A stretch of 64,000 nucleotides of DNA from Pirellulales bacterium (GTDB taxonomy: Bacteria; Planctomycetota; Planctomycetia; Pirellulales; JAICIG01), in NCBI GenBank assembly GCA_035533075.1, contig DATLUO010000018.1, forward strand, positions 1 to 64,000, given 5' to 3'. The translations under genes were made by a program, and so were the position numbers. Of the stretch, positions 1 through 64,000 are shown one piece after another. The notes under the pieces are model-generated. The model did no database searches and was not told the DNA's origin. It saw only the letters and a list, made by a program, of their open reading frames with translations. Numbering within the stretch: position 1 is the stretch's first letter; each line of letters begins with the position of its first letter.

Positions 1-224
1 TACGTCAAAAGGCCTGGTCGTAACTTTTTTTTCGCGCGCGTGCCGCGCGGTGGACACCTTGCCGCGTCGCCCGGCGAGGTGAGAATCGTAGCGAGCGGGT
101 GTTCGGCGAACGGTTGCCGACTCAGCCGGGATCGCCTGGGCGCGCGGCCGCGCGAAGTGGCCCGCTCGACCGCGGAAACCCCGCCGAAATCCCCGGCGCG
201 ACCTGCGGAAGATAGGTTTTAAGT

Positions 225-794
225 GTGGTGGCGATCCTATTATCGAACGCGAAACCATCGGCGCATTTAATCGGGCGCAGCCGTGCTGAAGCCATCCGCG
301 GTGGCGCATGCTATTCGTGGGACACTGGTAACTGCCCTAATTTTGGCGCCGTTGAAGGCGGATGCCCGGCATCGCCTTGTGACGTTGCACCGATCGACGA
401 CGGTAGCGATACAATGGGCTACTGGTGCGGCGTTTCACAGGTTTACTCGCTTGACGGGAACATGCAGAGCATGCTAACCGCATTTGACGATATTTTTCCG
501 GGCAATACAGATTGGGATCCGGCGCCTCCCTTTTTGTGCGGCAACTTTTATGCTTGCAACCAGACCCCGCCAACCGCGACAAGCACCAGTTGCCAACCCG
601 ACCCGCTTGGCATAGCGATGATGTGTGCCAACAACGGAACCGTTACCCCCTATACCATGAATACGTTCGACCCCGATGGGTTCTCGCCAACATGCAACAT
701 TGGCATTGCACGCCTCCAACGGTTGGACAAACGTACTCTTGCTGTCGCGCGCGCGAACGGCATTTTCTTTACATTGGCCCCCACGCTGGATTGA
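225..794 (+). CDS. Hypothetical cysteine-rich secreted-type protein
   Basis: Unrecognised protein of about 189 residues. After residue 25 it is rich in Cys, Asn, Pro and Gly, with Cys at regular spacing (motifs GGACYSWDTGNCPNFG and GGCPASPC), which suggests an exported disulfide-bonded protein. The GTG start at 225 is weak. The N-terminus is not a convincing signal peptide, whereas a GTG at 283 in another frame gives a short hydrophobic leader (TLVTALILAPLKADA), so a start error or small frameshift near 300 is possible. The stop is 15 bp before the next gene, so the two are probably co-transcribed. No function can be assigned. Confidence 0.5.
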   Translation: MVAILLSNAKPSAHLIGRSRAEAIRGGACYSWDTGNCPNFGAVEGGCPASPCDVAPIDDGSDTMGYWCGVSQVYSLDGNMQSMLTAFDDIFPGNTDWDPAPPFLCGNFYACNQTPPTATSTSCQPDPLGIAMMCANNGTVTPYTMNTFDPDGFSPTCNIGIARLQRLDKRTLAVARANGIFFTLAPTLD

Positions 795-809
795 TCGGGA
801 GAGACGAAA

Positions 810-2006
810 ATGGTTTGCAGCCGCCGCAGGCGACTAGTACTAGTAGTGTGTGTGTGTCTCGCCGTTTGCCTGTCTGCGCGGCCAGCCAGGGCGGATTCGC
901 GGGATCGCACCGAGCGAGTCAAGTTTCTAATGACGGGATTGCGCGACGGCCGTGAACGCCTTCGGCAAGGTATTGTGCGCATCCGCGGTTCCAAATTCGA
1001 GCATGCCTACAGGCAGGAGCCGCTGCGCGGCGAGGTCACACAATTCTACGCGTTTGACTACGACGCGCTGCTGCTGCGCTACGAACGCGCGGAGCCACGC
1101 CGATCGTTTGTGCCGACGGAGGCCAAACCTGGCGACAAGCCGAGCATGCCTCGAATCGGTGTTACGCCAACCGAAGATCTGGTGACGAATAGGATCTACT
1201 ACCGACGTCCCGGCCTTAGCGTGCAGTATATGACCGGCGGAAACAAGATCGCGATTAACGCTGAGGATGCAAGTCGCCCGATATGCTCCGCGTTCGACGT
1301 CCGCGCAGTCGGCCTGCTTTACTTGCAGAGTTACCACCGCCAGAACACATTTGAAGAGATTTTCGAGAGCTTTAATAGGTACGCGGCCGACGAGCTAGTT
1401 GACGAGGGGAACGGTGTTTTCCGCGTTCAGTGGACCATTGGTACCGGCGATTCTTTTCCGCATCACCGCCGCACGCTATGGATCGATCGCGCCAAAGGCT
1501 TTAGCCCAATCAGGCTTGAACTACGGGAGCATCCTTACGGAGTGCCGCCCACGGAGCCGTGGGGAGAGCCTTATTGCAAAAGCGAAGCGACATGGGCCGA
1601 GGTATCGGGCGTCTGGGTGCCCGAGACGTTCCGTATTTCGGACGGCCCCGACGATCCGAACCGCGATGCTGCCCATCGCATGTCGAGCCGGTTTGAGCAC
1701 AAGTTTGAGTGGGAGTCCGTCAATGAGCTACTGCCCGACGCATTGTTTGAGGTCGATTCACTCAATCCGCCCGAAGGCTGCCTCGTTGTCGACTGGCGTG
1801 GGCAGCGGCCTGTGGTGGAACGTGTCATAGGAGCGCCGAATTCACCAATAGTTGGAGAACTGCCTAGCAGAACCCGCGAACAGCCGCCGCCTCCGGTGGC
1901 GGGCCTGACAAAGTGGTTTTTTATAGTTAACGTCATACTGCTGGCGGCGGTGGCACTCGTTGTAGGTCTGCGAATGCTGACACGCCGCGCCGGCAGGCGG
2001 GGGTAG
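810..2006 (+). CDS. Hypothetical exported protein with C-terminal membrane anchor
   Basis: 398 residues. The N-terminus is basic then hydrophobic (RRRRLVLVVCVCLAVCLSARPARA), a Sec-type signal peptide ending at an A-x-A-like site. The body (about 30-350) has no family I can name. It contains beta-rich segments such as RRTLWIDRAKGFSPIRLE, which resemble periplasmic LolA-like outer-membrane-lipid carrier folds often seen in planctomycetes; that is a weak resemblance. A single membrane helix at about 370-390 (WFFIVNVILLAAVALVVGL) is followed by an Arg-rich tail facing the cytoplasm. A GGGAG ribosome-binding site 8 bp before ATG supports this start. It follows the Cys-rich gene by 15 bp. Confidence 0.7.
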   Translation: MVCSRRRRLVLVVCVCLAVCLSARPARADSRDRTERVKFLMTGLRDGRERLRQGIVRIRGSKFEHAYRQEPLRGEVTQFYAFDYDALLLRYERAEPRRSFVPTEAKPGDKPSMPRIGVTPTEDLVTNRIYYRRPGLSVQYMTGGNKIAINAEDASRPICSAFDVRAVGLLYLQSYHRQNTFEEIFESFNRYAADELVDEGNGVFRVQWTIGTGDSFPHHRRTLWIDRAKGFSPIRLELREHPYGVPPTEPWGEPYCKSEATWAEVSGVWVPETFRISDGPDDPNRDAAHRMSSRFEHKFEWESVNELLPDALFEVDSLNPPEGCLVVDWRGQRPVVERVIGAPNSPIVGELPSRTREQPPPPVAGLTKWFFIVNVILLAAVALVVGLRMLTRRAGRRG

Positions 2007-2074
2007 GCGACGACGGAGGCCCGCGTGGGGCACCAGAAAAAGGCGCGGGCGTGGAACGAGCAGGGAAAAGCGCC

Positions 2075-3831
2075 ATGAGCGTGTCCGTGTCGCACAGATG
2101 CGTTCTTGCGATATTGTGCGGTATGCACTTGGTGCTTCTTATCGGGGCGGCGACAAGCGAGGGCCCGACGCGACCGGAGCCCGCCCATCTTGCCGCGGGC
2201 AACAGCCATTGGCGGTTCGCCGACTTCAGCCTCTATCGCGTCAACCCACCGCTGGTCCGCATGGTTGCGGCGCTGCCAGTTCTTCTGGCCGGCACAAGAG
2301 ACGACTGGTCGTCGTTCAGCACGTCGTCCAATTCGCGAGCGGAGTTTGCCGTCGGCAGAGACTTTGTCGCGGCCAATGGTCCGCGAACGCTGAGGCTCAT
2401 GATTCTGGCGCGAATGGCTTGCATCCCTTTTTGCCTCGTCGGCGCTTACATCTGCTATTGCTGGGGAGCGAGCTCTACGGCGGCACGCCGGGATTGGTTG
2501 CGACGGCGCTTTGGTGTTTTTGCCCAATCGTATTGGGGCACGGAGCGCTCGTCACGCCGGATGTGGCGGCCGCCAGCATGGGCGTCGCCGCATGCTATCT
2601 GTTTTGGCGCTGGCTGGGCGAGCCGACGTGGTCTTGGGCTCTCGCGGCCGGTGGGGGACTGGGCCTGGCGGAGTTGACCAAGTTCACCTGGCTGATTCTG
2701 TTCGCGGCCTGGCCGCTGACCGCCCTGATTGTAGCAGCGATCCGGTCTTTCAGCGGGTTGCGGGCCGCCGGCAAAAGCCCAACCGACGCCGCGATGATTG
2801 CGACGTTTCAGCGGCCGGTTTCGACGGCGGCGCAGCTCGCAGCAATGTTATCGCTGGCCGTGTTCGTCATCAACGTCGGCTATGGATTCAGCGGCTCGTG
2901 TGGGCGCCTTGGCGATCAGCGTTTCGTCAGCCGTCTGTTCAAGGGTTCGGAGGAAGGCCGCGACGAGCGCGATTACGGCCGCCATAACCGTTTCGCGGGC
3001 ACCTGGCTGAAGTCGGCGCGCATTCCACTGCCGGGCGATTACGTGCTCGGCATCGACGTGCAGCGGCGCGACTTCGAAGCCGCCATGCCGACGTTCTTCC
3101 GCGGCGCTTGGCGCGAGTCGGCGCCCTGGTACGCATACTTATACGGCCTGGCGATCAAGCTGCCGCTGGGAACCTTGTGCGTATTGATCCTGGCCGCGGT
3201 TGACCGCCTTGTGCGGCGCGGCGGCGCCCGCGATGAATTCGTGCTGCTGTTTCCGGCATTGGTGCTGCTGGCAGTGGCATGCGGCCACACCGGGTTGAAC
3301 AGCCAGGTGCGATACGTTTTGCCCGCCTTGCCGTTCCTCTTCATCTGGGCCGCCAAATCGGCGCGCGGCTTCGCAGTCGGGCGCCGCCGTATCGCCTGGC
3401 TTGCCGCGTTCGCGCTGGCGTGGTCCGTCGCGGCGACGCTTTATAACCATCCGCATCACCTCTCGTACTTCAATGAATTGTGCCGCTGGCCGAGAACCGC
3501 TCCGCCGCCGCTCCTCGACAGCAACCTCGATTGGGGCCAGGATCTCGTGTACTTGCGCGAATGGTCGAAACGCCACCCGGAGACGCGACCCTTGCGAGTG
3601 GCGTGCTATGCCAGCTTCGAACCCGCCGACCTTGGAATTGACTGCTTGCCGGCCGCCGACGTTTGCGATGGTCAGCCGGGCGAAAACCAGCCTCCCGGTG
3701 GCTGGTATGCCTTGAGCCTCGGAGAATTGTGGGGCAGGGGTGGCCGCTTTGCCTATTTCCGCCGCCTCGAACCGGTCGCCGTGGTGGGAACGACGATCCA
3801 CATCTACCACCTCACCCGCGACGAGAAGTGA
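2075..3831 (+). CDS. GT39/ArnT-like membrane glycosyltransferase, broken by a frameshift
   Basis: Polytopic membrane protein of the PMT/ArnT-like glycosyltransferase type, which transfers a sugar from a polyprenyl phosphate donor at the membrane. The N-terminal half (from ATG 2075) carries HWRFADFSLYRVNPPLVRM, the NPPL-containing first loop typical of this group. The C-terminal half carries many helices and DSNLDWGQDLVYLREW near residue 475. The two halves lie in different frames. The first is read to about 2464 (ICYCWG) and the second resumes at about 2467 (SELYGGTPGLVATALW). The switch falls in a GGGG run at 2463-2466, and one extra G would restore a continuous protein of about 585 residues. 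Either the gene is inactivated or one base was lost in sequencing. The alternative upstream GTG at 2051 adds eight residues. Confidence 0.7.
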
Positions 3832-4257
3832 GAACACGCGTCACGGTCTTCGTCGAGAAACGATCGCCGGGACTTGTGGAGCTTGCCACGCGCTTTAGAA
3901 TAGTTGGCTTACCGTGTCGGAACGAGCTTGCGCTGTTCGCTCAAGGTAGGGTGGGACCAGCGAGCTTGCGAGCGCCGGCCCACCAACAACGAGGGAGAGA
4001 GGGAGGGAAGGAGAGAGGGAGAGCATGGCGAGGCGCGTTGCGCTGTAATTTCTCTCCCTCGCTCCCTCTCTCTGTCGCTCCCTCTCCAATCGGTGGGCCG
4101 GCGCTCGCAAGCTCGCTGACCGCACGTTACGATGGCGATGCCCCGGCGCGTCGAACCGGGGCATCGCTTGGCCGCATCGCGGTTTGGAGGGATCGGCGTC
4201 AACCTTTGCCAAGCTCTGTCCCAGCCGCCGCCCATCAGCCGCCACTTTTCATTGGCC
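3832..4257. repeat. Non-coding spacer built from nested inverted repeats
   Basis: No gene is seen between the glycosyltransferase and the stress protein. Positions 3946-3984 and 4092-4130 are oppositely oriented copies of a palindromic repeat (core GCGCTCGCAAGCTCGC) that recurs at least five more times in this window. Between them lies a second, purine/pyrimidine inverted repeat (GAGGGAGAGAGGGAGGG against CCCTCGCTCCCTCTCTC), so about 185 bp could fold into one long stem. A further palindrome, GCGATGCCCCGG with CCGGGGCATCGC, occupies 4135-4171 and recurs at 39593-39626. Confidence 0.75.
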
Positions 4258-5226
4258 TCACACCTCGACGGCGGCAAATCTTGGCACGACGGGCGAAACG
4301 TAACCCAGGGGCTTCACCGCCAGCAGCGGCCGCTGGCTGGTGTGCAAGATGTTTTCGGCCGTGTTGCCAATCAATAGCCCGGCCACGCCCGCACGGCCCA
4401 ACGTGCCCATCACGATCAAACCCGCGTCGATCTGCTCGGCTGTGGCCAGCGTGCGGGGCACGACTTCGCCCCACTCCGCGTGCAGCGCCGGTTCGACCGG
4501 CAGGGCCGACTCTTTCACAAACGTTTGCAGTCGCGCGACCGACTCGTGACGCCCCCGCTGGCGGGCCAGGTCGAGATCGTCTTCGGGCATGAAATCGAGA
4601 TAGTACGAATGTTCCGGCGCGAAAACGTGCAGCACGTGCAGCTCGGCATGAAACTGCGCGGCCAGGGCCGCGGCCAGCCGCAACGACTCGTGGCCCACAT
4701 CCGAGAAGTCGATCGGCGCCAAGATGGCGTCCAGCGTGCTTTTTGCCTCCGGCTTGACGACCCACACCGGGCAAGGACACTTGCGGACCAGCTTCGACGA
4801 GGTGCTGCCGACCAACATCCTGGAAATGGCCGAGCGGCCCCGCGTGCCCACCATCACCAGGTCGTGCCCTTCCTCGAGGACGGCATGGATGATCTCGATG
4901 AAAGGCGTCCCCCACAGCGTCTGGCAACTGATCTCGACGCCTTGGCCGCGATAGGGCTCCACGGCCTCGCGCAAGTGCTGCTCGGCGGTGGCCTGCAATT
5001 GCTCTTCGATTTCGGCGACGCCCTCCGACGGCTGCCATGCGGCCATGATTGCATCCGGCCCCGGCGAAAAAGCGGCCGAGCCTTCCACCTGCGGAATGAC
5101 GTGCATCACCGTGACCGCCGCGCCGAGGCGCTTCGCCATTGTCACGGCTTGGGCCAAAGCGACGGACGCCGTCTCGGAGAAATCAATCGGAACAAGAATC
5201 TTGTGAAAGAAGGACGTCGCATTCAC
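4258..5226 (-). CDS. Universal stress protein with two USP domains
   Basis: 322-residue cytoplasmic protein made of two tandem universal stress domains (about 1-155 and 160-322). Each has the start pattern KILVPIDFSE / DAILAPIDFSD. The ATP-binding signature G-x2-G-x9-G-S/N is intact in both halves: GTRGRSAISRMLVGS in the first and GTLGRAGVAGLLIGN in the second. This predicts an ATP-binding USP that protects or signals under stress. I chose GTG at 5226 because GGAGGT lies 6-7 bp upstream; the longer frame from 5262 would add twelve residues across that site. It is a single gene, convergent with the glycosyltransferase upstream. Confidence 0.9.
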   Translation of the reverse strand: MNATSFFHKILVPIDFSETASVALAQAVTMAKRLGAAVTVMHVIPQVEGSAAFSPGPDAIMAAWQPSEGVAEIEEQLQATAEQHLREAVEPYRGQGVEISCQTLWGTPFIEIIHAVLEEGHDLVMVGTRGRSAISRMLVGSTSSKLVRKCPCPVWVVKPEAKSTLDAILAPIDFSDVGHESLRLAAALAAQFHAELHVLHVFAPEHSYYLDFMPEDDLDLARQRGRHESVARLQTFVKESALPVEPALHAEWGEVVPRTLATAEQIDAGLIVMGTLGRAGVAGLLIGNTAENILHTSQRPLLAVKPLGYVSPVVPRFAAVEV

Positions 5227-5371
5227 GGTCCACCTCCGCCTGTTCGTCTGAGGATTTACCACCTATATTTTAGGCGTGCCTCAAGCAGGCGGATATGACG
5301 CGCGCTAGGCAGGCGGGCTAACCTGACGGCGTCGTCGTCTTGGGCTGGAATCTCAATCAGAGAGGTGGTTA

Positions 5372-5860
5372 ATGGCAGTACAAGCAATTGCGATGGCGAA
5401 CGTCCAGACGTATTTGAACCGCATCGATCAGTTGTACGCCGACGTGCGGAATTGGATGGCGGCGTTGGAACCAAGTGCTCGGTTTTCTGAATCCGAAATC
5501 GAGCTCGCGGAGCAAGCAACGGGAGCCTACAAGGCGAAGCGCCTGGAAATCACGCGACCAGCTCGGCATTCGCTGAGCCTCATTCCGCGCGGGCGCTACA
5601 TGGTCGGAGCGGAAGGGCGGGTCGACGTGCATGGTTGGTTGGGGCGTGAAATCTTGGTGTGGGTGCGAGCCGATGCACCGGCGCTCGGCTTTCGATTCAT
5701 GGAGGGAAACGGCGGAGCGCCGGAGGAACTCTATGGGCCTCCCATGTTTCCGGGGGTCGCGGAGGGCTGGGCATGGGACGACGAGGCTGGCGGAGAACTG
5801 CTGCATCTCGACCTGACCGTCTTCCGGGACCGGATTCTGAATAGCATCGGTGATGCCTAA
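5372..5860 (+). CDS. Hypothetical protein paired with a HEPN-like gene
   Basis: 162 residues, not recognised. The N-terminal 55 residues look helical (YLNRIDQLYADVRNWM). The middle has a beta-rich patch, SLIPRGRYMVGAEGRVDVHG, typical of small soluble globular domains. No signal peptide, membrane segment or catalytic motif is visible. AGAGGTGG lies a few bases upstream of the ATG. The 3' end overlaps the next gene by a few codons, so translation is probably coupled, and the overlap is the best clue to function: the partner carries a HEPN ribonuclease motif. It may be the antitoxin or specificity partner of that protein; this is inference only. Confidence 0.75.
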   Translation: MAVQAIAMANVQTYLNRIDQLYADVRNWMAALEPSARFSESEIELAEQATGAYKAKRLEITRPARHSLSLIPRGRYMVGAEGRVDVHGWLGREILVWVRADAPALGFRFMEGNGGAPEELYGPPMFPGVAEGWAWDDEAGGELLHLDLTVFRDRILNSIGDA

Positions 5861-6380
5861 TCCGCTCGAACCAATCTGGGATGCACACCAAACGGCCGGG
5901 GCGGCCCTTAAGGTTGTAACACGTTGCGTGAAGGTTGCTGGAATTGACCGCGCCAGGGCGTTTTCAAATACGCTTTTCCGCGGTATGACGGATCAGCAGT
6001 GCCTTGACTTGATTGATACTGCACAGGCAGAGATCGATGACTCGGCGGTTTTGTCTCTGTACGCGAGTTTCGAGGCGATTTTGCGGCAGCACGTCGTGCA
6101 GCAGGCGTATCACCTTCACGGAGCGCAACACCCGACACAGGACTTCGGCGTCGCGCTCGCCGGCTTGTTCTCGGAAAGTTGCGATCGCATACGGATGGAT
6201 GATCTGGCGAACTTGTTCGTTTCGGCGGCTGGCCAGCCGTTGGTCGCCCAGGTCGGCAACATACGCACCTACCGGCACTGGCTCGCCCACGGGCGTGGGT
6301 GGACGCAACCGCCGACGGTCACGCCGAGGTTTGCCTACCAGACGCTGACGGCATTCTTGCAGGCGTCCAGACTCATTTGA
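5853..6380 (+). CDS. HEPN-like protein with Rx4H motif
   Basis: About 175 residues, all-helical in appearance. The central helix AVLSLYASFEAILRQHVVQ and the later RTYRHWLAHGRGW resemble HEPN domains. RHWLAH gives the R-x4-H motif that forms the active site of HEPN ribonucleases in toxins and defence proteins. The family identification rests on this motif and the helical layout, so it is moderate. ATG 5853 sits inside the end of the preceding gene (overlap of 8 bp), a typical arrangement for two-gene toxin-antitoxin or effector modules. The next gene, 48 bp downstream, is an Imm21-like immunity protein, which adds to the accessory character of the locus. Confidence 0.65.
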   Translation: MPNPLEPIWDAHQTAGAALKVVTRCVKVAGIDRARAFSNTLFRGMTDQQCLDLIDTAQAEIDDSAVLSLYASFEAILRQHVVQQAYHLHGAQHPTQDFGVALAGLFSESCDRIRMDDLANLFVSAAGQPLVAQVGNIRTYRHWLAHGRGWTQPPTVTPRFAYQTLTAFLQASRLI

Positions 6381-6428
6381 ACGACCCTTAGTCGAACGCC
6401 CACTCGCTCACCCGACTAGATCAATCCG

Positions 6429-7025
6429 ATGGCTCAACAGTCGATATGCGGGATTTGGTTTGTCAACGACGGCGGCCCTTTAATCGTTTTGCCTCGCGAG
6501 TTGCTTGGCTACTGGCAAGGCGATACGGCCGTTCCGGGGCGCGGTGGATCTTCTGTCGGCTCAGACTACAAGAGGGCATGCGAAGCAGTTCACCCTGCGG
6601 CGCTCCTCACCGTTGGACCGGGCTTCGGGCTCGTAATCGGCGCTCAGGATCATATCGGAACCGCGAACTGGCTGGTTCTCACTGACCAGCCGGTCGCCGC
6701 ATTGGTGGGGTGGAGTTATGGCGATGATGACTCGGAGGCCATGGTCATCGAACTGCTTCGCAAAGAGGCTTTGCCTTGGCGACGGCTACCATGCACGATT
6801 GCGCTATCACACGGCGACGTCGTGTTGTTTCATGCAGCTTCTCGGGGCGAAGAGTTACGGGAGCTTTCTTCAGCGGACGGCTATGCGGTCATCGGTGGCT
6901 GCGTTCCATTACGGTTAGATCCGGGCCACTACATGCTGGAAGTGCTGGAGGCCGGGGGCAATCTCGATCACGACAGTTTCGGCTGCGTCATCTGTCGGTG
7001 GGTTCACGTCCAGCGGAGCGACTAA
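6429..7025 (+). CDS. Imm21-like immunity protein
   Basis: 198 residues. The N-terminus reads GIWFVNDGGPLIVLPRELLGYW, and the following YKRACEAV plus a Gly-rich VGPGFGLVIG stretch match the arrangement of the Imm21 family of immunity proteins as I remember it. Those proteins neutralise a cognate polymorphic toxin by binding it in the cytoplasm. No matching toxin C-terminal domain is visible beside it, so it may be an orphan immunity gene, or it may act with the HEPN pair just upstream. Orphan immunity genes are common in bacteria. The C-terminal half (120-198) is less characteristic. Confidence 0.6.
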   Translation: MAQQSICGIWFVNDGGPLIVLPRELLGYWQGDTAVPGRGGSSVGSDYKRACEAVHPAALLTVGPGFGLVIGAQDHIGTANWLVLTDQPVAALVGWSYGDDDSEAMVIELLRKEALPWRRLPCTIALSHGDVVLFHAASRGEELRELSSADGYAVIGGCVPLRLDPGHYMLEVLEAGGNLDHDSFGCVICRWVHVQRSD

Positions 7026-7061
7026 TGTCGCCCCGCAGCGCACCGCGCCTGCAGCAGTGCG

Positions 7062-9053
7062 CTACCTCGACCGCCGCCCATGCGTCGTGCGATGCGGACG
7101 ATATCCCTGCTTGCGGCCGCGGATGTGGTCGCCTTCGCGCTGTTCGCCCATTTCTTCGTTGGCGCGACGACGACGCCGGTCGAGCGCTTCCTTCGGCGGC
7201 TTATCCGGTATCAGGCAATCGCAGCCCGATCCGATCAGGTCTTGCCGTCCCGCCTGCTCCAAAGCTTTGCGGACCTCGAAATAATTCTCCGGCTTGAAGA
7301 ACTGCAGCAAGGCCCGCTGCAGCTTGCGGTCGCGCAGATGCTTGGCGATGTAGACCGGCTTCTGCGTGAACGGGTCGAGGCCCGTGTGGTACATGCAGGC
7401 CGCAATGTCGAACGGGCTGGGAATAAAGTCCTGCACCTGGTCGGGCCGATAGCCGTTTCGCTTCAGGAAAATCGCCAACTCGATCATCGAATCGAGATCG
7501 CTGCCCGGATGGCTGGCGATGAAGTACGGAACGAGATACTGCTTCTTGCCGGCCGCGCGAGAGGCCTTTTTGAACTCGCGGTCGAAGCCCAAAAAGTCTT
7601 CTTGGCCCGGCTTCTTCATCAGGTCGAGCACTTTGGGGTCGACGTGTTCCGGGGCGACTTTCATATAGCCGCCGACGTGGTGCGTGGCCAGCTCGCGCAT
7701 GTATTCGGGACTGCGGCGGGCCAGGTCCATGCGGATGCCGGAGGCCACGAACACTTTTTTGATGCCCGGCTCTTGGCGGGTCTTTTTCATCAGCTCGATG
7801 AGCGGCCCATGATCGGTGCCCAGCAGCTTGCAGATCGTCGGATGAACGCAGCTCAAGCGGCGGCAGCGGGCCTCGACCTCCGGCCGCGTGCAGCGCATCT
7901 GATACATGTTGGCTGTGGGGCCGCCGATGTCGCTCACCACGCCCGAAAACTTCGGATCGGCGGTCATCTCGCGGACTTCGGCCAGCACCGATTCCTGGCT
8001 GCGGCTCTGGATGATCCGGCCCTCGTGGGCCGTGATCGAGCAGAACGTGCAGCCGCCGAAGCAGCCGCGCATGATCTGCACCGAGTCTTTCACCACCTCA
8101 AAAGCCGGAACCGGCTCGTCGTTATAACTGGGATGCGGACGCCGCGTGTAAGGCAAGCCGTAGACGCGGTCCATCTCGGCTTCGCCCAGCGGCAGGGCCG
8201 GCGGATTGACGACCACCGCCTCGCGATCGTGATATTGCACCAGCCGCCGGGCATTGTGCGGATTGGTTTCGTTATGGGCGATCTTGGTGAGTTGCGCGAA
8301 CGCCCGTTTGTCGGCGGCGACCTCTTCGTAACTCGGCAGCCTGATCGTGTTCTCGATGGGGGGCAATTCGCTGGCTCCCAGCCGATACACGACGCCGCGC
8401 AGCTCGCGCAAATCGCGCACGCTCTCGCCGCGGGCGAGCCGATGGGCGATTTCGACGATCGGCCGCTCGCCCATGCCGAACACGACCAGGTCGGCCTTGC
8501 AATCGAGGATGATCGAGCGGCGGACCTTGTCGCTCCAGTAATCGTAATGGGCCAACCGGCGGAGGCTGGCTTCGACCCCGCCCGCGACGACGGGCACGCC
8601 CTTATACGCCTCGCGTGCCCGTTGGCAATAGGCCAGCGTGGCCCGATCGGGCCGGCGGCCGATTTGCCCGCCGGGGCTGTAGGCGTCGTCGTTGCGCACT
8701 TTGCGGTTGGCGGTATAGTGGTTGATCATCGAGTCCATGTTGCCGGCGCTCACGGCGAAGAACAGCCGCGGTTTGCCGAACGTCCGCCAGGCCTCGCACG
8801 ACCGCCAGTCGGGCTGACTGAGAATCGCCACGCGAAAGCCCTCGGCCTCCAACAGCCGTCCCAACAAGGCCATGGCGAAGCTGGGATGATCGACGTAGGC
8901 ATCGCCCGTGACGAACACGACATCGACTTCATTCCAGCCGCGGGCCAGCATCTCCTCTGGCGACATCGGCAGCGGCCGCGTCGCCCGGCGCGCAGCGGGA
9001 GCCTGACCGACGATCGGCAGGCTGAGCGAATCGAGTTGGCGAGGGGCGTTCAT
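7062..9053 (-). CDS. YgiQ family radical SAM protein
   Basis: 663-residue cytoplasmic radical S-adenosylmethionine enzyme of the YgiQ family, whose substrate is unknown. The N-terminal region (about 30-300) is the YgiQ-specific domain with [17 protein letters not shown]. The 4Fe-4S cluster motif CFGGCTFC (C-x3-C-x2-C) is near residue 328, followed by [17 protein letters not shown]. The C-terminal tail is Lys/Arg rich. ATG 9053 (MNAPRQL) is chosen; a TTG six codons upstream is also in frame. It is a single gene, convergent with the Imm21-like gene, with only a 36 bp gap between the stops. Confidence 0.92.
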
Positions 9054-9130
9054 GGACAGGACGGCGGACAACGGGACCGTGGAAGAATGAACCTATTGTA
9101 TCTGTCGCGTCCGGCGGGCGTCAGTCGGAA

Positions 9131-9340
9131 CTACTCCGCGATGATCTTGTTGCCGAACAGAAGCTGATCGACGTCGGCCAGGCGGAACTCGCGCCGCTTG
9201 CCGATGCTCTCGTTGACGAGCCGCATTAGGGCCTCGGCTTCGATGAACACGACGCCGCGGATCGGCGTGCCGGTCATGAATTTCGCGAGCTTGTCCAGAT
9301 CGTCGTGACGGAAGCCGCGACGCGCGGAGAGCAGCTCGGC
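9131..9340 (-). pseudogene. 3' fragment of an unidentified gene
   Basis: About 70 codons look like real protein (ELLSARRGFRHDDLDKLAKF ... RREFRLADVDQLLFGNKIIAE, ending in a stop at 9131), but there is no usable start codon nearby. Upstream the frame runs straight into a 7-bp tandem repeat (GGTCTTG, 9386-9413) and non-coding sequence. I read this as the surviving C-terminal end of a truncated gene. It could instead be a small protein starting at a non-canonical codon. Confidence 0.35.
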
Positions 9341-9385
9341 CCAGGAGAGTATAAGGCATGCGCGGCGCGGAAAGAATACGGCGGA

Positions 9386-9413
9386 GGTCTTGGGTCTTGG
9401 GTCTTGGGTCTTC
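9386..9413 (+). repeat. Heptamer array GGTCTTG x4
   Basis: Four contiguous 7-bp units; the last ends in C instead of G. It lies at the broken 5' end of the gene fragment that ends at 9131. Confidence 0.9.
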
Positions 9414-9870
9414 GCGGCGCGGCGCGGCTGGAACAAGCCAAGCCAGCGGCGTGATAGGATGCTGTCCGACTCTTGATCCGTGCCCATCCGTTTTATCCGT
9501 GGTTTTTCCCTCTTTTACGGCCATGCTGGCGTGCCTAAGAATTGAGCAGCGGGGCCGCGCGGGGTCCAACGCGGCACCTCGGCGCACGGCTTTTGCAAAT
9601 TTGCAATAGCCGGTCAAAGACGGCGTTTTTTATCATCTCATACCTAATTGGAGGGGCAATCCGCGCGACTGCCTAATCTGTACGCATGCGGCTAATTTTG
9701 TGCATATATATTAGGCAATCGTGGATAAAGATGAGGGGTGCGAGACGAGGGACCGGAATCAGCGAAGCGGTGGACGAGCGCATCGCGAGAGCCATGCAAG
9801 CCAATGGCCGTGCAAGATGAGCGATGAGCCATCGGGGTTGAACCGCGCTCCAAGGACGGATGACGGAAAG

Positions 9871-9947
9871 ATTACCTGACAGAAAAGTGAGCCACCCAAG
9901 GGCACCTCGCTCGACGCCCGCGGTTCCCCATTTTTCTGCCAGGTAAT
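9871..9947. repeat. Inverted repeat with ATTACCTGRCAGAAAA arms
   Basis: Arms 9871-9886 (ATTACCTGACAGAAAA) and 9932-9947 (TTTTCTGCCAGGTAAT) are complementary with one mismatch and enclose 45 bp. A third half-copy, TTCTGTCAGG, follows at 9950-9959. It could be a miniature element, a hairpin RNA or a terminator; no nearby gene ends here, so a mobile or repeat origin is favoured. Confidence 0.6.
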
Positions 9948-10452
9948 TCTTCTGTCAGGATCCGCGGCCGAAAGGTTCCATCACGGCGGAGCGTGATGCC
10001 TATCCCGGCGCGCCGGCATGCCCAAGCCAGTCGGCGAGTAGAACCAGTGGAGACGGCAGAGAGCAGACGGTAAACGGGAAGTCAAATCGACGATCCGCGA
10101 CGCCCTGTCCCTCATCGCTCATCCTTGATCGCGCATCCCCCCGACGGAACTACGAGATGATGAAATCCCTCGGGTTTTTCCCGTTTGTGCAAATTTGCAC
10201 GAACGAGGAACGCTCTGTCGGGAACGCCCTCCGTGGCGTTCCGCGCGGCGGGGTCGGCGCCAACCCGCACGACCTCGGAATGCCGGCGCGCCGGGAGAGG
10301 GCGGTCCCTACGGAGCCGCGAGAGAGTTCCGCGCTTGTACAAGTCGGCGTCGACGTTTTCGCGCGTCGCCCTAAGCCGCTGGCCCCTACCAGCTTAGATG
10401 GCCCAGGCGGCGCGCTTGGTTTTTATTTTTCACAAGCAAATCAGCCCCCCAC

Positions 10453-10809
10453 GTGGCCGCGGCACACGCCTTGTCGCAGCAGCGAGTGGCCCAAATCGCC
10501 GCGCGTGTCGATGCCCGGCTCGCCGCCCACCCCGAACATCCGCTGGCCCAAAGCCTGCGGCTGCGCTGCGCGCGGCGCTGGGAGACGCTGTGGGATGAGT
10601 CGATGGCCAGCTTCGCGCGGAGCCGCCAAAACCGTGAAACCAAGAAAGAACGCACCGCCCGACGCAGGGCCACGGCCGCTGGCGAGGCACTACCCGTGAC
10701 CACCGTCGTCGAACAGACTGTTCGCGAACAGAACGGCGACCCGCGGTTTCTGAGCATCGCCCGACATTCCAAGTCAAGGTTGCTTGCCGCTGGCGGCCGG
10801 GCAAACTAA
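10453..10809 (+). CDS. Small hypothetical protein
   Basis: 118 residues starting at GTG 10453. Residues 8-60 (RVAQIAARVDARLAAHPEHP, RCARRWETLWDESMASF) look like genuine helical protein, and the rest is basic and disordered. There is no recognisable family, signal peptide or partner. The gene ends 35 bp before the large dehydrogenase. The start is uncertain and it may be the remnant of a longer gene. Confidence 0.45.
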   Translation: MAAAHALSQQRVAQIAARVDARLAAHPEHPLAQSLRLRCARRWETLWDESMASFARSRQNRETKKERTARRRATAAGEALPVTTVVEQTVREQNGDPRFLSIARHSKSRLLAAGGRAN

Positions 10810-10844
10810 GTTAAGATGCTGACCACGTTTGGAGCTTGAAAAGA

Positions 10845-13800
10845 ATGCGTATCCCCGTGCTTTGCCCGCTTGCGCTCATCGTCGCCGCGGTGTTCCTGGT
10901 TTCCGCCGGCGCGGCGGCCGAACCCGACCGCGGCGGCGTGTTGCCCCTCGGCGCCGACGGCAAACCGCTCAACCTCGGCTTCGAAACCGGCACGCTCCGC
11001 GACTGGAAAGCCGAAGGCGAGGCGTTCGCCGGGCAGCCGGTCGAAGGCGACACGGTCTTTGCCCGACGTGGCGACATGCGCAGCCAGCACGTCGGCCGGT
11101 TCTGGATCGGCACCTACGAACGGCGGCAAGACCCGCCGCAAGGCACGCTCGCCAGCGTCGCCTTCAAGGTCACGCACCCCTATTGCAGCTTCCTCGTGGC
11201 CGGCGGACCCCACCCGGAAACGTGCGTGCAGCTTGTTCGCAAAGACACGGGCAAGGTCGTCTATCAGACCAGCGGCGAAACCACCGAGGACCTCAAGCCG
11301 GTGACGGTCGATCTGCGCGATTACGTCGGCAAGGAGATTTTCATTCGCCTGGTCGATCGGCACAGCGGCGGTTGGGGGCACATCAACTTCGACGACTTTC
11401 GTTTTCACGACACCAAGCCCGCCTATCCCACCAGGCCGGCAGCGCAGCCGCCCGACGTGTTTGCCCACGCGGGGCTGAGTCCCGAAGAAGCGGCCAAGGC
11501 GATGACCGTGCCCGACGGGTTCAAGGTGACGCTGTTTGCCGGCGAGCCGGACGTGGTGCAGCCGATCACCCAGGCCATCGACGACCGCGGCCGGCTGTGG
11601 GTGGCCGAGGCCTATTCCTATCCGCATCGCGTGCCGGAGGCGGAAGCCCATGACCGCATCTTGATCTTCGAAGATGAAGACGGCGACGGCCATTTCGACC
11701 GCCGCAAGGTGTTCATCGACAAGCTGAATCTGGTGAGCGGGCTGGAAGTGGGTTTTGGCGGCGTGTGGGTCGGCATGGCGCCGTACTTCCTGTTCATCCC
11801 CGACCGCGATGGCGACGACGTGCCCGATGCCAAGCCGCAAGTGCTGCTCGACGGCTGGGGATCGCACGATACGCACGAGACGCTGAACTCGTTTATTTGG
11901 GGTCCGGACGGTTGGCTGTATGGCTGCCACGGCGTGTTCACGCACTCGCGGGTCGGCAAGCCCGGCACGCCCGACGCGGAGCGGACGCCGATCAACGCCG
12001 GGCTGTGGCGTTATCATCCGACCAAGCACCGCTTCGAGGTGTTCGCCCACGGCACGAGCAATCCTTGGGGCGTCGACTTCAACGATCAGGGCCAGGCGTT
12101 TCTCACGGCCTGCGTCATTCCGCATCTCTACCATATGATCCAGGGCGGGCGTTATCAGCGGCAGGCCGGCACGCACTTCAATCCTTACACCTACAGCGAC
12201 ATTCAGACGATCGCCCTGCACCGGCACTGGATCGGCGACTTGCCGCATTCCGGCAACAACCGCTCCCACGCGGCGGGCGGTGGGCATGCCCATGCCGGGG
12301 CGATGATCTATCTGGGCGGAAGCTGGCCGGCCGAATATCGCAACCAGCTTTTCATGAACAACATCCACGGCGCCCGGCTGAATGAAGACCGGCTCGCGGC
12401 GAAAGGTTCGGGCTACGTCGGCGACCGCGCTCCCGATTTTTTGCTGGCCAACGACCTGTGGTCGCAGATATTGAACTTGCAATACGGCCCCGACGGGCAA
12501 ATGTTCATGATCGACTGGTACGACGCCAATCAGTGTCATCACGGCAACGCCGCCGGGCACGATCGCACCAACGGCCGCATCTTCAAAGTCAGCTATCGGA
12601 ACGCAAAGCCGGTGAAGGTCGATCTGCGCGCGAAGAGCGACGAAGAGTTGATCGAGCTGCTGCTGAACGAAAACGATTGGTATGTCCGCCATGCGAGGCG
12701 ACTTTTGCAAGAGCGGGGCGTCAATCCGGCACTGCACGAGACGCTGGCGAAGATGGCCTTCGAGCACGCTGACCCGACGCGGCGGCTGCGCGGCTTATGG
12801 GCCCTACACGCATTCGGCGGACTGAACGAAGAACGAATCTTACGCGGGCTGACGAATGACAACCCTTATGTTCGCGGATGGACCATTCAGCTTGCCTTGG
12901 AAGACCGCAAGCCCTCGCCCGCCACGTTGGCAAAGCTCGCGGGCCTGGCCCAGAGCGATCCGTCGCCGATCGTGCGGCTGTATTTGGCGTCGGCGGCCGA
13001 CCGGTTGTCGCTTGACCAGCGGGCACCGATCGTTCTGGGCTTGGTGGCGCATGGCGAGGACGCCGGCGACCACAATTTGCCGCTCATGTATTGGTACGCC
13101 GCCGAGCCGCTGGTCGAGTGGAATCCAGCGGAAGCCGCGACAATGCTCGATCGCGCGCGGGTGTCCTTGGTTCGTCAATATCTTGCTCGCCGGCTGGCGC
13201 AGTTCGCTTCGCCTGAAGCGCTGGCGATTCTGGTGAAGCGGCTCGGGGTAGAGAACGTTGGCTCGCAAAGAGAACTGCTGGAGCAATTCAACGTGGGCCT
13301 GCAAGGGAAGCGGCAACTCTCTATGCCGGACGGTTGGAACGATGTTTATGAGCGATTGTTGAAAACAGGCGATGCGCAGATTTCCTCGTTGGCCACCGCC
13401 ATTGCCCTGACGTTCGGCGACCAACGGGCGTTCGGCCGGCTGGAGCAGACGCTGAGCGATGCCAAATCGAGCAACACGGCACGGCAGGAGGCACTGGCGG
13501 CGCTGGTCAAAGAGCGCGATGCGAACCTGCCGCCGATATTGCACCGCCTGCTCGACGACGCCGCGATGCGGCGGCCGGCCATTCGCGCCTTGGCCGCCTT
13601 CGCCGATCCGCATACGGCCAACCTGCTGCTCAAGATGTACGCGGGCTTGAATGCCGACGAAAAGCCCGACGCCCTGGCGACGCTCGTCTCGCGCAGCGAC
13701 TATGCCGCGGACTTGCTGCGGGCGGTCGGCGAAAACCGCGTGGCCCGCGCCGATCTTTCGGGCGAACTGGTCCGTCAGATTCGCAACCTGAAAGACAAGC

Positions 13801-14900
13801 GGCTCGATGAAGAGATCAACAAGGTTTGGGGCACGGTCAACGACACGCCCGAAGAGCGGCGCAAGCTGATGGAGCATTACAAGGCGCTGGCGAGCAAGCC
13901 CGGCACGCCGCCTGACGCGATGCTCGGCCGGGCGTTGTTCGCTAAAACCTGCCAGCAATGTCACACGCTGTTTGTCGTCGGCGGCAAGGTCGGTCCCGAC
14001 ATCACCGGCTCGAACCGCGCCAATCTCGATTACCTCGTCAGCAACCTGGTCGATCCCAGCGCGCTGATCGGCAAAGATTATCAGGCGACGGTCATCCAGA
14101 TGAGCGACGGCCGCACGTTGACGGGCATCGTGCGCAACGAAAACCAGGACTCGCTCGAGCTGGCCTTGGCCAACGAAACGGTCACGGTGCTCAAGAGCGA
14201 TATTGAAGAGCGCGAGCTCAGCGCCAAGTCGATGATGCCCGACGACCAGCTCAAGCCGTTCAGCGACCACCAGGTCCGCTCACTGGTCGCCTATCTGTCC
14301 AGCCCATCGCAGACGCCGATGCTGGCGACGGCCGAGAACGTCTCGTTGTTTTTCAACGGCCGCGACCTGACCGGCTGGCGAGGCAACGAAGAACTGTGGA
14401 GCGTGGACGAGGGCGAAATCGTAGGGAAAACGACGGGCCTGGCCCGCAATGAGTTTCTCGTCAGCGACCTGGCGGCCGGCGATTTCCACTTGTCGTTGGA
14501 CGTGAAGCTGGTCGGCAATGCCGGCAACAGCGGCATTCAATTCCGCAGCGAGGCGCTGGATGGCGGCGAGGTGAAAGGTTATCAGGCCGACGTCGGCGCC
14601 GGCTGGTGGGGCAAGCTTTACGAAGAGAACGGCCGCGGCTTGCTCTGGGACAAATCGGGCGAGGCGCACGTCAAGCCCGGCGAGTGGAACCAATACGAGA
14701 TTGTGGCGGAAGGCGGCAAGATCATCACGCGCATCAACGGCCAGGATTGCGTCGAACTCGACGATCCCGCCGGCGGCAAGCGCGGCGTGTTTGCTTTGCA
14801 GCTTCATTCCGGCGGGGCGACCGAAGTGCGCTTCCGCAATTTGAAGCTGGAGCTTTTGCCGCCCACCACGGCCACGGACTCCGCCGCCGCCGGGCAATGA
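10845..14900 (+). CDS. PVC-type membrane-bound dehydrogenase with cytochrome c and DUF1080 domains
   Basis: Giant 1,351-residue exported protein. Order of domains: signal peptide (1-25, LALIVAAVFLVSAGAAA); a jelly-roll-like N-terminal domain (about 35-195); a beta-propeller of the PVC-type dehydrogenase family (about 215-590, with DGFKVTLFAGEPDV and HHGNAAGHDRTNGRIFK); HEAT-like helical repeats (about 600-950); a c-type cytochrome with haem motif CQQCH near residue 1036 (axial Met likely in KSMMPDDQ); and a C-terminal 3-keto-disaccharide hydrolase/DUF1080 domain (about 1165-1345). This architecture is typical of planctomycetes and is thought to oxidise and cleave saccharides in the periplasm. 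ATG 10845 is preferred to the TTG three codons upstream because it places the signal peptide correctly. Confidence 0.93.
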   Translation: MRIPVLCPLALIVAAVFLVSAGAAAEPDRGGVLPLGADGKPLNLGFETGTLRDWKAEGEAFAGQPVEGDTVFARRGDMRSQHVGRFWIGTYERRQDPPQGTLASVAFKVTHPYCSFLVAGGPHPETCVQLVRKDTGKVVYQTSGETTEDLKPVTVDLRDYVGKEIFIRLVDRHSGGWGHINFDDFRFHDTKPAYPTRPAAQPPDVFAHAGLSPEEAAKAMTVPDGFKVTLFAGEPDVVQPITQAIDDRGRLWVAEAYSYPHRVPEAEAHDRILIFEDEDGDGHFDRRKVFIDKLNLVSGLEVGFGGVWVGMAPYFLFIPDRDGDDVPDAKPQVLLDGWGSHDTHETLNSFIWGPDGWLYGCHGVFTHSRVGKPGTPDAERTPINAGLWRYHPTKHRFEVFAHGTSNPWGVDFNDQGQAFLTACVIPHLYHMIQGGRYQRQAGTHFNPYTYSDIQTIALHRHWIGDLPHSGNNRSHAAGGGHAHAGAMIYLGGSWPAEYRNQLFMNNIHGARLNEDRLAAKGSGYVGDRAPDFLLANDLWSQILNLQYGPDGQMFMIDWYDANQCHHGNAAGHDRTNGRIFKVSYRNAKPVKVDLRAKSDEELIELLLNENDWYVRHARRLLQERGVNPALHETLAKMAFEHADPTRRLRGLWALHAFGGLNEERILRGLTNDNPYVRGWTIQLALEDRKPSPATLAKLAGLAQSDPSPIVRLYLASAADRLSLDQRAPIVLGLVAHGEDAGDHNLPLMYWYAAEPLVEWNPAEAATMLDRARVSLVRQYLARRLAQFASPEALAILVKRLGVENVGSQRELLEQFNVGLQGKRQLSMPDGWNDVYERLLKTGDAQISSLATAIALTFGDQRAFGRLEQTLSDAKSSNTARQEALAALVKERDANLPPILHRLLDDAAMRRPAIRALAAFADPHTANLLLKMYAGLNADEKPDALATLVSRSDYAADLLRAVGENRVARADLSGELVRQIRNLKDKRLDEEINKVWGTVNDTPEERRKLMEHYKALASKPGTPPDAMLGRALFAKTCQQCHTLFVVGGKVGPDITGSNRANLDYLVSNLVDPSALIGKDYQATVIQMSDGRTLTGIVRNENQDSLELALANETVTVLKSDIEERELSAKSMMPDDQLKPFSDHQVRSLVAYLSSPSQTPMLATAENVSLFFNGRDLTGWRGNEELWSVDEGEIVGKTTGLARNEFLVSDLAAGDFHLSLDVKLVGNAGNSGIQFRSEALDGGEVKGYQADVGAGWWGKLYEENGRGLLWDKSGEAHVKPGEWNQYEIVAEGGKIITRINGQDCVELDDPAGGKRGVFALQLHSGGATEVRFRNLKLELLPPTTATDSAAAGQ

Positions 14901-14902
14901 CC

Positions 14903-15133
14903 TTACGCCGATTGTCGATCGGCAATATCCATGAGTTGGCTGACGCTGCTGCTGTCGAAAAGCTTCACGTCACCCTCGGTGCTGATATAGACCGCCACTG
15001 CTCCGCCATGTGCCAGTGCCTCTGGATGCTCGACCACGAAACGGTCGCCGCTGACCAGTTCCACCTCGAATGGCTTGAACGGTCGGCGGCGGATGAAAGC
15101 CTGCAAGCTCTTTTTGAAGTTCGCTTCGGTCAT
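14903..15133 (-). CDS. Small conserved hypothetical protein
   Basis: 76 residues. The pattern NFKKSLQAFIRRRPFKPFEV followed by VSGDRFVVEHPEAL is a small domain I associate with planctomycetes, of unknown function, with an SH3-like beta-rich character. ATG 15133 is chosen; an upstream start at 15157 would add eight residues. It is convergent with the dehydrogenase, the two stops being 2 bp apart, and lies downstream of the toxin-antitoxin pair on the same strand. Confidence 0.7.
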   Translation of the reverse strand: MTEANFKKSLQAFIRRRPFKPFEVELVSGDRFVVEHPEALAHGGAVAVYISTEGDVKLFDSSSVSQLMDIADRQSA

Positions 15134-15168
15134 ACAGATACAGCGATTATCGGCCAAGATTCTACATG

Positions 15169-15423
15169 TTAGTCATTAGCCCGCACCCCAAACAGTTTGC
15201 GCGCGCTCAATTTGGATTTCTCGACCAATGCACGGAATTTTGGATTCGACTCCAGCAATTCGTCCGTCAATTCATCGTCTTCCTGTGGATCGAGCGCACG
15301 AATTGCCAACCGTCGTTGATCGGGCAACTCGACGACCACCGTTTCGCCCGACTCGCAACACTCAGTCAGCGTCTCCGTTAGTTTCGCTTCCAGGAGGCTT
15401 AAGGAGATCGTTTTGATGGACAT
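15169..15423 (-). CDS. Antitoxin of a RelE-type pair
   Basis: 84 residues. The N-terminal half (SIKTISLSLLEAKLTETLTE, then GETVVVELPDQRRLAIRAL) resembles short Phd/YefM-type antitoxins. The C-terminal segment DELLESNPKFRALVEKSKLS is the likely toxin-binding tail. GGAG lies 8 bp before ATG 15423, which fixes the start (a TTG seven codons upstream is less likely). The gene follows its toxin by 37 bp on the same strand, so the order is toxin first. Confidence 0.75.
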   Translation of the reverse strand: MSIKTISLSLLEAKLTETLTECCESGETVVVELPDQRRLAIRALDPQEDDELTDELLESNPKFRALVEKSKLSARKLFGVRAND

Positions 15424-15460
15424 GGAATTCTTCTCCTTCGACAATCAGTTTGTTTCCGAC

Positions 15461-15706
15461 CTATCGCCCCACCACCAAAATGATGACTTCATCGCCCTCA
15501 ACATTATACAGCGCTCGAAGATCACCCGCTCGCAGTTCAAACTCGGCAAAAGGGTTCGGTCTCAGCCGCTTGATCGCCTTTGTAGCCGTATTTGGCTGGT
15601 GTTGAAGCCGCGTCAGCACCGCGTTTTCCAGTAGTCGCTGAGCGCGTGCCGGCAACGCACGGAACTGCGCGTCGGCGACTTCGGTAATCGTAATCTTGTA
15701 GGGCAT
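15461..15706 (-). CDS. RelE/ParE family toxin
   Basis: 81 residues, the usual length for the family. The N-terminus is YKITITEVADAQFRALPARA, and the C-terminal strand pair ELRAGDLRALYNVEGDEVII matches the RelE/ParE fold, in which the basic C-terminal strands carry the ribonuclease or gyrase-binding residues. RelE toxins cut ribosome-bound mRNA and ParE poisons gyrase; the sequence alone does not decide which. It is paired with the downstream antitoxin, and the pair is probably autoregulated. Confidence 0.82.
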   Translation of the reverse strand: MPYKITITEVADAQFRALPARAQRLLENAVLTRLQHQPNTATKAIKRLRPNPFAEFELRAGDLRALYNVEGDEVIILVVGR

Positions 15707-15727
15707 GCGTCAGGAACCCCGGCGAAT

Positions 15728-17620
15728 CTACGCGAAGATTACATGCCGTTTCAAAAACTCCTCCACCGCCCGATAAAAATGCTCGATCGTCTCCCGCTTT
15801 CGCCAGCCGTGGCCTTCGTCGTCGTAGACGTGGTAGATGTGCGGAGTGCCGTTGCGGCGCAGGGCCTCGACGATCGACTCGGCCTGGTCCTTCGGCACCA
15901 CCGTGTCGATGCCGCCCTGAAACACCGCCAACGGACGGCGGATCTTTGCGGCGTGAAACACGGGCGAACGCTCGCGATAAACGGCCGCCGCTTCGGGCAA
16001 CGGCCCCAACATCGAATCGAGATAGCGGCTCTCGAACTTGTGCGTGTCCGAGGCCAGGCTGAACTGGTTGGCCACGCCATACAGCGAGATGCCCGCTGTG
16101 AAGGCTTCCGGCTCGACGACCATCGTTTGCAATACGGTAAAACCGCCGGCGCTGCCGCCCATGATCACTGTCCGCTGGCCGTCGATCTCGTCGGCGTCAG
16201 CCAAGTGTCGCATTCCGCTCACCGCGTCCTCGACGTCGCAAATGCCCCAGTTGCCGCGGAGCCGCAGCATGTAATCGCGGCCGTAGCCGGTGCTGCCGCG
16301 ATAGTTGACCAGCAGCACGGCGTAGCCGCGGGTGGCGAAGAACTGCGCCTCGGCCCGCCAGCCGGCCCGGACTTGCGACGTCGGCCCGCCGTGAATCAGC
16401 ACGATCAGCGGCGGCCGGCCGGTCCCTTCGAACTCTTCGCTCGCGGGACGATAAAGCAGACCGTGCGCCTCGCTGCCGCCCGCCGTGTCCCACGTGATGG
16501 CCTGGCAATCGGCGAGCGACGCGGCGGGCACGGTCTCGCCGGCCGAGCGGGCCAACACGTGGGTTTGATTCGTTTGCAGGTCGTGCGTCACGACGCGGGG
16601 CGGCGTTTTCGGCCCGCTGGCAATGAAAGCGAACTTGGCGCCGGCCGGCGAGGCGGCAATCGACGAGACATCGCCGTAGCCCGCAAGATCATCGATCGCG
16701 TCGGCTTTTCCCGTCTCGACGATGTCGAGCACCTGCAGCCGGTGGCGGCCATTTTGGTTTCCTGCCGCGACCAGCGTGCGACCGTCGGCGCAGATCGCGT
16801 AGGTGCGCATGTCTTGCACCCAGGCGGGCATGCCGAATTCGACGCCCTCCGGAGTCAGCCAACGCGCCTGGCCCGTCGCCAACTCCTGCGCCGCCAGTCG
16901 GCCCCAACCGGTTTCGTCGGAAACGTAAACCAGAAAGCGGCCGTCGCGCGTAAACTCCGGCTGAAAGATCGCCACGTCGTCGCCGCCCGCAATCTGCCGG
17001 ACATTACTCAGCCGCGGCAGGCCGTCGCCCTCGATCACGTCGGCCAGGTAAAGCCGCGTGCCGTCCCAGGGCATGTTGGGATGATCCCAGCCGATCCAGG
17101 AAAACTGTTTGCCGTCGGCGCTCCACCGCGGCTGCAGGTAAAAGTCGCGGCCGGCGGTGAGAATTTGCGGCCAGCCCTTGCCGGCCGCATCGACCACGGC
17201 AATCCGGTCGTGCGGGTCGTCATGGTGTACGTAGGCAAGCCAGCGACCGTCGGGCGAAACCACCGGCGCGGCCGCTTGGCCGAAGGCGGGCGTGATGGCC
17301 GTCGCGCCGCCGCCCGACAATGGCTGCCGATAGATCCGCCCGGTTTTGTGGACCACGAAGTAGACCCAACCGCCGTGGACCGTGAAGTCGCCGCCGCCGT
17401 AACCGACTTCGGCACGCACGCTCAAGTCGGCCGTCAGATCGCGGGGAGCGTCGTCGCCGGTCGCGGCCACCAGCACGCCCCGGCCGGAGCGGCCTTCGAG
17501 CCAAACCAGCGTCTGCCCGTCGCTGTCCCACGCGACGCCGTCCAGCCGTCGCCCTTCGGCCAGGCTGGCGGGCGTGATCGGGCTGGACCACAGACCAAAT
17601 TGCCGGCGTTCTTTCATCAT
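15728..17620 (-). CDS. S9 family prolyl-oligopeptidase-like peptidase
   Basis: 630 residues. N-terminal beta-propeller (about 20-390), then an alpha/beta-hydrolase domain. The nucleophile elbow GGSAGG places Ser near residue 489. The acid is Asp in FQGGIDTVVP and the base is His in YDDEGHGW. RPPLIVLIHGGPTSQVRAGW is the oxyanion-hole region. There is no signal peptide, so it is probably a cytoplasmic dipeptidyl/acylaminoacyl peptidase acting on short peptides. Its start overlaps the stop of the upstream kinase gene by 4 bp, so the two are translationally coupled, and the peptidase may be made together with the kinase. Confidence 0.92.
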   Translation of the reverse strand: MMKERRQFGLWSSPITPASLAEGRRLDGVAWDSDGQTLVWLEGRSGRGVLVAATGDDAPRDLTADLSVRAEVGYGGGDFTVHGGWVYFVVHKTGRIYRQPLSGGGATAITPAFGQAAAPVVSPDGRWLAYVHHDDPHDRIAVVDAAGKGWPQILTAGRDFYLQPRWSADGKQFSWIGWDHPNMPWDGTRLYLADVIEGDGLPRLSNVRQIAGGDDVAIFQPEFTRDGRFLVYVSDETGWGRLAAQELATGQARWLTPEGVEFGMPAWVQDMRTYAICADGRTLVAAGNQNGRHRLQVLDIVETGKADAIDDLAGYGDVSSIAASPAGAKFAFIASGPKTPPRVVTHDLQTNQTHVLARSAGETVPAASLADCQAITWDTAGGSEAHGLLYRPASEEFEGTGRPPLIVLIHGGPTSQVRAGWRAEAQFFATRGYAVLLVNYRGSTGYGRDYMLRLRGNWGICDVEDAVSGMRHLADADEIDGQRTVIMGGSAGGFTVLQTMVVEPEAFTAGISLYGVANQFSLASDTHKFESRYLDSMLGPLPEAAAVYRERSPVFHAAKIRRPLAVFQGGIDTVVPKDQAESIVEALRRNGTPHIYHVYDDEGHGWRKRETIEHFYRAVEEFLKRHVIFA

Positions 17621-19413
17621 CCGGCCAACATGCGCCAGGCCACGATCAACGCCACAAGACCGAGGCCAAGCAGCGTGCCGACAAAGATCAAGAACCAGGG
17701 CGAATCCCAGCGGCTCTTTCTTGCGGACTTGCCCGCGGGGGCCTTCAAAGGCGCACCGCCGAGCACGTTGGACTGTGAGAGTGCCGGCCCCGACAGGCTT
17801 GCATCGGCGAGAAGTTCGTCGAGTAGTCCGCCGGAGGGAAGCGGGCTGGCCAGCGGATCGAGTTCGGGCAAGGGCGAAACCTCGGGCATCACGGGCGGCT
17901 GCACGCTCGGCTGCGGCTTGCGGACAGCCGACTTGCCTGGCCCCTTGACGCTCGATCCCGACGACCCTGGTTGCGTTTGCGTCGGGGACGGGCGGGGCGG
18001 ACCTTTGACCGACGATCCGGGTGCTCGCGGCGAGCTGCCGCCGGCACCAGCCGATTTGCCGGGTGCTCTCGTCGACGAACCTGGGCCCGTGATCGACGAG
18101 CCGGGGCCTCTGGTCGGCCCAGCCGCCGGCGGGACTTTGCCTGGCGGTCCTTTGACCGAGGAACCGGCGGGCTTCGCCGCGGGCCGCTTGCCCGACGAGG
18201 AGGCATTCAGCGCCGCCGCCGCTCGCTCGACCTTGGTGGTGTCGCCCTTGCCGGAAGTCGAAGATTCCGCGGCCGATTTGGCGGACGACAAGTGGCCGCG
18301 TGCCGGCTCGTCGTCCAGCGGGGCCAGCTTCAGATCGTCGTCGGCTTGTTTCTCGGCGGCCACGTCCGATTCGCCGGCATCAAAGCGATTGATCCAGTTC
18401 GCCAGGGCCTGGCTGACCTCGGCGGCTGACTGGTATCGGGCGGCCGCCGACTTGGCCATCATGCGGCGGCAGATCGCCGCCAGACCCGCCGGCACATCGG
18501 CACGCTTGATGGAAATCGCAGCCGGCTCTTTCGTCTGGTGCAGCAGCACGCGCTGGGCCAGCGTGCCATCAGGAAACGGCGGATGACCGGTGAGCGCGAA
18601 ATAGAGCGTGCAACCGAGGCTGTAGATGTCGGCCCGCGGATCGACCAGATGACTGTCGAGCGCCTGTTCGGGGGCCAGGTAGTCGACGGTGCCCAGCATC
18701 CGCTCGTCGTGGTCTTTGGTGAGCGAGGCGTCGATGTCGTCGGAGGTGCGGGCCAGACCCAGGTCGAGCACCTTGACTACCTGCCGGCCATCGACGAGCA
18801 GGTTGGCGGGCTTCACGTCGCGATGCACCAGTCCGGCCTGGTGCGCGTGGCCCAGCCCGTCGGCCGCCTGGCGGATGTAATCGGCGGCGGTGCGATAGGC
18901 CAGCGGCCCGTCGCGGTCGACGACGCCCTTCAGGTCGCACCCTTCGATATACTCCATCACCAGGTAATGCACGTCGCCGTCGTTGTCGACGTCGAAGGCC
19001 CGCACGATGTTGGGATGGTCGAGCGAGGCGACCGCGCGGGCCTCGCGGTGGAAGCGGGCCAGATACGACGAATCGTTGACGCGGTTCTTGGGCAGCACCT
19101 TGATGGCCACCCGCCGCCGCATGACGGCATGCTCGGCCAGAAAGACGGCGCTCATTCCGCCCGTGCCCAGATGGTCGAGCAGCTTGTACTTGCCCAGGAA
19201 GAAACCGGTGTGGCGACCTTCGAGCAGCCGCTTGCTCTGCCAATCGGTGAGCAGGCCGACGCGGCCCAGGTGCGACGAAACGATCAGGCTGTCGTTGGCG
19301 GCCTCCGGGCCGGACTGCCGCTCCAAATCGGCCAGCGAGCGCGCAAGCTGAGACTTTTCAACAAGCCCGCTTTGCTCGACGGTGTCGAGGAATTTGCTAA
19401 TCGACAACTGCAT
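17617..19413 (-). CDS. Membrane-anchored Ser/Thr protein kinase
   Basis: 598 residues. An N-terminal alpha-helical region of about 70 residues, typical of planctomycete kinases, precedes a PASTA-less Hanks-type kinase domain (about 73-345). The P-loop is LGTGGMSAVFL, the lysine is in VAIKVLP, and the catalytic loop is HRDVKPAN near residue 195. DFG is replaced by DLG (VLDLGLA). Residues 370-570 are a low-complexity Pro/Gly/Ser linker with repeated GPG and SVKGP. A single C-terminal membrane helix (WFLIFVGTLLGLGLVALIVAW) leaves the kinase in the cytoplasm. It is co-transcribed with the S9 peptidase. Confidence 0.92.
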   Translation of the reverse strand: MQLSISKFLDTVEQSGLVEKSQLARSLADLERQSGPEAANDSLIVSSHLGRVGLLTDWQSKRLLEGRHTGFFLGKYKLLDHLGTGGMSAVFLAEHAVMRRRVAIKVLPKNRVNDSSYLARFHREARAVASLDHPNIVRAFDVDNDGDVHYLVMEYIEGCDLKGVVDRDGPLAYRTAADYIRQAADGLGHAHQAGLVHRDVKPANLLVDGRQVVKVLDLGLARTSDDIDASLTKDHDERMLGTVDYLAPEQALDSHLVDPRADIYSLGCTLYFALTGHPPFPDGTLAQRVLLHQTKEPAAISIKRADVPAGLAAICRRMMAKSAAARYQSAAEVSQALANWINRFDAGESDVAAEKQADDDLKLAPLDDEPARGHLSSAKSAAESSTSGKGDTTKVERAAAALNASSSGKRPAAKPAGSSVKGPPGKVPPAAGPTRGPGSSITGPGSSTRAPGKSAGAGGSSPRAPGSSVKGPPRPSPTQTQPGSSGSSVKGPGKSAVRKPQPSVQPPVMPEVSPLPELDPLASPLPSGGLLDELLADASLSGPALSQSNVLGGAPLKAPAGKSARKSRWDSPWFLIFVGTLLGLGLVALIVAWRMLAG

Positions 19414-19741
19414 CGTGCTGTTCCGCTAGACCGATGAGTGCCTCTCTCACGGCCGCCATGCCGGGAGCGTGTTGATCATTGAAATACTGGAAACTGGCCT
19501 CGCTCCGGTTCCATTGTAACAAGCCTTGCGAAACCGTGAAGTAGGCAAACCTGGAAATTGGGCTGGCACGGCGACTCTGTAGGGAACGCCCTCTGTGGCC
19601 TCTGTGGCGTTCCGCGGCCTGCTGCGGATGTTCCAATCCGGCACCACGGAAGCCACGGAGGGCTTCCCTACAGAGCCAGAGCGGAGCCTGCTATAATGGC
19701 CGGAGAACAATTGCAGACGGCAGGATCCGAGGTTGAAAAGC
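19414..19741. repeat. Intergenic inverted repeat (GGGAACGCCCT family)
   Basis: This divergent spacer carries CTGTAGGGAACGCCCTCTG near 19576 and its near-complement GCCACGGAGGGCTTCCCTAC near 19650, separated by about 50 bp. A relative occurs near 10218, and a similar GGCACGGAGTCCGTTCCC unit is embedded in the kinase gene at 26257-26311. No gene is seen here. Confidence 0.65.
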
Positions 19742-20299
19742 ATGGCCACCATCGAAGAAATCTTGTTGACGGCGGAGCAGTACGGGGAACTTCCCGATCC
19801 CGGCTACCCGACCGAACTCGTGCGCGGGAGAATCGTTCGCATGAACGTGCCCTATTTCGAACACGGCAAGTATTGTGGCCGCATTGACCGGACGTTTGGC
19901 CGCTACGTCGACGACCACGACCTTGGCCATGTGCTGACCAACGATTCGGGAGTGATCACCGAGCGCGGTCCCGACACCGTTCGAGGTCCCGACGTCTCCT
20001 TTTATAGCTATTCGCGTGTGCCCAAAGACGCCAAGGTCCGCGGCTATCCGGCGGTGGCGCCGGAAGTCGTCTTCGAAGTACGTTCGCCCTACGACCGCTG
20101 GTCGAAGCTGTTGGAAAAAGTGAGCGAGTATCTGAACGCGGGTGTGCTGGCAGTGTACGTTGTCGATCCGCAGGTCGAAACGGTCACGATGTTCGACGCC
20201 GATCAGCCGGGGCAAACTCTGCACGCCGACGACGAGTTGACCTTCCCCGAACCGCTCTCTCAGTTTCGGATCCCCATCGGAAGCTTGTTTCACTGGTAG
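19742..20299 (+). CDS. Uma2 family (DUF820) restriction-endonuclease-like protein
   Basis: 185 residues, normal for the family. It starts TIEEILLTAEQYGELPDPGY and has TELVRGRIVRMNVP and GPDVSFYSYSRV. The PD-(D/E)xK-like core is in VRGPDVSF and VAPEVVFEVRSPYDRW; many Uma2 proteins have E-x-L/x-S with a downstream Lys. The family resembles nucleases and its biological role is unknown; it is very abundant in cyanobacteria and planctomycetes. ATG 19742 is used rather than the in-frame TTG at 19733. The next gene follows after 6 bp. Confidence 0.85.
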   Translation: MATIEEILLTAEQYGELPDPGYPTELVRGRIVRMNVPYFEHGKYCGRIDRTFGRYVDDHDLGHVLTNDSGVITERGPDTVRGPDVSFYSYSRVPKDAKVRGYPAVAPEVVFEVRSPYDRWSKLLEKVSEYLNAGVLAVYVVDPQVETVTMFDADQPGQTLHADDELTFPEPLSQFRIPIGSLFHW

Positions 20300-20305
20300 G
20301 TGTGG

Positions 20306-20827
20306 ATGAACGCGATTCGGTTCTCACTGCGTTCGCTGCTGCTGTTTGCGGCATTCGTGGCCATCGGCACTGTTTCGTTGAGATATGCTTCCGGCATGCT
20401 GAGCAACTGCTTGTGGGTCGCGTGGCTGATGTTCTTGGCGGTGACGATTGTGGGTGTCATCTATCGGCGGGAGCGAGAGCGGGCGTTTTGGGTGGGGTGT
20501 TGCATCTTCGGCTGGGCGTTCGCCGCACACGCCCATTTGTTCTATGGCAACGCGACGGTCCACGAGTTGATCCAGTCTACCTATCGATCGATTTCGTGGA
20601 GTACCACGGTCGACGTGGATACTGCCCTCGCTCACAGGGAACGCGGCGGGAGCTCGATAACGAATGGAAATGCTCCGGCAACAATATTCTTTCCGCTGGA
20701 GGATCCGTTCAAGAAGGCGGCAAGCGTGCTCTTCGGCGGCGTGGTCGCCGTCGGCGGCGGGCTGATCGCGCAATGGTTTCACGCCACGCGCGACCGCGTG
20801 GCGAACAACGGAGCGAATCCGCAGTGA
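20306..20827 (+). CDS. Hypothetical membrane protein
   Basis: 173 residues. Two hydrophobic helices at the N-terminus (LRSLLLFAAFVAIGTVSL and VAWLMFLAVTIVGVIY), then about 85-105 a third weaker one, and a Gly-rich hydrophobic segment (VLFGGVVAVGGGLIAQW) near 145-165, suggest three or four membrane spans. The FSLRSLLLF start is common among small planctomycete membrane proteins of unknown role. It begins 6 bp after the Uma2 gene and is probably co-transcribed with it. Confidence 0.65.
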   Translation: MNAIRFSLRSLLLFAAFVAIGTVSLRYASGMLSNCLWVAWLMFLAVTIVGVIYRRERERAFWVGCCIFGWAFAAHAHLFYGNATVHELIQSTYRSISWSTTVDVDTALAHRERGGSSITNGNAPATIFFPLEDPFKKAASVLFGGVVAVGGGLIAQWFHATRDRVANNGANPQ

Positions 20828-20951
20828 CGCTTGGCCGTTCGTGCGACCGGCAACCATCGACAAAGGCGGGGCGAGCGAATACCTTATTGTGTCCTGGCCC
20901 ATCATTACCGATCGGGTCAACTGCTCCGCAATCCCACCGCAAGACAACCGG

Positions 20952-22190
20952 ATGCCCCTTCGCCTGTTGCGCCTGGGCCTGTGCCCGGAATACTCCGAGC
21001 CGCGCATGTTTCGGCAGCACGACCGGCTGCGCCCGGAGTACGACGTGGTGATCGTCGGCGCGGGCGGGCACGGGCTGGCCGCCGCCTACTATCTGGCCCG
21101 CGACTACGGCATCACCCGCATCGCCGTGCTCGACAAGGGCTACATCGGGGGCGGCAATACCGGGCGAAACACGGCCATCGTGCGGGCCAATTACCTCACG
21201 CCCGAAGGCGTGCGCTTCTATCAAGAAAGCCTGCGGCTGTTCAGCGAGCTGTCGCAAGACCTCGACTTCAACCTGTTCTACTCCGAGCGCGGCCATTTCA
21301 CGCTGGCCCACACCGACGCCACGCTGCGCACCATGCGTTGGCGGGCGGAAGTCAATCGGCATCTCGGCGTCGATAGCACGGTCATCGGGCCTGATGAGGT
21401 CAAGCGGATTTGCCCCTATATCGACCTCGATTGCGGCCATACGCCGATCGTGGGCGCGCTGTGGCACCCGCCGGGCGCGATCGTCCGCCACGACGCGGTG
21501 GCCTGGGCCTACGCGCGCGAGGCCGACCGCCGCGGCGTCGAAATCCACCAGAAGACGGCAGTCACCGGCATCGACGTGCGCGAAGGCGAGGTCGTCGGCG
21601 TGAGCACCAGCCGCGGCTACATTCGTACGCGACGGGTGCTGTCGGCGGTGGCCGGCTACACGCCCCGCATCACGCAAATGGTCGGTCTGCGCACGCCGCT
21701 GGTCATCCAGCCGCTGCAAGCCTGCGTGACCGAACCGCTCAAACCGTGGCTCGATCAGATCGTCGTTTCGGCGAACCTGCACCTGTACGTCAGCCAGTCG
21801 TCGCGGGGCGAGTTGGTGATGGGGGCCTCACTCGATCCCTACGAACTGCACTCCGAGCGATCGACGCTCGACTTCGTGGAAGGGCTGGCGGCCCATCTGC
21901 TCGACCTGTTCCCGTTCTTGTCGGACGTGAAAGTGAACCGTCAGTGGGCGGGCATGTCGGACATGACGCCCGACTTTTCGCCGATCATGGGCACGACTCC
22001 CGTTCGCGGCTTCTATCTCGACAGCGGCTGGGGCACCTGGGGCTTCAAGGCCACGCCCGTCTGCGGCACGACGATGGCTTACACAGTGGCCCACGACGAG
22101 GATCACGAGTTGATCCGGCCGTTTCGGCTGTCGCGGTTTGCCGAATACGAATTGGTCGGCGAAAAAGGGGCCGCCTCGGTGGGGCATTGA
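20952..22190 (+). CDS. soxB: Sarcosine oxidase beta subunit (FAD-dependent)
   Basis: About 412 residues. The FAD-binding Rossmann motif DVVIVGAGGHGLAAAYYLA starts near residue 31. VRHDAVAWAYAREADRRGVE is the segment which, in characterised heterotetrameric enzymes, carries the histidine that binds FMN covalently. The C-terminal GFYLDSGWGTWGFKATPVCG closes the FAD site. Together with SoxD and SoxA it oxidatively demethylates sarcosine and passes the one-carbon unit to folate. ATG 20952 is a compromise; ATG 21006 is also possible and there is no clear ribosome-binding site. The partner genes lie 6 kb downstream, which is unusual. The stop codon directly abuts a heptamer array. Confidence 0.88.
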   Translation: MPLRLLRLGLCPEYSEPRMFRQHDRLRPEYDVVIVGAGGHGLAAAYYLARDYGITRIAVLDKGYIGGGNTGRNTAIVRANYLTPEGVRFYQESLRLFSELSQDLDFNLFYSERGHFTLAHTDATLRTMRWRAEVNRHLGVDSTVIGPDEVKRICPYIDLDCGHTPIVGALWHPPGAIVRHDAVAWAYAREADRRGVEIHQKTAVTGIDVREGEVVGVSTSRGYIRTRRVLSAVAGYTPRITQMVGLRTPLVIQPLQACVTEPLKPWLDQIVVSANLHLYVSQSSRGELVMGASLDPYELHSERSTLDFVEGLAAHLLDLFPFLSDVKVNRQWAGMSDMTPDFSPIMGTTPVRGFYLDSGWGTWGFKATPVCGTTMAYTVAHDEDHELIRPFRLSRFAEYELVGEKGAASVGH

Positions 22191-22222
22191 GATTTTGGAT
22201 TTTGGGTTTTGGATTTTCGATT
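22191..22222 (+). repeat. Heptamer array GATTTTG-type x4
   Basis: Four 7-bp units (GATTTTG, GATTTTG, GGTTTTG, GATTTTC) start immediately after the soxB stop codon. Confidence 0.9.
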
Positions 22223-22229
22223 GCGGCGT

Positions 22230-22997
22230 TTATTTGCCGGCCGCGCGTGCGGCGAGCACATCGCGCCAGCGCCTGGGTATCTCGTCGAAGGCGGTCTGGT
22301 AGGTCGCTTCCAGCGGCGCTTGCACATAGCGATCTTCGTGCAGGAAGAGCGGCATCGCCGGCAAGGGTGTACCGACGCCGATGGCCTCGACGAAGGCACG
22401 CTTGAGGCCCCCCGCGGAGTAGCTGGCCACCGTCAGCGGCCTCTCCGGGGGCAGATGGAAGTCGTAGTCGATCATTTCCGACCAGATGGCGGCGTGCATC
22501 CCCCGCGGGTCGCGAGAAGTGGGCGGAAACAGGTCGATGACCATCAGGTGAATGCCGTTTCGGAGGAAACGCAGCGCCTTCTCGGCAAACTTTTCGAAGG
22601 CGTAGCGGATGGACTTGTTGCCGGGAGAAACGACCTCGAGCACCGCCACCACCTCGTCGGCATCGTCGAACACGACGACCCGGTTGGTCTTGTCGGCATA
22701 CGCATCGGATTCGATCGTGGCGGTATAGCTCACGCGCGGCGGCGCCTGGGCCAAGGTCAGGACCCCGCCGTTGGACGGCGCGGCCGGCGGCCCGTGTCCG
22801 TGGGCGCCCGATGCCGTCTGGCCGACCTGGAACGTGAGAACGTCGGGGAAGTGGCCCGACGAGGCCTGTTCGATCATCGCATAGTAGTCGGGCGGCAGGA
22901 TGCCGCCGTTCAGCGCAAGCTCGAGTCGCACCGTCCAGTGTTGATGGAACTCGTGAAAAACGCCGGCTGGCACTTTTGTCCAGTCGTGTACGGGCAT
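22230..22997 (-). CDS. DUF4058-like protein
   Basis: 255 residues. It begins PVHDWTKVPAGVFHEFHQHW and has LALNGGILPPDYYAMIEQ, then VVAVLEVVSPGNKS and VIDLFPPTSRDPRGMH. The E-x-x-SPGNK segment resembles the E-x-K core of nuclease-like folds, but no activity is known for the family. The assignment to DUF4058 is from memory of the SPGNK region and is moderate. ATG 22997 has GGAG about 9 bp upstream. It lies on the opposite strand between soxB and the rest of the sox genes. Confidence 0.65.
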   Translation of the reverse strand: MPVHDWTKVPAGVFHEFHQHWTVRLELALNGGILPPDYYAMIEQASSGHFPDVLTFQVGQTASGAHGHGPPAAPSNGGVLTLAQAPPRVSYTATIESDAYADKTNRVVVFDDADEVVAVLEVVSPGNKSIRYAFEKFAEKALRFLRNGIHLMVIDLFPPTSRDPRGMHAAIWSEMIDYDFHLPPERPLTVASYSAGGLKRAFVEAIGVGTPLPAMPLFLHEDRYVQAPLEATYQTAFDEIPRRWRDVLAARAAGK

Positions 22998-23123
22998 CAA
23001 AGAGGTCTCCCATTCCGCGGCGATTCAAGAGGCATTACTATTCTATCACGTTGGCGACACCAACCCGGAACGCCGCGGTCGCTTCAGCCTGGGCGACCGT
23101 AGCTGCGCCGCTCCGCGGCTGCG

Positions 23124-25676
23124 CTATTCGGCCGCCCGGCTTTCGCTCCCGGCTTGACTAACTGCCTGCTCTGGACTGAACGGAACGAGGGCCAGGCGGA
23201 AGCCGAGGTTGCTGACGCGGCTCGTGGGCTGGTTGAGGCCGCGGTCCGCCGACCGGCAGTTCGCGGCGCCGAGGTCCCAGCCGCCGCCCCGGACCACCCG
23301 GTTCGAGCCCCCGGGGGCGCCGAGACCGTCAACGGCATCGTCCACGTATTCACCGTACCAGTCGTGACACCATTCAAACAAGTTGCCGTGGATGTCGAAC
23401 AGGCCACGGGGACTGGGCCGCAACTGGCCTATAACATGCGACCACCGCGCCGAGTTGTCCTGGAACCAGCCGTAATGCCCCAGCAGTTGGGCATCATTGC
23501 CGAAAGAATACGCCGAATTCGTGCCACCGCGGCAGGCCACTTCCCACTCGGCTTCGGTCGGCAAACGGAAGCCGTGCTTGCCAAGATCAACCGGCCATTG
23601 CCTTGGATTGCCCGCGCCGTCTTTCTCCAGCGAGGCGGGGTCGCCGTAGCACTGGTCGGAATCAGCCATGCCGGCCTGCCGCGTCAGCCAGCGGCAGTAA
23701 CTCGCCGCCTCGAACCAGTTCACGCCGAAGGCCGGCTCCGCCGGCGTAAGCTGCCGGCCGAACTGCTTTTCCCAGGCGTCGTGACGGTTAAAGCGCACGA
23801 CCCCCGCATCGAACGCGTTGATCTGCGCCCAGGTGATCTCGCGATCGCCCAGCGCGAACGGACGCGTGATTTCGATCGGGTGGCGCTTTTCAGGGCCCTG
23901 ACGCTCGGCCTCGTCGTCCGGCGAGCCGATGAACTGCTTCCCTGGCGGAAAGACGACGAACGTGATGTAAAAGGGCGGCCCGGCGGCCACACCAACCCGA
24001 AGCGCCAGCGAGGCAGGTTCATCGCTCTTCCTCGCTGGCGCTTCGGGTTCGTGTGCGGAGCTCCTCGCTGGCGCTTCGCCTTGGTGGGGTTCGATCTTGA
24101 GCGTAAACCATTCGCGGTCAGGCGAGTAGGCCGTCGGCGTTTGATCGACCCGGTCTGCCAGCTTGTCCTGCTTCCAATGCCGCAACAGCCAGCCGCTGGC
24201 GCCGTGGATGCCAGAACTGGCGTCGTGGGCATACCAATCGGCGAGCTGCGCGATGAGGCGGCCGCGCTTGGCTTCGGGCAGGTCGGTCGAATCGAACTCG
24301 CCGAGCGCCAAAAGCAGCCCGAACAGCACCCGGTCTTCGAGCCTCCGAGCGGCGCCGGTCATGCCTTGCCGGGCCTGATCGGTGTGGTCGATGCAATCCA
24401 ACAGATCGGCGGGCGAAACGCCCCTCGAGCGGCAGCGATGCACGAACTGCGTGAGCGATTCGGGGTCGTCGTCGACGCGCAAAGCTTCCAGGGCGGCCTC
24501 CCGTTCGCCTTGCCGCAAGAGCGCGATCGCCGCCCCCGCGCGGCGCCGGCCCAACGCCACGCGCTGGGCCTGTGGCAGGTCCGCTGGAGCGGTCTCGCCG
24601 GCCACGCCGACGAGCGACTGCCGCGCCGCCGCATCGCGCGCCTCGGCCACCAGCGGATAGACGACGCCGAATTGGCCGGGCGCGGCGACGGTCAACAGCC
24701 GCGCCAACCGCGGCGCGTCTTTGCCCGCAAAATCGGCCAAGGCGTTGGCGGCGCTCAGTTGCCGCCCCTCGTCGATGGCCCGATCGGCAAAGATCCGTTC
24801 CAGGTCGCTCAGCAGTCGCTCGCCGATCGGCCGCAAGCATTCTCGCAGTCGCGGTTGCTGTTCGGCGTTGGCGGCCACGAGTTGTTCGGCCAGCAAGGCG
24901 TAATCGGCCGCCGTCCACTGGTCCGACGCCGTGGCGTAGGCGGCCAGGGCCAGCCCGGCGCGGAACCGCCGCGCGGGCTCTTGGCTCGGGTCGCGCAGCA
25001 GTTTCCACAATTCTCCCTCCAACCGTCGCCGGTAGGGCGCCAGCCGATCGCGAATGACCTGCACGTAGACCGGGTTGCCCGCCAACAGGTCTTCCAGCAG
25101 CGCGGGCGCTTGTCGCTCATCGTGCGAGACCAAGGCCAGCCGCGCGTGGAGTTGCGCGCGGCGCTCGTCCGGCGACGTGGGATTGCCCGCCGCCAGCGCG
25201 GCCAAAGCGGGCGTTGCCCAGCGGCGATAGGAATCGACCTGCTCGAAGACGGGTTTCAAGCTGTACACGTCGGCGTGCGCCAGGGTATCGACCGCCGCGC
25301 GGGCCTGCAGGCGGCTGTAGAGGTCGTGGCCGGCGAGGCTGGTCAGCGTTATCGCCAAAACCAGCAAGCTGGCCGACGTGAGGCGCCTTTGGGTGGCCGC
25401 CCGCATCACGCGGCGCTCGGCCGCGGTCCAGTAGCGCCGCCGCGTGAAGAGCAAGATGTTGGGCCATTCCCACCAGCCGGGCAGGTAGCGCGCTTCGGGC
25501 TTGGCCGCGTAGGCGGCGGCCCGTTCCGCCAAACGCAGCTCGGCCCGGCCGCGGCGCGTCTCGCGCTGCTTGCGCGTCAGCCAGTCGCGCAAGGAGGGAA
25601 CGAGATAGTCGTGGGTGAGCTGATAGGAATTTTGGATTTTCGATTTTCGATTTTGGATTGAAGCGTCGGGCGCCAC
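23124..25676 (-). CDS. SUMF1/formylglycine-enzyme-like protein, probable second half of a split kinase
   Basis: About 850 residues. The N-terminus (LTHDYLVPSLRDWL, then GRAELRLAERAAAYAAKPEARYLP) is what normally follows the STAND module in fused planctomycete kinases. A membrane helix follows near 120 (TSASLLVLAITLTSLAGHDLY), then HEAT-like helical repeats (about 130-510), a linker of in-frame repeats (24088-23989, APARS, EPEAPARKS, SLALRVGVA), and a C-terminal SUMF1 domain (about 585-840; HGFRLPTEAEWEVACRGGT, FEWCHDWYGEY). The SUMF1 domain probably binds or acts on a protein rather than making formylglycine. The annotated GTG start is artificial: the frame is open further upstream to 25808, into the heptamer array where the kinase gene stops. 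Confidence 0.85.
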   Translation of the reverse strand: MAPDASIQNRKSKIQNSYQLTHDYLVPSLRDWLTRKQRETRRGRAELRLAERAAAYAAKPEARYLPGWWEWPNILLFTRRRYWTAAERRVMRAATQRRLTSASLLVLAITLTSLAGHDLYSRLQARAAVDTLAHADVYSLKPVFEQVDSYRRWATPALAALAAGNPTSPDERRAQLHARLALVSHDERQAPALLEDLLAGNPVYVQVIRDRLAPYRRRLEGELWKLLRDPSQEPARRFRAGLALAAYATASDQWTAADYALLAEQLVAANAEQQPRLRECLRPIGERLLSDLERIFADRAIDEGRQLSAANALADFAGKDAPRLARLLTVAAPGQFGVVYPLVAEARDAAARQSLVGVAGETAPADLPQAQRVALGRRRAGAAIALLRQGEREAALEALRVDDDPESLTQFVHRCRSRGVSPADLLDCIDHTDQARQGMTGAARRLEDRVLFGLLLALGEFDSTDLPEAKRGRLIAQLADWYAHDASSGIHGASGWLLRHWKQDKLADRVDQTPTAYSPDREWFTLKIEPHQGEAPARSSAHEPEAPARKSDEPASLALRVGVAAGPPFYITFVVFPPGKQFIGSPDDEAERQGPEKRHPIEITRPFALGDREITWAQINAFDAGVVRFNRHDAWEKQFGRQLTPAEPAFGVNWFEAASYCRWLTRQAGMADSDQCYGDPASLEKDGAGNPRQWPVDLGKHGFRLPTEAEWEVACRGGTNSAYSFGNDAQLLGHYGWFQDNSARWSHVIGQLRPSPRGLFDIHGNLFEWCHDWYGEYVDDAVDGLGAPGGSNRVVRGGGWDLGAANCRSADRGLNQPTSRVSNLGFRLALVPFSPEQAVSQAGSESRAAE
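25629..25660. repeat. Heptamer array (GATTTTC/GATTTTG) inside a coding frame
   Basis: About four 7-bp units of the same type as at 22191 and 40957. It is read on the - strand as the first codons of the SUMF1 protein (IQNRKSKIQN). Confidence 0.85.
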
Positions 25677-25777
25677 GGGTGGGGAGGATGGCCTTCCTAG
25701 GCTGTCTGGTGCATCGTCGGCCTGCCTCGCTGGCGCTTCGGGTTGGTGTGAGGCGTTGTCAGCCTGGAAAGCCTGAC

Positions 25778-28030
25778 CTACATCGCCTGAACCCTGAACC
25801 CTGAACCCTCATCGGGACGGCCTAGGAAGGCCATCCTCCCCTCTTCGTCGGCCGGCGTGACCAGACGCAGCTCGGAGTCGAGAATGCGCATCAGTTCGGC
25901 GAAGTCGGCGGGGCGACGGGCGTAGCCCGAGGCGGCCAGCAGCTCGTCGCGCGAACGGCGGTGGCCTTTGATCTCGGTGCCCGCTTCGGGCAGCAGCGCT
26001 TTGAGCACCGCGCGGGCCGCCTGCTGGTGCAGCCGGTGTCGCGGGGGCGCGGTCGAGGCGGAAAAGGTCTCTTCGAGGAACGTCACGCCGACGCCGGCAA
26101 TGCCGCCGACCTGGCTGAGCGTGGCCGGCGTCCACGGCTTGCCTTTCACCATCTCGGCGAACAGGGCCAACCGCACCGAGACCACTTTGCCGTCCTCGGC
26201 CAGCCCGGCCACGGCCTGGTCGACGAACCGGTCTTGTTCGGCGGTTAACGCGGTTTGCGGAACGGCACGAAGTCCGTCAGGAGGCGGAACGGCACGGAGT
26301 CCGTTCCCTACAGAGTCGTCGCGCAACCGGCCGTAGGCGCCCCCAAAGAGGGCCAGCACCCGACGAGCGTGCAGCATATCGAATAAATCGACCAGGGCGC
26401 TGTTGTCGCCCTCCAGCAGCGGAATCTCCAGGCCCTGCATGAACCGCGAGGCGGAGAGCCAAAAGTCGTCGCGCACCATCACCAGGCATTGGACACTCGC
26501 GCCGTCGCATTGCCGCAAGGCGCGGACCAACTCGGTCGTCGGAGGGTCGCGATGGGCGTGCAACCATTGCTCGAACTGGTCGAGCACGATCAGCACCTTT
26601 TGGCCGGACGCCAGGCCGCGCCCGTGGCGAAGTTCGGCGATGGCTTCGACCAATTGGGCGGGCGGGACGCCCACACCACAAGATTCGACGGGCGGGACGC
26701 CTACACCACAAACCTTTCGCAAGGCGCGCAGCAGCCTGGCCTCGGTGTCGTCGGCCGTTGCTTCGAGAAAGACCGTGAGCACGTGCGGCGCGAGACGCGG
26801 CAGGAGGCCGGCTTTGACCAGCGAACTTTTTCCGCAGCCCGAGGGGCCATACAACAGTCCCACCGAAAACGTCCGCTCGGCGTCGAGCTGCTCGATGCGC
26901 GTCTTCCAAAAGCGGATGCTTTCGGGCAGGCCGTCGCGATCGGTCGGCCCTGGCAGCAACTGCAAGAAGAAGTCGGCATCGTGAGCGTCGAACGAACGCA
27001 GCCCCTTGGGAATGATTTTGGGCGGAGCGGGAGGGGGAGTCGGTGCGCCAGACATGCCGCCCTCACCCCGGCCCTCTCCCAGAGGGAGAGGGAGAAACGG
27101 GCCCTCACCCCGTCCCTCTCCCGCGGGCAGAGCGAGTCGATGGCCCTCGCCCCGGCCCTGGCGGCGAGTGAGGAAGTGCCGCAGGTCTTCGGCCAGATCG
27201 AAGGCGGTGGTATAGCGGTCGGCCGCGCGCTTCGACAAGGCCTTCAGGCAGATCCGCTCCAGGTCCTCCGGCAGCGTGTGGTCGAGCTGCCGCGGCGGCC
27301 GGGTGTCGCCGCTGGAGATTTCGTCCAGAAGCTCGTCGGTCTGCGTGCGGCGATAAGGCCGGCGCCCCGTCAGCAGTTCGTAGAACACCACGCCCAGGCT
27401 GTAAATATCGCTGCGGGCGTCGACGCGGTGCCCTTCGCCGCGGGCCTGTTCGGGACTCATGTAGGCCGGCGTGCCAAACATGCCCGCCGCGCGCCCATAC
27501 GCCTCGTCGGTCAACGCCAGGCCGAAATCGGCCACCAACGGACGCCCGGCCTCGTCGAGCAGGATGTTGCCCGGCTTGATGTCGCGATGCACCAGGCCCT
27601 GCTGATGAGCGTGGTGCAGGGCGTCGGCGATGCGGGCCACCAATTCGGCCGACTCGTCGGGCGAGGGCCGGCAGCGGTCAATGAGCCGTGCCAGGTCGCC
27701 ACCGGGCATGAACTGCGAGACGACGTAGCACAGACCGTCGTCGGTGCGACCGCAGTCGTGTACCGGCACGATGCCCGGATGGTTCAAGCGGGCCAGCAAC
27801 TGCGCCTCGGCCAGATACATTTCCACGTCGGCCGGCGAGGCGACGCGGCCGCGGCGGGGCACTTTGATGGCCACCGCGCGGCGCAGGTCGGGGTCGTGTC
27901 CTTGGTAGACGATGCCGAAGCCCCCTTCGCCGAGCCGGTTTGTCACCTGATAGCGGCCGAAGGCGACGGGCAGTTCGCCCGTTGGCTGGGCATCGCGGAG
28001 CGGAGCGGCGGTCGTCTTATCGTCGCCCAT
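25778..28030 (-). CDS. Ser/Thr kinase fused to a STAND ATPase
   Basis: 750 residues. Kinase domain about 25-290: P-loop LGEGGFGIVYQ, VAIKVP, catalytic loop HRDIKPGN, DFG intact. After a linker comes an nSTAND/AAA-type ATPase (about 340-740) with Walker A GPSGCGKSSLVKAG near residue 395 and Walker B VLIVLDQFEQW. Such proteins act as signal-transducing switches. Linkers contain three in-frame repeat insertions: LPLGEGRGEG-type (27061-27165), CGVGVPP x2 (26661-26711) and GLRAVP x2 (26257-26311). The last residues (MAFLGRPDEGSGFRVQAM) are encoded by a palindromic repeat and the GGTTCAG heptamer array, and translation ends at TAG 25778. It is probably one gene with the SUMF1 gene that follows. Confidence 0.88.
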   Translation of the reverse strand: MGDDKTTAAPLRDAQPTGELPVAFGRYQVTNRLGEGGFGIVYQGHDPDLRRAVAIKVPRRGRVASPADVEMYLAEAQLLARLNHPGIVPVHDCGRTDDGLCYVVSQFMPGGDLARLIDRCRPSPDESAELVARIADALHHAHQQGLVHRDIKPGNILLDEAGRPLVADFGLALTDEAYGRAAGMFGTPAYMSPEQARGEGHRVDARSDIYSLGVVFYELLTGRRPYRRTQTDELLDEISSGDTRPPRQLDHTLPEDLERICLKALSKRAADRYTTAFDLAEDLRHFLTRRQGRGEGHRLALPAGEGRGEGPFLPLPLGEGRGEGGMSGAPTPPPAPPKIIPKGLRSFDAHDADFFLQLLPGPTDRDGLPESIRFWKTRIEQLDAERTFSVGLLYGPSGCGKSSLVKAGLLPRLAPHVLTVFLEATADDTEARLLRALRKVCGVGVPPVESCGVGVPPAQLVEAIAELRHGRGLASGQKVLIVLDQFEQWLHAHRDPPTTELVRALRQCDGASVQCLVMVRDDFWLSASRFMQGLEIPLLEGDNSALVDLFDMLHARRVLALFGGAYGRLRDDSVGNGLRAVPPPDGLRAVPQTALTAEQDRFVDQAVAGLAEDGKVVSVRLALFAEMVKGKPWTPATLSQVGGIAGVGVTFLEETFSASTAPPRHRLHQQAARAVLKALLPEAGTEIKGHRRSRDELLAASGYARRPADFAELMRILDSELRLVTPADEEGRMAFLGRPDEGSGFRVQAM
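25787..25807 (-). repeat. Heptamer array GGTTCAG x3 at a gene split
   Basis: Three perfect 7-bp units (CTGAACC on +). The kinase frame enters the array and reaches TAG at 25778. The frame of the SUMF1 protein is open from 25808 through the array with no stop down to 23124. One more unit, or two fewer, would join the frames, because 7 is not a multiple of 3. Confidence 0.92.
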
Positions 28031-28152
28031 GTCCTAGCTCCTCGAAAATGCTGAACGCGCTAATGAATTAGAGATGCGCCGCGCCGATTATAAGCGATGT
28101 TCTTGAGGCATCCAAGCATTTTTGGCGGGCCGGCCATTTGCAATCTCCCTGG

Positions 28153-28178
28153 CTACCGTCTACTGTCTACCGTCGACC
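28153..28178 (+). repeat. Heptamer array CTACCGT-type before soxD
   Basis: Units CTACCGT, CTACTGT, CTACCGT and a partial CGACC end exactly at the soxD ATG, taking the place of a recognisable ribosome-binding site. Confidence 0.85.
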
Positions 28179-28439
28179 ATGAAACTACTCACCTGCCCCA
28201 TCAACGGCCCGCGTCCACTGTCGGAATTCGTCTTCGGCGGCGAAGTGCGCGACATGCCCGATGCCGCTACGGCCTCGGATGAAGCCTGGGCCGATTACGT
28301 GTTCAACCGCGCCGGCGAGCCGGGCGTGCGGCGCGAATGGTGGTATCACGTGGCCAGCGGCACCTGGTTCGTCGCCGAGCGGGACAACTTGAAGGATGAG
28401 TTTTTGCGGACCTATCTGTATGGCAGCGATGAAAAGTAA
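28179..28439 (+). CDS. soxD: Sarcosine oxidase delta subunit
   Basis: 86 residues, normal length. LLTCPINGPRPLSEFVFGGE and RREWWYHVASGTWFVAERDN are the SoxD signatures. In characterised enzymes the delta subunit binds structural zinc through three Cys and one His. Here CPxC has become CPIN and the Cys four residues after the His has become Gly, so at least two ligands are missing. SoxD is a small structural subunit at the alpha-beta-gamma interface. ATG 28179 follows directly on a heptamer array. It lies 146 bp upstream of soxA, separated from it by an inverted pair of palindromic repeats. Confidence 0.85.
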   Translation: MKLLTCPINGPRPLSEFVFGGEVRDMPDAATASDEAWADYVFNRAGEPGVRREWWYHVASGTWFVAERDNLKDEFLRTYLYGSDEK

Positions 28440-28471
28440 CCCAGACGCCGTGCGGCACCCACGGCATGGAC

Positions 28472-28567
28472 GTAGGGTGGAAAAAGCGAGCTTGCGAGCG
28501 CCGGCCCACCGTTGGCGACGTCGTTTACGGTGGGCCGGCGCTCGCAAGCTCGCTGGTCCCACCCTAC
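28472..28567. repeat. Inverted pair of palindromic repeats between soxD and soxA
   Basis: Two copies of the family with core GCGCTCGCAAGCTCGC, in opposite orientation and 20 bp apart, form a potential long hairpin in the soxD-soxA spacer. The left arm differs by a GGTGGAAAAAGC variant also found at 31544. Confidence 0.9.
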
Positions 28568-28585
28568 AAACCGGAGGGCCAGCAC

Positions 28586-31500
28586 ATGACCGCTCCAGGT
28601 GAAACGGCGCACCCGCCGGCTGACGACGCAATCGGCGCGTCACGGCATCGCTTGCCGCCGCAGCCGGGCGAGTGCATCGACCGTACGAGGCCAATTCAGT
28701 TTCGCTTCGAGGGCCGCACCTACTACGGCTTCACCGGCGACACGATCTCCAGCGCGCTGGCCGCCAACGGCGTGCGCCTGCTGGGCCGCAGCTTCAAGTA
28801 CCACCGGCCGCGCGGCATCTATAGCCTGGCCAACCACGATGTGAACGTGCTCGTGTCCGAAGGCACGCGCACCAATATTCGCGCCGATGTGACGCCCATC
28901 TGGGAAAGCGCCGAGTTCACGGCGGTCAACACGTTCGGAGGCTTGCAGAACGATCTCGCGCGTCGATTCGACCAACTCGGCCGGTTTTTGCCCGTCGGCT
29001 TCTACTATAAGACGTTCCATAAGCCCAGGCGGCTTTTTCCGTTCTGGGAACGGCAGATGCGGGCCATGGCCGGTCTCGGCGCTGTCGATCCCAAAGCGCC
29101 GCGGCTGCGGACCGCCAAACAATATGAGTGGTGCGACGTGCTCGTCGTCGGTGGCGGGCCAAGCGGTCTCTCGGCCGCGATTGCCGCGGCCGAACAAGGG
29201 CTGCAGGTGATCGTCGTCGATGAGCAGCCGCTTGCCGGCGGCAGCTTGTTGTATCAGGGGAGCGATCGCCTGGCCGTGCTCCAAACTCTGCTCGACCGGG
29301 CCCGCGACTTGTCCAATCTGACGGTCCGCACCGCGACCGTCGCGGCCGGCTATTATGCCGATCACTGGGTGGCCCTCGTGGACCAGCACCGCATGACCAA
29401 GCTGCGTGCCAAGAGCGTGGTCTTCGCCACCGGCGCGCTGGAGCAGCCGGCATTGTTTCGCAACAACGATTTGCCCGGCGTCATGCTCGCCACGGCAGCG
29501 CAGCGACTGATACGGCTTTACGCCGTCAGGCCGTTCGATCGGCCCATCGTGCTGGCCGCGAATGCCGATGGCTATCGCGCCGCGCTCGACTTGCAGCAAC
29601 TCGGCATCGGCGTGCGAATGATCGTCGATCTGCGGCCCGATGGCGAGCCGACCGACATCCGTCAGCAAGTGCTGAAGGCCGGTATCGTCGTGCGGCCGGG
29701 CCACTGCGTTTACGAAGCCAGCTCGGCGAGCGACGCCACGGGCATCGACGCCGTGACGATTTGCCCGATCGACGGCGACGGCCAGCCGCAGGTGAAGCGT
29801 GGAGAGCGCATCGAATGCGACGGACTTGTCATGAGCGTCGGCTGGGCGCCGGCCGATTCGCTCTTCTGCCAGGCCGGCGGCAAAATGAACTATTCTCGCG
29901 AGCTGGAGCAGTTTGTGCCCGACCTTGTGCCGCCGGGCATCTTTATCACCGGGCGATTGCGGGGCGTATTTGCTCTCGATGTCCAACTGACCGATGGCCG
30001 TCGCGCCGGGCTGGCGGCCACGGCCTATCTGGGGCGTTACTCAGGACCGCTGCCGGAAGTCGCGGTGACACACGCAACCCCTCCTTCGCATCCTTGGCCC
30101 GTCGTCGAGCATCCTGCCGGCAAGGTGTTCGTCGATCTCGACGAAGACGTGCAGCTCAAAGACATCAAGCACGCGGTGCAGGAAGGTTTTGACAACGTCG
30201 AACTGCTCAAACGCTATTCGACGTTTGGCATGGGTCCCAGTCAGGGCAAGATCGCCAACACGAACACCATCCGCGTGCTGGCGGATCTGCGCGGCGAAAG
30301 TATGGGCGAGACGGGGTCGCCGACCGCCCGGCCGTTCTTTCATCCCGTGCCGTTGAGCCATCTGGCGGGCAAAGGCTTTCACCCGCATCGCGAGACCGCA
30401 CTGCACTCCCGGCACGAAGCGGCCGGGGCCAGGTTCATTCCGGCGGGCGATTGGCTGCGGCCGGCGTATTATGCAAGTAATAATGTCGATCGCCATCAGG
30501 CTATCGCGGCCGAAGTCGCGGCCGTCCGCCAGCGGGCCGGGCTGATCGACGTGAGCACGCTGGGCAAGCTGGAAATCACCGGCCCCGACGCTGCGCAGTT
30601 CTTGGAGCGGATTTACACGGGACGCTTCGCCAAAATGAAAGTCGGCACCACGCGCTACGGCCTGATGTGCGACGAAAGCGGCGTGATCATCGACGACGGC
30701 GTTATCGGCCGGTTGACCGACGACCGCTTCTACGTCACCACCACCACGACGGCTTCGGGCAGCGTCTATCGCGAGATGCAGCGTTGGGCGATCGTGTGGA
30801 AGCTGAACGTGGTGCTGGCCAATCTCACCGGAGCGATGGCCGCGATGAACCTGGCCGGCCCGCAGGCGCCCGCGGTCCTGGCCGAATTGACCGATCTCGA
30901 TTTGAGCGATGCCGGCTTTCCTTATCTCGGCCTGCGTGAAGCAGCGGTGCTCGGCGTGCCCGCCCGTGTGCTGAGGACCGGCTTCGTCGGCGAAGTCGGC
31001 TACGAGATTCACGTGCCGGCGCAGTCGGCCGCACGAGTCTGGGACGGCATCCTGCAAGCGGGTGCGTCGAGAGGAATCGTACCCTTTGGCGTCGAGGCCC
31101 AGCGTCTGCTGCGGCTGGAGAAAGGACACGTCATCGTGAGCCAGGACACCGACGGCCTGACCACGCCCTATGAAGCCGGCATGGAATGGGCCGTCAAGCA
31201 CGACAAACCGTTTTTCGTCGGCGGCCGCAGTCTGAAGATCGTGGCCCACAAGCCGCTCAAGCGTCGACTCATCGGCTTCACGCTGCCGCGAGGCTACAAC
31301 GGCCCGCTGCCCGCCGAGTGCCACCTGGTGATCGAAAAGGGAGCGATTGTCGGCCGCGTGACGAGCATTGCCGACAGTGGCACGGTTGGGCGGGCGATTG
31401 GATTGGCGTATGTCGCTCCGCAGCAAGCGGCGCCCGGCACCGAATTTCAGATCCGCGTGGAAGGCGGCAAGATGGTCGCGGCCACCGTGGTGGAGTTGCC

Positions 31501-32173
31501 GTTTTATGATCGAACGAACGCGAGGCAAAGGGTAGCGGCCGAAGGGTGGAAAAAGCGAGCTTGCGAGCGCCGGCCCACCGTGAGCGAGCCATCAGCCAGG
31601 GAAGAGGCGTCAGGCGCCAGACGTCAGGCGTCGGGCCGGAGTGACGAGGCGAGCAAGCTCGAATTGCGCGACGTGAGCGAATTGGCCCGCATCGTGATCA
31701 AGGGTCCGGCAGCGGCGGATTTGCTCAGGCAACATGGCATCGGCGTGCCAATGCGAGTTTATCAGTTTCAGTCTCTGGCAGACGACGGCCTGGTTGTGCG
31801 TACGGGGGCGACAGAGTTTTTTATTGAAGATTCCTGGCAGTCGAGCGTGGTGGCCCGCTTACGCGCGGCATTCAAGGCGCACCTTCCCGGAGTGTTGCCG
31901 GTCTGGCGACAAGATTTATCGCTGCTGATTTCGGGCAGCGAGGCAACGACCCTATTGGCCCAGGTCGCCAGTTGCAACTTCCGCGATTCGGGCGAAACGT
32001 TCGTGATGACGCAGCTCGCCAGCGTCTCCTGTTCGGTTTTGGCCCGGCCGCGACAAGGCTTGCCGACATGGCAAATCTGGGCCGACGGCACCTATGGCCC
32101 CTATCTATGGGAAACGTTGACGGCGATCGCCGCGTCGGCAGCCAGAATTGACGCCGACTCGCTCGTCGATTAG
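28586..32173 (+). CDS. soxA: Sarcosine oxidase alpha-gamma fusion
   Basis: 1,195 residues. Domains in order: a 2Fe-2S-ferredoxin-like N-terminal domain (about 30-125, FRFEGRTYYGFTGDTISSAL); a dinucleotide-binding oxidoreductase with DVLVVGGGPSGLSAA near 187; the SoxA_A3 region with VFVDLDEDVQLKDIKHAV near 515; a GcvT-type folate-binding domain (about 630-980); a low-complexity linker; and a SoxG-like gamma domain (about 1020-1195; ELRDVSELARIVIKGP). The alpha subunit houses NAD and folate sites and the gamma subunit completes the complex. They are normally separate genes. The linker is a palindromic repeat (31544-31580, WKKRACERRPTV) plus a 7-bp array (31606-31633). ATG 28586 is preceded by GGAGG. 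Confidence 0.9.
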   Translation: MTAPGETAHPPADDAIGASRHRLPPQPGECIDRTRPIQFRFEGRTYYGFTGDTISSALAANGVRLLGRSFKYHRPRGIYSLANHDVNVLVSEGTRTNIRADVTPIWESAEFTAVNTFGGLQNDLARRFDQLGRFLPVGFYYKTFHKPRRLFPFWERQMRAMAGLGAVDPKAPRLRTAKQYEWCDVLVVGGGPSGLSAAIAAAEQGLQVIVVDEQPLAGGSLLYQGSDRLAVLQTLLDRARDLSNLTVRTATVAAGYYADHWVALVDQHRMTKLRAKSVVFATGALEQPALFRNNDLPGVMLATAAQRLIRLYAVRPFDRPIVLAANADGYRAALDLQQLGIGVRMIVDLRPDGEPTDIRQQVLKAGIVVRPGHCVYEASSASDATGIDAVTICPIDGDGQPQVKRGERIECDGLVMSVGWAPADSLFCQAGGKMNYSRELEQFVPDLVPPGIFITGRLRGVFALDVQLTDGRRAGLAATAYLGRYSGPLPEVAVTHATPPSHPWPVVEHPAGKVFVDLDEDVQLKDIKHAVQEGFDNVELLKRYSTFGMGPSQGKIANTNTIRVLADLRGESMGETGSPTARPFFHPVPLSHLAGKGFHPHRETALHSRHEAAGARFIPAGDWLRPAYYASNNVDRHQAIAAEVAAVRQRAGLIDVSTLGKLEITGPDAAQFLERIYTGRFAKMKVGTTRYGLMCDESGVIIDDGVIGRLTDDRFYVTTTTTASGSVYREMQRWAIVWKLNVVLANLTGAMAAMNLAGPQAPAVLAELTDLDLSDAGFPYLGLREAAVLGVPARVLRTGFVGEVGYEIHVPAQSAARVWDGILQAGASRGIVPFGVEAQRLLRLEKGHVIVSQDTDGLTTPYEAGMEWAVKHDKPFFVGGRSLKIVAHKPLKRRLIGFTLPRGYNGPLPAECHLVIEKGAIVGRVTSIADSGTVGRAIGLAYVAPQQAAPGTEFQIRVEGGKMVAATVVELPFYDRTNARQRVAAEGWKKRACERRPTVSEPSAREEASGARRQASGRSDEASKLELRDVSELARIVIKGPAAADLLRQHGIGVPMRVYQFQSLADDGLVVRTGATEFFIEDSWQSSVVARLRAAFKAHLPGVLPVWRQDLSLLISGSEATTLLAQVASCNFRDSGETFVMTQLASVSCSVLARPRQGLPTWQIWADGTYGPYLWETLTAIAASAARIDADSLVD
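31544..31633 (+). repeat. Repeat-derived linker inside soxA-soxG
   Basis: A single copy of the palindromic repeat (31544-31580) followed by four 7-bp units (GGCGTCA, GGCGCCA, GACGTCA, GGCGTCG; 31606-31633), translated in frame between the GcvT and SoxG parts. The same heptamer family ends the SDR gene at 46687. Confidence 0.88.
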
Positions 32174-32311
32174 TGCCAATGACGAACAACCACCGCGATC
32201 CGCCAAACGCTTGGAAAGGTTTTGTGGGCTCATGGGCATGATCGCCTTTACAGCAACGAAGACCGCCACACCATTGTTACAGCCTCGGCCGCTTCTCGAA
32301 TGACCCGCGCT

Positions 32312-33691
32312 TCATAGATGAACCCGTTCGTGCATCCGCGGCACGCAGGTGTTCCAGCCGCGCTTGTCGTGCAGCTCGGCGGCCAGTGCTCGCGCACTTT
32401 CGATCTCGCCGTGAGTGAAAAAGGCCCGACGAGGTGCCGCCAGCGGCTCGAGCCAGCGCAGCAGCTCGCTGTGACCGGCATGCCCGCTAAGGGCGGAGAC
32501 CCGCGCGATCGCGGCACGGACCGGCACCTTCGTGCCATGCACGCGTATCGATGGTGCGCCGTCTTCGAGTTGCCGGCCGCGCGTGCCGGCGGCCATGAAG
32601 CCGCCCAGCACGATCGTGTTCCGCGCGTCCGGCAATCGCTGCCGCAAGTGGTGCAAAATGCGTCCGCCCACCATCATGCCCGACGAGGATATGATCACCG
32701 CCGGTCCCCGCACGGAATTGATCCGCTTCGATTCTTCCACCGTGCGGGCCAAGTGGACGTTGCCGAAATCGAGCGGCCCGGCGCCGCCGGCGTGGCTCTC
32801 GCTCAGGTCGAGCTCGGCGGCATACGACGTGTAGATGTGCGTGGCATCGACCGCCATCGGGCTATCGAGATACACCGGCAGCGGCCAAATGCGCCGCTGG
32901 GCCGCCAGCACCGCCAGCAAGTAGATCAGTTGCTGAGCCCGGCCGACCGCGAACGACGCGACCAGCATCACGCCCCCGCGCGCGATGGCCGCCTCCACGA
33001 CGTGGCAAAGCTGGTCGAGCACCCGTTCGTCGCCGTGTTCGCGATTGCCGTAGGTGCTTTCGCAAACGAGGTAGTCGCAGGCCGGCGGCGGAGCGGGGTC
33101 GTGATAGAGCGGAGCTTCGTAACGGCCCACGTCGCCGGAAAACAGGATGCGCAACGGCGTGGGGCCTTGGCGGACCTCGACCTCGATCATGGCCGAACCG
33201 AGCAAGTGCCCGGCGTCGTGATAGCGGCACCAGATCGGGCCGGCCGGGTTGAACCACTGGCCGCGATCGACCGGGCGCAACAGCTTGAGGCTGCGATCGA
33301 CGTCGCGTTCGTCGAACAAAGGCAGCGCCGGCCGGTGCTTGCTGTAGCCCTTGCGATTGGCGTACTCGGCTTCCTCTTCCTGGTTGCGGGCGGCGTCGCG
33401 GAGAATGATGTCGGCCAGGGCCTGGGTGGCCGGCGTACACCACACGGGCCGCTTAAAGCCCAGCTTCACCAGCCGCGGCAAGTAACCGACGTGGTCGATA
33501 TGCGTGTGCGTGAGCACCACGCAATCGAGCGACGCCACGTCGAACGGCGGCGGCTGCCAGTTTCTCAGCCGCAATTCCTTGAGTCCCTGAAACAGCCCGC
33601 AGTCGACGAGCACGCGTGCGTCGGCGGCCGTGAGCAGGTATTTCGAGCCGGTGACGGTCTCGGCGGCGCCGTGAAAAGCAAGTTCTACCAT
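32312..33691 (-). CDS. MBL-fold beta-CASP RNA nuclease-like protein
   Basis: 459 residues. The metallo-beta-lactamase motif HTHIDH is near residue 63, followed by HDAGHLLGSAM (metal ligand His) and SGDVG (ligand Asp). The beta-CASP half has SFAVGRAQQLIYLLAVL and ISSSGMMVGGRILHHL, and the C-terminal LSGHAGHSELLRWL. This predicts a zinc-dependent ribonuclease of the type found in archaea and bacteria (CPSF73-like), cytoplasmic. ATG 33691 is used rather than a GTG at 33700. It is convergent with soxA, with 138 bp between. Confidence 0.9.
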   Translation of the reverse strand: MVELAFHGAAETVTGSKYLLTAADARVLVDCGLFQGLKELRLRNWQPPPFDVASLDCVVLTHTHIDHVGYLPRLVKLGFKRPVWCTPATQALADIILRDAARNQEEEAEYANRKGYSKHRPALPLFDERDVDRSLKLLRPVDRGQWFNPAGPIWCRYHDAGHLLGSAMIEVEVRQGPTPLRILFSGDVGRYEAPLYHDPAPPPACDYLVCESTYGNREHGDERVLDQLCHVVEAAIARGGVMLVASFAVGRAQQLIYLLAVLAAQRRIWPLPVYLDSPMAVDATHIYTSYAAELDLSESHAGGAGPLDFGNVHLARTVEESKRINSVRGPAVIISSSGMMVGGRILHHLRQRLPDARNTIVLGGFMAAGTRGRQLEDGAPSIRVHGTKVPVRAAIARVSALSGHAGHSELLRWLEPLAAPRRAFFTHGEIESARALAAELHDKRGWNTCVPRMHERVHL

Positions 33692-33775
33692 GCGCACCAC
33701 TTTACAGGCTGCCCGGCGGTTGGCACACTATCATTCGTTTGAACGTTTGAATGTCGTGGCGTAAGGACCGGACGA

Positions 33776-34849
33776 ATGACGAGCAGCATCGGTCATGCAA
33801 AGCGCAGGCGAGCGGGAGGCGTAAGCCTCCCGGTAGGTCCGTATTGCAACGAGGGCGGTTTCACGCTGGTGGAGTTGCTGGTGGTGATCGCCATCATCGG
33901 CATCCTGGTGGCGTTGCTGTTGCCGGCCGTGCAAGCCGCGCGCGAATCGGCGCGGCGCAGCCAGTGCGTCAACAATCTCAAGCAACTCGGCATCGCCCTG
34001 CACAATTTCGAGCAGTCGACCAAGACGTTTCCGAAAGGCAGCACGTCGCAGAGCTACGCGGCCGATCCGACCATTCCGCCCAACTTTTATCGTTGGTCGG
34101 CCTTCGCCTATCTGACGCCGTTTTTGGAACAGACGCCGGTCTACAATCAGCTCCATCTCGATGTGCCGCTCTACGGCGGGCCAAACCAGGGATATGCGGT
34201 CATGCCCGCGAACCAATTCGCCGTGCAGATCGTCGTGCCGCTGTTTCTTTGCCCCAGCGACCGCGGCCAGCCGGTGACCAGCTATCTGGGCACGATCTTC
34301 GGTCCGTGCAACTACGCCGCCTGCGTGGGCACCGGCATCAACGGCGGCAGCGAGTACGACACCGACGGCATGTTCTACATGAACTCGGCCACGCGGTTCG
34401 CCGATCTGCTCGACGGCGCCAGCAACACGGCGGCCCTGGCGGAAAGCATTCTGGGCGCGGCGCCCGACCCCACGAAGCCGCCCGATCCGCGCACCGTTTA
34501 CGCCTATCTCGGCGGCTCGCCCGTCACCGATGCCAACTGCCTGGCCGCGAACCAATACAACGTCAGCGATCCGCGCAGTTTCGCCTGGGCCAACGGCGAG
34601 GTCCGTTGCGGGCTGTACAATCATTATCTGCCGCCCAATTCGCCGCGCCTCGACTGCGTCAGCTACGACCCCAACACGCAATACACCGACACCGGTTGGC
34701 GCACGGCGCGAAGCTATCATCCGAGCGCCGCCAATCTGCTGCTGGCCGACGGATCGGTCCACACCATCCAGGACACGATCGACATTGCTATTTGGAGGGC
34801 GCTGGCGACGCTGCGGAACGGCGAGTCGTTGACCGCGGGCGGCTGGTAG
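33776..34849 (+). CDS. DUF1559 prepilin-like protein
   Basis: 357 residues. Type II secretion/type IV pilin-like N-terminus: GGFTLVELLVVIAIIGILVALLLPA begins near residue 27, with the Gly-Phe cleavage site and Glu at +5. The globular part has NLKQLGIALHNFEQ and LPSARRYH-type C-terminal LLADGSVHTIQDTIDIAIW. DUF1559 proteins are exported pseudopilin-like proteins expanded in planctomycetes. The leader is unusually long because a palindromic repeat (33808-33838, GGGAGGCGTAAGCCTCCC) is translated in it (GGVSLPVG). Confidence 0.95.
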   Translation: MTSSIGHAKRRRAGGVSLPVGPYCNEGGFTLVELLVVIAIIGILVALLLPAVQAARESARRSQCVNNLKQLGIALHNFEQSTKTFPKGSTSQSYAADPTIPPNFYRWSAFAYLTPFLEQTPVYNQLHLDVPLYGGPNQGYAVMPANQFAVQIVVPLFLCPSDRGQPVTSYLGTIFGPCNYAACVGTGINGGSEYDTDGMFYMNSATRFADLLDGASNTAALAESILGAAPDPTKPPDPRTVYAYLGGSPVTDANCLAANQYNVSDPRSFAWANGEVRCGLYNHYLPPNSPRLDCVSYDPNTQYTDTGWRTARSYHPSAANLLLADGSVHTIQDTIDIAIWRALATLRNGESLTAGGW

Positions 34850-34869
34850 GCACCGGTTCGGAAGAGAAA

Positions 34870-35760
34870 ATGATCGAGACCGATTACTTAGCACCCAAGG
34901 GCAACTGCGGGCGACGACCGGAGGATGGCCTTCCTAGGCCGTCTCCCCGGGCACGGGACGGCCTAGGAAGGCCATCCTCCGGACATCATGCGCAGCCGCT
35001 GGGCGACGATGAACTCGACCAATATCACGAACTTGGGTTCGTCGTTCGGCGAAATCTGTTCGGCATGGAGGAAATTGCCGCCCTGGCCGACGAAGCCGAT
35101 CGGCTGCTGGCGGACTGCAAACACCTGATCGACCGAAACAACTTGCGGTGCCGCTTCATGCAGCATGTCGACAGCGGTGAGCCGCTGTTCGAGGTGTTCG
35201 ACCCAGTAAGCGACATCTCGCCGCTTTGCGCCCGGTTGACGGAAGACCGCCGAGTTCGCGTCCTGGTCGACGCGATCTATGGCGAGCCGGCCTGCCTCTT
35301 CAAAGACAAACTGATCTTCAAGATGCCGGGGGCACCGGGCTATCCGCTTCACCAGGATATTCCGCGAAGCTGGTCGGGCTTTCCCCGCTCGTTCTTGACG
35401 GTGCTGATTCCAATCGACGCCCCGACCGAAGCGAACGGCTGCACCGAGGTGTTTTCGGGCTACCATCACGGGTTCCTGTTTCCGGAGAACGAAGACCTCT
35501 ACATGCTGCCCGACGATTGCGTCGCCGCCTCGCGAAGCGTGAAGCTCTTGCTCGAACCGGGCGACGTGGCGGTTTTTCACGGTCTCACGCCGCACCGCTC
35601 CGCGCCCAACCGGTCGACGGCCATGCGACGAGCGTTCTATGTGAGCTACAACGCTTTGTCGGACGGGGGCGACCAACGTTCGCGGCACTACGTCCAGTTT
35701 CACGACTTCCTGCGAGCGCGCCTCGCCGCCGATGCACCACAGTCGACGTACTTCCGATGA
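34870..35760 (+). CDS. PhyH-family Fe(II)/2-oxoglutarate dioxygenase
   Basis: 296 residues. The iron-binding motif HQD (YPLHQDIPRSW) is near residue 158 and the distal His with the 2-oxoglutarate-binding Arg is in LTPHRSAPNRS near 240. The core (FFVLIPIDAPTEANGC-like FLTVLIPIDAPTEANGCTE) fits phytanoyl-CoA-dioxygenase-type hydroxylases. A perfect inverted repeat (34919-34982) is translated in residues about 17-38, so the N-terminal 40 residues are not original protein. The stop overlaps the next ATG (ATGA), so it is coupled to the MFS transporter; the dioxygenase probably modifies what the transporter moves. Confidence 0.87.
   Translation: MIETDYLAPKGNCGRRPEDGLPRPSPRARDGLGRPSSGHHAQPLGDDELDQYHELGFVVRRNLFGMEEIAALADEADRLLADCKHLIDRNNLRCRFMQHVDSGEPLFEVFDPVSDISPLCARLTEDRRVRVLVDAIYGEPACLFKDKLIFKMPGAPGYPLHQDIPRSWSGFPRSFLTVLIPIDAPTEANGCTEVFSGYHHGFLFPENEDLYMLPDDCVAASRSVKLLLEPGDVAVFHGLTPHRSAPNRSTAMRRAFYVSYNALSDGGDQRSRHYVQFHDFLRARLAADAPQSTYFR
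34919..34982. repeat. Perfect 26-bp inverted repeat inside a dioxygenase gene
   Basis: Arms 34919-34944 and 34957-34982 (containing GGATGGCCTTCCTAGGCCGT) are perfectly complementary with a 12-bp loop. The same arm occurs at 25689-25700 and 25815-25845 around the split kinase gene. Confidence 0.95.
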
Positions 35761-37013
35761 CATCCTACACCGCCAATCTCCGTCCGCCGTATGGCTGGGT
35801 CATCGTGGCCGTCGCCGCTTTGGCCATGGTGGCGACCTTGCCCGGCCGAACGCACGGCTTGGGGCTGATCACCGAGCCGCTGCTGACGGATCTCAGGATC
35901 GATCGGACCGTCTACGCCGACATCAATCTCTGGGCCACGCTGTTGGGCGCGTTGTGTTGCTGGCCGGCCGGAAGCTTGCTCGACCGCTTCGGCGTGCGGC
36001 GGGTATTGGCGATCATCGCCCTGTCGCTGGGCGGCGTGGTGGTGGCCATGACGCACGTGACGCAGGCGGCAACGCTGTTCGTGCTCATCACGCTTACGCG
36101 CGCTCTGGGGCAAAGCATGCTCTCCGTGGCCAGCCTGACGCTGATGGGCAAGTCGTTCCGCGAGCGGCTTGGCCTGGCGATGGGCGCCTATTCCCTGCTG
36201 GTCGGCATCGGTTTTGGGGCTGCATTCAAAGTTACCGGGCAGGCGGTGCTCCATTTTGGCTGGCGCGACACATGGTCGGCGATCGGCTTGCTGTTGATCG
36301 CCGTGCTGGCGCCGGTGTCGTGGTTGCTGGTGCGCGAGGCCGGCAAAACCGACCGGACGACGCCCGATGCGAGTGCGAGCAGCAACGGCGATTTCACTGT
36401 CCGCCAGGCCCTTTGTTCGCAAGTGTTCTGGGTGTTCGCGGTGGCCAGCTCGCTCTACGGCCTGATTTCGTCGGGCATCGGGCTGTTCAACCAAGCCATC
36501 CTCGAAGAACGCGGCTTCGAAGCGGAGACCTATCACACGGTGCTGGCGGTCAGCTCCGTGTGCGGCATGATCGCCAATCTGGCAGGCGGCTGGGCGGCCA
36601 CGCGAATCTCGCTCGGGCGCTTGCTGGCTGCGGCGATGCTGCTCTTGGCCGCATCGCTGGCGGCCTTGCCGCAAGTGACCGAGTTGTGGCAAGTGTATGC
36701 CTACGCGGTCGCCATGGGCGCCGCCGGCGGAGTGGTGACGGTTTCGTTTTTCACCGTGTGGGGCGCCGCATTCGGGCAAGCACACCTGGGCAAGATTCAA
36801 GGCTGGGCGCAGATGATGACGGTCGTGGCCTCGGCGGCTGGTCCGAAGTTGTTTGCCGAATGGCAATCGCGCACCGGATCGTATACCGGCGCCTTCTACC
36901 TGTTTGTTCCGATCGCCGCCGTGCTGGCCCTGGCCGCGTGGGTCACGCGCCTCGAACGTGTGGCGAGCGTTACCGCAAAAACCGAGGACGAATTACAATG
37001 GGCCGCACCGTGA
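35757..37013 (+). CDS. MFS transporter (monocarboxylate/oxalate-formate-like)
   Basis: 418 residues with twelve hydrophobic segments. The first half has WVIVAVAALAMVATLPGRTHG and the loop DRFGVRRVL between helices 2 and 3 (MFS motif A-like). A cytoplasmic loop near 210-225 (DRTTPDASASSNGDF) divides the halves. It resembles the monocarboxylate/oxalate:formate antiporter type, which exports small organic anions. It starts 1 bp before the end of the dioxygenase (ATGA overlap), and a VOC gene follows 40 bp later. Confidence 0.85.
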   Translation: MTSYTANLRPPYGWVIVAVAALAMVATLPGRTHGLGLITEPLLTDLRIDRTVYADINLWATLLGALCCWPAGSLLDRFGVRRVLAIIALSLGGVVVAMTHVTQAATLFVLITLTRALGQSMLSVASLTLMGKSFRERLGLAMGAYSLLVGIGFGAAFKVTGQAVLHFGWRDTWSAIGLLLIAVLAPVSWLLVREAGKTDRTTPDASASSNGDFTVRQALCSQVFWVFAVASSLYGLISSGIGLFNQAILEERGFEAETYHTVLAVSSVCGMIANLAGGWAATRISLGRLLAAAMLLLAASLAALPQVTELWQVYAYAVAMGAAGGVVTVSFFTVWGAAFGQAHLGKIQGWAQMMTVVASAAGPKLFAEWQSRTGSYTGAFYLFVPIAAVLALAAWVTRLERVASVTAKTEDELQWAAP

Positions 37014-37053
37014 AGGCAGGGTGCGGCTTAACAACTTGCATGGAGAAATCTCA

Positions 37054-38118
37054 ATGGCCACCGTAACCGAAACCGGCGTAACCAAGTTCCATCTTTCGCT
37101 CAACGTAAACGACCTGGGCCGCTCGATCGCGTTCTTGGAAGCGTTGCTGGGCGTTCCGCCTGCCAAGCGCCGAAGCGACTACGCCAAGTTCGAGATCGAC
37201 GATCCGCCGCTGGTGCTCTCGCTGGAGCCGCACGGTTTTTCGGGCCGCGGCGCGCTGAACCATGTCGGCTTTCGCCTGCCCGACTCGGCGGCGCTGGTCG
37301 AGGCGCAGCGCCGGTTGGAGGCGGCCGGCATCGAGACGCAGCGCGAAGAAGGCGTCGAGTGCTGCTATGCCCGGCAAACGAAGTTCTGGGCCAACGATCC
37401 CGACGGCACGCTGTGGGAGGTATATGTCTTCGAAGGCGACATCGAGCACCGCGGCGCGGGTCAACGGTTGGAAGTGATCTCGCCGCCTGCGAATGCCGCC
37501 GAAGCTCCGCCCGCGCGCGTGACGATCGCCCACCGCCTGGGCCAGGAGTCGAGCGGCCGGCTTCGCACGGCCGACGGAGTCGCCTGCCCCGACGGCGCCG
37601 CCGATGAAGTGCTGCTGCAAGGGACGTTTAACGCCAAAATCGATGCCGATCAGCGCAGAGCCATTTTGCGGGACGCGCTGCGGACATTGCGGCCGGGCGG
37701 ACAACTGCTCGTACACGTGTTGACGGGATCTTCACGCCTGCCCGAGGGAACGCGTTTGCAGTTGCCCGGTCCGGCGGCGGCGGTGGCACAGGTGCCGCTC
37801 GACCGCGAACTGGTGGCCGAAATCGAGGAGGCGGGTTTTGCCGGCCTGCATTACAGCAAGTTCGGTGCTTCAGCCTGCTTTCACTATCAGGGCGTTGAGA
37901 TGCGCGAGACGAAGCTTTTGGCCTACAAGCCTCAGCCGTCGGGCACGAGCCGCTATCTGGCGATCTACAAGGGTCCGCATCGCGAAGTGCGCGACGATGT
38001 GGGCCGCGTTTTTCGCCGCGGCGAGCGTGTGGCCATCGACGAGGCCGGCCGCGACTTGCTGCAGAACGGTCCGGCCGCCGAGCAGTTTCTGATCGTCGAG
38101 GCCGCAGGCGATCAATAG
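37054..38118 (+). CDS. ArsI-like VOC protein fused to a methyltransferase-like domain
   Basis: 354 residues. Residues 5-145 are a VOC/glyoxalase-fold domain (FHLSLNVNDLGRSIAFLEALL, KFEIDDPPLVLSLEPH). It carries a vicinal Cys pair, ECCYARQTKFW, near residue 103-104, and FWANDPDGTLWEVYVFEGD; the Cys pair is the arsenic-binding feature of ArsI C-As lyases. Residues about 165-354 resemble the C-terminal part of arsenic/SAM methyltransferase families (AILRDALRTLRPGGQLLVHV; IYKGPHREVRDDVGRVFRRGERV), but the SAM-binding Rossmann start is missing. GGAG lies 8 bp before ATG 37054. Confidence 0.82.
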   Translation: MATVTETGVTKFHLSLNVNDLGRSIAFLEALLGVPPAKRRSDYAKFEIDDPPLVLSLEPHGFSGRGALNHVGFRLPDSAALVEAQRRLEAAGIETQREEGVECCYARQTKFWANDPDGTLWEVYVFEGDIEHRGAGQRLEVISPPANAAEAPPARVTIAHRLGQESSGRLRTADGVACPDGAADEVLLQGTFNAKIDADQRRAILRDALRTLRPGGQLLVHVLTGSSRLPEGTRLQLPGPAAAVAQVPLDRELVAEIEEAGFAGLHYSKFGASACFHYQGVEMRETKLLAYKPQPSGTSRYLAIYKGPHREVRDDVGRVFRRGERVAIDEAGRDLLQNGPAAEQFLIVEAAGDQ

Positions 38119-38121
38119 CAC

Positions 38122-39408
38122 TCAGGCCGCTTTGCCCAGCGACCGCACGGCGGCGTGCTTGCAGTCGCGCAGCAGAGTGCGTGCCTTCCAGAAATACGAC
38201 GACTCCATCCGGCGCAATTGATCGGCCAACTGGGCCGCCACCGCCTCGGTTTCCTTGAGTCGAGCGTCGCGCTCAACCAGGAGATTGTTGGTCGCCGTCA
38301 ATTGCGATTCCGTCTCGGTAATGCGCTGCTGCAATCGCGCGAGTGCGTTGTCGCGTTCAATTTGTGCCGCGCGAAGCTCGGCACATGCTTCTTGATGCGC
38401 AGCGACGGCCAGTTCGAGCTCGCGGCGCTCGTCGGCCTCATGCGCGCGGCGTTGTTTGACCTCGGTCCAAAACGGCCCGAGAAAAAAGCCGCCCAACTCG
38501 CGCACGCGCGGGTCGGGGTCGTCGAGCAACGCTTCATATTCCTCGGTCTTGAAGCCGTTGACCAGGCCCAGCGTGGCCCTGGTCCAGACGTCGGCGCGAC
38601 TCGCGGCCATCCGCAACACCGGCAGCCCGAAAACACTGAGCACGCCGCTGCGCTGAAACGCACCGGCTACGTCGGCGTACTCGGGGCTGGCCAGCCGATC
38701 GAAGACCGCGCTCAACACGGTGAGCTGCTTCGCCGAACGCATGCCGTGACTGGAATAGCCTTGAGGCATGTCGGTCAACAGCGAGAGCATTTCGGGCACG
38801 TGGCACATTCCCTCGCGGAAGGCGACGACCAGGCTCAGGAACCAGTCGGAGTGCCATTCCAGGTCGGGCAAGAAGCCGCCCGCCGCCTCGAACGACGACC
38901 GCTTCAGAATCGACGCATGGCCGGGAATGCTGGAATGGCCGATCAGCTTTTCGAACTCGTCGGGTGCGAAGTAACGCGGAGCCGAACACCAGCCGCTGGC
39001 GTTCGGCCTGATCTCACCGGTGACGCCGTCGACCACGGAAAAATACGCGCTGCACACGCCCGCCCGCGGATGGGCTTCCAGCGTGCCGACCATCTTCTCG
39101 ACAAAGCCCGGCAAGACATAATCGTCCGACGCCACGCAATAGACGTATTTGCCGCTGGCCCGTGCGAGGCCAATCTGGACGCTCTCATTGGTCCGGCGGT
39201 TCTGCGAGTTGGTGATCACCTTCACCATCGGATAGTCGCGGGCGTACGTCTCCAGAATTGCCGGCGTTTCGTCGGTCGAGGCGTCGTTGACGACGACGAT
39301 CTCGGCGGGAACGACCGACTGCGTAACCAGCGCCTGTAGCGCACGCGGCAGGTACTGCGCGTGGTTGTAGGTCGGCATGATGACGGAAAGGTCCGCGATC
39401 GCGTTCAT
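38122..39408 (-). CDS. Family 2 glycosyltransferase with C-terminal coiled coil
   Basis: 428 residues. The GT-A core is at about 5-220: LSVIMPTYNHAQYLPRALQAL, VVNDASTD, and the DxD-type ASDDYVLPGF, predicting an inverting nucleotide-sugar transferase. The C-terminal 110 residues are a charged helical coiled coil (RRAHEADERRELELAVAAHQ ... QQRITETESQL), which may tether the enzyme to partners. The longer frame upstream (to 39660) is non-coding; ATG 39408 (MNAIADLSV) gives the family start. It stands opposite, and convergent with, the VOC gene, and divergent from the biosynthetic operon. Confidence 0.88.
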   Translation of the reverse strand: MNAIADLSVIMPTYNHAQYLPRALQALVTQSVVPAEIVVVNDASTDETPAILETYARDYPMVKVITNSQNRRTNESVQIGLARASGKYVYCVASDDYVLPGFVEKMVGTLEAHPRAGVCSAYFSVVDGVTGEIRPNASGWCSAPRYFAPDEFEKLIGHSSIPGHASILKRSSFEAAGGFLPDLEWHSDWFLSLVVAFREGMCHVPEMLSLLTDMPQGYSSHGMRSAKQLTVLSAVFDRLASPEYADVAGAFQRSGVLSVFGLPVLRMAASRADVWTRATLGLVNGFKTEEYEALLDDPDPRVRELGGFFLGPFWTEVKQRRAHEADERRELELAVAAHQEACAELRAAQIERDNALARLQQRITETESQLTATNNLLVERDARLKETEAVAAQLADQLRRMESSYFWKARTLLRDCKHAAVRSLGKAA

Positions 39409-39886
39409 GAAAATAATCACCTTGCGCGCAGACTGGACCGCGTGATGCCAAATTCCGCCGGCCAAGATGTTAGTCGTCGCGGCGATTGAGGCAAGGCCAG
39501 TTTGGCCGCACAGATGCTTGAACTGCACGCAAACGGTGGCTGGGGCAGAACCGCGCGAGAGGACCGGTTCTGCGCCTAACGCTCCGTCGCGGCGATGCCC
39601 CGGTCGCACCACCACCGGGGCATCGCTGGCCGACGGCGCCGTGGCTGATTCCCGGCCCACACTCGGCCAGCTTCTGCCCCAGCCACCGTAAGGGACGTCC
39701 GTTACGGTGGGCCGGCGCTCGCAAGCTCGCTGGTCCCACCCTACATCCGCTCGCGATGCAAACCCGTTTCGCGGCGCCGATTGACGTTGACACGCATTCC
39801 GTCTGCGGCATAAAAGGTGTCAACCTTGCAGCAATCTTTGCGGCGCTGCGCCCTTATTTGCGATCGAAACGCCGGACGGATCCCAC
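39409..39886. repeat. Divergent spacer with palindromic repeats
   Basis: No gene is seen between the glycosyltransferase and the E1 alpha gene. It holds the GCGATGCCCCGG / CCGGGGCATCGC palindrome at 39593-39626 (same as 4135-4171) and a copy of the GCGCTCGCAAGCTCGC repeat at 39704-39744. Promoters for both directions must lie here but are not recognisable. Confidence 0.65.
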
Positions 39887-40888
39887 GTGCAGAAAGAACT
39901 CACTCGGCGGCTGTTCCGCTCGATGCTCCGCATCCGCCTGGTCGAAGAGGGCATTGCCGAGCTTTACGCCGAACAGCAGATGCGCTGCCCCGTGCATCTG
40001 TGCATCGGTCAGGAAGCCGTGGCGGCGGGCGTGTGCGATCTGCTGAGCGCGGACGACCGGGTGATGAGCACTCACCGCGCGCACGGCCATTATCTGGCTA
40101 AGGGAGGCAACCTGCCGGCCATGCTGGCCGAGATGTATGGCAAGGCCAGGGGGTGCTCCGGCGGCTTCGGCGGGTCGATGCACCTGATCGATCTGGCGGC
40201 CGGTTTTCTGGGCGCCGCACCCATCGTCGGCAGCACCATTCCGATTTGCGTGGGCGTGGCCTTCGGCTCGGTGCTGCGTGGCGAAGAGCGCGTGGTGGCG
40301 GCTTTCTTCGGCGAGGGCGCCACGGAGGAGGGCGCCTTTCACGAAGCCTTGAATTTCGCCGCCCTCAAGCGGCTGCCCGTGCTGTTTGTCTGCGAGAACA
40401 ACCTCTATTCCGTCTATTCCCCACTGTCGGTGAGGCAGCCGGCGGGTCGGCCGGTCCATCGCCTTGCCGCGGCTCACGGCGTCGACAGCCGGCAAGGCGA
40501 CGGCAACGACGTCGAGCAGGTGCGTGCCATGACGCAGGATGCGGTCGGTCAGATTCGATCGGGCGCCGGACCCGTCTTCCTCGAGTTTGCCACTTATCGC
40601 TGGCGGGAGCATTGCGGTCCGAACTTCGATAACGGCCTCGGCTATCGCACGGAAGAAGAGTTTGCCCGCTGGCGGGCGCTGTGCCCGATCGAGCGCCTGC
40701 GCCGACGCGGCATCGAGAATGGCTCGCTCTCGGAAGCGGACATCGAGCGGTGGTCGGACGAGATCCGGGCGGAGTTCGCCGCGGCGGTGGCTTACGCCAA
40801 AGCGAGTCCCTGGCCGGAGGCGGCCACGATGCTCGAAAAGGTTTATGCCTCCCCAAAGCCCGCCGATGCGAATCGGCGAGCGGCATAA
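39887..40888 (+). CDS. ThDP-dependent dehydrogenase E1 alpha subunit
   Basis: 333 residues. E1 alpha of the pyruvate/acetoin-dehydrogenase type: the N-terminus has CIGQEAVAAGVCDLL, then STHRAHGHYLAKGG and the ThDP/Mg motif in FFGEGATEEGAFHEALNFAA ... CENN. It normally partners E1 beta and a lipoyl-bearing E2. Only E1 beta follows; no E2 or E3 is in the window. First gene of the + strand operon; a repeat copy separates it from E1 beta. The product may feed a two-carbon or acyl-ThDP unit to a saccharide or secondary-metabolite pathway. Confidence 0.9.
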   Translation: MQKELTRRLFRSMLRIRLVEEGIAELYAEQQMRCPVHLCIGQEAVAAGVCDLLSADDRVMSTHRAHGHYLAKGGNLPAMLAEMYGKARGCSGGFGGSMHLIDLAAGFLGAAPIVGSTIPICVGVAFGSVLRGEERVVAAFFGEGATEEGAFHEALNFAALKRLPVLFVCENNLYSVYSPLSVRQPAGRPVHRLAAAHGVDSRQGDGNDVEQVRAMTQDAVGQIRSGAGPVFLEFATYRWREHCGPNFDNGLGYRTEEEFARWRALCPIERLRRRGIENGSLSEADIERWSDEIRAEFAAAVAYAKASPWPEAATMLEKVYASPKPADANRRAA

Positions 40889-40909
40889 AAAGCGGAAAGA
40901 AGGCGCCGA

Positions 40910-40984
40910 CGGTGGGCCGGCGCTCGCAAGCTCGCCGGTCCCACCCTACGCATTACAATCCAAAATCCAAAATCGAAAATCCAA
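40910..40984. repeat. Palindromic repeat plus heptamer array between E1 alpha and beta
   Basis: A GCGCTCGCAAGCTCGC-family copy (40910-40950) followed by four AATCCAA-type 7-bp units (40957-40984), ending 10 bp before the E1 beta ATG. Confidence 0.88.
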
Positions 40985-40994
40985 AATCTCCCCG

Positions 40995-42050
40995 ATGACT
41001 CGCGAACTGAAATACTTCCAGGCCATCCAGGAAGCCACCGACCTGTGCATGGCGGCCGATCCGTCGGTGTACGTCATCGGCCTGGGCGCGACCGATCCCA
41101 AGGGCATCTTCGGCACCACGCTCGGCCTGGAGCAGAAGTACGGCGGCAACCGCGTGATGGATATGCCCTGCGCCGAAAACGGCATGACGGGCGTCGTGCT
41201 TGGCTCGGCCTTGGCGGGCATGCGGCCGATCATGGTCCACCAGCGGACCGATTTCGCCTTGCTGGCGATGGAACAGATCGTCAACCAGGCGGCCAAGTGG
41301 CATTCCATGTTCGGCGGCCGCACGTCGGCGCCGCTGGTCATCCGCTTGTTGGTAGGCCGGGGTTGGGGCCAAGGTCCGCAACACTCTCAAAGCCTGCACG
41401 CCTGGTTTGCCCACGTGCCGGGCCTGAAGGTCGTGCTCCCCAGCACGCCCCAAGACGCCAAGGGACTGCTGATCTCGGCGGTCGAAGACGACAACCCGGT
41501 GATCTTCATCGAGCACCGCTGGCTGCACAACATCCGCGGGCCGGTGGCCGAGGGAATGGTTCGCGTGCCGATCGGCGAGGCGCGCGTGCTCCGCCGCGGC
41601 GAAGACCTTACCATCGTGGCTCTCTCGCACATGGCACTCGAAGCGCACCGCGCCGCCCAGGTGCTGGCCCGAGAAGGCATTCAGGCCGAAGTGATCGATC
41701 CGCGCAGCATCCGGCCCTTCGACGAGCGGTGCATCCTCGAGTCGGTGCGGCGCACCGGCCGGTTGCTGGTGGCCGACACAAGCTGGCGGCACGCGGGCTT
41801 TGCGGCCGAGGTGGTGGCGCGGGTCGCCGAGGAACTGGGCGGCCGCTTGAAGTGTCCGCCGCGGCGGATTGCCTTGCCGGAATGTCCCACGCCGACCAGC
41901 CCGGCTCTGGCGGCCAAGTTTTATCCGACGTCGTCCGACATTGTGTCCGCGGCCTGCGAAATGGTGCAAGGCCGCAGTTGGCGCCCGGCCGCGCCGCTGG
42001 CGCACCATTGTCTGGATGTGCCCGACCCAAGCTTCACGGGGCCGTTTTAA
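40995..42050 (+). CDS. ThDP-dependent dehydrogenase E1 beta subunit
   Basis: 351 residues, E1 beta of the 2-oxo acid dehydrogenase/transketolase type. The N-terminus is YFQAIQEATDLCMAADPSVY and the Mg/ThDP site includes MDMPCAENGMTGVVLG. The C-terminal transketolase-like half (about 200-340) has VLRRGEDLTIVALSHM and EVIDPRSIRPFDE. The central LVGRGWGQGPQHSQSLHAWF is the subunit interface loop. It is the partner of the E1 alpha gene 106 bp upstream. ATG 40995 is used; the sequence before it is heptamer repeat. Confidence 0.92.
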   Translation: MTRELKYFQAIQEATDLCMAADPSVYVIGLGATDPKGIFGTTLGLEQKYGGNRVMDMPCAENGMTGVVLGSALAGMRPIMVHQRTDFALLAMEQIVNQAAKWHSMFGGRTSAPLVIRLLVGRGWGQGPQHSQSLHAWFAHVPGLKVVLPSTPQDAKGLLISAVEDDNPVIFIEHRWLHNIRGPVAEGMVRVPIGEARVLRRGEDLTIVALSHMALEAHRAAQVLAREGIQAEVIDPRSIRPFDERCILESVRRTGRLLVADTSWRHAGFAAEVVARVAEELGGRLKCPPRRIALPECPTPTSPALAAKFYPTSSDIVSAACEMVQGRSWRPAAPLAHHCLDVPDPSFTGPF

Positions 42051-42100
42051 GTCGTCTTTCGCTCCGCGAAAGAACGCCCTTTCGCGGAGCGAAAGACGAC
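42051..42100. terminator. Perfect 22-bp hairpin after E1 beta
   Basis: Arms 42051-42072 and 42079-42100 (GTCGTCTTTCGCTCCGCGAA and complement) are perfectly complementary with a 6-bp loop, right after the E1 beta stop. There is no T-run, so it may be a repeat of the family often translated elsewhere as SLRERTPFRGAKDD rather than a true terminator. Confidence 0.6.
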
Positions 42101-42103
42101 AAT

Positions 42104-42117
42104 GTCTACCGCCTACT
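42104..42117 (+). repeat. Two-unit heptamer (GTCTACC, GCCTACT)
   Basis: Just after the hairpin and 20 bp before the epimerase start. Confidence 0.7.
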
Positions 42118-42137
42118 GATTCCTGGAGTCCCTTCTG

Positions 42138-43127
42138 ATGCAAAGAATCGCCGTCCTCGGCAGCAATTCGTTTTCGGGCAGCGATTTCATCGACCTCTTG
42201 CTGGAATCGCCAGACCGGCAGGTGCTCGGCATCAGCCGGTCGCCGGAAAAGATCCGTTTGTTCTTGCCCTACCAACCCTGGAGCGACGGGCGGTTCAAGT
42301 TCCGCCAGCTCGACCTCAATCACGACACCGATGAAATTCTGGCCGAGTTGGATCGCTTCCAACCGGAGGGAATCGTCAACTTCGCGGCCCAAAGCGAAGT
42401 GGCGCCGAGCTGGCATCATCCCGAGCATTGGTTTCAGACGAACGTGGTGGCGTTGGCGAAATTGCTCAATCCGCTCAAAGAGCGGCGCTACCTGAAAAAG
42501 TACGTCCACATTTCGTCGCCCGAGGTCTATGGCACGTGCCAGGGCCGCGTGACGGAGGAGACGCCGGTCAATCCCAGCACGCCCTACGCCGCCTCGAAGG
42601 CGGCCGCCGATCTGTTTCTGTCCACGCTCTTCAAGAACTACCATTTCCCGCTGGTGACGATCCGGGCCACCAACGTCTACGGCGCCCATCAACAACTTTG
42701 GAAAATCATTCCCCGCTCGGTGATTTACTTGCTGACGAACCGCAAAATTTCGCTCGACGGCGGCGGGACGGCGGTGAAGTCGTATATTCACATCCGCGAC
42801 GTATCGCGCGGCGAATTGTTGGCGCTGGAGCGGGGTCAGCCGGGCACGATGTATCACCTGTCGCCGGATCGGGGCTACGCAGTGCGCGACGTGGTCGAAC
42901 GGATTTGCACACTGCTCGACCGCGACTTTGCCGCCTCGACAATCACGGTCGGCGAGCGGCTTGGCCAAGACGCCGCTTACGTGATCGATTCCACCCGTGC
43001 CCGGCAAGAGCTTGGCTGGCATCCACAGGTCGATCTTGATCAGGGGCTGCGGGACGTGGTGAGCTGGGTAAAACAGAACTTTCAGGAAATTTGCGGCGAG
43101 CCGCTGGAATACCGCCATGCGGCTTAG
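42138..43127 (+). CDS. NAD-dependent epimerase/dehydratase (dTDP-glucose 4,6-dehydratase-like)
   Basis: 329 residues, extended SDR fold. Nucleotide-binding start VLGSNSFSGSDFIDLLL (Gly-rich but G-x-x-x-x-x-G rather than GxxGxxG); NFAAQSEVAPSWHHPEHWFQTNV; catalytic YAASKAAAD (Tyr-x3-Lys) near 150. The ISSPEVYG and VTEETPVNPSTP regions match NDP-sugar 4,6-dehydratase/epimerase enzymes, which make 4-keto-6-deoxy sugars. It sits in the biosynthetic operon and probably supplies the sugar nucleotide used downstream. The alternative is a C4-epimerase. Confidence 0.87.
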   Translation: MQRIAVLGSNSFSGSDFIDLLLESPDRQVLGISRSPEKIRLFLPYQPWSDGRFKFRQLDLNHDTDEILAELDRFQPEGIVNFAAQSEVAPSWHHPEHWFQTNVVALAKLLNPLKERRYLKKYVHISSPEVYGTCQGRVTEETPVNPSTPYAASKAAADLFLSTLFKNYHFPLVTIRATNVYGAHQQLWKIIPRSVIYLLTNRKISLDGGGTAVKSYIHIRDVSRGELLALERGQPGTMYHLSPDRGYAVRDVVERICTLLDRDFAASTITVGERLGQDAAYVIDSTRARQELGWHPQVDLDQGLRDVVSWVKQNFQEICGEPLEYRHAA

Positions 43128-43222
43128 CGAGCGCGGGGGAAAAACTTTTGCTATTCAGGCTGGCGAACGACTTCGGTATTATTCCGCGATCGTTTCTATG
43201 TCGCACCCGCGGATTGCCCGCC

Positions 43223-44071
43223 ATGAACCCGTCGCTCTACCAGCGCGCCTGGCACTACGTGTCGACGGGCTGCCGGCCCTTCATCAGACGTTCGCCGCCG
43301 CCCGCCTACGGCTACGCGTGGGCTTACTACCCCACCCTGTTGCGTCGGCTCAGTTCGATCTTGGGAGCAAAGACCGACGATCATTTCGGGCGCAGCGGTG
43401 TAAAGATTGGCACGCTACCGCCGGATGTCGCGAAACGGCTGCGCGAGGCGATTGACGCAGCGCCGCGCGTGCAGATTCAGCTCGATGACCACGACGAGGG
43501 TTACGTGTTTAATCCCGGCCTTGGGCCGTATGAAGCTGTGTTGAACCGCGACCATGTGTACGTTCAACTAGGCAGCAATCAGTCGGCCGCTCTGGTGGAC
43601 GTGATGCGGGCGCTGCGGCGGCCGGTGGCGGCGGCGCTGGGCACTCCCTGGCATGTCGTCAACACTCGTTGCTGGAGGACGGCGGCGGGAGCAAGCGAAA
43701 GTGGGCCCAATGCCTGGCATACCGACGGATTTCCCCTTGCGTCTCCAAAGCTCATGGTATACATGACTGGGGCCGGACCTTCCCTGGGCACGACTGAGAT
43801 AAAGACGCTGGACGGAAAAAAGATCGCCATCGAAGGACCGCCCGGCACCTGGGTGCTGTTTCGCAACGGCGATTTAGAGCATCGCGGCATCGGGCCGCGC
43901 ACGGGCGAACGGATTATTCTTGAGTTGACGCTTTCGCCCGCGCTTCGATTCGACCCAGGGCCGGTCTTTGCGGGGCTCAACGCCAAGTTCCCGCGCCGTC
44001 CCTGGTATCGCAGTTCAAACCGGACCGGCCAACTCTTCAGTCGTGCGAAGGGACCGACGGCATGCGGCTGA
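43223..44071 (+). CDS. PhyH/2-oxoglutarate dioxygenase-like protein
   Basis: 282 residues. A weak but readable Fe(II)/2OG facial triad: the proximal HxD in NAWHTDGFPLA near residue 170 and the distal His in GDLEHRGIG near 220, with Arg in RTGERIILEL. The N-terminal 60 residues (PAYGYAWAYYPTLLRRLSSIL) are helical. A hydroxylase acting on a lipid, sugar or peptide intermediate is likely. It overlaps the following methyltransferase by 10 bp, so the two act in one step sequence. It differs from the dioxygenase at 34870. Confidence 0.7.
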   Translation: MNPSLYQRAWHYVSTGCRPFIRRSPPPAYGYAWAYYPTLLRRLSSILGAKTDDHFGRSGVKIGTLPPDVAKRLREAIDAAPRVQIQLDDHDEGYVFNPGLGPYEAVLNRDHVYVQLGSNQSAALVDVMRALRRPVAAALGTPWHVVNTRCWRTAAGASESGPNAWHTDGFPLASPKLMVYMTGAGPSLGTTEIKTLDGKKIAIEGPPGTWVLFRNGDLEHRGIGPRTGERIILELTLSPALRFDPGPVFAGLNAKFPRRPWYRSSNRTGQLFSRAKGPTACG

Positions 44072-44916
44072 CCGATAGCGCCTCGGGCTTGGTCGAATGG
44101 GCGGTTGAACGCGCGCTGACCGACGACGGACTGCTGCGGCTGGCGAATCGCAGGCTGCTGCCGCGTGCGATCAACTTCGGCGGCGGGCCGGCATTCTCGG
44201 CGTTAGGATGGCACAACCTCGATGAAGCCGGACCGTGCGAAGCGGCATTTCGATTCTCGCCCGACTGTCGCGTTCCGTTGCCCGACGTGAGCGTGAGCAC
44301 GGTCTATAGCTCGCACACGCTCGAACATCTCGACGCTCCGACGGTGGATCGAGTTCTTGCCGAGGCGTGGCGCATTCTCCGCTCAGCAGGACGCTTGGTC
44401 ATTAAGCTGCCCGACTTCGACCGTACGCTGGAGTGTTGGCGAAATGGCGACGCGTCGTTTTTTCGCGATGAACTGTGGAACTTCAACGCCGTCACACCGA
44501 CTTGGCCCACTCGCGGCATCGAAGATACACTCGAACGGCGAGCGTCGATGATTTTTTGCGGATTCTGGAACGACGAGTACGGTGATCATTTCAGCGGCCG
44601 GATCAACTCGCATCCTGGTGCCTACCACGGGCCAGCCGTGGTCGATGAAGAAGAGTTAGATACTCTCGTCGGCGATCGTACACCCGCGCAGATAAGCGCG
44701 TATCTGCGCGATTCCGTCCAGCAAAAGGAAACGAGTTTTAAGTTCAACCATCAGAACGCCTGGGGCCGTGCCGAGTTGAGATCGTTGCTCGATCGCTCAG
44801 GGTTCGATGTGGTTACGAGCGACAAGAATGTAGCGGCGGTCTGCTGCGCAGACATCCCGGACATCCGCTCGATGTTTGAGCAAAGCAGTTACACTGTGGC
44901 CGTTGCAAGAAAGTAG
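44062..44916 (+). CDS. Class I SAM-dependent methyltransferase
   Basis: 284 residues. The SAM-binding part is atypical: INFGGGPAFSALGWHNLDEAG replaces the usual motif I, followed by VYSSHTLEHLDAPTVDRVLAE and AWRILRSAGRLVIKLPDFDR (motif post-II/III of methyltransferase-11-like proteins). The C-terminal half (about 150-284) has no family I recognise. It starts 10 bp inside the preceding dioxygenase-like gene. It probably methylates a sugar or small metabolite. Confidence 0.8.
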   Translation: MRLTDSASGLVEWAVERALTDDGLLRLANRRLLPRAINFGGGPAFSALGWHNLDEAGPCEAAFRFSPDCRVPLPDVSVSTVYSSHTLEHLDAPTVDRVLAEAWRILRSAGRLVIKLPDFDRTLECWRNGDASFFRDELWNFNAVTPTWPTRGIEDTLERRASMIFCGFWNDEYGDHFSGRINSHPGAYHGPAVVDEEELDTLVGDRTPAQISAYLRDSVQQKETSFKFNHQNAWGRAELRSLLDRSGFDVVTSDKNVAAVCCADIPDIRSMFEQSSYTVAVARK

Positions 44917-44951
44917 ACTGGCAATTTCTATGCGAGGTTGCTGACCCGCGA

Positions 44952-45863
44952 ATGACCAAGAAAGGTCCGGGCATGCTGAATAGCCCTATTCTCGACTCGT
45001 TAATGAGCACGCTACCGGCGATTCACGATCGGCATGCGCCCAGCGGCGGCTTGTACACGTTGCTCAAGCAGGTCGCGCGCCGAGAGATCGAAAGCCTGTT
45101 CAAGGCCGACCTGCCCGAGGCCGGCTTCGGCCCGTTCGGCCATTTAACGTTTCCTTACGAAGCGATGGGCGCGGTCGATTCGCTCAGCCTGTTCGATCTC
45201 GATGAGCTGATCTTGTTCAGCTTTTACTGGTGCCACCGGCACCGTTATCGGCGCGTGGCCGATATTGGGGCCAACATCGGCCTGCACTCGATCGTGCTCA
45301 GCCGCTGTGGATTCGAGGTGCGCTCGTTCGAGCCCGATCCGACCCATTTTCGACTGCTGAAACGCAATCTGGCTTTGAACGGCTGCCCGCGAGTGACGCC
45401 CGTCAACGCCGCCGTGTCGCGCAACACAGGGACGATGGAATTCGTCCGCGTGCTGGGCAATACGACCGGCAGCCACTTGGCAGGTGCGAAGCCGTCGCCC
45501 TACGGCGAATTGCAACGCTTCCCCGTCGACGTCGAAGCGATCGGGCCGATCATCGACTGGGCCGACCTGGTCAAACTCGACGTCGAGGGCCACGAAGCCG
45601 AAATCCTGCTGGCGACAAACGAGAGCCATTGGCGCAAGACCGACGCGGTCGTCGAAATCGGCAGCGCGGCCAACGCTCGTGCGGTCTTCGATCACCTGCG
45701 TACATGCGGCGTGCGGTTATTTACCCAGAAACAGAATTGGCAACCGGTCGACGATCTGTCGATGATGCCGACAAGCTACCGCGACGGCTCGCTGTTTATC
45801 ACTTGCAAGAACGAGATGCCCTGGAGCGCGCCGGCGCTGGTCGCAGAACGCAATGCCTCGTAG
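44952..45863 (+). CDS. FkbM family methyltransferase
   Basis: 303 residues. FkbM-type: RVADIGANIGLHSIVLSRCG (motif I) near residue 98, then FEVRSFEPDPTHFRLLKRNL and the FkbM signature VKLDVEGHEAEILLATNE. FkbM enzymes O-methylate sugars or polyketides. The N-terminal 60 residues are variable. The start could also be the internal ATG at residue 8 or 18. It overlaps the next gene by 11 bp. Confidence 0.87.
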   Translation: MTKKGPGMLNSPILDSLMSTLPAIHDRHAPSGGLYTLLKQVARREIESLFKADLPEAGFGPFGHLTFPYEAMGAVDSLSLFDLDELILFSFYWCHRHRYRRVADIGANIGLHSIVLSRCGFEVRSFEPDPTHFRLLKRNLALNGCPRVTPVNAAVSRNTGTMEFVRVLGNTTGSHLAGAKPSPYGELQRFPVDVEAIGPIIDWADLVKLDVEGHEAEILLATNESHWRKTDAVVEIGSAANARAVFDHLRTCGVRLFTQKQNWQPVDDLSMMPTSYRDGSLFITCKNEMPWSAPALVAERNAS

Positions 45864-46731
45864 CCCATACCGCGCCATGCCCGAACTGCCTCGGCGAATC
45901 ATCATTTCGGCCTCCAGCGACATTGGTCATGCCCTGGCCGACGAGTGGCTCTCGGCGGGGTGTGAGGTCCATGGCACGTTTCGCACCGAGAGTGGGGCTG
46001 TCGATGAACTCAGGCGCCGGGGCGCCAGTTTAATTCACTGCGATGTTGCGGATTGCACGTCGGTCGCGCGCGCCTGTGGCGCGTTGCGAAAGCGGGGCCA
46101 ATGGAACGTGCTTGTCCTGGCTGCCGGCGCGATCGAGCCGATCGGCCCTTTTGTGGACTGCGACTTTGCCCGGTGGTCGGAATCGATCCAGGTGAACTTC
46201 ACCGGGCAGATGCAGGTGTTGCGCGAGCTGCTCCCTGCGCGGCGGCGCGGCGCCGCCCTCCCACCGCTGGCGCTTCTCTTTGCAGGCGGCGGTGCCAACG
46301 GCGCCACGCTGAATTATTCGGCGTACACGTTATCGAAGGTCGCTTTGGTCAAGGCGGTGGAACTGTTGGCGGCGGAAGTTACGGACTGCCGTTTTGCGAT
46401 CGTCGGACCCGGTTGGGTGAATACGAAGATCCATCAAGCGACGCTCGATGCGGGACCGCGTGCGGGCGAGAACCTGCGACGCACGCAGGAGAAACTGGCC
46501 CGCGGCGACTGGGTGCCGTTGCGCCGCGTGGTCGATTGCTGCAATTGGCTCGTCGCCGCGCCCAGCGAAGTGATCAACGGTCGCAACTTCAGCACCGCCT
46601 TCGACGCTTGGGGCGATTCGCGCCTCGATGAGTTGCTGAAAGCCGACCACGATATGTATAAGCTGCGTCGCGCAGGAAATGAAAAAGGCGTCAGGCATCA
46701 GGCGTCAGGCGTCAGGAAGATCGCTCAATGA
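45853..46731 (+). CDS. Short-chain dehydrogenase/reductase
   Basis: 292 residues. SDR fold: RIIISASSDIGHALADEW takes the place of the usual TGxxxGIG motif, VLVLAAGAIEPIG is the NNAG region, and the catalytic Tyr-x3-Lys is YTLSKVALVKA. It reduces or oxidises a ketosugar or acyl intermediate. The C-terminal 13 residues (GVRHQASGVRKIAQ) are encoded by a 7-bp array and are not part of the original fold. The stop overlaps the next gene by 4 bp (ATGA). Confidence 0.85.
   Translation: MPRSPYRAMPELPRRIIISASSDIGHALADEWLSAGCEVHGTFRTESGAVDELRRRGASLIHCDVADCTSVARACGALRKRGQWNVLVLAAGAIEPIGPFVDCDFARWSESIQVNFTGQMQVLRELLPARRRGAALPPLALLFAGGGANGATLNYSAYTLSKVALVKAVELLAAEVTDCRFAIVGPGWVNTKIHQATLDAGPRAGENLRRTQEKLARGDWVPLRRVVDCCNWLVAAPSEVINGRNFSTAFDAWGDSRLDELLKADHDMYKLRRAGNEKGVRHQASGVRKIAQ
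46687..46714 (+). repeat. Heptamer array GGCGTCA x4 at an ATGA overlap
   Basis: Four 7-bp units (second GGCATCA) end 13 bp before the ATG of the ThDP enzyme and encode the C-terminal tail of the SDR. Confidence 0.9.
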
Positions 46732-48575
46732 AACTTTCCGACTATGTCGCGGCGTTCTTGGCCGGCCAGGGAATCCGGCACGTGTTCGCCGTCTCCGGCG
46801 GCGCTTCGCTGCACCTGATTCACTCCATCGCCGAGACCGACGGCATCTCGTTCGTTTGCCCGATGCACGAACAGGCCGGCGCCATGGCGGCCGACGGCTA
46901 CGCTCGCGTCACCGGCAACCTCGGCGCCGCAGTCGCCACCAGCGGACCTGGCGCCACCAACCTTCTCACGGGCGTGTGCTGCGCCTATTACGACTCGGTG
47001 CCGGTCGTGTTTATCACCGGCCAAGTGTCGACGTTTCGCGCCAAGGGCGACACCGGCGTGCGGCAGATCGGTTTTCAGGAAACGGACACCGTCGACATCT
47101 TTCGCCCAGTGACGAAGTGCGCCGTGCAGGTCGCTCGGCCCGAACGCATTCGCTACGAGCTGGAAAAAGCCTGCCACATCGCGAGATCCGGCCGGCCGGG
47201 TCCGGTGTTGATCGACATTCCCGACGACGTGCAGCGCGCCCAAGTCGATGTGGATCAGTTGGTCGGTTATACGCCGCCGCGGACCGTCCGCGATCGATCC
47301 GGCTTGAACGAAGCCGCAGTCCAGTGCAAGAAGTGGATTGCGGAATCGAAGCGGCCTGTGATGATTCTCGGCTGGGGCGTGCGCTTGGCCGGCGCCGCCG
47401 AAATTGCGCGCGACGTGTGCGAGCGGCTCGGCCTTCCCGTCGCGCCAACTTGGGCCATGGCCGATTTGTTGCCGGCAGACCACCCGTTGCGGATCGGCAC
47501 GTTCGGCACACACGGCACCCGGCACGCGAACTTTGCCGTGCAAAACGCCGATCTCATCCTCTCCGTCGGTTCGCGCCTCGACACCAAGGCCACCGGCAGC
47601 CCGCCGGCAACCTTCGCGCGAGAGGCACGCAAGATTGTGGTCGATATCGACGCCAACGAGTTGAACAAATTTCCGCGCTACGGGCTGAATATCGACTTGC
47701 CGATTGCCGCCGATGCACGCCAGTTTTTCGAAGCATTGTCGGCCGCTGCCGACCGCGGCCCGCCGATCGCCGATTGGTTGCGACGAATTGCCGGTTGGAA
47801 GCGACGCTGGCCGGTCTGTCCCGACGCATGGCGGCAGGAAGCGGAGATAAACCCGTATGTCTTCGTGAAGGCGCTATCGCACGAGTGCCGCGAAGGCGAG
47901 ACGATCTTTCTCGATACTGGCTGCACGCTGGCGTGGTGCATGCAGGCGTTCGATTTCAAAGCCGGCCAGCGGCTGTTCCACGACTGGAACAACACGGCCA
48001 TGGGCTGGGCGCTGCCGGCGAGCATCGGCGCCAGTTTCGCACGAGACCGCCGCCCGGTGGTTTGTGTCACCGGCGATGGCAGCCTGCAAATGAACATCCA
48101 GGAAATGGCCACCGTGGCGCGGCACAAGCTGCCGATCAAGCTTTTCCTGCTCAACAATCACGGGCACAGCATGATTCAACAAACACAGGACCAGTGGCTC
48201 GGCTCGCGGTATCACGCTTCCAGCGTCGACGGCGGCCTGGCCGATCCCGACTATGTGGCGATCGCCGCGGCGTATGGCTTTCGCACGATGACGCTCAGCC
48301 GGAACAGGGATTTGGCCTCCGCCATCGCCAGCGCGATGAACGCCGACGGGCCGGTGCTCTGCCATATGGACGTTCGTGCGGAACATCGAGTGATTCCCCA
48401 GGTGAAGTTCGGCCGGCCGAACGAAGACCCCGAGCCGTTGCTGCCGCGCAGAGAGTTTTTGGAAAACATGATCATCGAGCCTGTGGAGGTATCGACGCGC
48501 AGTGCGGTTCCGGCGCCGCATATCGCACCGGCAAGAAAGCCTGTGGCGAACCAGGCCAATGTAGAAACAAGGTAG
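46728..48575 (+). CDS. Acetolactate-synthase-like ThDP-dependent enzyme
   Basis: 615 residues. Three-domain ThDP decarboxylase/synthase. The N-terminal PYR domain has VFAVSGGASLHLIHSIAE and the catalytic Glu in CPMHEQAGAMAADGYARV. The central TPP_enzyme_M domain spans about 190-320. The C-terminal PP domain has VTGDGSLQMNIQEM with the Mg/ThDP site and NNHGHSMIQQTQ. It resembles acetolactate synthases used in antigen or unusual-sugar pathways rather than valine synthesis, since no small regulatory subunit follows. It may add a two-carbon acetyl group to a ketosugar (a YerE-like reaction); that is inference. Residues 535-615 are an extra C-terminal tail. Confidence 0.9.
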   Translation: MKLSDYVAAFLAGQGIRHVFAVSGGASLHLIHSIAETDGISFVCPMHEQAGAMAADGYARVTGNLGAAVATSGPGATNLLTGVCCAYYDSVPVVFITGQVSTFRAKGDTGVRQIGFQETDTVDIFRPVTKCAVQVARPERIRYELEKACHIARSGRPGPVLIDIPDDVQRAQVDVDQLVGYTPPRTVRDRSGLNEAAVQCKKWIAESKRPVMILGWGVRLAGAAEIARDVCERLGLPVAPTWAMADLLPADHPLRIGTFGTHGTRHANFAVQNADLILSVGSRLDTKATGSPPATFAREARKIVVDIDANELNKFPRYGLNIDLPIAADARQFFEALSAAADRGPPIADWLRRIAGWKRRWPVCPDAWRQEAEINPYVFVKALSHECREGETIFLDTGCTLAWCMQAFDFKAGQRLFHDWNNTAMGWALPASIGASFARDRRPVVCVTGDGSLQMNIQEMATVARHKLPIKLFLLNNHGHSMIQQTQDQWLGSRYHASSVDGGLADPDYVAIAAAYGFRTMTLSRNRDLASAIASAMNADGPVLCHMDVRAEHRVIPQVKFGRPNEDPEPLLPRREFLENMIIEPVEVSTRSAVPAPHIAPARKPVANQANVETR

Positions 48576-48614
48576 GGTGGGCCGGCGCTCGCAAGCTCGC
48601 TGGTCCCACCTTAC
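48571..48614. repeat. Palindromic repeat between ThDP enzyme and methyltransferase
   Basis: GCGCTCGCAAGCTCGC-family copy that starts at the stop codon of the ThDP gene; it differs from the other copies in its outer bases (GGTAGGGTGGGCC). Confidence 0.9.
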
Positions 48615-48636
48615 GACAACGACCAACCGAAACCGA

Positions 48637-49338
48637 ATGAATCTCAAAGAAGTGCGACCATCTGCCCGGCCGGCCCTCGGCCGAGAAATCAACCTCCTCG
48701 ACCGATATCCCCGCAGCAAGCGGCCGATCGACGAGCGGGCCGCCCTGGTCACCGACGAGCACCGCCGCGTCGCGCGACAATTCGGCAAAGACTTTTTCGA
48801 TGGCGATCGGCTGTTTGGCTACGGCGGCTATCATTATCATCCGCGCTTCTGGCAAGAGACGGTCCGCCGCATTCGCGATTACTACGCCTTGCCGGACGAC
48901 GCGGCCATTCTCGACGTCGGCTGCGGCAAAGGTTTTATGTTGCACGACTTCCAGGAGCTGATGCCGCGGGCCACGCTGGCGGGCATCGACATCTCGCAAT
49001 ATGCGCACGACCAGGCCCTGCCGAGCGTCAAGCCGCTGCTCGCGGTCGGCTGCGCCACCGAGTTGCCCTACGCCGACCGCTCGTTCGATCTGGTGATCTC
49101 GATCAACACCGTCCATAATCTGCCGCTCGACGGCTGCAAACAAGCGCTGCGCGAGATCGAGCGCGTCAGCCGCGGGCAGAGTTTCGTCACGGTCGACGCC
49201 TGGCGCACCGACGCTGAACGCGAGCGGCTGTTGAAGTGGATCCTCACCGCGCTCACCTACATGCACGTCGACGATTGGAAGCGACGGTTCGCCGAAGTCG
49301 GCTATTCGGGCGACTATTACTGGTTCATCCCGGAGTAA
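48637..49338 (+). CDS. SAM-dependent methyltransferase
   Basis: 233 residues. Motif I is ILDVGCGKGFMLHDF near residue 90, with AGIDISQYAHDQALP (motif II) and ATELPYADRSFDLVISINTVHNL (motif post-II). Methyltransferase-11-like. The N-terminal 75 residues have no known family, and the C-terminal YSGDYYWFIPE is short. It is the last operon gene before the inserted cassette. Its final 30 bp are duplicated at 50340-50369, beyond the cassette. Confidence 0.87.
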   Translation: MNLKEVRPSARPALGREINLLDRYPRSKRPIDERAALVTDEHRRVARQFGKDFFDGDRLFGYGGYHYHPRFWQETVRRIRDYYALPDDAAILDVGCGKGFMLHDFQELMPRATLAGIDISQYAHDQALPSVKPLLAVGCATELPYADRSFDLVISINTVHNLPLDGCKQALREIERVSRGQSFVTVDAWRTDAERERLLKWILTALTYMHVDDWKRRFAEVGYSGDYYWFIPE

Positions 49339-49393
49339 ACCATGCGCACCGAAGCCGCGCTCCTTGTCGAGCTGAACCAGCCCCTGCGGCACG
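49307..49393 (+). repeat. Left copy of an 87-bp direct repeat flanking an inserted cassette
   Basis: Comprises the 3' end of the methyltransferase gene and the first 51 bp of the alcohol dehydrogenase gene. It matches 50340-50426 with four mismatches. This copy is followed by an ORF remnant that soon stops. Confidence 0.95.
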
Positions 49394-49435
49394 GCATGCA
49401 CTGTCGTCAGTTGCGTTTGCCCTAGCCGCACCTGC

Positions 49436-49777
49436 TCACGCGGCACTTCCGCTCTTGAATCGAGCGAAATAACCTTGTTGGCCGAGGCGGCTCACCGCGA
49501 TCTTCATATTTTCCAGAGAGACCTCGGTCAGAACGATCAAACCGGGCTCCGCGAGAAAAGGCATTCCCTGCTTTGCTTCTTCCTCAAGGTCTTGCCGCAA
49601 CCGTACGGCGTCGTAGAAGACGACGGGATGGCGTGAACCGTCATCGAGTTCGACGACGACCCCGCCCAGGTAGCCGGCCCCAATCGCATTAAACGCGTCT
49701 CGGTTATCGAAGCCGTATTCGAAAACGAGCTTGACTGCGCCAGCGTCCACGACGGTCTGCAATTCGGATGTCTTCAT
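49436..49777 (-). CDS. Hypothetical small protein, second gene of an inserted cassette
   Basis: 113 residues. No recognised family. Residues 15-95 (AVKLVFEYGFDNRDAFNAIG, YLGGVVVELDDGSRHPVVFYD, AKQGMPFLAEPGLIVL) look like a compact beta-rich globular protein with no membrane or signal sequence, in the manner of an immunity protein or antitoxin. A GGAG lies 8 bp before ATG 49777, inside the end of the upstream gene, so the two are translationally coupled. The region upstream is opposite in strand to the surrounding operon. Confidence 0.7.
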   Translation of the reverse strand: MKTSELQTVVDAGAVKLVFEYGFDNRDAFNAIGAGYLGGVVVELDDGSRHPVVFYDAVRLRQDLEEEAKQGMPFLAEPGLIVLTEVSLENMKIAVSRLGQQGYFARFKSGSAA

Positions 49778-49781
49778 GAGA

Positions 49782-50111
49782 TTACTCCAGTTCAACTTGA
49801 TCGAGGGCCGCCTGGTACTCCGACGGGGTAAGCGACTGCCGCGGTACAATTTCGAAGTGCGTTAAACGCTGTCCTCGCTGGACGATTGTCAACATCGGTG
49901 GAATGCTCTTGATGCGCCTGACTTCCCCGAATCTCGCGAGGGCCGCCTGATCGGTTTCCACAGAGACGCCATGAGTGTTTTTGAGGTAGCCGCTCGCCCG
50001 ATCCACCTTGTATTCATTCGGCTTCGCATCCAGGTCGTGCCCACCCCGATAGACGTTGATTGTCTGTGGGTCAATCTCCTCTCCCGGCCGCCCTTCGTAT
50101 GGGTCGTTCAT
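49782..50111 (-). CDS. Hypothetical toxin-like protein, first gene of an inserted cassette
   Basis: 109 residues. The sequence reads NEYKVDRASGYLKNTHGVSV followed by RRIKSIPPMLTIVQRGQRLTHF and EIVPRQSLTPSEYQAALDQV. I recall the pattern from small secreted-toxin-type or toxin-antitoxin proteins (HGVSV, IVQRG, HFEIVP), but cannot name the family. The gap to the next gene is 4 bp. With its partner it forms a two-gene unit on the - strand, inserted into a + strand operon between 87-bp direct repeats. Confidence 0.65.
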   Translation of the reverse strand: MNDPYEGRPGEEIDPQTINVYRGGHDLDAKPNEYKVDRASGYLKNTHGVSVETDQAALARFGEVRRIKSIPPMLTIVQRGQRLTHFEIVPRQSLTPSEYQAALDQVELE

Positions 50112-50339
50112 GGCAAATGTTTTTCACAACGGATTTGTCACGGGCCGATCGTCTTGCAGCGTTGCTTGGGTCGCTTAATGCAGTATACTTTTTCCGCGGG
50201 ACTTTGTCTCGGTGTTCGCTTCCGCTCTTCCGCTCTTGCCCGTGGCACTCACTTGCCTTAGGCTAGGCGACCAGTTTCGCGATCCACGACGGAAGTTTTC
50301 CGAGCGAAGCGCCCCGCCATGAAAAGGCGGTTGGGATCA

Positions 50340-50426
50340 CGGGCGACGATTACTGGTTCATCCCGGAGTCAACCATGCGCACCGAAGCCGCTCTGCTTGT
50401 CGAGCTGAACCAGCCCCTGCGGCACG
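50340..50426 (+). repeat. Right copy of the 87-bp direct repeat
   Basis: Contains a 30-bp tail of the methyltransferase gene (stop lost: TAA is now TCA) and the real start of the alcohol dehydrogenase (ATG 50375). Confidence 0.95.
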
Positions 50427-51415
50427 CCGCCCTGACCCTGCCGGAACTCAGGCCGGGGCAAATGCTGGTGGAAGTGGCCTATAGCGGCGTCTGCCACAGC
50501 CAGTTGCACGAAGTTCGCGGCCGTCGCGGTCCCGACCGCTTCCTGCCCCATACGCTGGGCCACGAAGGTTCGGGCACCGTGCTGGCCGTGGCCGACGGCG
50601 TAAGCAAGGTCCGGCCCGGCGATCGTGTCGTGCTCACCTGGATCAAGGGACGCGGCGCCGACGTCCCATCGACGGTGTACTACGACGGCCCGACGGCGGT
50701 CAATTCCGGCGCTCTGAGCACGTTCATGCGGCACAGCGTGACCTGCGAAAACCGCGTCGTGCCGATCGCCGACAACGTCCCCTTGCGCGAGGCGGCGTTG
50801 CTCGGCTGCGCGGTGCCCACCGGCGCCGGCATGGTACACAAGGCGGCCAAGATCAGCCGCGGCAGCAGCGTGGCCGTGTTTGGCGTCGGCGGCATCGGCC
50901 TTTGCGCCGTGATGGCCGCCCGAATGCTCGACGCCAGTCCGCTGATCGCCATCGACGTGGTCGAGGCGAAACTGGCTGAGGCGGTGCGGCTGGGCGCGAC
51001 GCATACCGTACACGCGCTCCGGCGCGAACCCCGCGCTGCCCTACTTGAGTTGACGGGCGGAAAGGGCGTCGATTACGCCATCGAATCGGCCGGCCGCCGC
51101 GAAACGATGGAGGCGGCGTTTCGATCGGTAAAAAATCAGGGCGGCCTGTGCGTATTGGCTGGCAACCTCCCGCACGGCGAGCAAATCTCCATCGACCCCT
51201 TCGATTTGATCCGCGGCAAGCGGATTGTGGGAACCTGGGGCGGGGAGACCCAGCCCGACGAAGACATCCCGCAGTTCGCCCAGTGGTATGTGGAAGGCCG
51301 CTTGCCGTTGGCCGAGCTGATTACGCACGAGTATCCACTGGAAGAGATCAATGCGGCCCTGTCGGACATGGAGCAAGGGCGAGTGAGCCGGGCACTGATC
51401 AAGATGGCGGCATGA
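50375..51415 (+). CDS. Zinc-type alcohol dehydrogenase (MDR)
   Basis: 346 residues. GroES-like domain with catalytic zinc ligands Cys in YSGVCHSQLHE, His-Glu in LGHEGSG, and Cys in LLGCAVPTGAG; Rossmann half with VFGVGGIGLCAVMAAR. The four-Cys structural-zinc loop typical of Zn-ADHs is missing. Medium-chain reductases of this kind oxidise alcohols or reduce aldehydes, here probably of a sugar or lipid intermediate. Before the cassette arrived, the gene started 3 bp after the methyltransferase stop. Confidence 0.9.
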   Translation: MRTEAALLVELNQPLRHAALTLPELRPGQMLVEVAYSGVCHSQLHEVRGRRGPDRFLPHTLGHEGSGTVLAVADGVSKVRPGDRVVLTWIKGRGADVPSTVYYDGPTAVNSGALSTFMRHSVTCENRVVPIADNVPLREAALLGCAVPTGAGMVHKAAKISRGSSVAVFGVGGIGLCAVMAARMLDASPLIAIDVVEAKLAEAVRLGATHTVHALRREPRAALLELTGGKGVDYAIESAGRRETMEAAFRSVKNQGGLCVLAGNLPHGEQISIDPFDLIRGKRIVGTWGGETQPDEDIPQFAQWYVEGRLPLAELITHEYPLEEINAALSDMEQGRVSRALIKMAA

Positions 51416-51514
51416 GCCGTCCGTCAACAGCAAGGTGATGGCTGGGTAAGGTTCCAGCCAAAGCGTTTCGATCTCGCATGGCGGGCAAGTCTTACAAGCG
51501 ATCGCTCTCGACTC

Positions 51515-52078
51515 ATGGAAAAGTTCGCGCGGATTGTTGTCGGCTACCATGGATGCAAGCGGACCCTCGCCAATGACCTGCTGACGGAAAAGCTGCCGAT
51601 CGGCCAGTGGAACAGGAGCGAGAACGCGTACGACTGGCTCGGCGAAGGGATTTACTTTTGGGAGCACTCTCCGACGCGGGCACTTCGCTGGGCGACCGAA
51701 CGGTTCCGCAAGCGCGCGGCCGTCGTTGGAGCCGTCATTCAATTGGGCACCTGCTTCGACTTGCTCGATGAGAGAATCACCGCGCTGCTCGCGGACACGT
51801 ACCCAGAATTCGCGCAGTCTTATGCGGTCGCCGGCAAAACGCTGCCTGCCAACAGAGGCAAGGGCAATAAGCTGCGGGAGTTGGACTGTGCGGTAATTAA
51901 CGACTGCGTGCGTCGCATGGGACTGCGGCACATGCCCTTCGATACGGTACGTGGGGCCTTTCTCGAAGGGCCGCCCGCGTTTCCAGGCACCACGATTTCA
52001 GCCCAGACGCACATCCAGATTGCCGTGCGGAACGTCGATTGCATTCTGGGCGTCTTTCGCCCAAACTTAAACTTATAG
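51515..52078 (+). CDS. Putative ADP-ribosyltransferase-fold toxin
   Basis: 187 residues. VVGYHGCKRTLANDLL and then YDWLGEGIYFWEHSPTRALRW resemble the first strands of diphtheria/PARP-like ADP-ribosyltransferases (Y-H-G and G-x-Y-F-W); the C-terminal FDTVRGAFLEG and AQTHIQIAVRNVDCILGVF complete a conserved pattern I associate with short toxin-like proteins. No confirmed activity. It is followed, 12 bp later, by a small gene with a strong ribosome-binding site. The pair sits between operon genes and is probably a toxin-antitoxin or defence module. Confidence 0.6.
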   Translation: MEKFARIVVGYHGCKRTLANDLLTEKLPIGQWNRSENAYDWLGEGIYFWEHSPTRALRWATERFRKRAAVVGAVIQLGTCFDLLDERITALLADTYPEFAQSYAVAGKTLPANRGKGNKLRELDCAVINDCVRRMGLRHMPFDTVRGAFLEGPPAFPGTTISAQTHIQIAVRNVDCILGVFRPNLNL

Positions 52079-52090
52079 AGGAGGGATGTC

Positions 52091-52306
52091 ATGAACCAAC
52101 CCACGATTGAAGAGATGCGGGCCGCCCTGGAGGCCACAAAGCTGCCTCCGAAAGAGCACTTTGCGCGAATGGTGGCGGACGGCCTGATTAACTCGGAAGG
52201 GCAGTTGACCAAACTATTCGGCGGCGAAGCCGAGCCGGAATCATGGGCCAAGCGCCCAGCCGCTGTGACGTCTGCCAATGTCAATGGCCGCGGCGACCGC
52301 GCCTAG
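52091..52306 (+). CDS. Small partner of the ADP-ribosyltransferase-like protein
   Basis: 71 residues. The N-terminal TIEEMRAALEATKLP is helical and is followed by MVADGLINSEGQLTKLFGGEAEPE. No DNA-binding motif is obvious. GAGGAGGG lies 6 bp before the ATG, a very strong ribosome-binding site that would make it in excess over the upstream protein. This is what a cognate antitoxin needs. Its C-terminus is short and low-complexity. Confidence 0.65.
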   Translation: MNQPTIEEMRAALEATKLPPKEHFARMVADGLINSEGQLTKLFGGEAEPESWAKRPAAVTSANVNGRGDRA

Positions 52307-52531
52307 CCTGGGTCTTGGGCGGCCATAGATGCCGCCGGCTTGCCCGGAGACGCGGTAACGGTCGTGGGCTACACGCCGCGGTCGATCACTTTCCGGCGGC
52401 CTTCGCTTCGACCGGCGGCGCGTCGATTATATCATGATATCGTAATGCCCTTGAGCCAGACCGCGAAAAGTGCTACATCCTGCCCGATTTCGCGGCATTC
52501 CCACCCTCGCACGCCCCGGACCTCCCTCAAC

Positions 52532-54094
52532 ATGGGCCATCGCAAGATCGTCCCCCTTGAAGAACTGGCGACGGCCCTGGCCGCCGAACGCACGGCCGGG
52601 CGGAGGATCGTCCATTGCCACGGGGTTTTCGACCTGCTGCACGTCGGCCACCTGCGGCACTTTCAGCAGGCCAAGAAGCTGGGCGACCTTCTCGTCGTGA
52701 CGCTCACGCCCGACGAGTTTGTCAACAAAGGGGTGGGACGCCCGGCCTTCGGCCAAGGGCTGCGGGCCGAGTTCATCGCGGCGCTGGAGCCGGTCGATTA
52801 CGTGGCGATCAATCTCTGGCCGACGGCCGTCGAAACCATCCGCCTGCTCGGACCGCACGTGTTCGCCAAGGGGAGCGAGTTTCGCAACCTGGACGACACG
52901 ATCGGGCACGTCTCGAAAGAAAGCGAAGCCATTCAGGCCATCGGCGGCGAAATGGCCTTCACCGACGACCTGACGTTCAGCTCGTCGGCGCTGATCAACC
53001 AGTATATGTCGCAGTTTCCCGACCAGGTGCGGCAGTATCTCCACGACTTCGCCCGACGCTATACCGCCGACGAAGTGCTTCGACCGCTGCGCGAGGCCGA
53101 GGCGCTCAACGTGTTGGTGATCGGCGAAACGATCCTCGACGAATACATCTATTGCGAGGCGATGGGCAAGTCGGGCAAAGAGCCGGTGCTGGCCACGCGG
53201 CTGCTCGACGCCCAGCGCTATGCCGGCGGCGTGCTGGCGTGTGCCAACCACCTGGCCGGCTTTTGCGGCAGCGTCGATATGCTGACGTTTCTGGGCGAAG
53301 GGGGCGACGAAGAACTGTTTGTCCGCGGCTCCTTGAAGCCGAACGTCGCGCCGCTCGTCGTCTACAAAGACGATTCGCCCACCATCGTCAAAACGCGCTA
53401 CGTCGAAAAGTACCTCGGCCAAAAGCTGTTCGAGGCCTATTCGATGAACGACACGCCGCTCTCGGACGGGGCCGATGCCCAACTGTGCGATCTGCTCGCG
53501 TCGCGGTTGCACGGTTACGACCTCGTCGTGGTGGCGGACTACGGCCACGGACTGCTCACGCCGCGGGCGATCGAGCTGCTGTCGCGCCAGGCGCCGCGGT
53601 TGTGCGTGAATACGCAGTCGAACGCGGGCAACCACGGCTTCAACATGATCTCGAAGTATCCGCGGGCCGACTATGTATGCCTGGCGCAGCGCGAGTTTGC
53701 CCTGGAGACCCGCAACCAGCGGTTGTCTCCGCAGGCCATGCTCCGACACGTCGCCGACCGGCTCGCTTGCCGCCGCGTGATGATGACGCAGGGAAAGTAC
53801 GGCGCTTTGTTCTTCACGGCGCCGGACACCTTCGACCAGGTGCCGGCCTTCGCCACGCAGGTGGTCGATCGCGTCGGCGCCGGCGATGCGGTGCTCTCGC
53901 TCACTTCGCTGTGCGTCGCCGCCGAGGCGCCGGCCGAGATCGTGGCCTTCATCGGCAATGTGGTCGGGGCCGAAGCCGTGACCATCATGGGCAACCAGCG
54001 GGCCATCGAGCGGACCGGCCTGTTTCGTCATATCGAGTGCCTCTTGAAAACGCACGACGCCTCGCTCGCGCCTTCCTTGAAACTGGTGGCGTAA
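52532..54094 (+). CDS. HldE-like nucleotidyltransferase-PfkB kinase fusion (reversed order)
   Basis: 520 residues. N-terminal cytidylyltransferase-like domain with HCHGVFDLLHVGHLRHF near residue 29 (HxGH) and about 150 residues long; then a PfkB/ribokinase domain (about 190-500) with GETILDEYIYC and DRVGAGDAVLSLTSL (GAGD). In HldE the kinase comes first; here the order is reversed. It may make an ADP- or CDP-heptose or a related sugar nucleotide. ATG 52532 is used. The next gene follows after 22 bp. Confidence 0.85.
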   Translation: MGHRKIVPLEELATALAAERTAGRRIVHCHGVFDLLHVGHLRHFQQAKKLGDLLVVTLTPDEFVNKGVGRPAFGQGLRAEFIAALEPVDYVAINLWPTAVETIRLLGPHVFAKGSEFRNLDDTIGHVSKESEAIQAIGGEMAFTDDLTFSSSALINQYMSQFPDQVRQYLHDFARRYTADEVLRPLREAEALNVLVIGETILDEYIYCEAMGKSGKEPVLATRLLDAQRYAGGVLACANHLAGFCGSVDMLTFLGEGGDEELFVRGSLKPNVAPLVVYKDDSPTIVKTRYVEKYLGQKLFEAYSMNDTPLSDGADAQLCDLLASRLHGYDLVVVADYGHGLLTPRAIELLSRQAPRLCVNTQSNAGNHGFNMISKYPRADYVCLAQREFALETRNQRLSPQAMLRHVADRLACRRVMMTQGKYGALFFTAPDTFDQVPAFATQVVDRVGAGDAVLSLTSLCVAAEAPAEIVAFIGNVVGAEAVTIMGNQRAIERTGLFRHIECLLKTHDASLAPSLKLVA

Positions 54095-54116
54095 CGAGCG
54101 TCGGGAAAGGATTTCG

Positions 54117-55130
54117 ATGCCAGTGCAATGGTCTGTGCTCGTCACCGGCGGCGCGGGATACGTCGGCTCGGTGCTGGTTCCGAAACTGCTGGCCGCGGGA
54201 CACAAGGTCCGCGTTCTCGACGCCTACTATTTCGGCGAGCAGTCGCTGGCGGGCGTCCGCGGACACGTCCACTTGAGGGAAATCAAGGGCGACTTGCGCG
54301 ACCAGGCGACGGTCGAGGCGGCGCTGGTCGGCTGCGACGCCGTGATTCACCTGGCCTGCATCTCGAACGACCCCAGCTTCGAGCTCGACCCAGACTTGGG
54401 CCGCTCGATCAACTACGACGCCTTTCTGCCGCTGGTGCGGTTGGCCAAGCGTCGCGGCGTGCGGCGGTTCATCTACGCCTCGTCTTCCAGCGTCTACGGC
54501 ATCAAGCAAGAAGACGACGTCACCGAAGACCTGCCGCTGGAACCGTTGACCGACTACTCGAAGTACAAGGCCCTTTGCGAAGACGTGTTGTCGGCCGAGC
54601 GCCGGCAGGGCTTCGCCGCGCTGATCATCCGTCCCGCGACCGTCTGCGGCTATTCACCGCGCCTGCGACTCGACTTGTCGGTGAACATCCTCACGAACCT
54701 GGCGTATCACAAGCGCGAAATCACCGTCTTCGGCGGATCGCAACGGCGGCCGAATCTGCACATCGACGACATGACCGATCTTTACGTGGCGGCCCTCCAA
54801 TGGCCCGACGAGAAAATCGACGGTCGAATCTACAACGCCGGCTGGCAGAACCTTTCCATCCGCCAGATCGCCGAGCTGGTCAAGGGCGAAGTCGGCGAGG
54901 ACGTGCGGATCGTCTTCTCGCCCACCGACGACCTGCGGTCGTATCACATTTCGTCCAAAAGAATCGAGCGCGAGCTGGGCTGGACGCCGCGACGCACGGT
55001 CGGCGACGCCGTGCGCGGCCTATTGGCCGCTTTTCAGGCGGGGAAAGCTCCCGAATCGCTGACCGACCGCCGATACTTCAACATCAAAACAATGCAAGCG
55101 ATTCTGGCCGATCGGCGCCGTGCCGCGTAA
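54117..55130 (+). CDS. NAD-dependent sugar epimerase/dehydratase
   Basis: 337 residues. Extended SDR: VLVTGGAGYVGSVLVPKLL (TGxxGxxG), IHLACISNDPSFELDPDL, ASSSSVYG and the catalytic YSKYKALCE (Tyr-x3-Lys). It acts on nucleotide sugars, as an epimerase or a reductase of heptose or related sugars. It is likely paired with the kinase-nucleotidyltransferase 22 bp upstream. Unlike the epimerase at 42138 it has a perfect nucleotide-binding motif. Confidence 0.9.
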   Translation: MPVQWSVLVTGGAGYVGSVLVPKLLAAGHKVRVLDAYYFGEQSLAGVRGHVHLREIKGDLRDQATVEAALVGCDAVIHLACISNDPSFELDPDLGRSINYDAFLPLVRLAKRRGVRRFIYASSSSVYGIKQEDDVTEDLPLEPLTDYSKYKALCEDVLSAERRQGFAALIIRPATVCGYSPRLRLDLSVNILTNLAYHKREITVFGGSQRRPNLHIDDMTDLYVAALQWPDEKIDGRIYNAGWQNLSIRQIAELVKGEVGEDVRIVFSPTDDLRSYHISSKRIERELGWTPRRTVGDAVRGLLAAFQAGKAPESLTDRRYFNIKTMQAILADRRRAA

Positions 55131-55173
55131 TCAGAACCATAAAGAAACTTCTCGGTGACAAGAGGTTCGACAG

Positions 55174-55434
55174 ATGAACAAAAGCGTCGTCATCCACGAG
55201 AACGAGTTGAAGGGTGTATTAGAGCTACTCGGCCGTTTGGAAGCCGCCAAGATCCACTTCACACTGGCCCGCAATCAAGAAGACGCGATCACGGTCGAGG
55301 TCGCCGTTCCCGGACAACGTTGGGAGATTGATTGTTATTCGAATGGCATGCTGCAAGTCGAGATCTTCAAGAGCGACGGCTCCATTCGCGACGCGTCCGC
55401 GATCGACGAACTCTTTCAGGACTTTTCCGACTGA
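55174..55434 (+). CDS. Small conserved hypothetical protein
   Basis: 86 residues. ELKGVLELLGRLEAAKIHFT and ITVEVAVPGQRWEIDCYSNG, then IDELFQDFSD; compact and mixed alpha/beta. I have seen this pattern in orphan immunity-like or phage-related small proteins but cannot name it. It starts 43 bp after the epimerase and is convergent with the Fe-S gene. Confidence 0.7.
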   Translation: MNKSVVIHENELKGVLELLGRLEAAKIHFTLARNQEDAITVEVAVPGQRWEIDCYSNGMLQVEIFKSDGSIRDASAIDELFQDFSD

Positions 55435-55446
55435 GTGTGCCTGCTA

Positions 55447-56163
55447 CTATCTCCGTTCCAGCATTTCCGCCAGGTGCAGCACCTCAAGCGGCGTTTGCAG
55501 GCGGCGGAGGCGGCCGCCGATGTTCATCAGGCAGCCGGCGTCGGTCGAGACGAGGCAATCGGCCCCTGTTTCCAAAACGCACTTCAGCTTGTCGTCGACC
55601 ATCGCGGTGGAGATGTCGGGATAGCGCACCGAAAATGAGCCGCCGAAGCCGCAGCACTGGTCGGCATGCCGCAACGGCATGACCTCCGCGCCTTCCACAT
55701 GGCGCAGCAACCGCTCGGCTTCGTCGCTGAGTGCCAGGCCGCGCAGATGGCAGGCAAAGTGATAGGCGATCTTGCCGCGATAACGGGCGCCGACGTCGAC
55801 GGCGCCCAGGCGATTGACGAGAAAGTCGCTCAACTCGAAGGTGCGGGCGGCAAGCTCGCGGGCACGCTCGTGCCAATCGGCCTCCGCCGCAAGCAGGTGC
55901 GGATACTCCACCTTGACCATCGCCGCGCACGAGCCCGATGGAACCACCACCGTGCGTTCGCCGGCAAATGCCGCGATGGTGTGTTTCGCCTGCCGCCGGG
56001 CGTAGTCGGCAAAGCCGCTGTTGTAAAACGGTTGGCCGCAGCAGGTCTGTTGTGCGGGAAAGTCGATCTCGTGCCCCAGCCGGCGCAGCAGGCCGACGGT
56101 GGCCTTGGCCGCCTGCGGCCGCAGCACGTCGCCCAGGCAGGTGACCATCAACGATAGTTGCAT
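55447..56163 (-). CDS. LutA/YkgE-type (Fe-S)-binding protein
   Basis: 238 residues. Two cysteine-rich CCG domains: QTCCGQPFYNSGF in the first and ADQCCGFGGSFSVRYPD in the second, with VPSGSCAAMV and YHFACHLRG as additional Cys sites. This is the LutA subunit of lactate utilisation or its glycolate-oxidase-like relative; the other subunits (LutB, LutC) are not in the window. ATG 56163 is the start; a heptamer array begins 10 bp upstream of it. Confidence 0.87.
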   Translation of the reverse strand: MQLSLMVTCLGDVLRPQAAKATVGLLRRLGHEIDFPAQQTCCGQPFYNSGFADYARRQAKHTIAAFAGERTVVVPSGSCAAMVKVEYPHLLAAEADWHERARELAARTFELSDFLVNRLGAVDVGARYRGKIAYHFACHLRGLALSDEAERLLRHVEGAEVMPLRHADQCCGFGGSFSVRYPDISTAMVDDKLKCVLETGADCLVSTDAGCLMNIGGRLRRLQTPLEVLHLAEMLERR

Positions 56164-56172
56164 GCCATGGAA

Positions 56173-56218
56173 GGGTTCAGGGTTCAGGGTTCAGTCAGGG
56201 ATGAGGGATGAGGGATAG
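56173..56218. repeat. Heptamer arrays GGGTTCA x3 and GGGATGA x3
   Basis: Two different 7-bp arrays side by side (56173-56193 and 56198-56218), upstream of the LutA-like start. The GGGTTCA unit is that of the array at 25787. Confidence 0.9.
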
Positions 56219-56282
56219 CGAGCGGGATGCGTCAGCTTCCCGGTGGTCTTTTCTGACTACCGACTATTGTTTCCTTTGTTTC

Positions 56283-56303
56283 CTGAACCCTGAACCCTGA
56301 ACC
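56283..56303. repeat. Heptamer array CTGAACC x3 after a stop codon
   Basis: Three 7-bp units directly following the stop codon of the DUF3467 gene (- strand). Same unit as at 25787 and 56173. Confidence 0.9.
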
Positions 56304-56906
56304 CTATCCCGTCGGCTGCGGAGGCGGTCCTTCGGGCCGTTGGCGATGCCGCTGGTAGGCCGAGTTCAAGGTGTCGAGCAGGCCGGGAATCTGCTGCGCC
56401 GACATGAACACCCGACACGAGACCGCCGAACGCGGGTAGAACGTGGTGATGAAATCGAACCAGAACTCCGACGGCGTATGCCCGATCATCACCGCGTTGG
56501 AATAGACGCCGCTGAGCACCTCGTCGGGCAGCTTGAGCTGGTCGTAGAGGTCGGAGATGCTGGCACGCGGCTGGTTGGGCGGCGGCGCCGGCAAGGCGGG
56601 CGGCGGGCCGAAACGCTGCTCGTATTTGCGCACGTTGTCGCGCAGCGCTGCGATATATTGCGAGAACACCACGTGCGGCAGCACCACCCGCGCGGCCACC
56701 TGGTGCGGCGAGCCGAGCCGCACCAGAAAGTCGATCACGAACTCGTGCGCGCCGTCGAACACCACCGCGCCGGTCGAGAACACGCCGCGGCCCACGTTGC
56801 CGGGCACGCGCGCGCTGACCGACGAATGCTGCACCTGTTCGTTGACGGCGCCGGGCGGCTTGGGGGGATTCGGTTCGTCGGGAGCGTGTTCGTCGGACGT
56901 GCTCAT
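56304..56906 (-). CDS. DUF3467-like protein with two repeats
   Basis: 200 residues. A Pro-rich start (DEPNPPKPPGAVNEQ), then two related segments: FSTGAVVFDGAHEFVIDFLV ... RYEQRFG-like KYEQRFG near 45-105, and YSNAVMIGHTPSEFWFDFIT near 120-185. Both resemble DUF3467, a small domain of unknown function common in planctomycetes. ATG 56906 begins MSTSDEHAP. No transmembrane or signal segment. Confidence 0.75.
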   Translation of the reverse strand: MSTSDEHAPDEPNPPKPPGAVNEQVQHSSVSARVPGNVGRGVFSTGAVVFDGAHEFVIDFLVRLGSPHQVAARVVLPHVVFSQYIAALRDNVRKYEQRFGPPPALPAPPPNQPRASISDLYDQLKLPDEVLSGVYSNAVMIGHTPSEFWFDFITTFYPRSAVSCRVFMSAQQIPGLLDTLNSAYQRHRQRPEGPPPQPTG

Positions 56907-57005
56907 GCTAAGGATACGGCTGAAAGGTTGAAGCGAGCGCAAGGTTACCGCTGCGCTCCATGATAGCAGCGCGGTGCGGCGAGTACATGCCCGGCAAGGC
57001 GGCCG

Positions 57006-57236
57006 CTACGCCGAGAGCACGTGCTGCCAGGTGAATTCGCCGACGGCGCCCTGCTCGCGGCCTTCGGCCAGTTGCTGCGAAATGGTGGCGGCGATGCGTT
57101 CCAGTTCGGCCGCGGCGTTGGTCGGGGCCAGCATCCAGGCATGGCACTGCCACTGGGCCTGGTCGATGCCGAACTGAATCTGGCCGATCTCCTCTTCGCC
57201 CTTTTGCCAGACTTCGACGAGTGCGTTGGGTTGCAT
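57006..57236 (-). CDS. Small hypothetical protein
   Basis: 76 residues: VWQKGEEEIGQIQFGIDQAQ followed by AAAELERIAATISQQLAEGRE. Not recognised; helical C-terminal half. It stands alone between the DUF3467 gene (upstream side of which it faces) and the cyclase-like gene on the other strand. Confidence 0.6.
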   Translation of the reverse strand: MQPNALVEVWQKGEEEIGQIQFGIDQAQWQCHAWMLAPTNAAAELERIAATISQQLAEGREQGAVGEFTWQHVLSA

Positions 57237-57472
57237 GAAAAAGGTCCTTTCGATGGGGCGCAGGCAATTCTACCGCGCCGGGCCGCCAACGCTAGCCGGT
57301 TCGGAACTTTTATATGCTTGGCGCTGCGGGCCGGAGAAGCTAGACTCAAAGCGCCAGCGTCGCATTCGACGGAAAGCCCGCTGAGTGTACACGTTCATCC
57401 CTGTCCGGAACGGCCGCGCGAAGTCTTTTGCCGCCGGCCGGCCGGTTCCCGCAGCCGGAGAAACAACGTTCG

Positions 57473-59251
57473 ATGGCGCCCTCGGATCCACCGCGATGGA
57501 GCGGTCCCGCGCCGGTTCCGGCGGGCGGACCCGCATCCAATGGCCAAGGCGCTCCGGCCCCGTTGCGACCCCTACCCTTGGCAAAACCGGGCACGCCCCA
57601 ACCGCCGGCATCGCACGCGCCCGCCCCTCCACCGGTTTCGCCGCAACCCGTCCCTCAAGGCGTGGCGCCGCAGCCGGCAGCTCGCCCGGCGGCCGCGCCG
57701 CAGCCGGCCGTGGCCCCCCGGCCCGTCATTGCGCCGCAAGCGGTCCCGGTGGCGCGTCCCATGCCGCTCTCCGCGAATTTGCCGCGACCGATTCCGCTGC
57801 CTGCGGCCGGCACCACCGATCCGACGAAGATTCGTCTCCGCCACGAGGAGAGGGAAGAGGACGAGCAATTCAAAGTTGTGGCCCGCAATGCTCCGCCGTG
57901 GCTCATCAGTTGCCTCGTACATCTGACGCTCGTGGTGGTGCTCGGCTTGTGGTACATCTCGGGGCAACGCAAGTTTTCGGGCGTCGTGCTGGACGTCTAT
58001 GCCGAGGACGCGGGCGAACAGCTTCTCGACGTGACGTCGTTGGACAGCATCGGCCAGGCTCAGCCCGACGAGGCGCTGCTGACGCCGGACAATTTGGAAA
58101 AGGTCGAAGATCCGTTTGCGCCCGACCCTTCGCTGCCGACCCTGGCCCTGGAGACTTCCGAGCCGAGCGCGATTCCGCTCGACAAGCCGCACATTTCGCT
58201 GGCGCTGGCGGGCCGCGAACCGGGGACCAAGGCCACCTTGCTGGGTAAATACGGCGGCAACCCCGATACCGAGGCGGCGGTGGGGCGGGCGCTGGCCTGG
58301 TTGAAGCTGCAACAACGCAAAGACGGCTCGTGGAGCCTCAAGGGGCCTTATCGTTCGGGCGCGGTCGGCGGGCGCGACGTGCCTGAATCGGCCACGGCCA
58401 TGGCGCTGTTGGCCTTTCAAGGCGCCGGACATACGCACCTCAAGGGCGAATACAAAAAGCAGGTGGCCGACGGTCGGAAGTGGCTCTTGTATCACCAGGG
58501 GAGCGACGGCAATTTCTTTCAGGAGGGCGGCGCCAGCAATCACTGGTTCTATGCGCACGGCCAATGCACGATCGCGCTCTGCGAGCTGTATGGCATGACC
58601 AAAGACCCCGAGTTGAAGCGGCCCGCCGAGCTGGCGATCAAGTATTGCATCGACACGCAGGAGCCTGAGCTGGGCGGGTGGCGTTATATGCCGCGCAGCG
58701 ACAGCGACACCTCTGTGACGGGCTGGATTGTGATGGCCCTGCAAAGCGCCCGCATGGCCGGCCTCGACGTGCCGAGCCCCGTGTTGGAAAAGATCGGCGG
58801 GTATCTCGACAAGGTGACGCCCGACGGCAGCCGCTACGGCTACCAGGTCGACATGGACCCGACGCTGACGATGACCGCCGAAGCGCTGCTCTGCCGGCAG
58901 TACCTGGGATGGCGGCGCGACGACCCGCGGCTGATTCATGGCGTGGAGCTGCTCTCGCAAAATCTTCCCCGCTATGAAGACCGAGACGTCTACTATTGGT
59001 ATTACGGCACGCAGGTGATGCACCACATGGAGGGCAAGTATTGGACGGCCTGGAACGGCGCGCTGCGCGACATGCTGGTCAGCCACCAGGAACAGACCGG
59101 CCTGGAAAAAGGGAGCTGGGATCCGCTGGGCGAGCATCCCGACCGCTGGCCGAACCTGGGCCAGGGCGGCCGCCTGTACACGACCTGCCTCTCGGTCTAC
59201 ATGCTGGAAGTCTATTACCGCCATTTGCCGATCTACGGCGTGAAGCGGTAA
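57473..59251 (+). CDS. Squalene/prenyltransferase-like cyclase-fold membrane protein
   Basis: 592 residues. An N-terminal Pro/Ala-rich region (1-115), one membrane helix (WLISCLVHLTLVVVLGLWYI, about 140-160), a Glu/Asp-rich linker and a C-terminal alpha/alpha-barrel domain of the squalene-hopene-cyclase/prenyltransferase type (about 270-590; GRALAWLKLQQRKDGSWSLK, GWRYMPRSDSDTSVTGWIVM). Proteins of this kind are abundant in planctomycetes; the DxDD active-site motif of true cyclases is absent, so it probably has no terpene-cyclase activity. The start is ATG 57473 with GGAG upstream. Confidence 0.85.
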   Translation: MAPSDPPRWSGPAPVPAGGPASNGQGAPAPLRPLPLAKPGTPQPPASHAPAPPPVSPQPVPQGVAPQPAARPAAAPQPAVAPRPVIAPQAVPVARPMPLSANLPRPIPLPAAGTTDPTKIRLRHEEREEDEQFKVVARNAPPWLISCLVHLTLVVVLGLWYISGQRKFSGVVLDVYAEDAGEQLLDVTSLDSIGQAQPDEALLTPDNLEKVEDPFAPDPSLPTLALETSEPSAIPLDKPHISLALAGREPGTKATLLGKYGGNPDTEAAVGRALAWLKLQQRKDGSWSLKGPYRSGAVGGRDVPESATAMALLAFQGAGHTHLKGEYKKQVADGRKWLLYHQGSDGNFFQEGGASNHWFYAHGQCTIALCELYGMTKDPELKRPAELAIKYCIDTQEPELGGWRYMPRSDSDTSVTGWIVMALQSARMAGLDVPSPVLEKIGGYLDKVTPDGSRYGYQVDMDPTLTMTAEALLCRQYLGWRRDDPRLIHGVELLSQNLPRYEDRDVYYWYYGTQVMHHMEGKYWTAWNGALRDMLVSHQEQTGLEKGSWDPLGEHPDRWPNLGQGGRLYTTCLSVYMLEVYYRHLPIYGVKR

Positions 59252-59293
59252 GCACCAGGCGTGGTCCCACCCTACCTGGCGCACGCTCCGCAC

Positions 59294-62200
59294 TTACTGG
59301 GCAATCTTGGCAAAGAACTCGTCGGAGGCCAGCAACTGGGCCCAGACCTGCTGGTCGGTGGTGTCCCGCTGCAGCTCGATGGAGAACATCGCCAGACCGC
59401 CCGGATCGACCGGACGGTCCAGGAAGTCGAGGTCGTCGATGAACGGCACGATGCCCGTCGAGCGGTCGTTGAGGTCGACCGGCGATTGATAATAGCCGCT
59501 CACTTCCAGCTCGTGGTACTCCAGGCTGTTGAAAATGATCTCGGCCACCTGCTCGCGCGTGATGCCATTGGCCAGCAGCGTTTCGAAGTAGCTGACTGCC
59601 GAAGGTTCGGGGTTGCGGCCCAGACCCAAGCGGAACAGGCGCGTGATAAAGCCGGCGTCGGTGCTTCCGGCAAGGTAGAAGAACTCCGGCGTGCCGACGA
59701 CGTTGGCCTCTGTGTCTTCCAACGTCTCGCGTTGGCTGACGATGGTGATCCAGAACGCCATGCCCGACGGATCGGGAGCGCGGCCCAGGAATTTCTCGAA
59801 GATGCCCGTCACCAGGTCGGCGCCCAATTCGCCCGGCATGGCCGCGGCCACGATCTCCTGGGCCACCTGTTGCCGCGACACGCCTTGGTCCAGCATCGGC
59901 GTCCAATAGGCCAGCGCCGACGGATCGACCGCGCGGTGCAGCAGATCGCGATAAATCTCTTGGACAAATCGCTGATTCAACGTTCCCACGGTGCCATCGG
60001 GCAGCAGCTCCTCCAAGATCGCCGCGGCCGTGGTGATCGTGGCCGAGGTAGATCCATCGCTGATGCGGACCGTGACGGCGAACGTTCCCTCGTCGAGATA
60101 GTTGTGCGTGCCCGTGACGGTGTAGGTGGTGCCCGATTCCGAGACCGTGCCGGTGGAGCTGGTGCCGTCGCCCCAGTCGATCGTGACGTTGAAGTTTCCG
60201 ACCGTTTCGCCGCCGTTGGCGTGCAAGAAAGTAGCCACGGGCACGTTGACCAAAGGCGTGCGTTCGAAGCCGCTGATGGGGACGGCGGTGCCCGAAATCG
60301 CGGCCGGAGCAACGTCGGCCGCGCTTGTGGCCGTGGCCGAGCTGCCACCGACATCGGCCACCGTCACGGTGACCGTAAACGTGCCTTCCTGTGCGTAGGT
60401 GTGCGAGCCATTGACCATGAAGCCGCCGCTCGTCGCGGCCACGGCGCCTGCGCTCGAAGTGCCGTCGCCCCAGTCGACGGTCGCGGCGTAATCGCTCAGC
60501 GTGCCGTTCGGATCGGCGTCGGTGAAGGTGGCGACGGTGCCCGTGAAGGCGGTCAGCTCGGTGGGCGTCAGGGTGACACCGGCGGCCGTCAGCGGAGCGT
60601 CGGCGACGTGCGCGGCGCCCTGGACGGTGGCGGTGCTGCCGCCCGCGTCGCGAATGATGACGCGCGGCGAATCGACGCCTTCCTCCAGGTAGGTGTGCGT
60701 GGCCTTGACTTGGAAGCCGCCGCCGTTGGCCGCGATGCTTCCGGCGGAGGTTGTGCCGTCGCCCCAGTCGATGGTCGCCGTGTAGTCGCCGGCAACCCCG
60801 GCCGGATCGGCATCGGTAAAGCTGGCCACCGCGACGGTGAACGAGGCGCCTTCCGTGGCCGTGATGGTGGCGGCCGTCGCCGTGAGCGGTGCATCCGTGA
60901 CCAGCGCGATGCTATTGGCGGTGGCCTTGCTGCCGCCTCGATCGAGCATGGCGACCGTAATGTTGTACGTCCCTTCCTCGGCATACGTGTGCGTGCCGCC
61001 GACGTCGAAGCCGCCGCTGACGTTGGCCGCGACGGTGCCAGTGGTCGTCGTGCCGTCTCCCCAGACGATTTGGGTGGCATAGTCGCTGACCGCGCCGCCG
61101 GGATCGGCATCGGTGAACGTCGCCACGACGCCCGTGAAGGCAATGCCCTCGGTGGGAGTCACCGCTACGCCGGCGGCCGCGAGCGGCGCGTCGCTGATGA
61201 TCGCCGTGCTGTTGGCCGTGGCGGTGCTGCCGCCGACGTCGGAGATGGTCACGGTGACGGCGTTGGTTCCTTCTTCCGCAAAAGTGTGCGTGCCGGTAAC
61301 CTGAAAGACACCGCCGCCATTGGCCGCCACCGAGCCGACGCTGCGCGTGCCGTCGTTCCAATCGATCGTGACTTTGTAGTCGGCGACGGTGGCGCCGGGA
61401 TCGGCGTCGGTGAAGGTGGCCACCACGGCGGTAAACGAGGCGCCTTCGGTGGGCGTGAGCGTTGTCGCGGCGGCGCTGAGGGGCGCGTCGGCAACGTTGA
61501 TGGTCGCGGTCGCGGTGCCGGTCGCCGTGCCGGGCGCGTCGTCGGCCAAGACGATCGTCGCGGTCGGACTCCCTTCCTCGGCATAAACATGGCTGCCACT
61601 GACGGTGATGTTGCCGTCGCCCGCGGTCGAGACGGAACCGGTGCCGGTGCTTCCGTCGCCCCAATCGATCGAGGCCGTGAAATCGCCGGGCACGTTGCCG
61701 GCATACGTCGCATCGGTGAACGTGGCCAAGGCGCCGGTGAACGTGGCGCCTTCGGTGCTGCTGGCCGTGATGTTGGGTCCGGGCGCCAGGGTGTCGTTGT
61801 CGGCGACGCTGGCGGTGCCGGTGGCCGTGGCCGCGGCGGTGCCCGGTGCGCCGTCGGTCAAGATGACGGTGAGCGAGTAGCCACCTTCATCGGCATAGAG
61901 GTGATCGCCGCTGACCACCAGACTGGCCGAGCCTCCTGGACCGGCGACACCGGCGATGGTGCCCGTTGTTGTCGTGCCGTCGCCCCAGTCGATGGTGGCG
62001 GTGAAGTCGGTCGGTGGGTTGTCGGTGTAGGTCGTGTCGGAGAAGGAGGCCACGCTGCCGGTGAACGTCTTGCCTTCGGTCGCGCTGAGGGTGGCCGCGC
62101 CGGGAACCAGCGTGTCGCCCTCCGCCACGACGGCGGTCGCTGTGGCCGTCGCGGTCGCCGTGCCGGGCGCGTCGTCGATCAGCGTCACCGTTATGGGGAA

Positions 62201-64000
62201 GGATCCCTCGTCGGCATAGATATGGCTGCTGCTGACGGTGAAGTTGCCGTCGCCCGCGGTCGAGACGGAACCGGTGCCGATGCTTCCGTCGCCCCAGTCG
62301 ATCGTCGCGGTCATGTCGGCCGCGTCATTGTTCGGGTAGCCGGAGTCGGCAAACACCGCCACGGTGCCGCTCGCGGCCGTCCCTTCCGTGCCGGTGAACG
62401 TGACCGGCGTGGCCGAGGGTGTGAAGGCATCGGCCTCGGCGACGATAGCCGTGCTGGTGATCGCAACGTCGGTCAATGTGCTCGGCGGGTCATCGCTGAA
62501 CGAGGCCAGCACGGTGTAGGTGCCTTCGTCGGCGTAGGTGTGTCCGCCGCTGATCGTAAACGGGCCGCCCGTCGGGCCCGTAACTGTGCCGGCGGTCGCG
62601 GTGCCGTCGCCCCAATCGACCGAAGCAGTGAAGTCGCCGGCGATTTGCAGCGGATTGCCGGTATCGGTGAAACTGGCGACGGCACCGTTGAACGAACCGC
62701 CTTCGGTGGGCGTAATCGTCGCCGCAATGAGACTGCCGGAATCGCCCTCGGCGACCACTTCGACGAGGGTGGTGGTGGCGGTGGCCGCCGGAACCGCGCT
62801 GGTTTCGGTCGTCGTCACCGTAATGGTGAAGCTGCCCTCGTCCACGTAGGTGTGGTGGCCGGTGACCGTGAAGGGCGATTCCGACCCGCTCACCGTACCG
62901 GCACTCGCCGTACCGTCGCCCCAGTTGATCGTGCTGGAATAGGCGCCGGCTGAATCGGTGGTGCCACTATCGTTAACGAAAGCCACAATGGCCGTCGCCG
63001 AACTGCCTTCGGTCGCCGCGAAGGCCGCGGCGGGGGTCAGCGAAAGGTCGGCCTCGGCGATGTTTGCCGTGGCCGTGGTCGTGGCGTTGGCGGTGCCGGG
63101 CGCGTCCTCGGCGATACTAGCGGTGATGGTGTAGGCGCCGTCTTCGGCGTAGGTGTGGTTGCCGCTCACCGTGAAGTTGCCGTCGCCCGCGGTCGAAACA
63201 GAACCCGCGCCGATGCTTCCGTCGCCCCAGTCGATGGTCGCGGTCATGTCGGCCGCGTCATTGGTCGGGTAGCCAGCGTCGGCAAACACCGCCACGCTGC
63301 CGCTCGCGGCCGTCCCTTCCGTGCCGGTGAACGTGACGGGCGTGGCCGAGGGGGCGAACGCATCCGCCTCGGCGACCGTGAGCGTGCCGGTTTGCGCATC
63401 GCTGGCGGTGCCGGGGGCGTTGTCGGTCAGCGTGGCCACGACCGTGTAAACGCCTTCATCGGCGTAGGAATGGGCTGACACGGAGAGCGTGAAATGCCCC
63501 GCGCCGTCGCTGGTGACCGTGGCATTGCCGGCACCTGTGGTGTAGGTGGTGCCGTCGCCCCAGTCGAACGTGCCCGTGAAGTCGGCCGGATTGTTTCCGG
63601 GATAGCCCAGGTCGCCGAACACCGCCGCGGTTCCGCCGACGAGCTCGTTTTCACGGATGGTGCCTGTGGTGACTGAGGAGGGCGTCAAGGTGTCTCGCTC
63701 GGCGACGCTCACCGAATTGCTGACCGGCGTGGCGGTGAAATTCGCGCTGGGCTCCTGGATCGTGACGGTGTAGTTGCCGCTCAACTCGTCGGCGTAGGTG
63801 TGGTCGCCGGTGACAATAAAACTGCCCGGAAAGTCGGCCAGGGTGGAAATACTGCCCGGCGTCGTCACGCCGTCGCCCCAGTCGATCGACGCGGTGAACT
63901 GGCCGGGGTCCGAGGTCTCGAAATCCTGGAACGTGGCCAATTGGACGCCTGTGAGGACCTGACCTTCGGCAGCGCTGATCGAGCCACCGGCGGTGACGGC
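59294..64000 (-). CDS. Giant PKD/Ig-like repeat protein with DUF4214 (5' end beyond window)
   Basis: At least 1,568 residues; the frame is open to the right edge. It carries thirteen repeats of about 95-110 residues, each with IDWGDG, HTYADEGSF-like and VADxxGS motifs, the PKD/Ig-like beta-sandwich of surface proteins. Repeats with GSVSTAGDGNFTVS (near 62300 and 63200) are almost identical at DNA level. The C-terminal 230 residues are DUF4214 repeats (FVQEIYRDLLHRAVDPSALA, IFEKFLGRAPDPSGMAFW, LFRLGLGRNPEPSAVSYF). This is likely a secreted or surface adhesin. Confidence 0.9.
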   Translation of the reverse strand, partial: AVTAGGSISAAEGQVLTGVQLATFQDFETSDPGQFTASIDWGDGVTTPGSISTLADFPGSFIVTGDHTYADELSGNYTVTIQEPSANFTATPVSNSVSVAERDTLTPSSVTTGTIRENELVGGTAAVFGDLGYPGNNPADFTGTFDWGDGTTYTTGAGNATVTSDGAGHFTLSVSAHSYADEGVYTVVATLTDNAPGTASDAQTGTLTVAEADAFAPSATPVTFTGTEGTAASGSVAVFADAGYPTNDAADMTATIDWGDGSIGAGSVSTAGDGNFTVSGNHTYAEDGAYTITASIAEDAPGTANATTTATANIAEADLSLTPAAAFAATEGSSATAIVAFVNDSGTTDSAGAYSSTINWGDGTASAGTVSGSESPFTVTGHHTYVDEGSFTITVTTTETSAVPAATATTTLVEVVAEGDSGSLIAATITPTEGGSFNGAVASFTDTGNPLQIAGDFTASVDWGDGTATAGTVTGPTGGPFTISGGHTYADEGTYTVLASFSDDPPSTLTDVAITSTAIVAEADAFTPSATPVTFTGTEGTAASGTVAVFADSGYPNNDAADMTATIDWGDGSIGTGSVSTAGDGNFTVSSSHIYADEGSFPITVTLIDDAPGTATATATATAVVAEGDTLVPGAATLSATEGKTFTGSVASFSDTTYTDNPPTDFTATIDWGDGTTTTGTIAGVAGPGGSASLVVSGDHLYADEGGYSLTVILTDGAPGTAAATATGTASVADNDTLAPGPNITASSTEGATFTGALATFTDATYAGNVPGDFTASIDWGDGSTGTGSVSTAGDGNITVSGSHVYAEEGSPTATIVLADDAPGTATGTATATINVADAPLSAAATTLTPTEGASFTAVVATFTDADPGATVADYKVTIDWNDGTRSVGSVAANGGGVFQVTGTHTFAEEGTNAVTVTISDVGGSTATANSTAIISDAPLAAAGVAVTPTEGIAFTGVVATFTDADPGGAVSDYATQIVWGDGTTTTGTVAANVSGGFDVGGTHTYAEEGTYNITVAMLDRGGSKATANSIALVTDAPLTATAATITATEGASFTVAVASFTDADPAGVAGDYTATIDWGDGTTSAGSIAANGGGFQVKATHTYLEEGVDSPRVIIRDAGGSTATVQGAAHVADAPLTAAGVTLTPTELTAFTGTVATFTDADPNGTLSDYAATVDWGDGTSSAGAVAATSGGFMVNGSHTYAQEGTFTVTVTVADVGGSSATATSAADVAPAAISGTAVPISGFERTPLVNVPVATFLHANGGETVGNFNVTIDWGDGTSSTGTVSESGTTYTVTGTHNYLDEGTFAVTVRISDGSTSATITTAAAILEELLPDGTVGTLNQRFVQEIYRDLLHRAVDPSALAYWTPMLDQGVSRQQVAQEIVAAAMPGELGADLVTGIFEKFLGRAPDPSGMAFWITIVSQRETLEDTEANVVGTPEFFYLAGSTDAGFITRLFRLGLGRNPEPSAVSYFETLLANGITREQVAEIIFNSLEYHELEVSGYYQSPVDLNDRSTGIVPFIDDLDFLDRPVDPGGLAMFSIELQRDTTDQQVWAQLLASDEFFAKIAQ

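Follow-up and report, generated by a model that had tools for sequence, protein, structure and literature searches.

Two overlapping genes in the window (the whole stretch of 64,000 nucleotides analysed here), designated A and B, in our judgement probably constitute a mobile two-gene module of the toxin-antitoxin or abortive-infection type, in which a HEPN ribonuclease encoded by gene B would be held inactive by the product of gene A. Among the readings that we have weighed, a two-gene module with an antitoxin family not hitherto described is the most likely. The open reading frames that a first-pass annotation had described are present on the forward strand (Table 1) and their overlap is confirmed, amounting to 11 bases when counted from the GTG start of gene B and to 8 bases from an alternative ATG at position 5853, just after the GTG. 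The neighbours on either side of genes A, B and C encode a universal stress protein and a radical SAM enzyme and are read in the opposite direction, and no Rfam model matches the window between positions 5000 and 7200. Autoregulation is usual in type II toxin-antitoxin systems; just upstream of gene A there is no clear operator-like palindrome, the only candidate being a single 8-nt pair standing 43 nt apart, so that autoregulation of this kind is not indicated.

Table 1. Positions of the genes and motifs discussed in the text
Feature	Position	Strand	Description
Gene A	5372-5860	+	162 aa; predicted antitoxin or partner of the HEPN gene
Gene B	5850-6380	+	176 aa; predicted ribonuclease toxin of HEPN type; GTG start at 5850
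E75-A-I-L-R79 codons (gene B)	6072-6086	+	Ex3[KR] acidic motif
RHWLAH codons (gene B residues 142-147)	6273-6290	+	Rx4-H motif, expected active site
Gene C, Imm21 family	6429-7025	+	198 aa; PF15589 match; outside the conserved module

One question then is to what class of proteins the product of gene B belongs. On alignment of 27 relatives, E75, R142, W144, A146 and H147 are found to be invariant, while the residue following the arginine is polar (H in 19 sequences, D in seven and N in one) and residue 79 is an arginine in 21 of the 27. The Rx4-H motif, the polar next residue and, in many HEPN families, an Ex3[KR] motif are listed among the HEPN features in PMC3710099. Gene B is also under selection at the protein level, as indicated by comparison with a 72%-identical planctomycete relative (locus L003), which yields a dN of 0.185 and a dS of 2.0, with 25, 21 and 73 differences at the first, second and third codon positions, respectively, over 134 codons; that is, the selection is purifying.

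The AlphaFold2 model of gene B (pLDDT 87.4) is all-alpha in the manner of the HEPN fold. Its first 16 matches in VIA are without exception HEPN-fold entries (Z 6.4-8.9), of which the best is HepT, from crystals of HEPN-MNT toxin-antitoxin complexes (Z 8.9, 119 aligned residues, rmsd 3.8), and others are HI0074, YutE, a Thermus protein and MtlR/YggD; the entries 1jog, 1ylm, 1wwp and 3c8g are HEPN structures in Table 1 of PMC3710099. Cas13b, sacsin and Csm6 occupy lower rows. Foldseek with the same model against the PDB gave no significant match (0 at E<=0.001), and a sequence search of the PDB returned weak and unrelated matches only. Since the packing common to helical proteins can by itself yield a Z of 8.9, the assignment of gene B to HEPN rests on the motif combined with the unbroken series of HEPN rows. 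Both features accord with the first-pass annotation, which had called the protein HEPN-like on account of RHWLAH and had made its proposal depend on conservation of the motif in homologues: Rx4-H is retained in 27 of 27.

No family of Pfam, NCBIfam or PADLOC was matched by gene B. Likewise, none of the 27 members rises above the curated cut-off of any Pfam HEPN model (best E-values 0.063-0.16), those touched below cut-off, by one or two members at E 0.06-0.16, being HEPN_MAE_28990, HEPN_RiboL-PSP and HEPN_Apea, and the PHROGs gave nothing below E 0.02 when compared with the 27 members of the B family and 25 of the A family. As the HEPN models of Pfam are reached only below cut-off, the B proteins most plausibly make up a new family of HEPN proteins, so that gene B, judged by its motif and predicted fold, is a protein of the HEPN superfamily, though of no catalogued HEPN family.

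The normal partner of HEPN toxins is an MNT nucleotidyltransferase, and gene A was considered in this light; the candidate was rejected, there being no such Pfam match and the predicted fold being frataxin-like. In the alignment of 25 A sequences P72 and W135 are invariant, E47, Y53, G82, R83 and D85 recur in 23 or more, a conserved stretch reads P-x-G...G-R-V-D, and the middle region varies strongly in both length and sequence. This alignment leaves out the A frame of L033, which is interrupted. The frame in question, from a planctomycete (L033, 1951-2349 on the minus strand), looks broken near its end and is open in its close relative L035, so that either the assembly is at fault or the partner gene has decayed.

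The model of gene A (pLDDT 91.6) consists of a helix, nine strands and a further helix. Its first six VIA matches are all frataxins (Z 8.5-9.7), headed by the frataxin/CyaY entry 4hs5 (Z 9.7, rmsd 2.8, 98 aligned residues, 11% identity) and followed by Med17. Foldseek against the PDB found no significant match to the model (0 at E<=0.001), nor did a BFVD fold search with gene A. None of the 25 members matches the frataxin models of Pfam, and comparison of A with the PDB by sequence gave no relative among solved structures, the few hits being weak and unrelated. We therefore place moderate trust in a frataxin-like fold for the predicted structure, by which no iron binding, Fe-S role or other iron chemistry is implied. 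The suggestion that the first gene would be a new kind of partner stands insofar as gene A belongs to no family in Pfam, NCBIfam, PADLOC or PHROGs.

The association of the two genes extends well beyond this locus. Of 23 loci in planctomycetes and IMG/VR contigs, 22 have gene A immediately upstream of gene B in the same orientation, and the remaining one is cut, with B at the contig end; two adjacent genes with the partner first is a feature of type II and type VII toxin-antitoxin systems. Locus L003 begins inside B, so that its A cannot be judged. The distance matrices of A and B correlate (r 0.79 over 24 pairs, with none of 10000 permutations as high), which shows joint inheritance and not physical contact. 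The genes overlap by 1-14 bases in 21 of 25 pairs, lengths that are soft because unannotated start codons were chosen by hand, partly for closeness to the neighbouring gene; in three annotated plasmid pairs the records themselves give overlaps of 8, 11 and 14 bases.

A profile search of 392 Planctomycetota genomes yielded 20 matches to A, distributed over 15 genomes. Gene B is the neighbour in 12 cases, a deleted remnant of B in one (C47), a diverged gene with RN[SLF]LVH in four and a gene with RCEIAH in one. The diverged partners share the E, R, L and H columns with B on alignment and match no HEPN model of Pfam; their putative grouping with HEPN rests on the motif. Overall, an Rx4-H gene of HEPN type or its remnant adjoins 17 of the 20, with one further possible case and two having none. 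The expectation that the first gene should not occur without a HEPN gene is thus borne out for the large majority of matches and fails for the two lone copies. The 22 loci and the plasmid records show A and B kept together much more often than chance would allow.

Some of the other relatives of A deserve separate description. One copy without a HEPN neighbour (genome G346; L049, 1471-1953, plus strand) stands upstream of an HNH-type gene (2278-3078, plus strand; PF01844 below cut-off), which perhaps is a different toxin partner of A. The downstream genes of the copy at C121, which also has no HEPN neighbour, were read by eye as belonging to sugar metabolism. About 100 additional N-terminal residues are present in the A-like genes of contig C205 in genome G000 (L059, 1087-1878, plus strand), where a diverged RNFLVH gene of HEPN type follows, and of C121 (L058, 1135-1863, plus strand), where none does.

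The searches for A and B covered Planctomycetota, plasmids, phages and IMG/VR. Within the 392 Planctomycetota genomes B gave 13 matches in 11 genomes, or in 10 once the weak row L037 is dropped; this match was excluded from the B sequences analysed (E 3e-4, an in-frame TGA and flanks in which the A profile finds nothing). A further 11 IMG/VR contigs carry B. In the genome from which the window derives another A-B pair occurs at C250, and C47 carries a third copy of A, beside which B survives as the deleted remnant, while in the nearest genome compared (G001) the stretch adjoining an 86%-identical radical SAM gene holds none of A, B or C; the stress-protein neighbour, used as the query for an empty site, returned paralogues only. 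The second copy in the same genome and the vacant site in G001 together imply a patchy and mobile distribution.

The pair is likewise found on plasmids. Both genes are present in four of four matching Cupriavidus and Burkholderia plasmid records (one from Cupriavidus pauculus and three from Burkholderia glumae), and all 18 Klebsiella and Raoultella plasmid records match the DNA of the pair, 15 of them containing it complete at a single site and three matching in two partial places; among the Klebsiella plasmids are some of ColRNAI type, 3.7-4.7 kb in size. On two Burkholderia glumae plasmids (L011 and L012) a Phd/VapC toxin-antitoxin pair lies about 3-4 kb from A-B, and on the first of these an error-prone DNA polymerase, a Y-family polymerase and imuA occur within about 6 kb downstream. 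Among the IMG/VR contigs, L025 has the pair upstream of genes for an HNH endonuclease, the small and large terminase subunits and a portal protein, L026 has a small terminase gene about 4 kb away, and CI-like repressors are encoded near the pair in L017 and L018. The records of sequenced phages gave no match to the pair with two different B queries, the Klebsiella pair was not matched in complete E. coli genomes, and a single-sequence scan of IMG/VR with one A protein recovered only its own contig. The occurrence of the pair in distant bacteria, on plasmids and in prophages suggests a mobile system of the toxin-antitoxin or phage-defence kind; genes of toxin-antitoxin or abortive-infection systems characteristically show such a distribution, mobile and patchy, with the motif preserved.

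How, then, might such a module operate? The product of gene B would be a metal-independent HEPN ribonuclease, whose residues R142 and H147, helped by E75, would cut RNA and thereby bring growth to a stop. From a transcript presumably common to both genes A would be made first and would keep B inactive, most likely by direct binding, because its predicted fold is not that of an MNT-type enzyme. Loss or titration of A would then release B, the putative triggers being plasmid loss in the case of the small plasmids and, for copies residing in prophages, infection by a phage.

The main rival to this scheme inverts the role of the partner, in that A would recognise a phage component and switch on the HEPN ribonuclease, B by itself remaining silent as in an abortive-infection sensor and effector. 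The location of the pair in prophages, close to genes for CI-like repressors or terminase, would suit such an arrangement, as would the variable middle region of A, which could correspond to a sensor surface; however, carriage on plasmids of 3.7-4.7 kb fits addiction at least as well, and the copy at C47, which has kept A and lost most of B, is the expected leftover of a free antitoxin. We consider activation by A unlikely as a general account, while both readings could hold in different carriers. Considerably less probable is a role in metabolism or RNA handling, with B as a regulator or RNA processor, A as its structural subunit and neither acting in a toxin system. HEPN proteins with roles outside biological conflict are described in PMC3710099, MtlR and Las1 being examples, but the patchy presence of B (11 of 392 genomes), the carriage by plasmids and prophages and the strictly kept catalytic motif all speak against such a function here.

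The third gene of the locus is a genuine member of the Imm21 family, as had been supposed at first pass: it passes the Pfam cut-off (PF15589, 48.5 bits against 30.7) and holds, as WQG and YKRAC, the WxG and YxxxC residues given for Imm21 in PMC3482391, which also reports the family in heterogeneous polyimmunity loci. The first-pass remark that no cognate toxin lies nearby was checked for the universal stress protein, the radical SAM enzyme and three other neighbouring genes. PADLOC and NCBIfam found nothing in the three proteins A, B and C. That all three genes form a single immunity cassette against some toxin, as might be suggested by the common orientation of B and gene C and the 48 bases that separate the end of B from the start of C, is highly improbable, given that no Imm21 relative stands beside the other A-B loci examined, neither A nor B beside the other Imm21 loci (within short flanks of about 1.5 kb), and only the window's own genome has both, Imm21 and B each being matched in 11 of the 392 (B in 10 without the weak row). 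The grouping of A-B with the Imm21 gene was consequently abandoned, and gene C is regarded as an unrelated neighbour.

Returning to the reading of A-B as a toxin and its antitoxin, few partner proteins of HEPN ribonucleases are to our knowledge known, and we know of no frataxin fold that serves as an antitoxin. The open-access literature searched yielded no report of a frataxin-fold antitoxin with HEPN or of a frataxin-like fold in connection with toxins, and none naming the six plasmid protein accessions of the A-B pair; none of the papers that mention CyaY together with antitoxins appeared to treat such a system. A partner other than MNT, possibly frataxin-like, would represent a new way of restraining a HEPN enzyme, and such a family would account for the so far uncharacterised gene pairs that ColRNAI plasmids of Klebsiella, and also prophages, carry. 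The more specific proposition that a frataxin-fold antitoxin clamping a HEPN ribonuclease defines a new class of HEPN module, the family having captured at least two HEPN lineages (RHWLAHG and RN[SLF]LVH), we rate as evenly poised. HEPN ribonucleases are described as indispensable to many systems of the toxin-antitoxin, abortive-infection, restriction and CRISPR kinds, and HEPN toxins with MNT, RnlB or ParA-like partners have been described (PMC3710099; for further literature on HEPN and antitoxins see PMC10714953).

In comparison with known systems, the Imm21 family (PF15589) touches this locus through the Pfam score of gene C, with no connection to A or B found. Frataxin/CyaY resembles gene A in its predicted fold and differs from it in the low sequence identity and in the pairing of gene A with a HEPN gene and its longer sheet region. 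Similarly, MAE_18760 HEPN with its ParA/Soj-like ATPase, RiboL-PSP-HEPN and ApeA are, like B, HEPN families proposed for conflict systems, whereas their partners or fusions, unlike A, are a ParA-like ATPase, ParB, an endoRNase L-PSP or restriction-modification genes (PMC3710099, Table 1). RNase LS (RnlA-RnlB and LsoA-LsoB) shares with A-B the combination of a HEPN ribonuclease and a protein antitoxin other than MNT (PMC3710099, Table 1). The Pfam matches at E<=1 of the 27 B sequences and the 25 A sequences include neither an RnlA nor an RnlB model. RnlA is also about twice the size of the gene B product. Finally, whereas gene A is no MNT nucleotidyltransferase by sequence or predicted fold, the HEPN-MNT systems (HepT-MntA, type VII) have in common with A-B a two-gene unit in which an Rx4-H HEPN toxin is encoded second, after its partner, and their toxin HepT is the closest solved fold to gene B.
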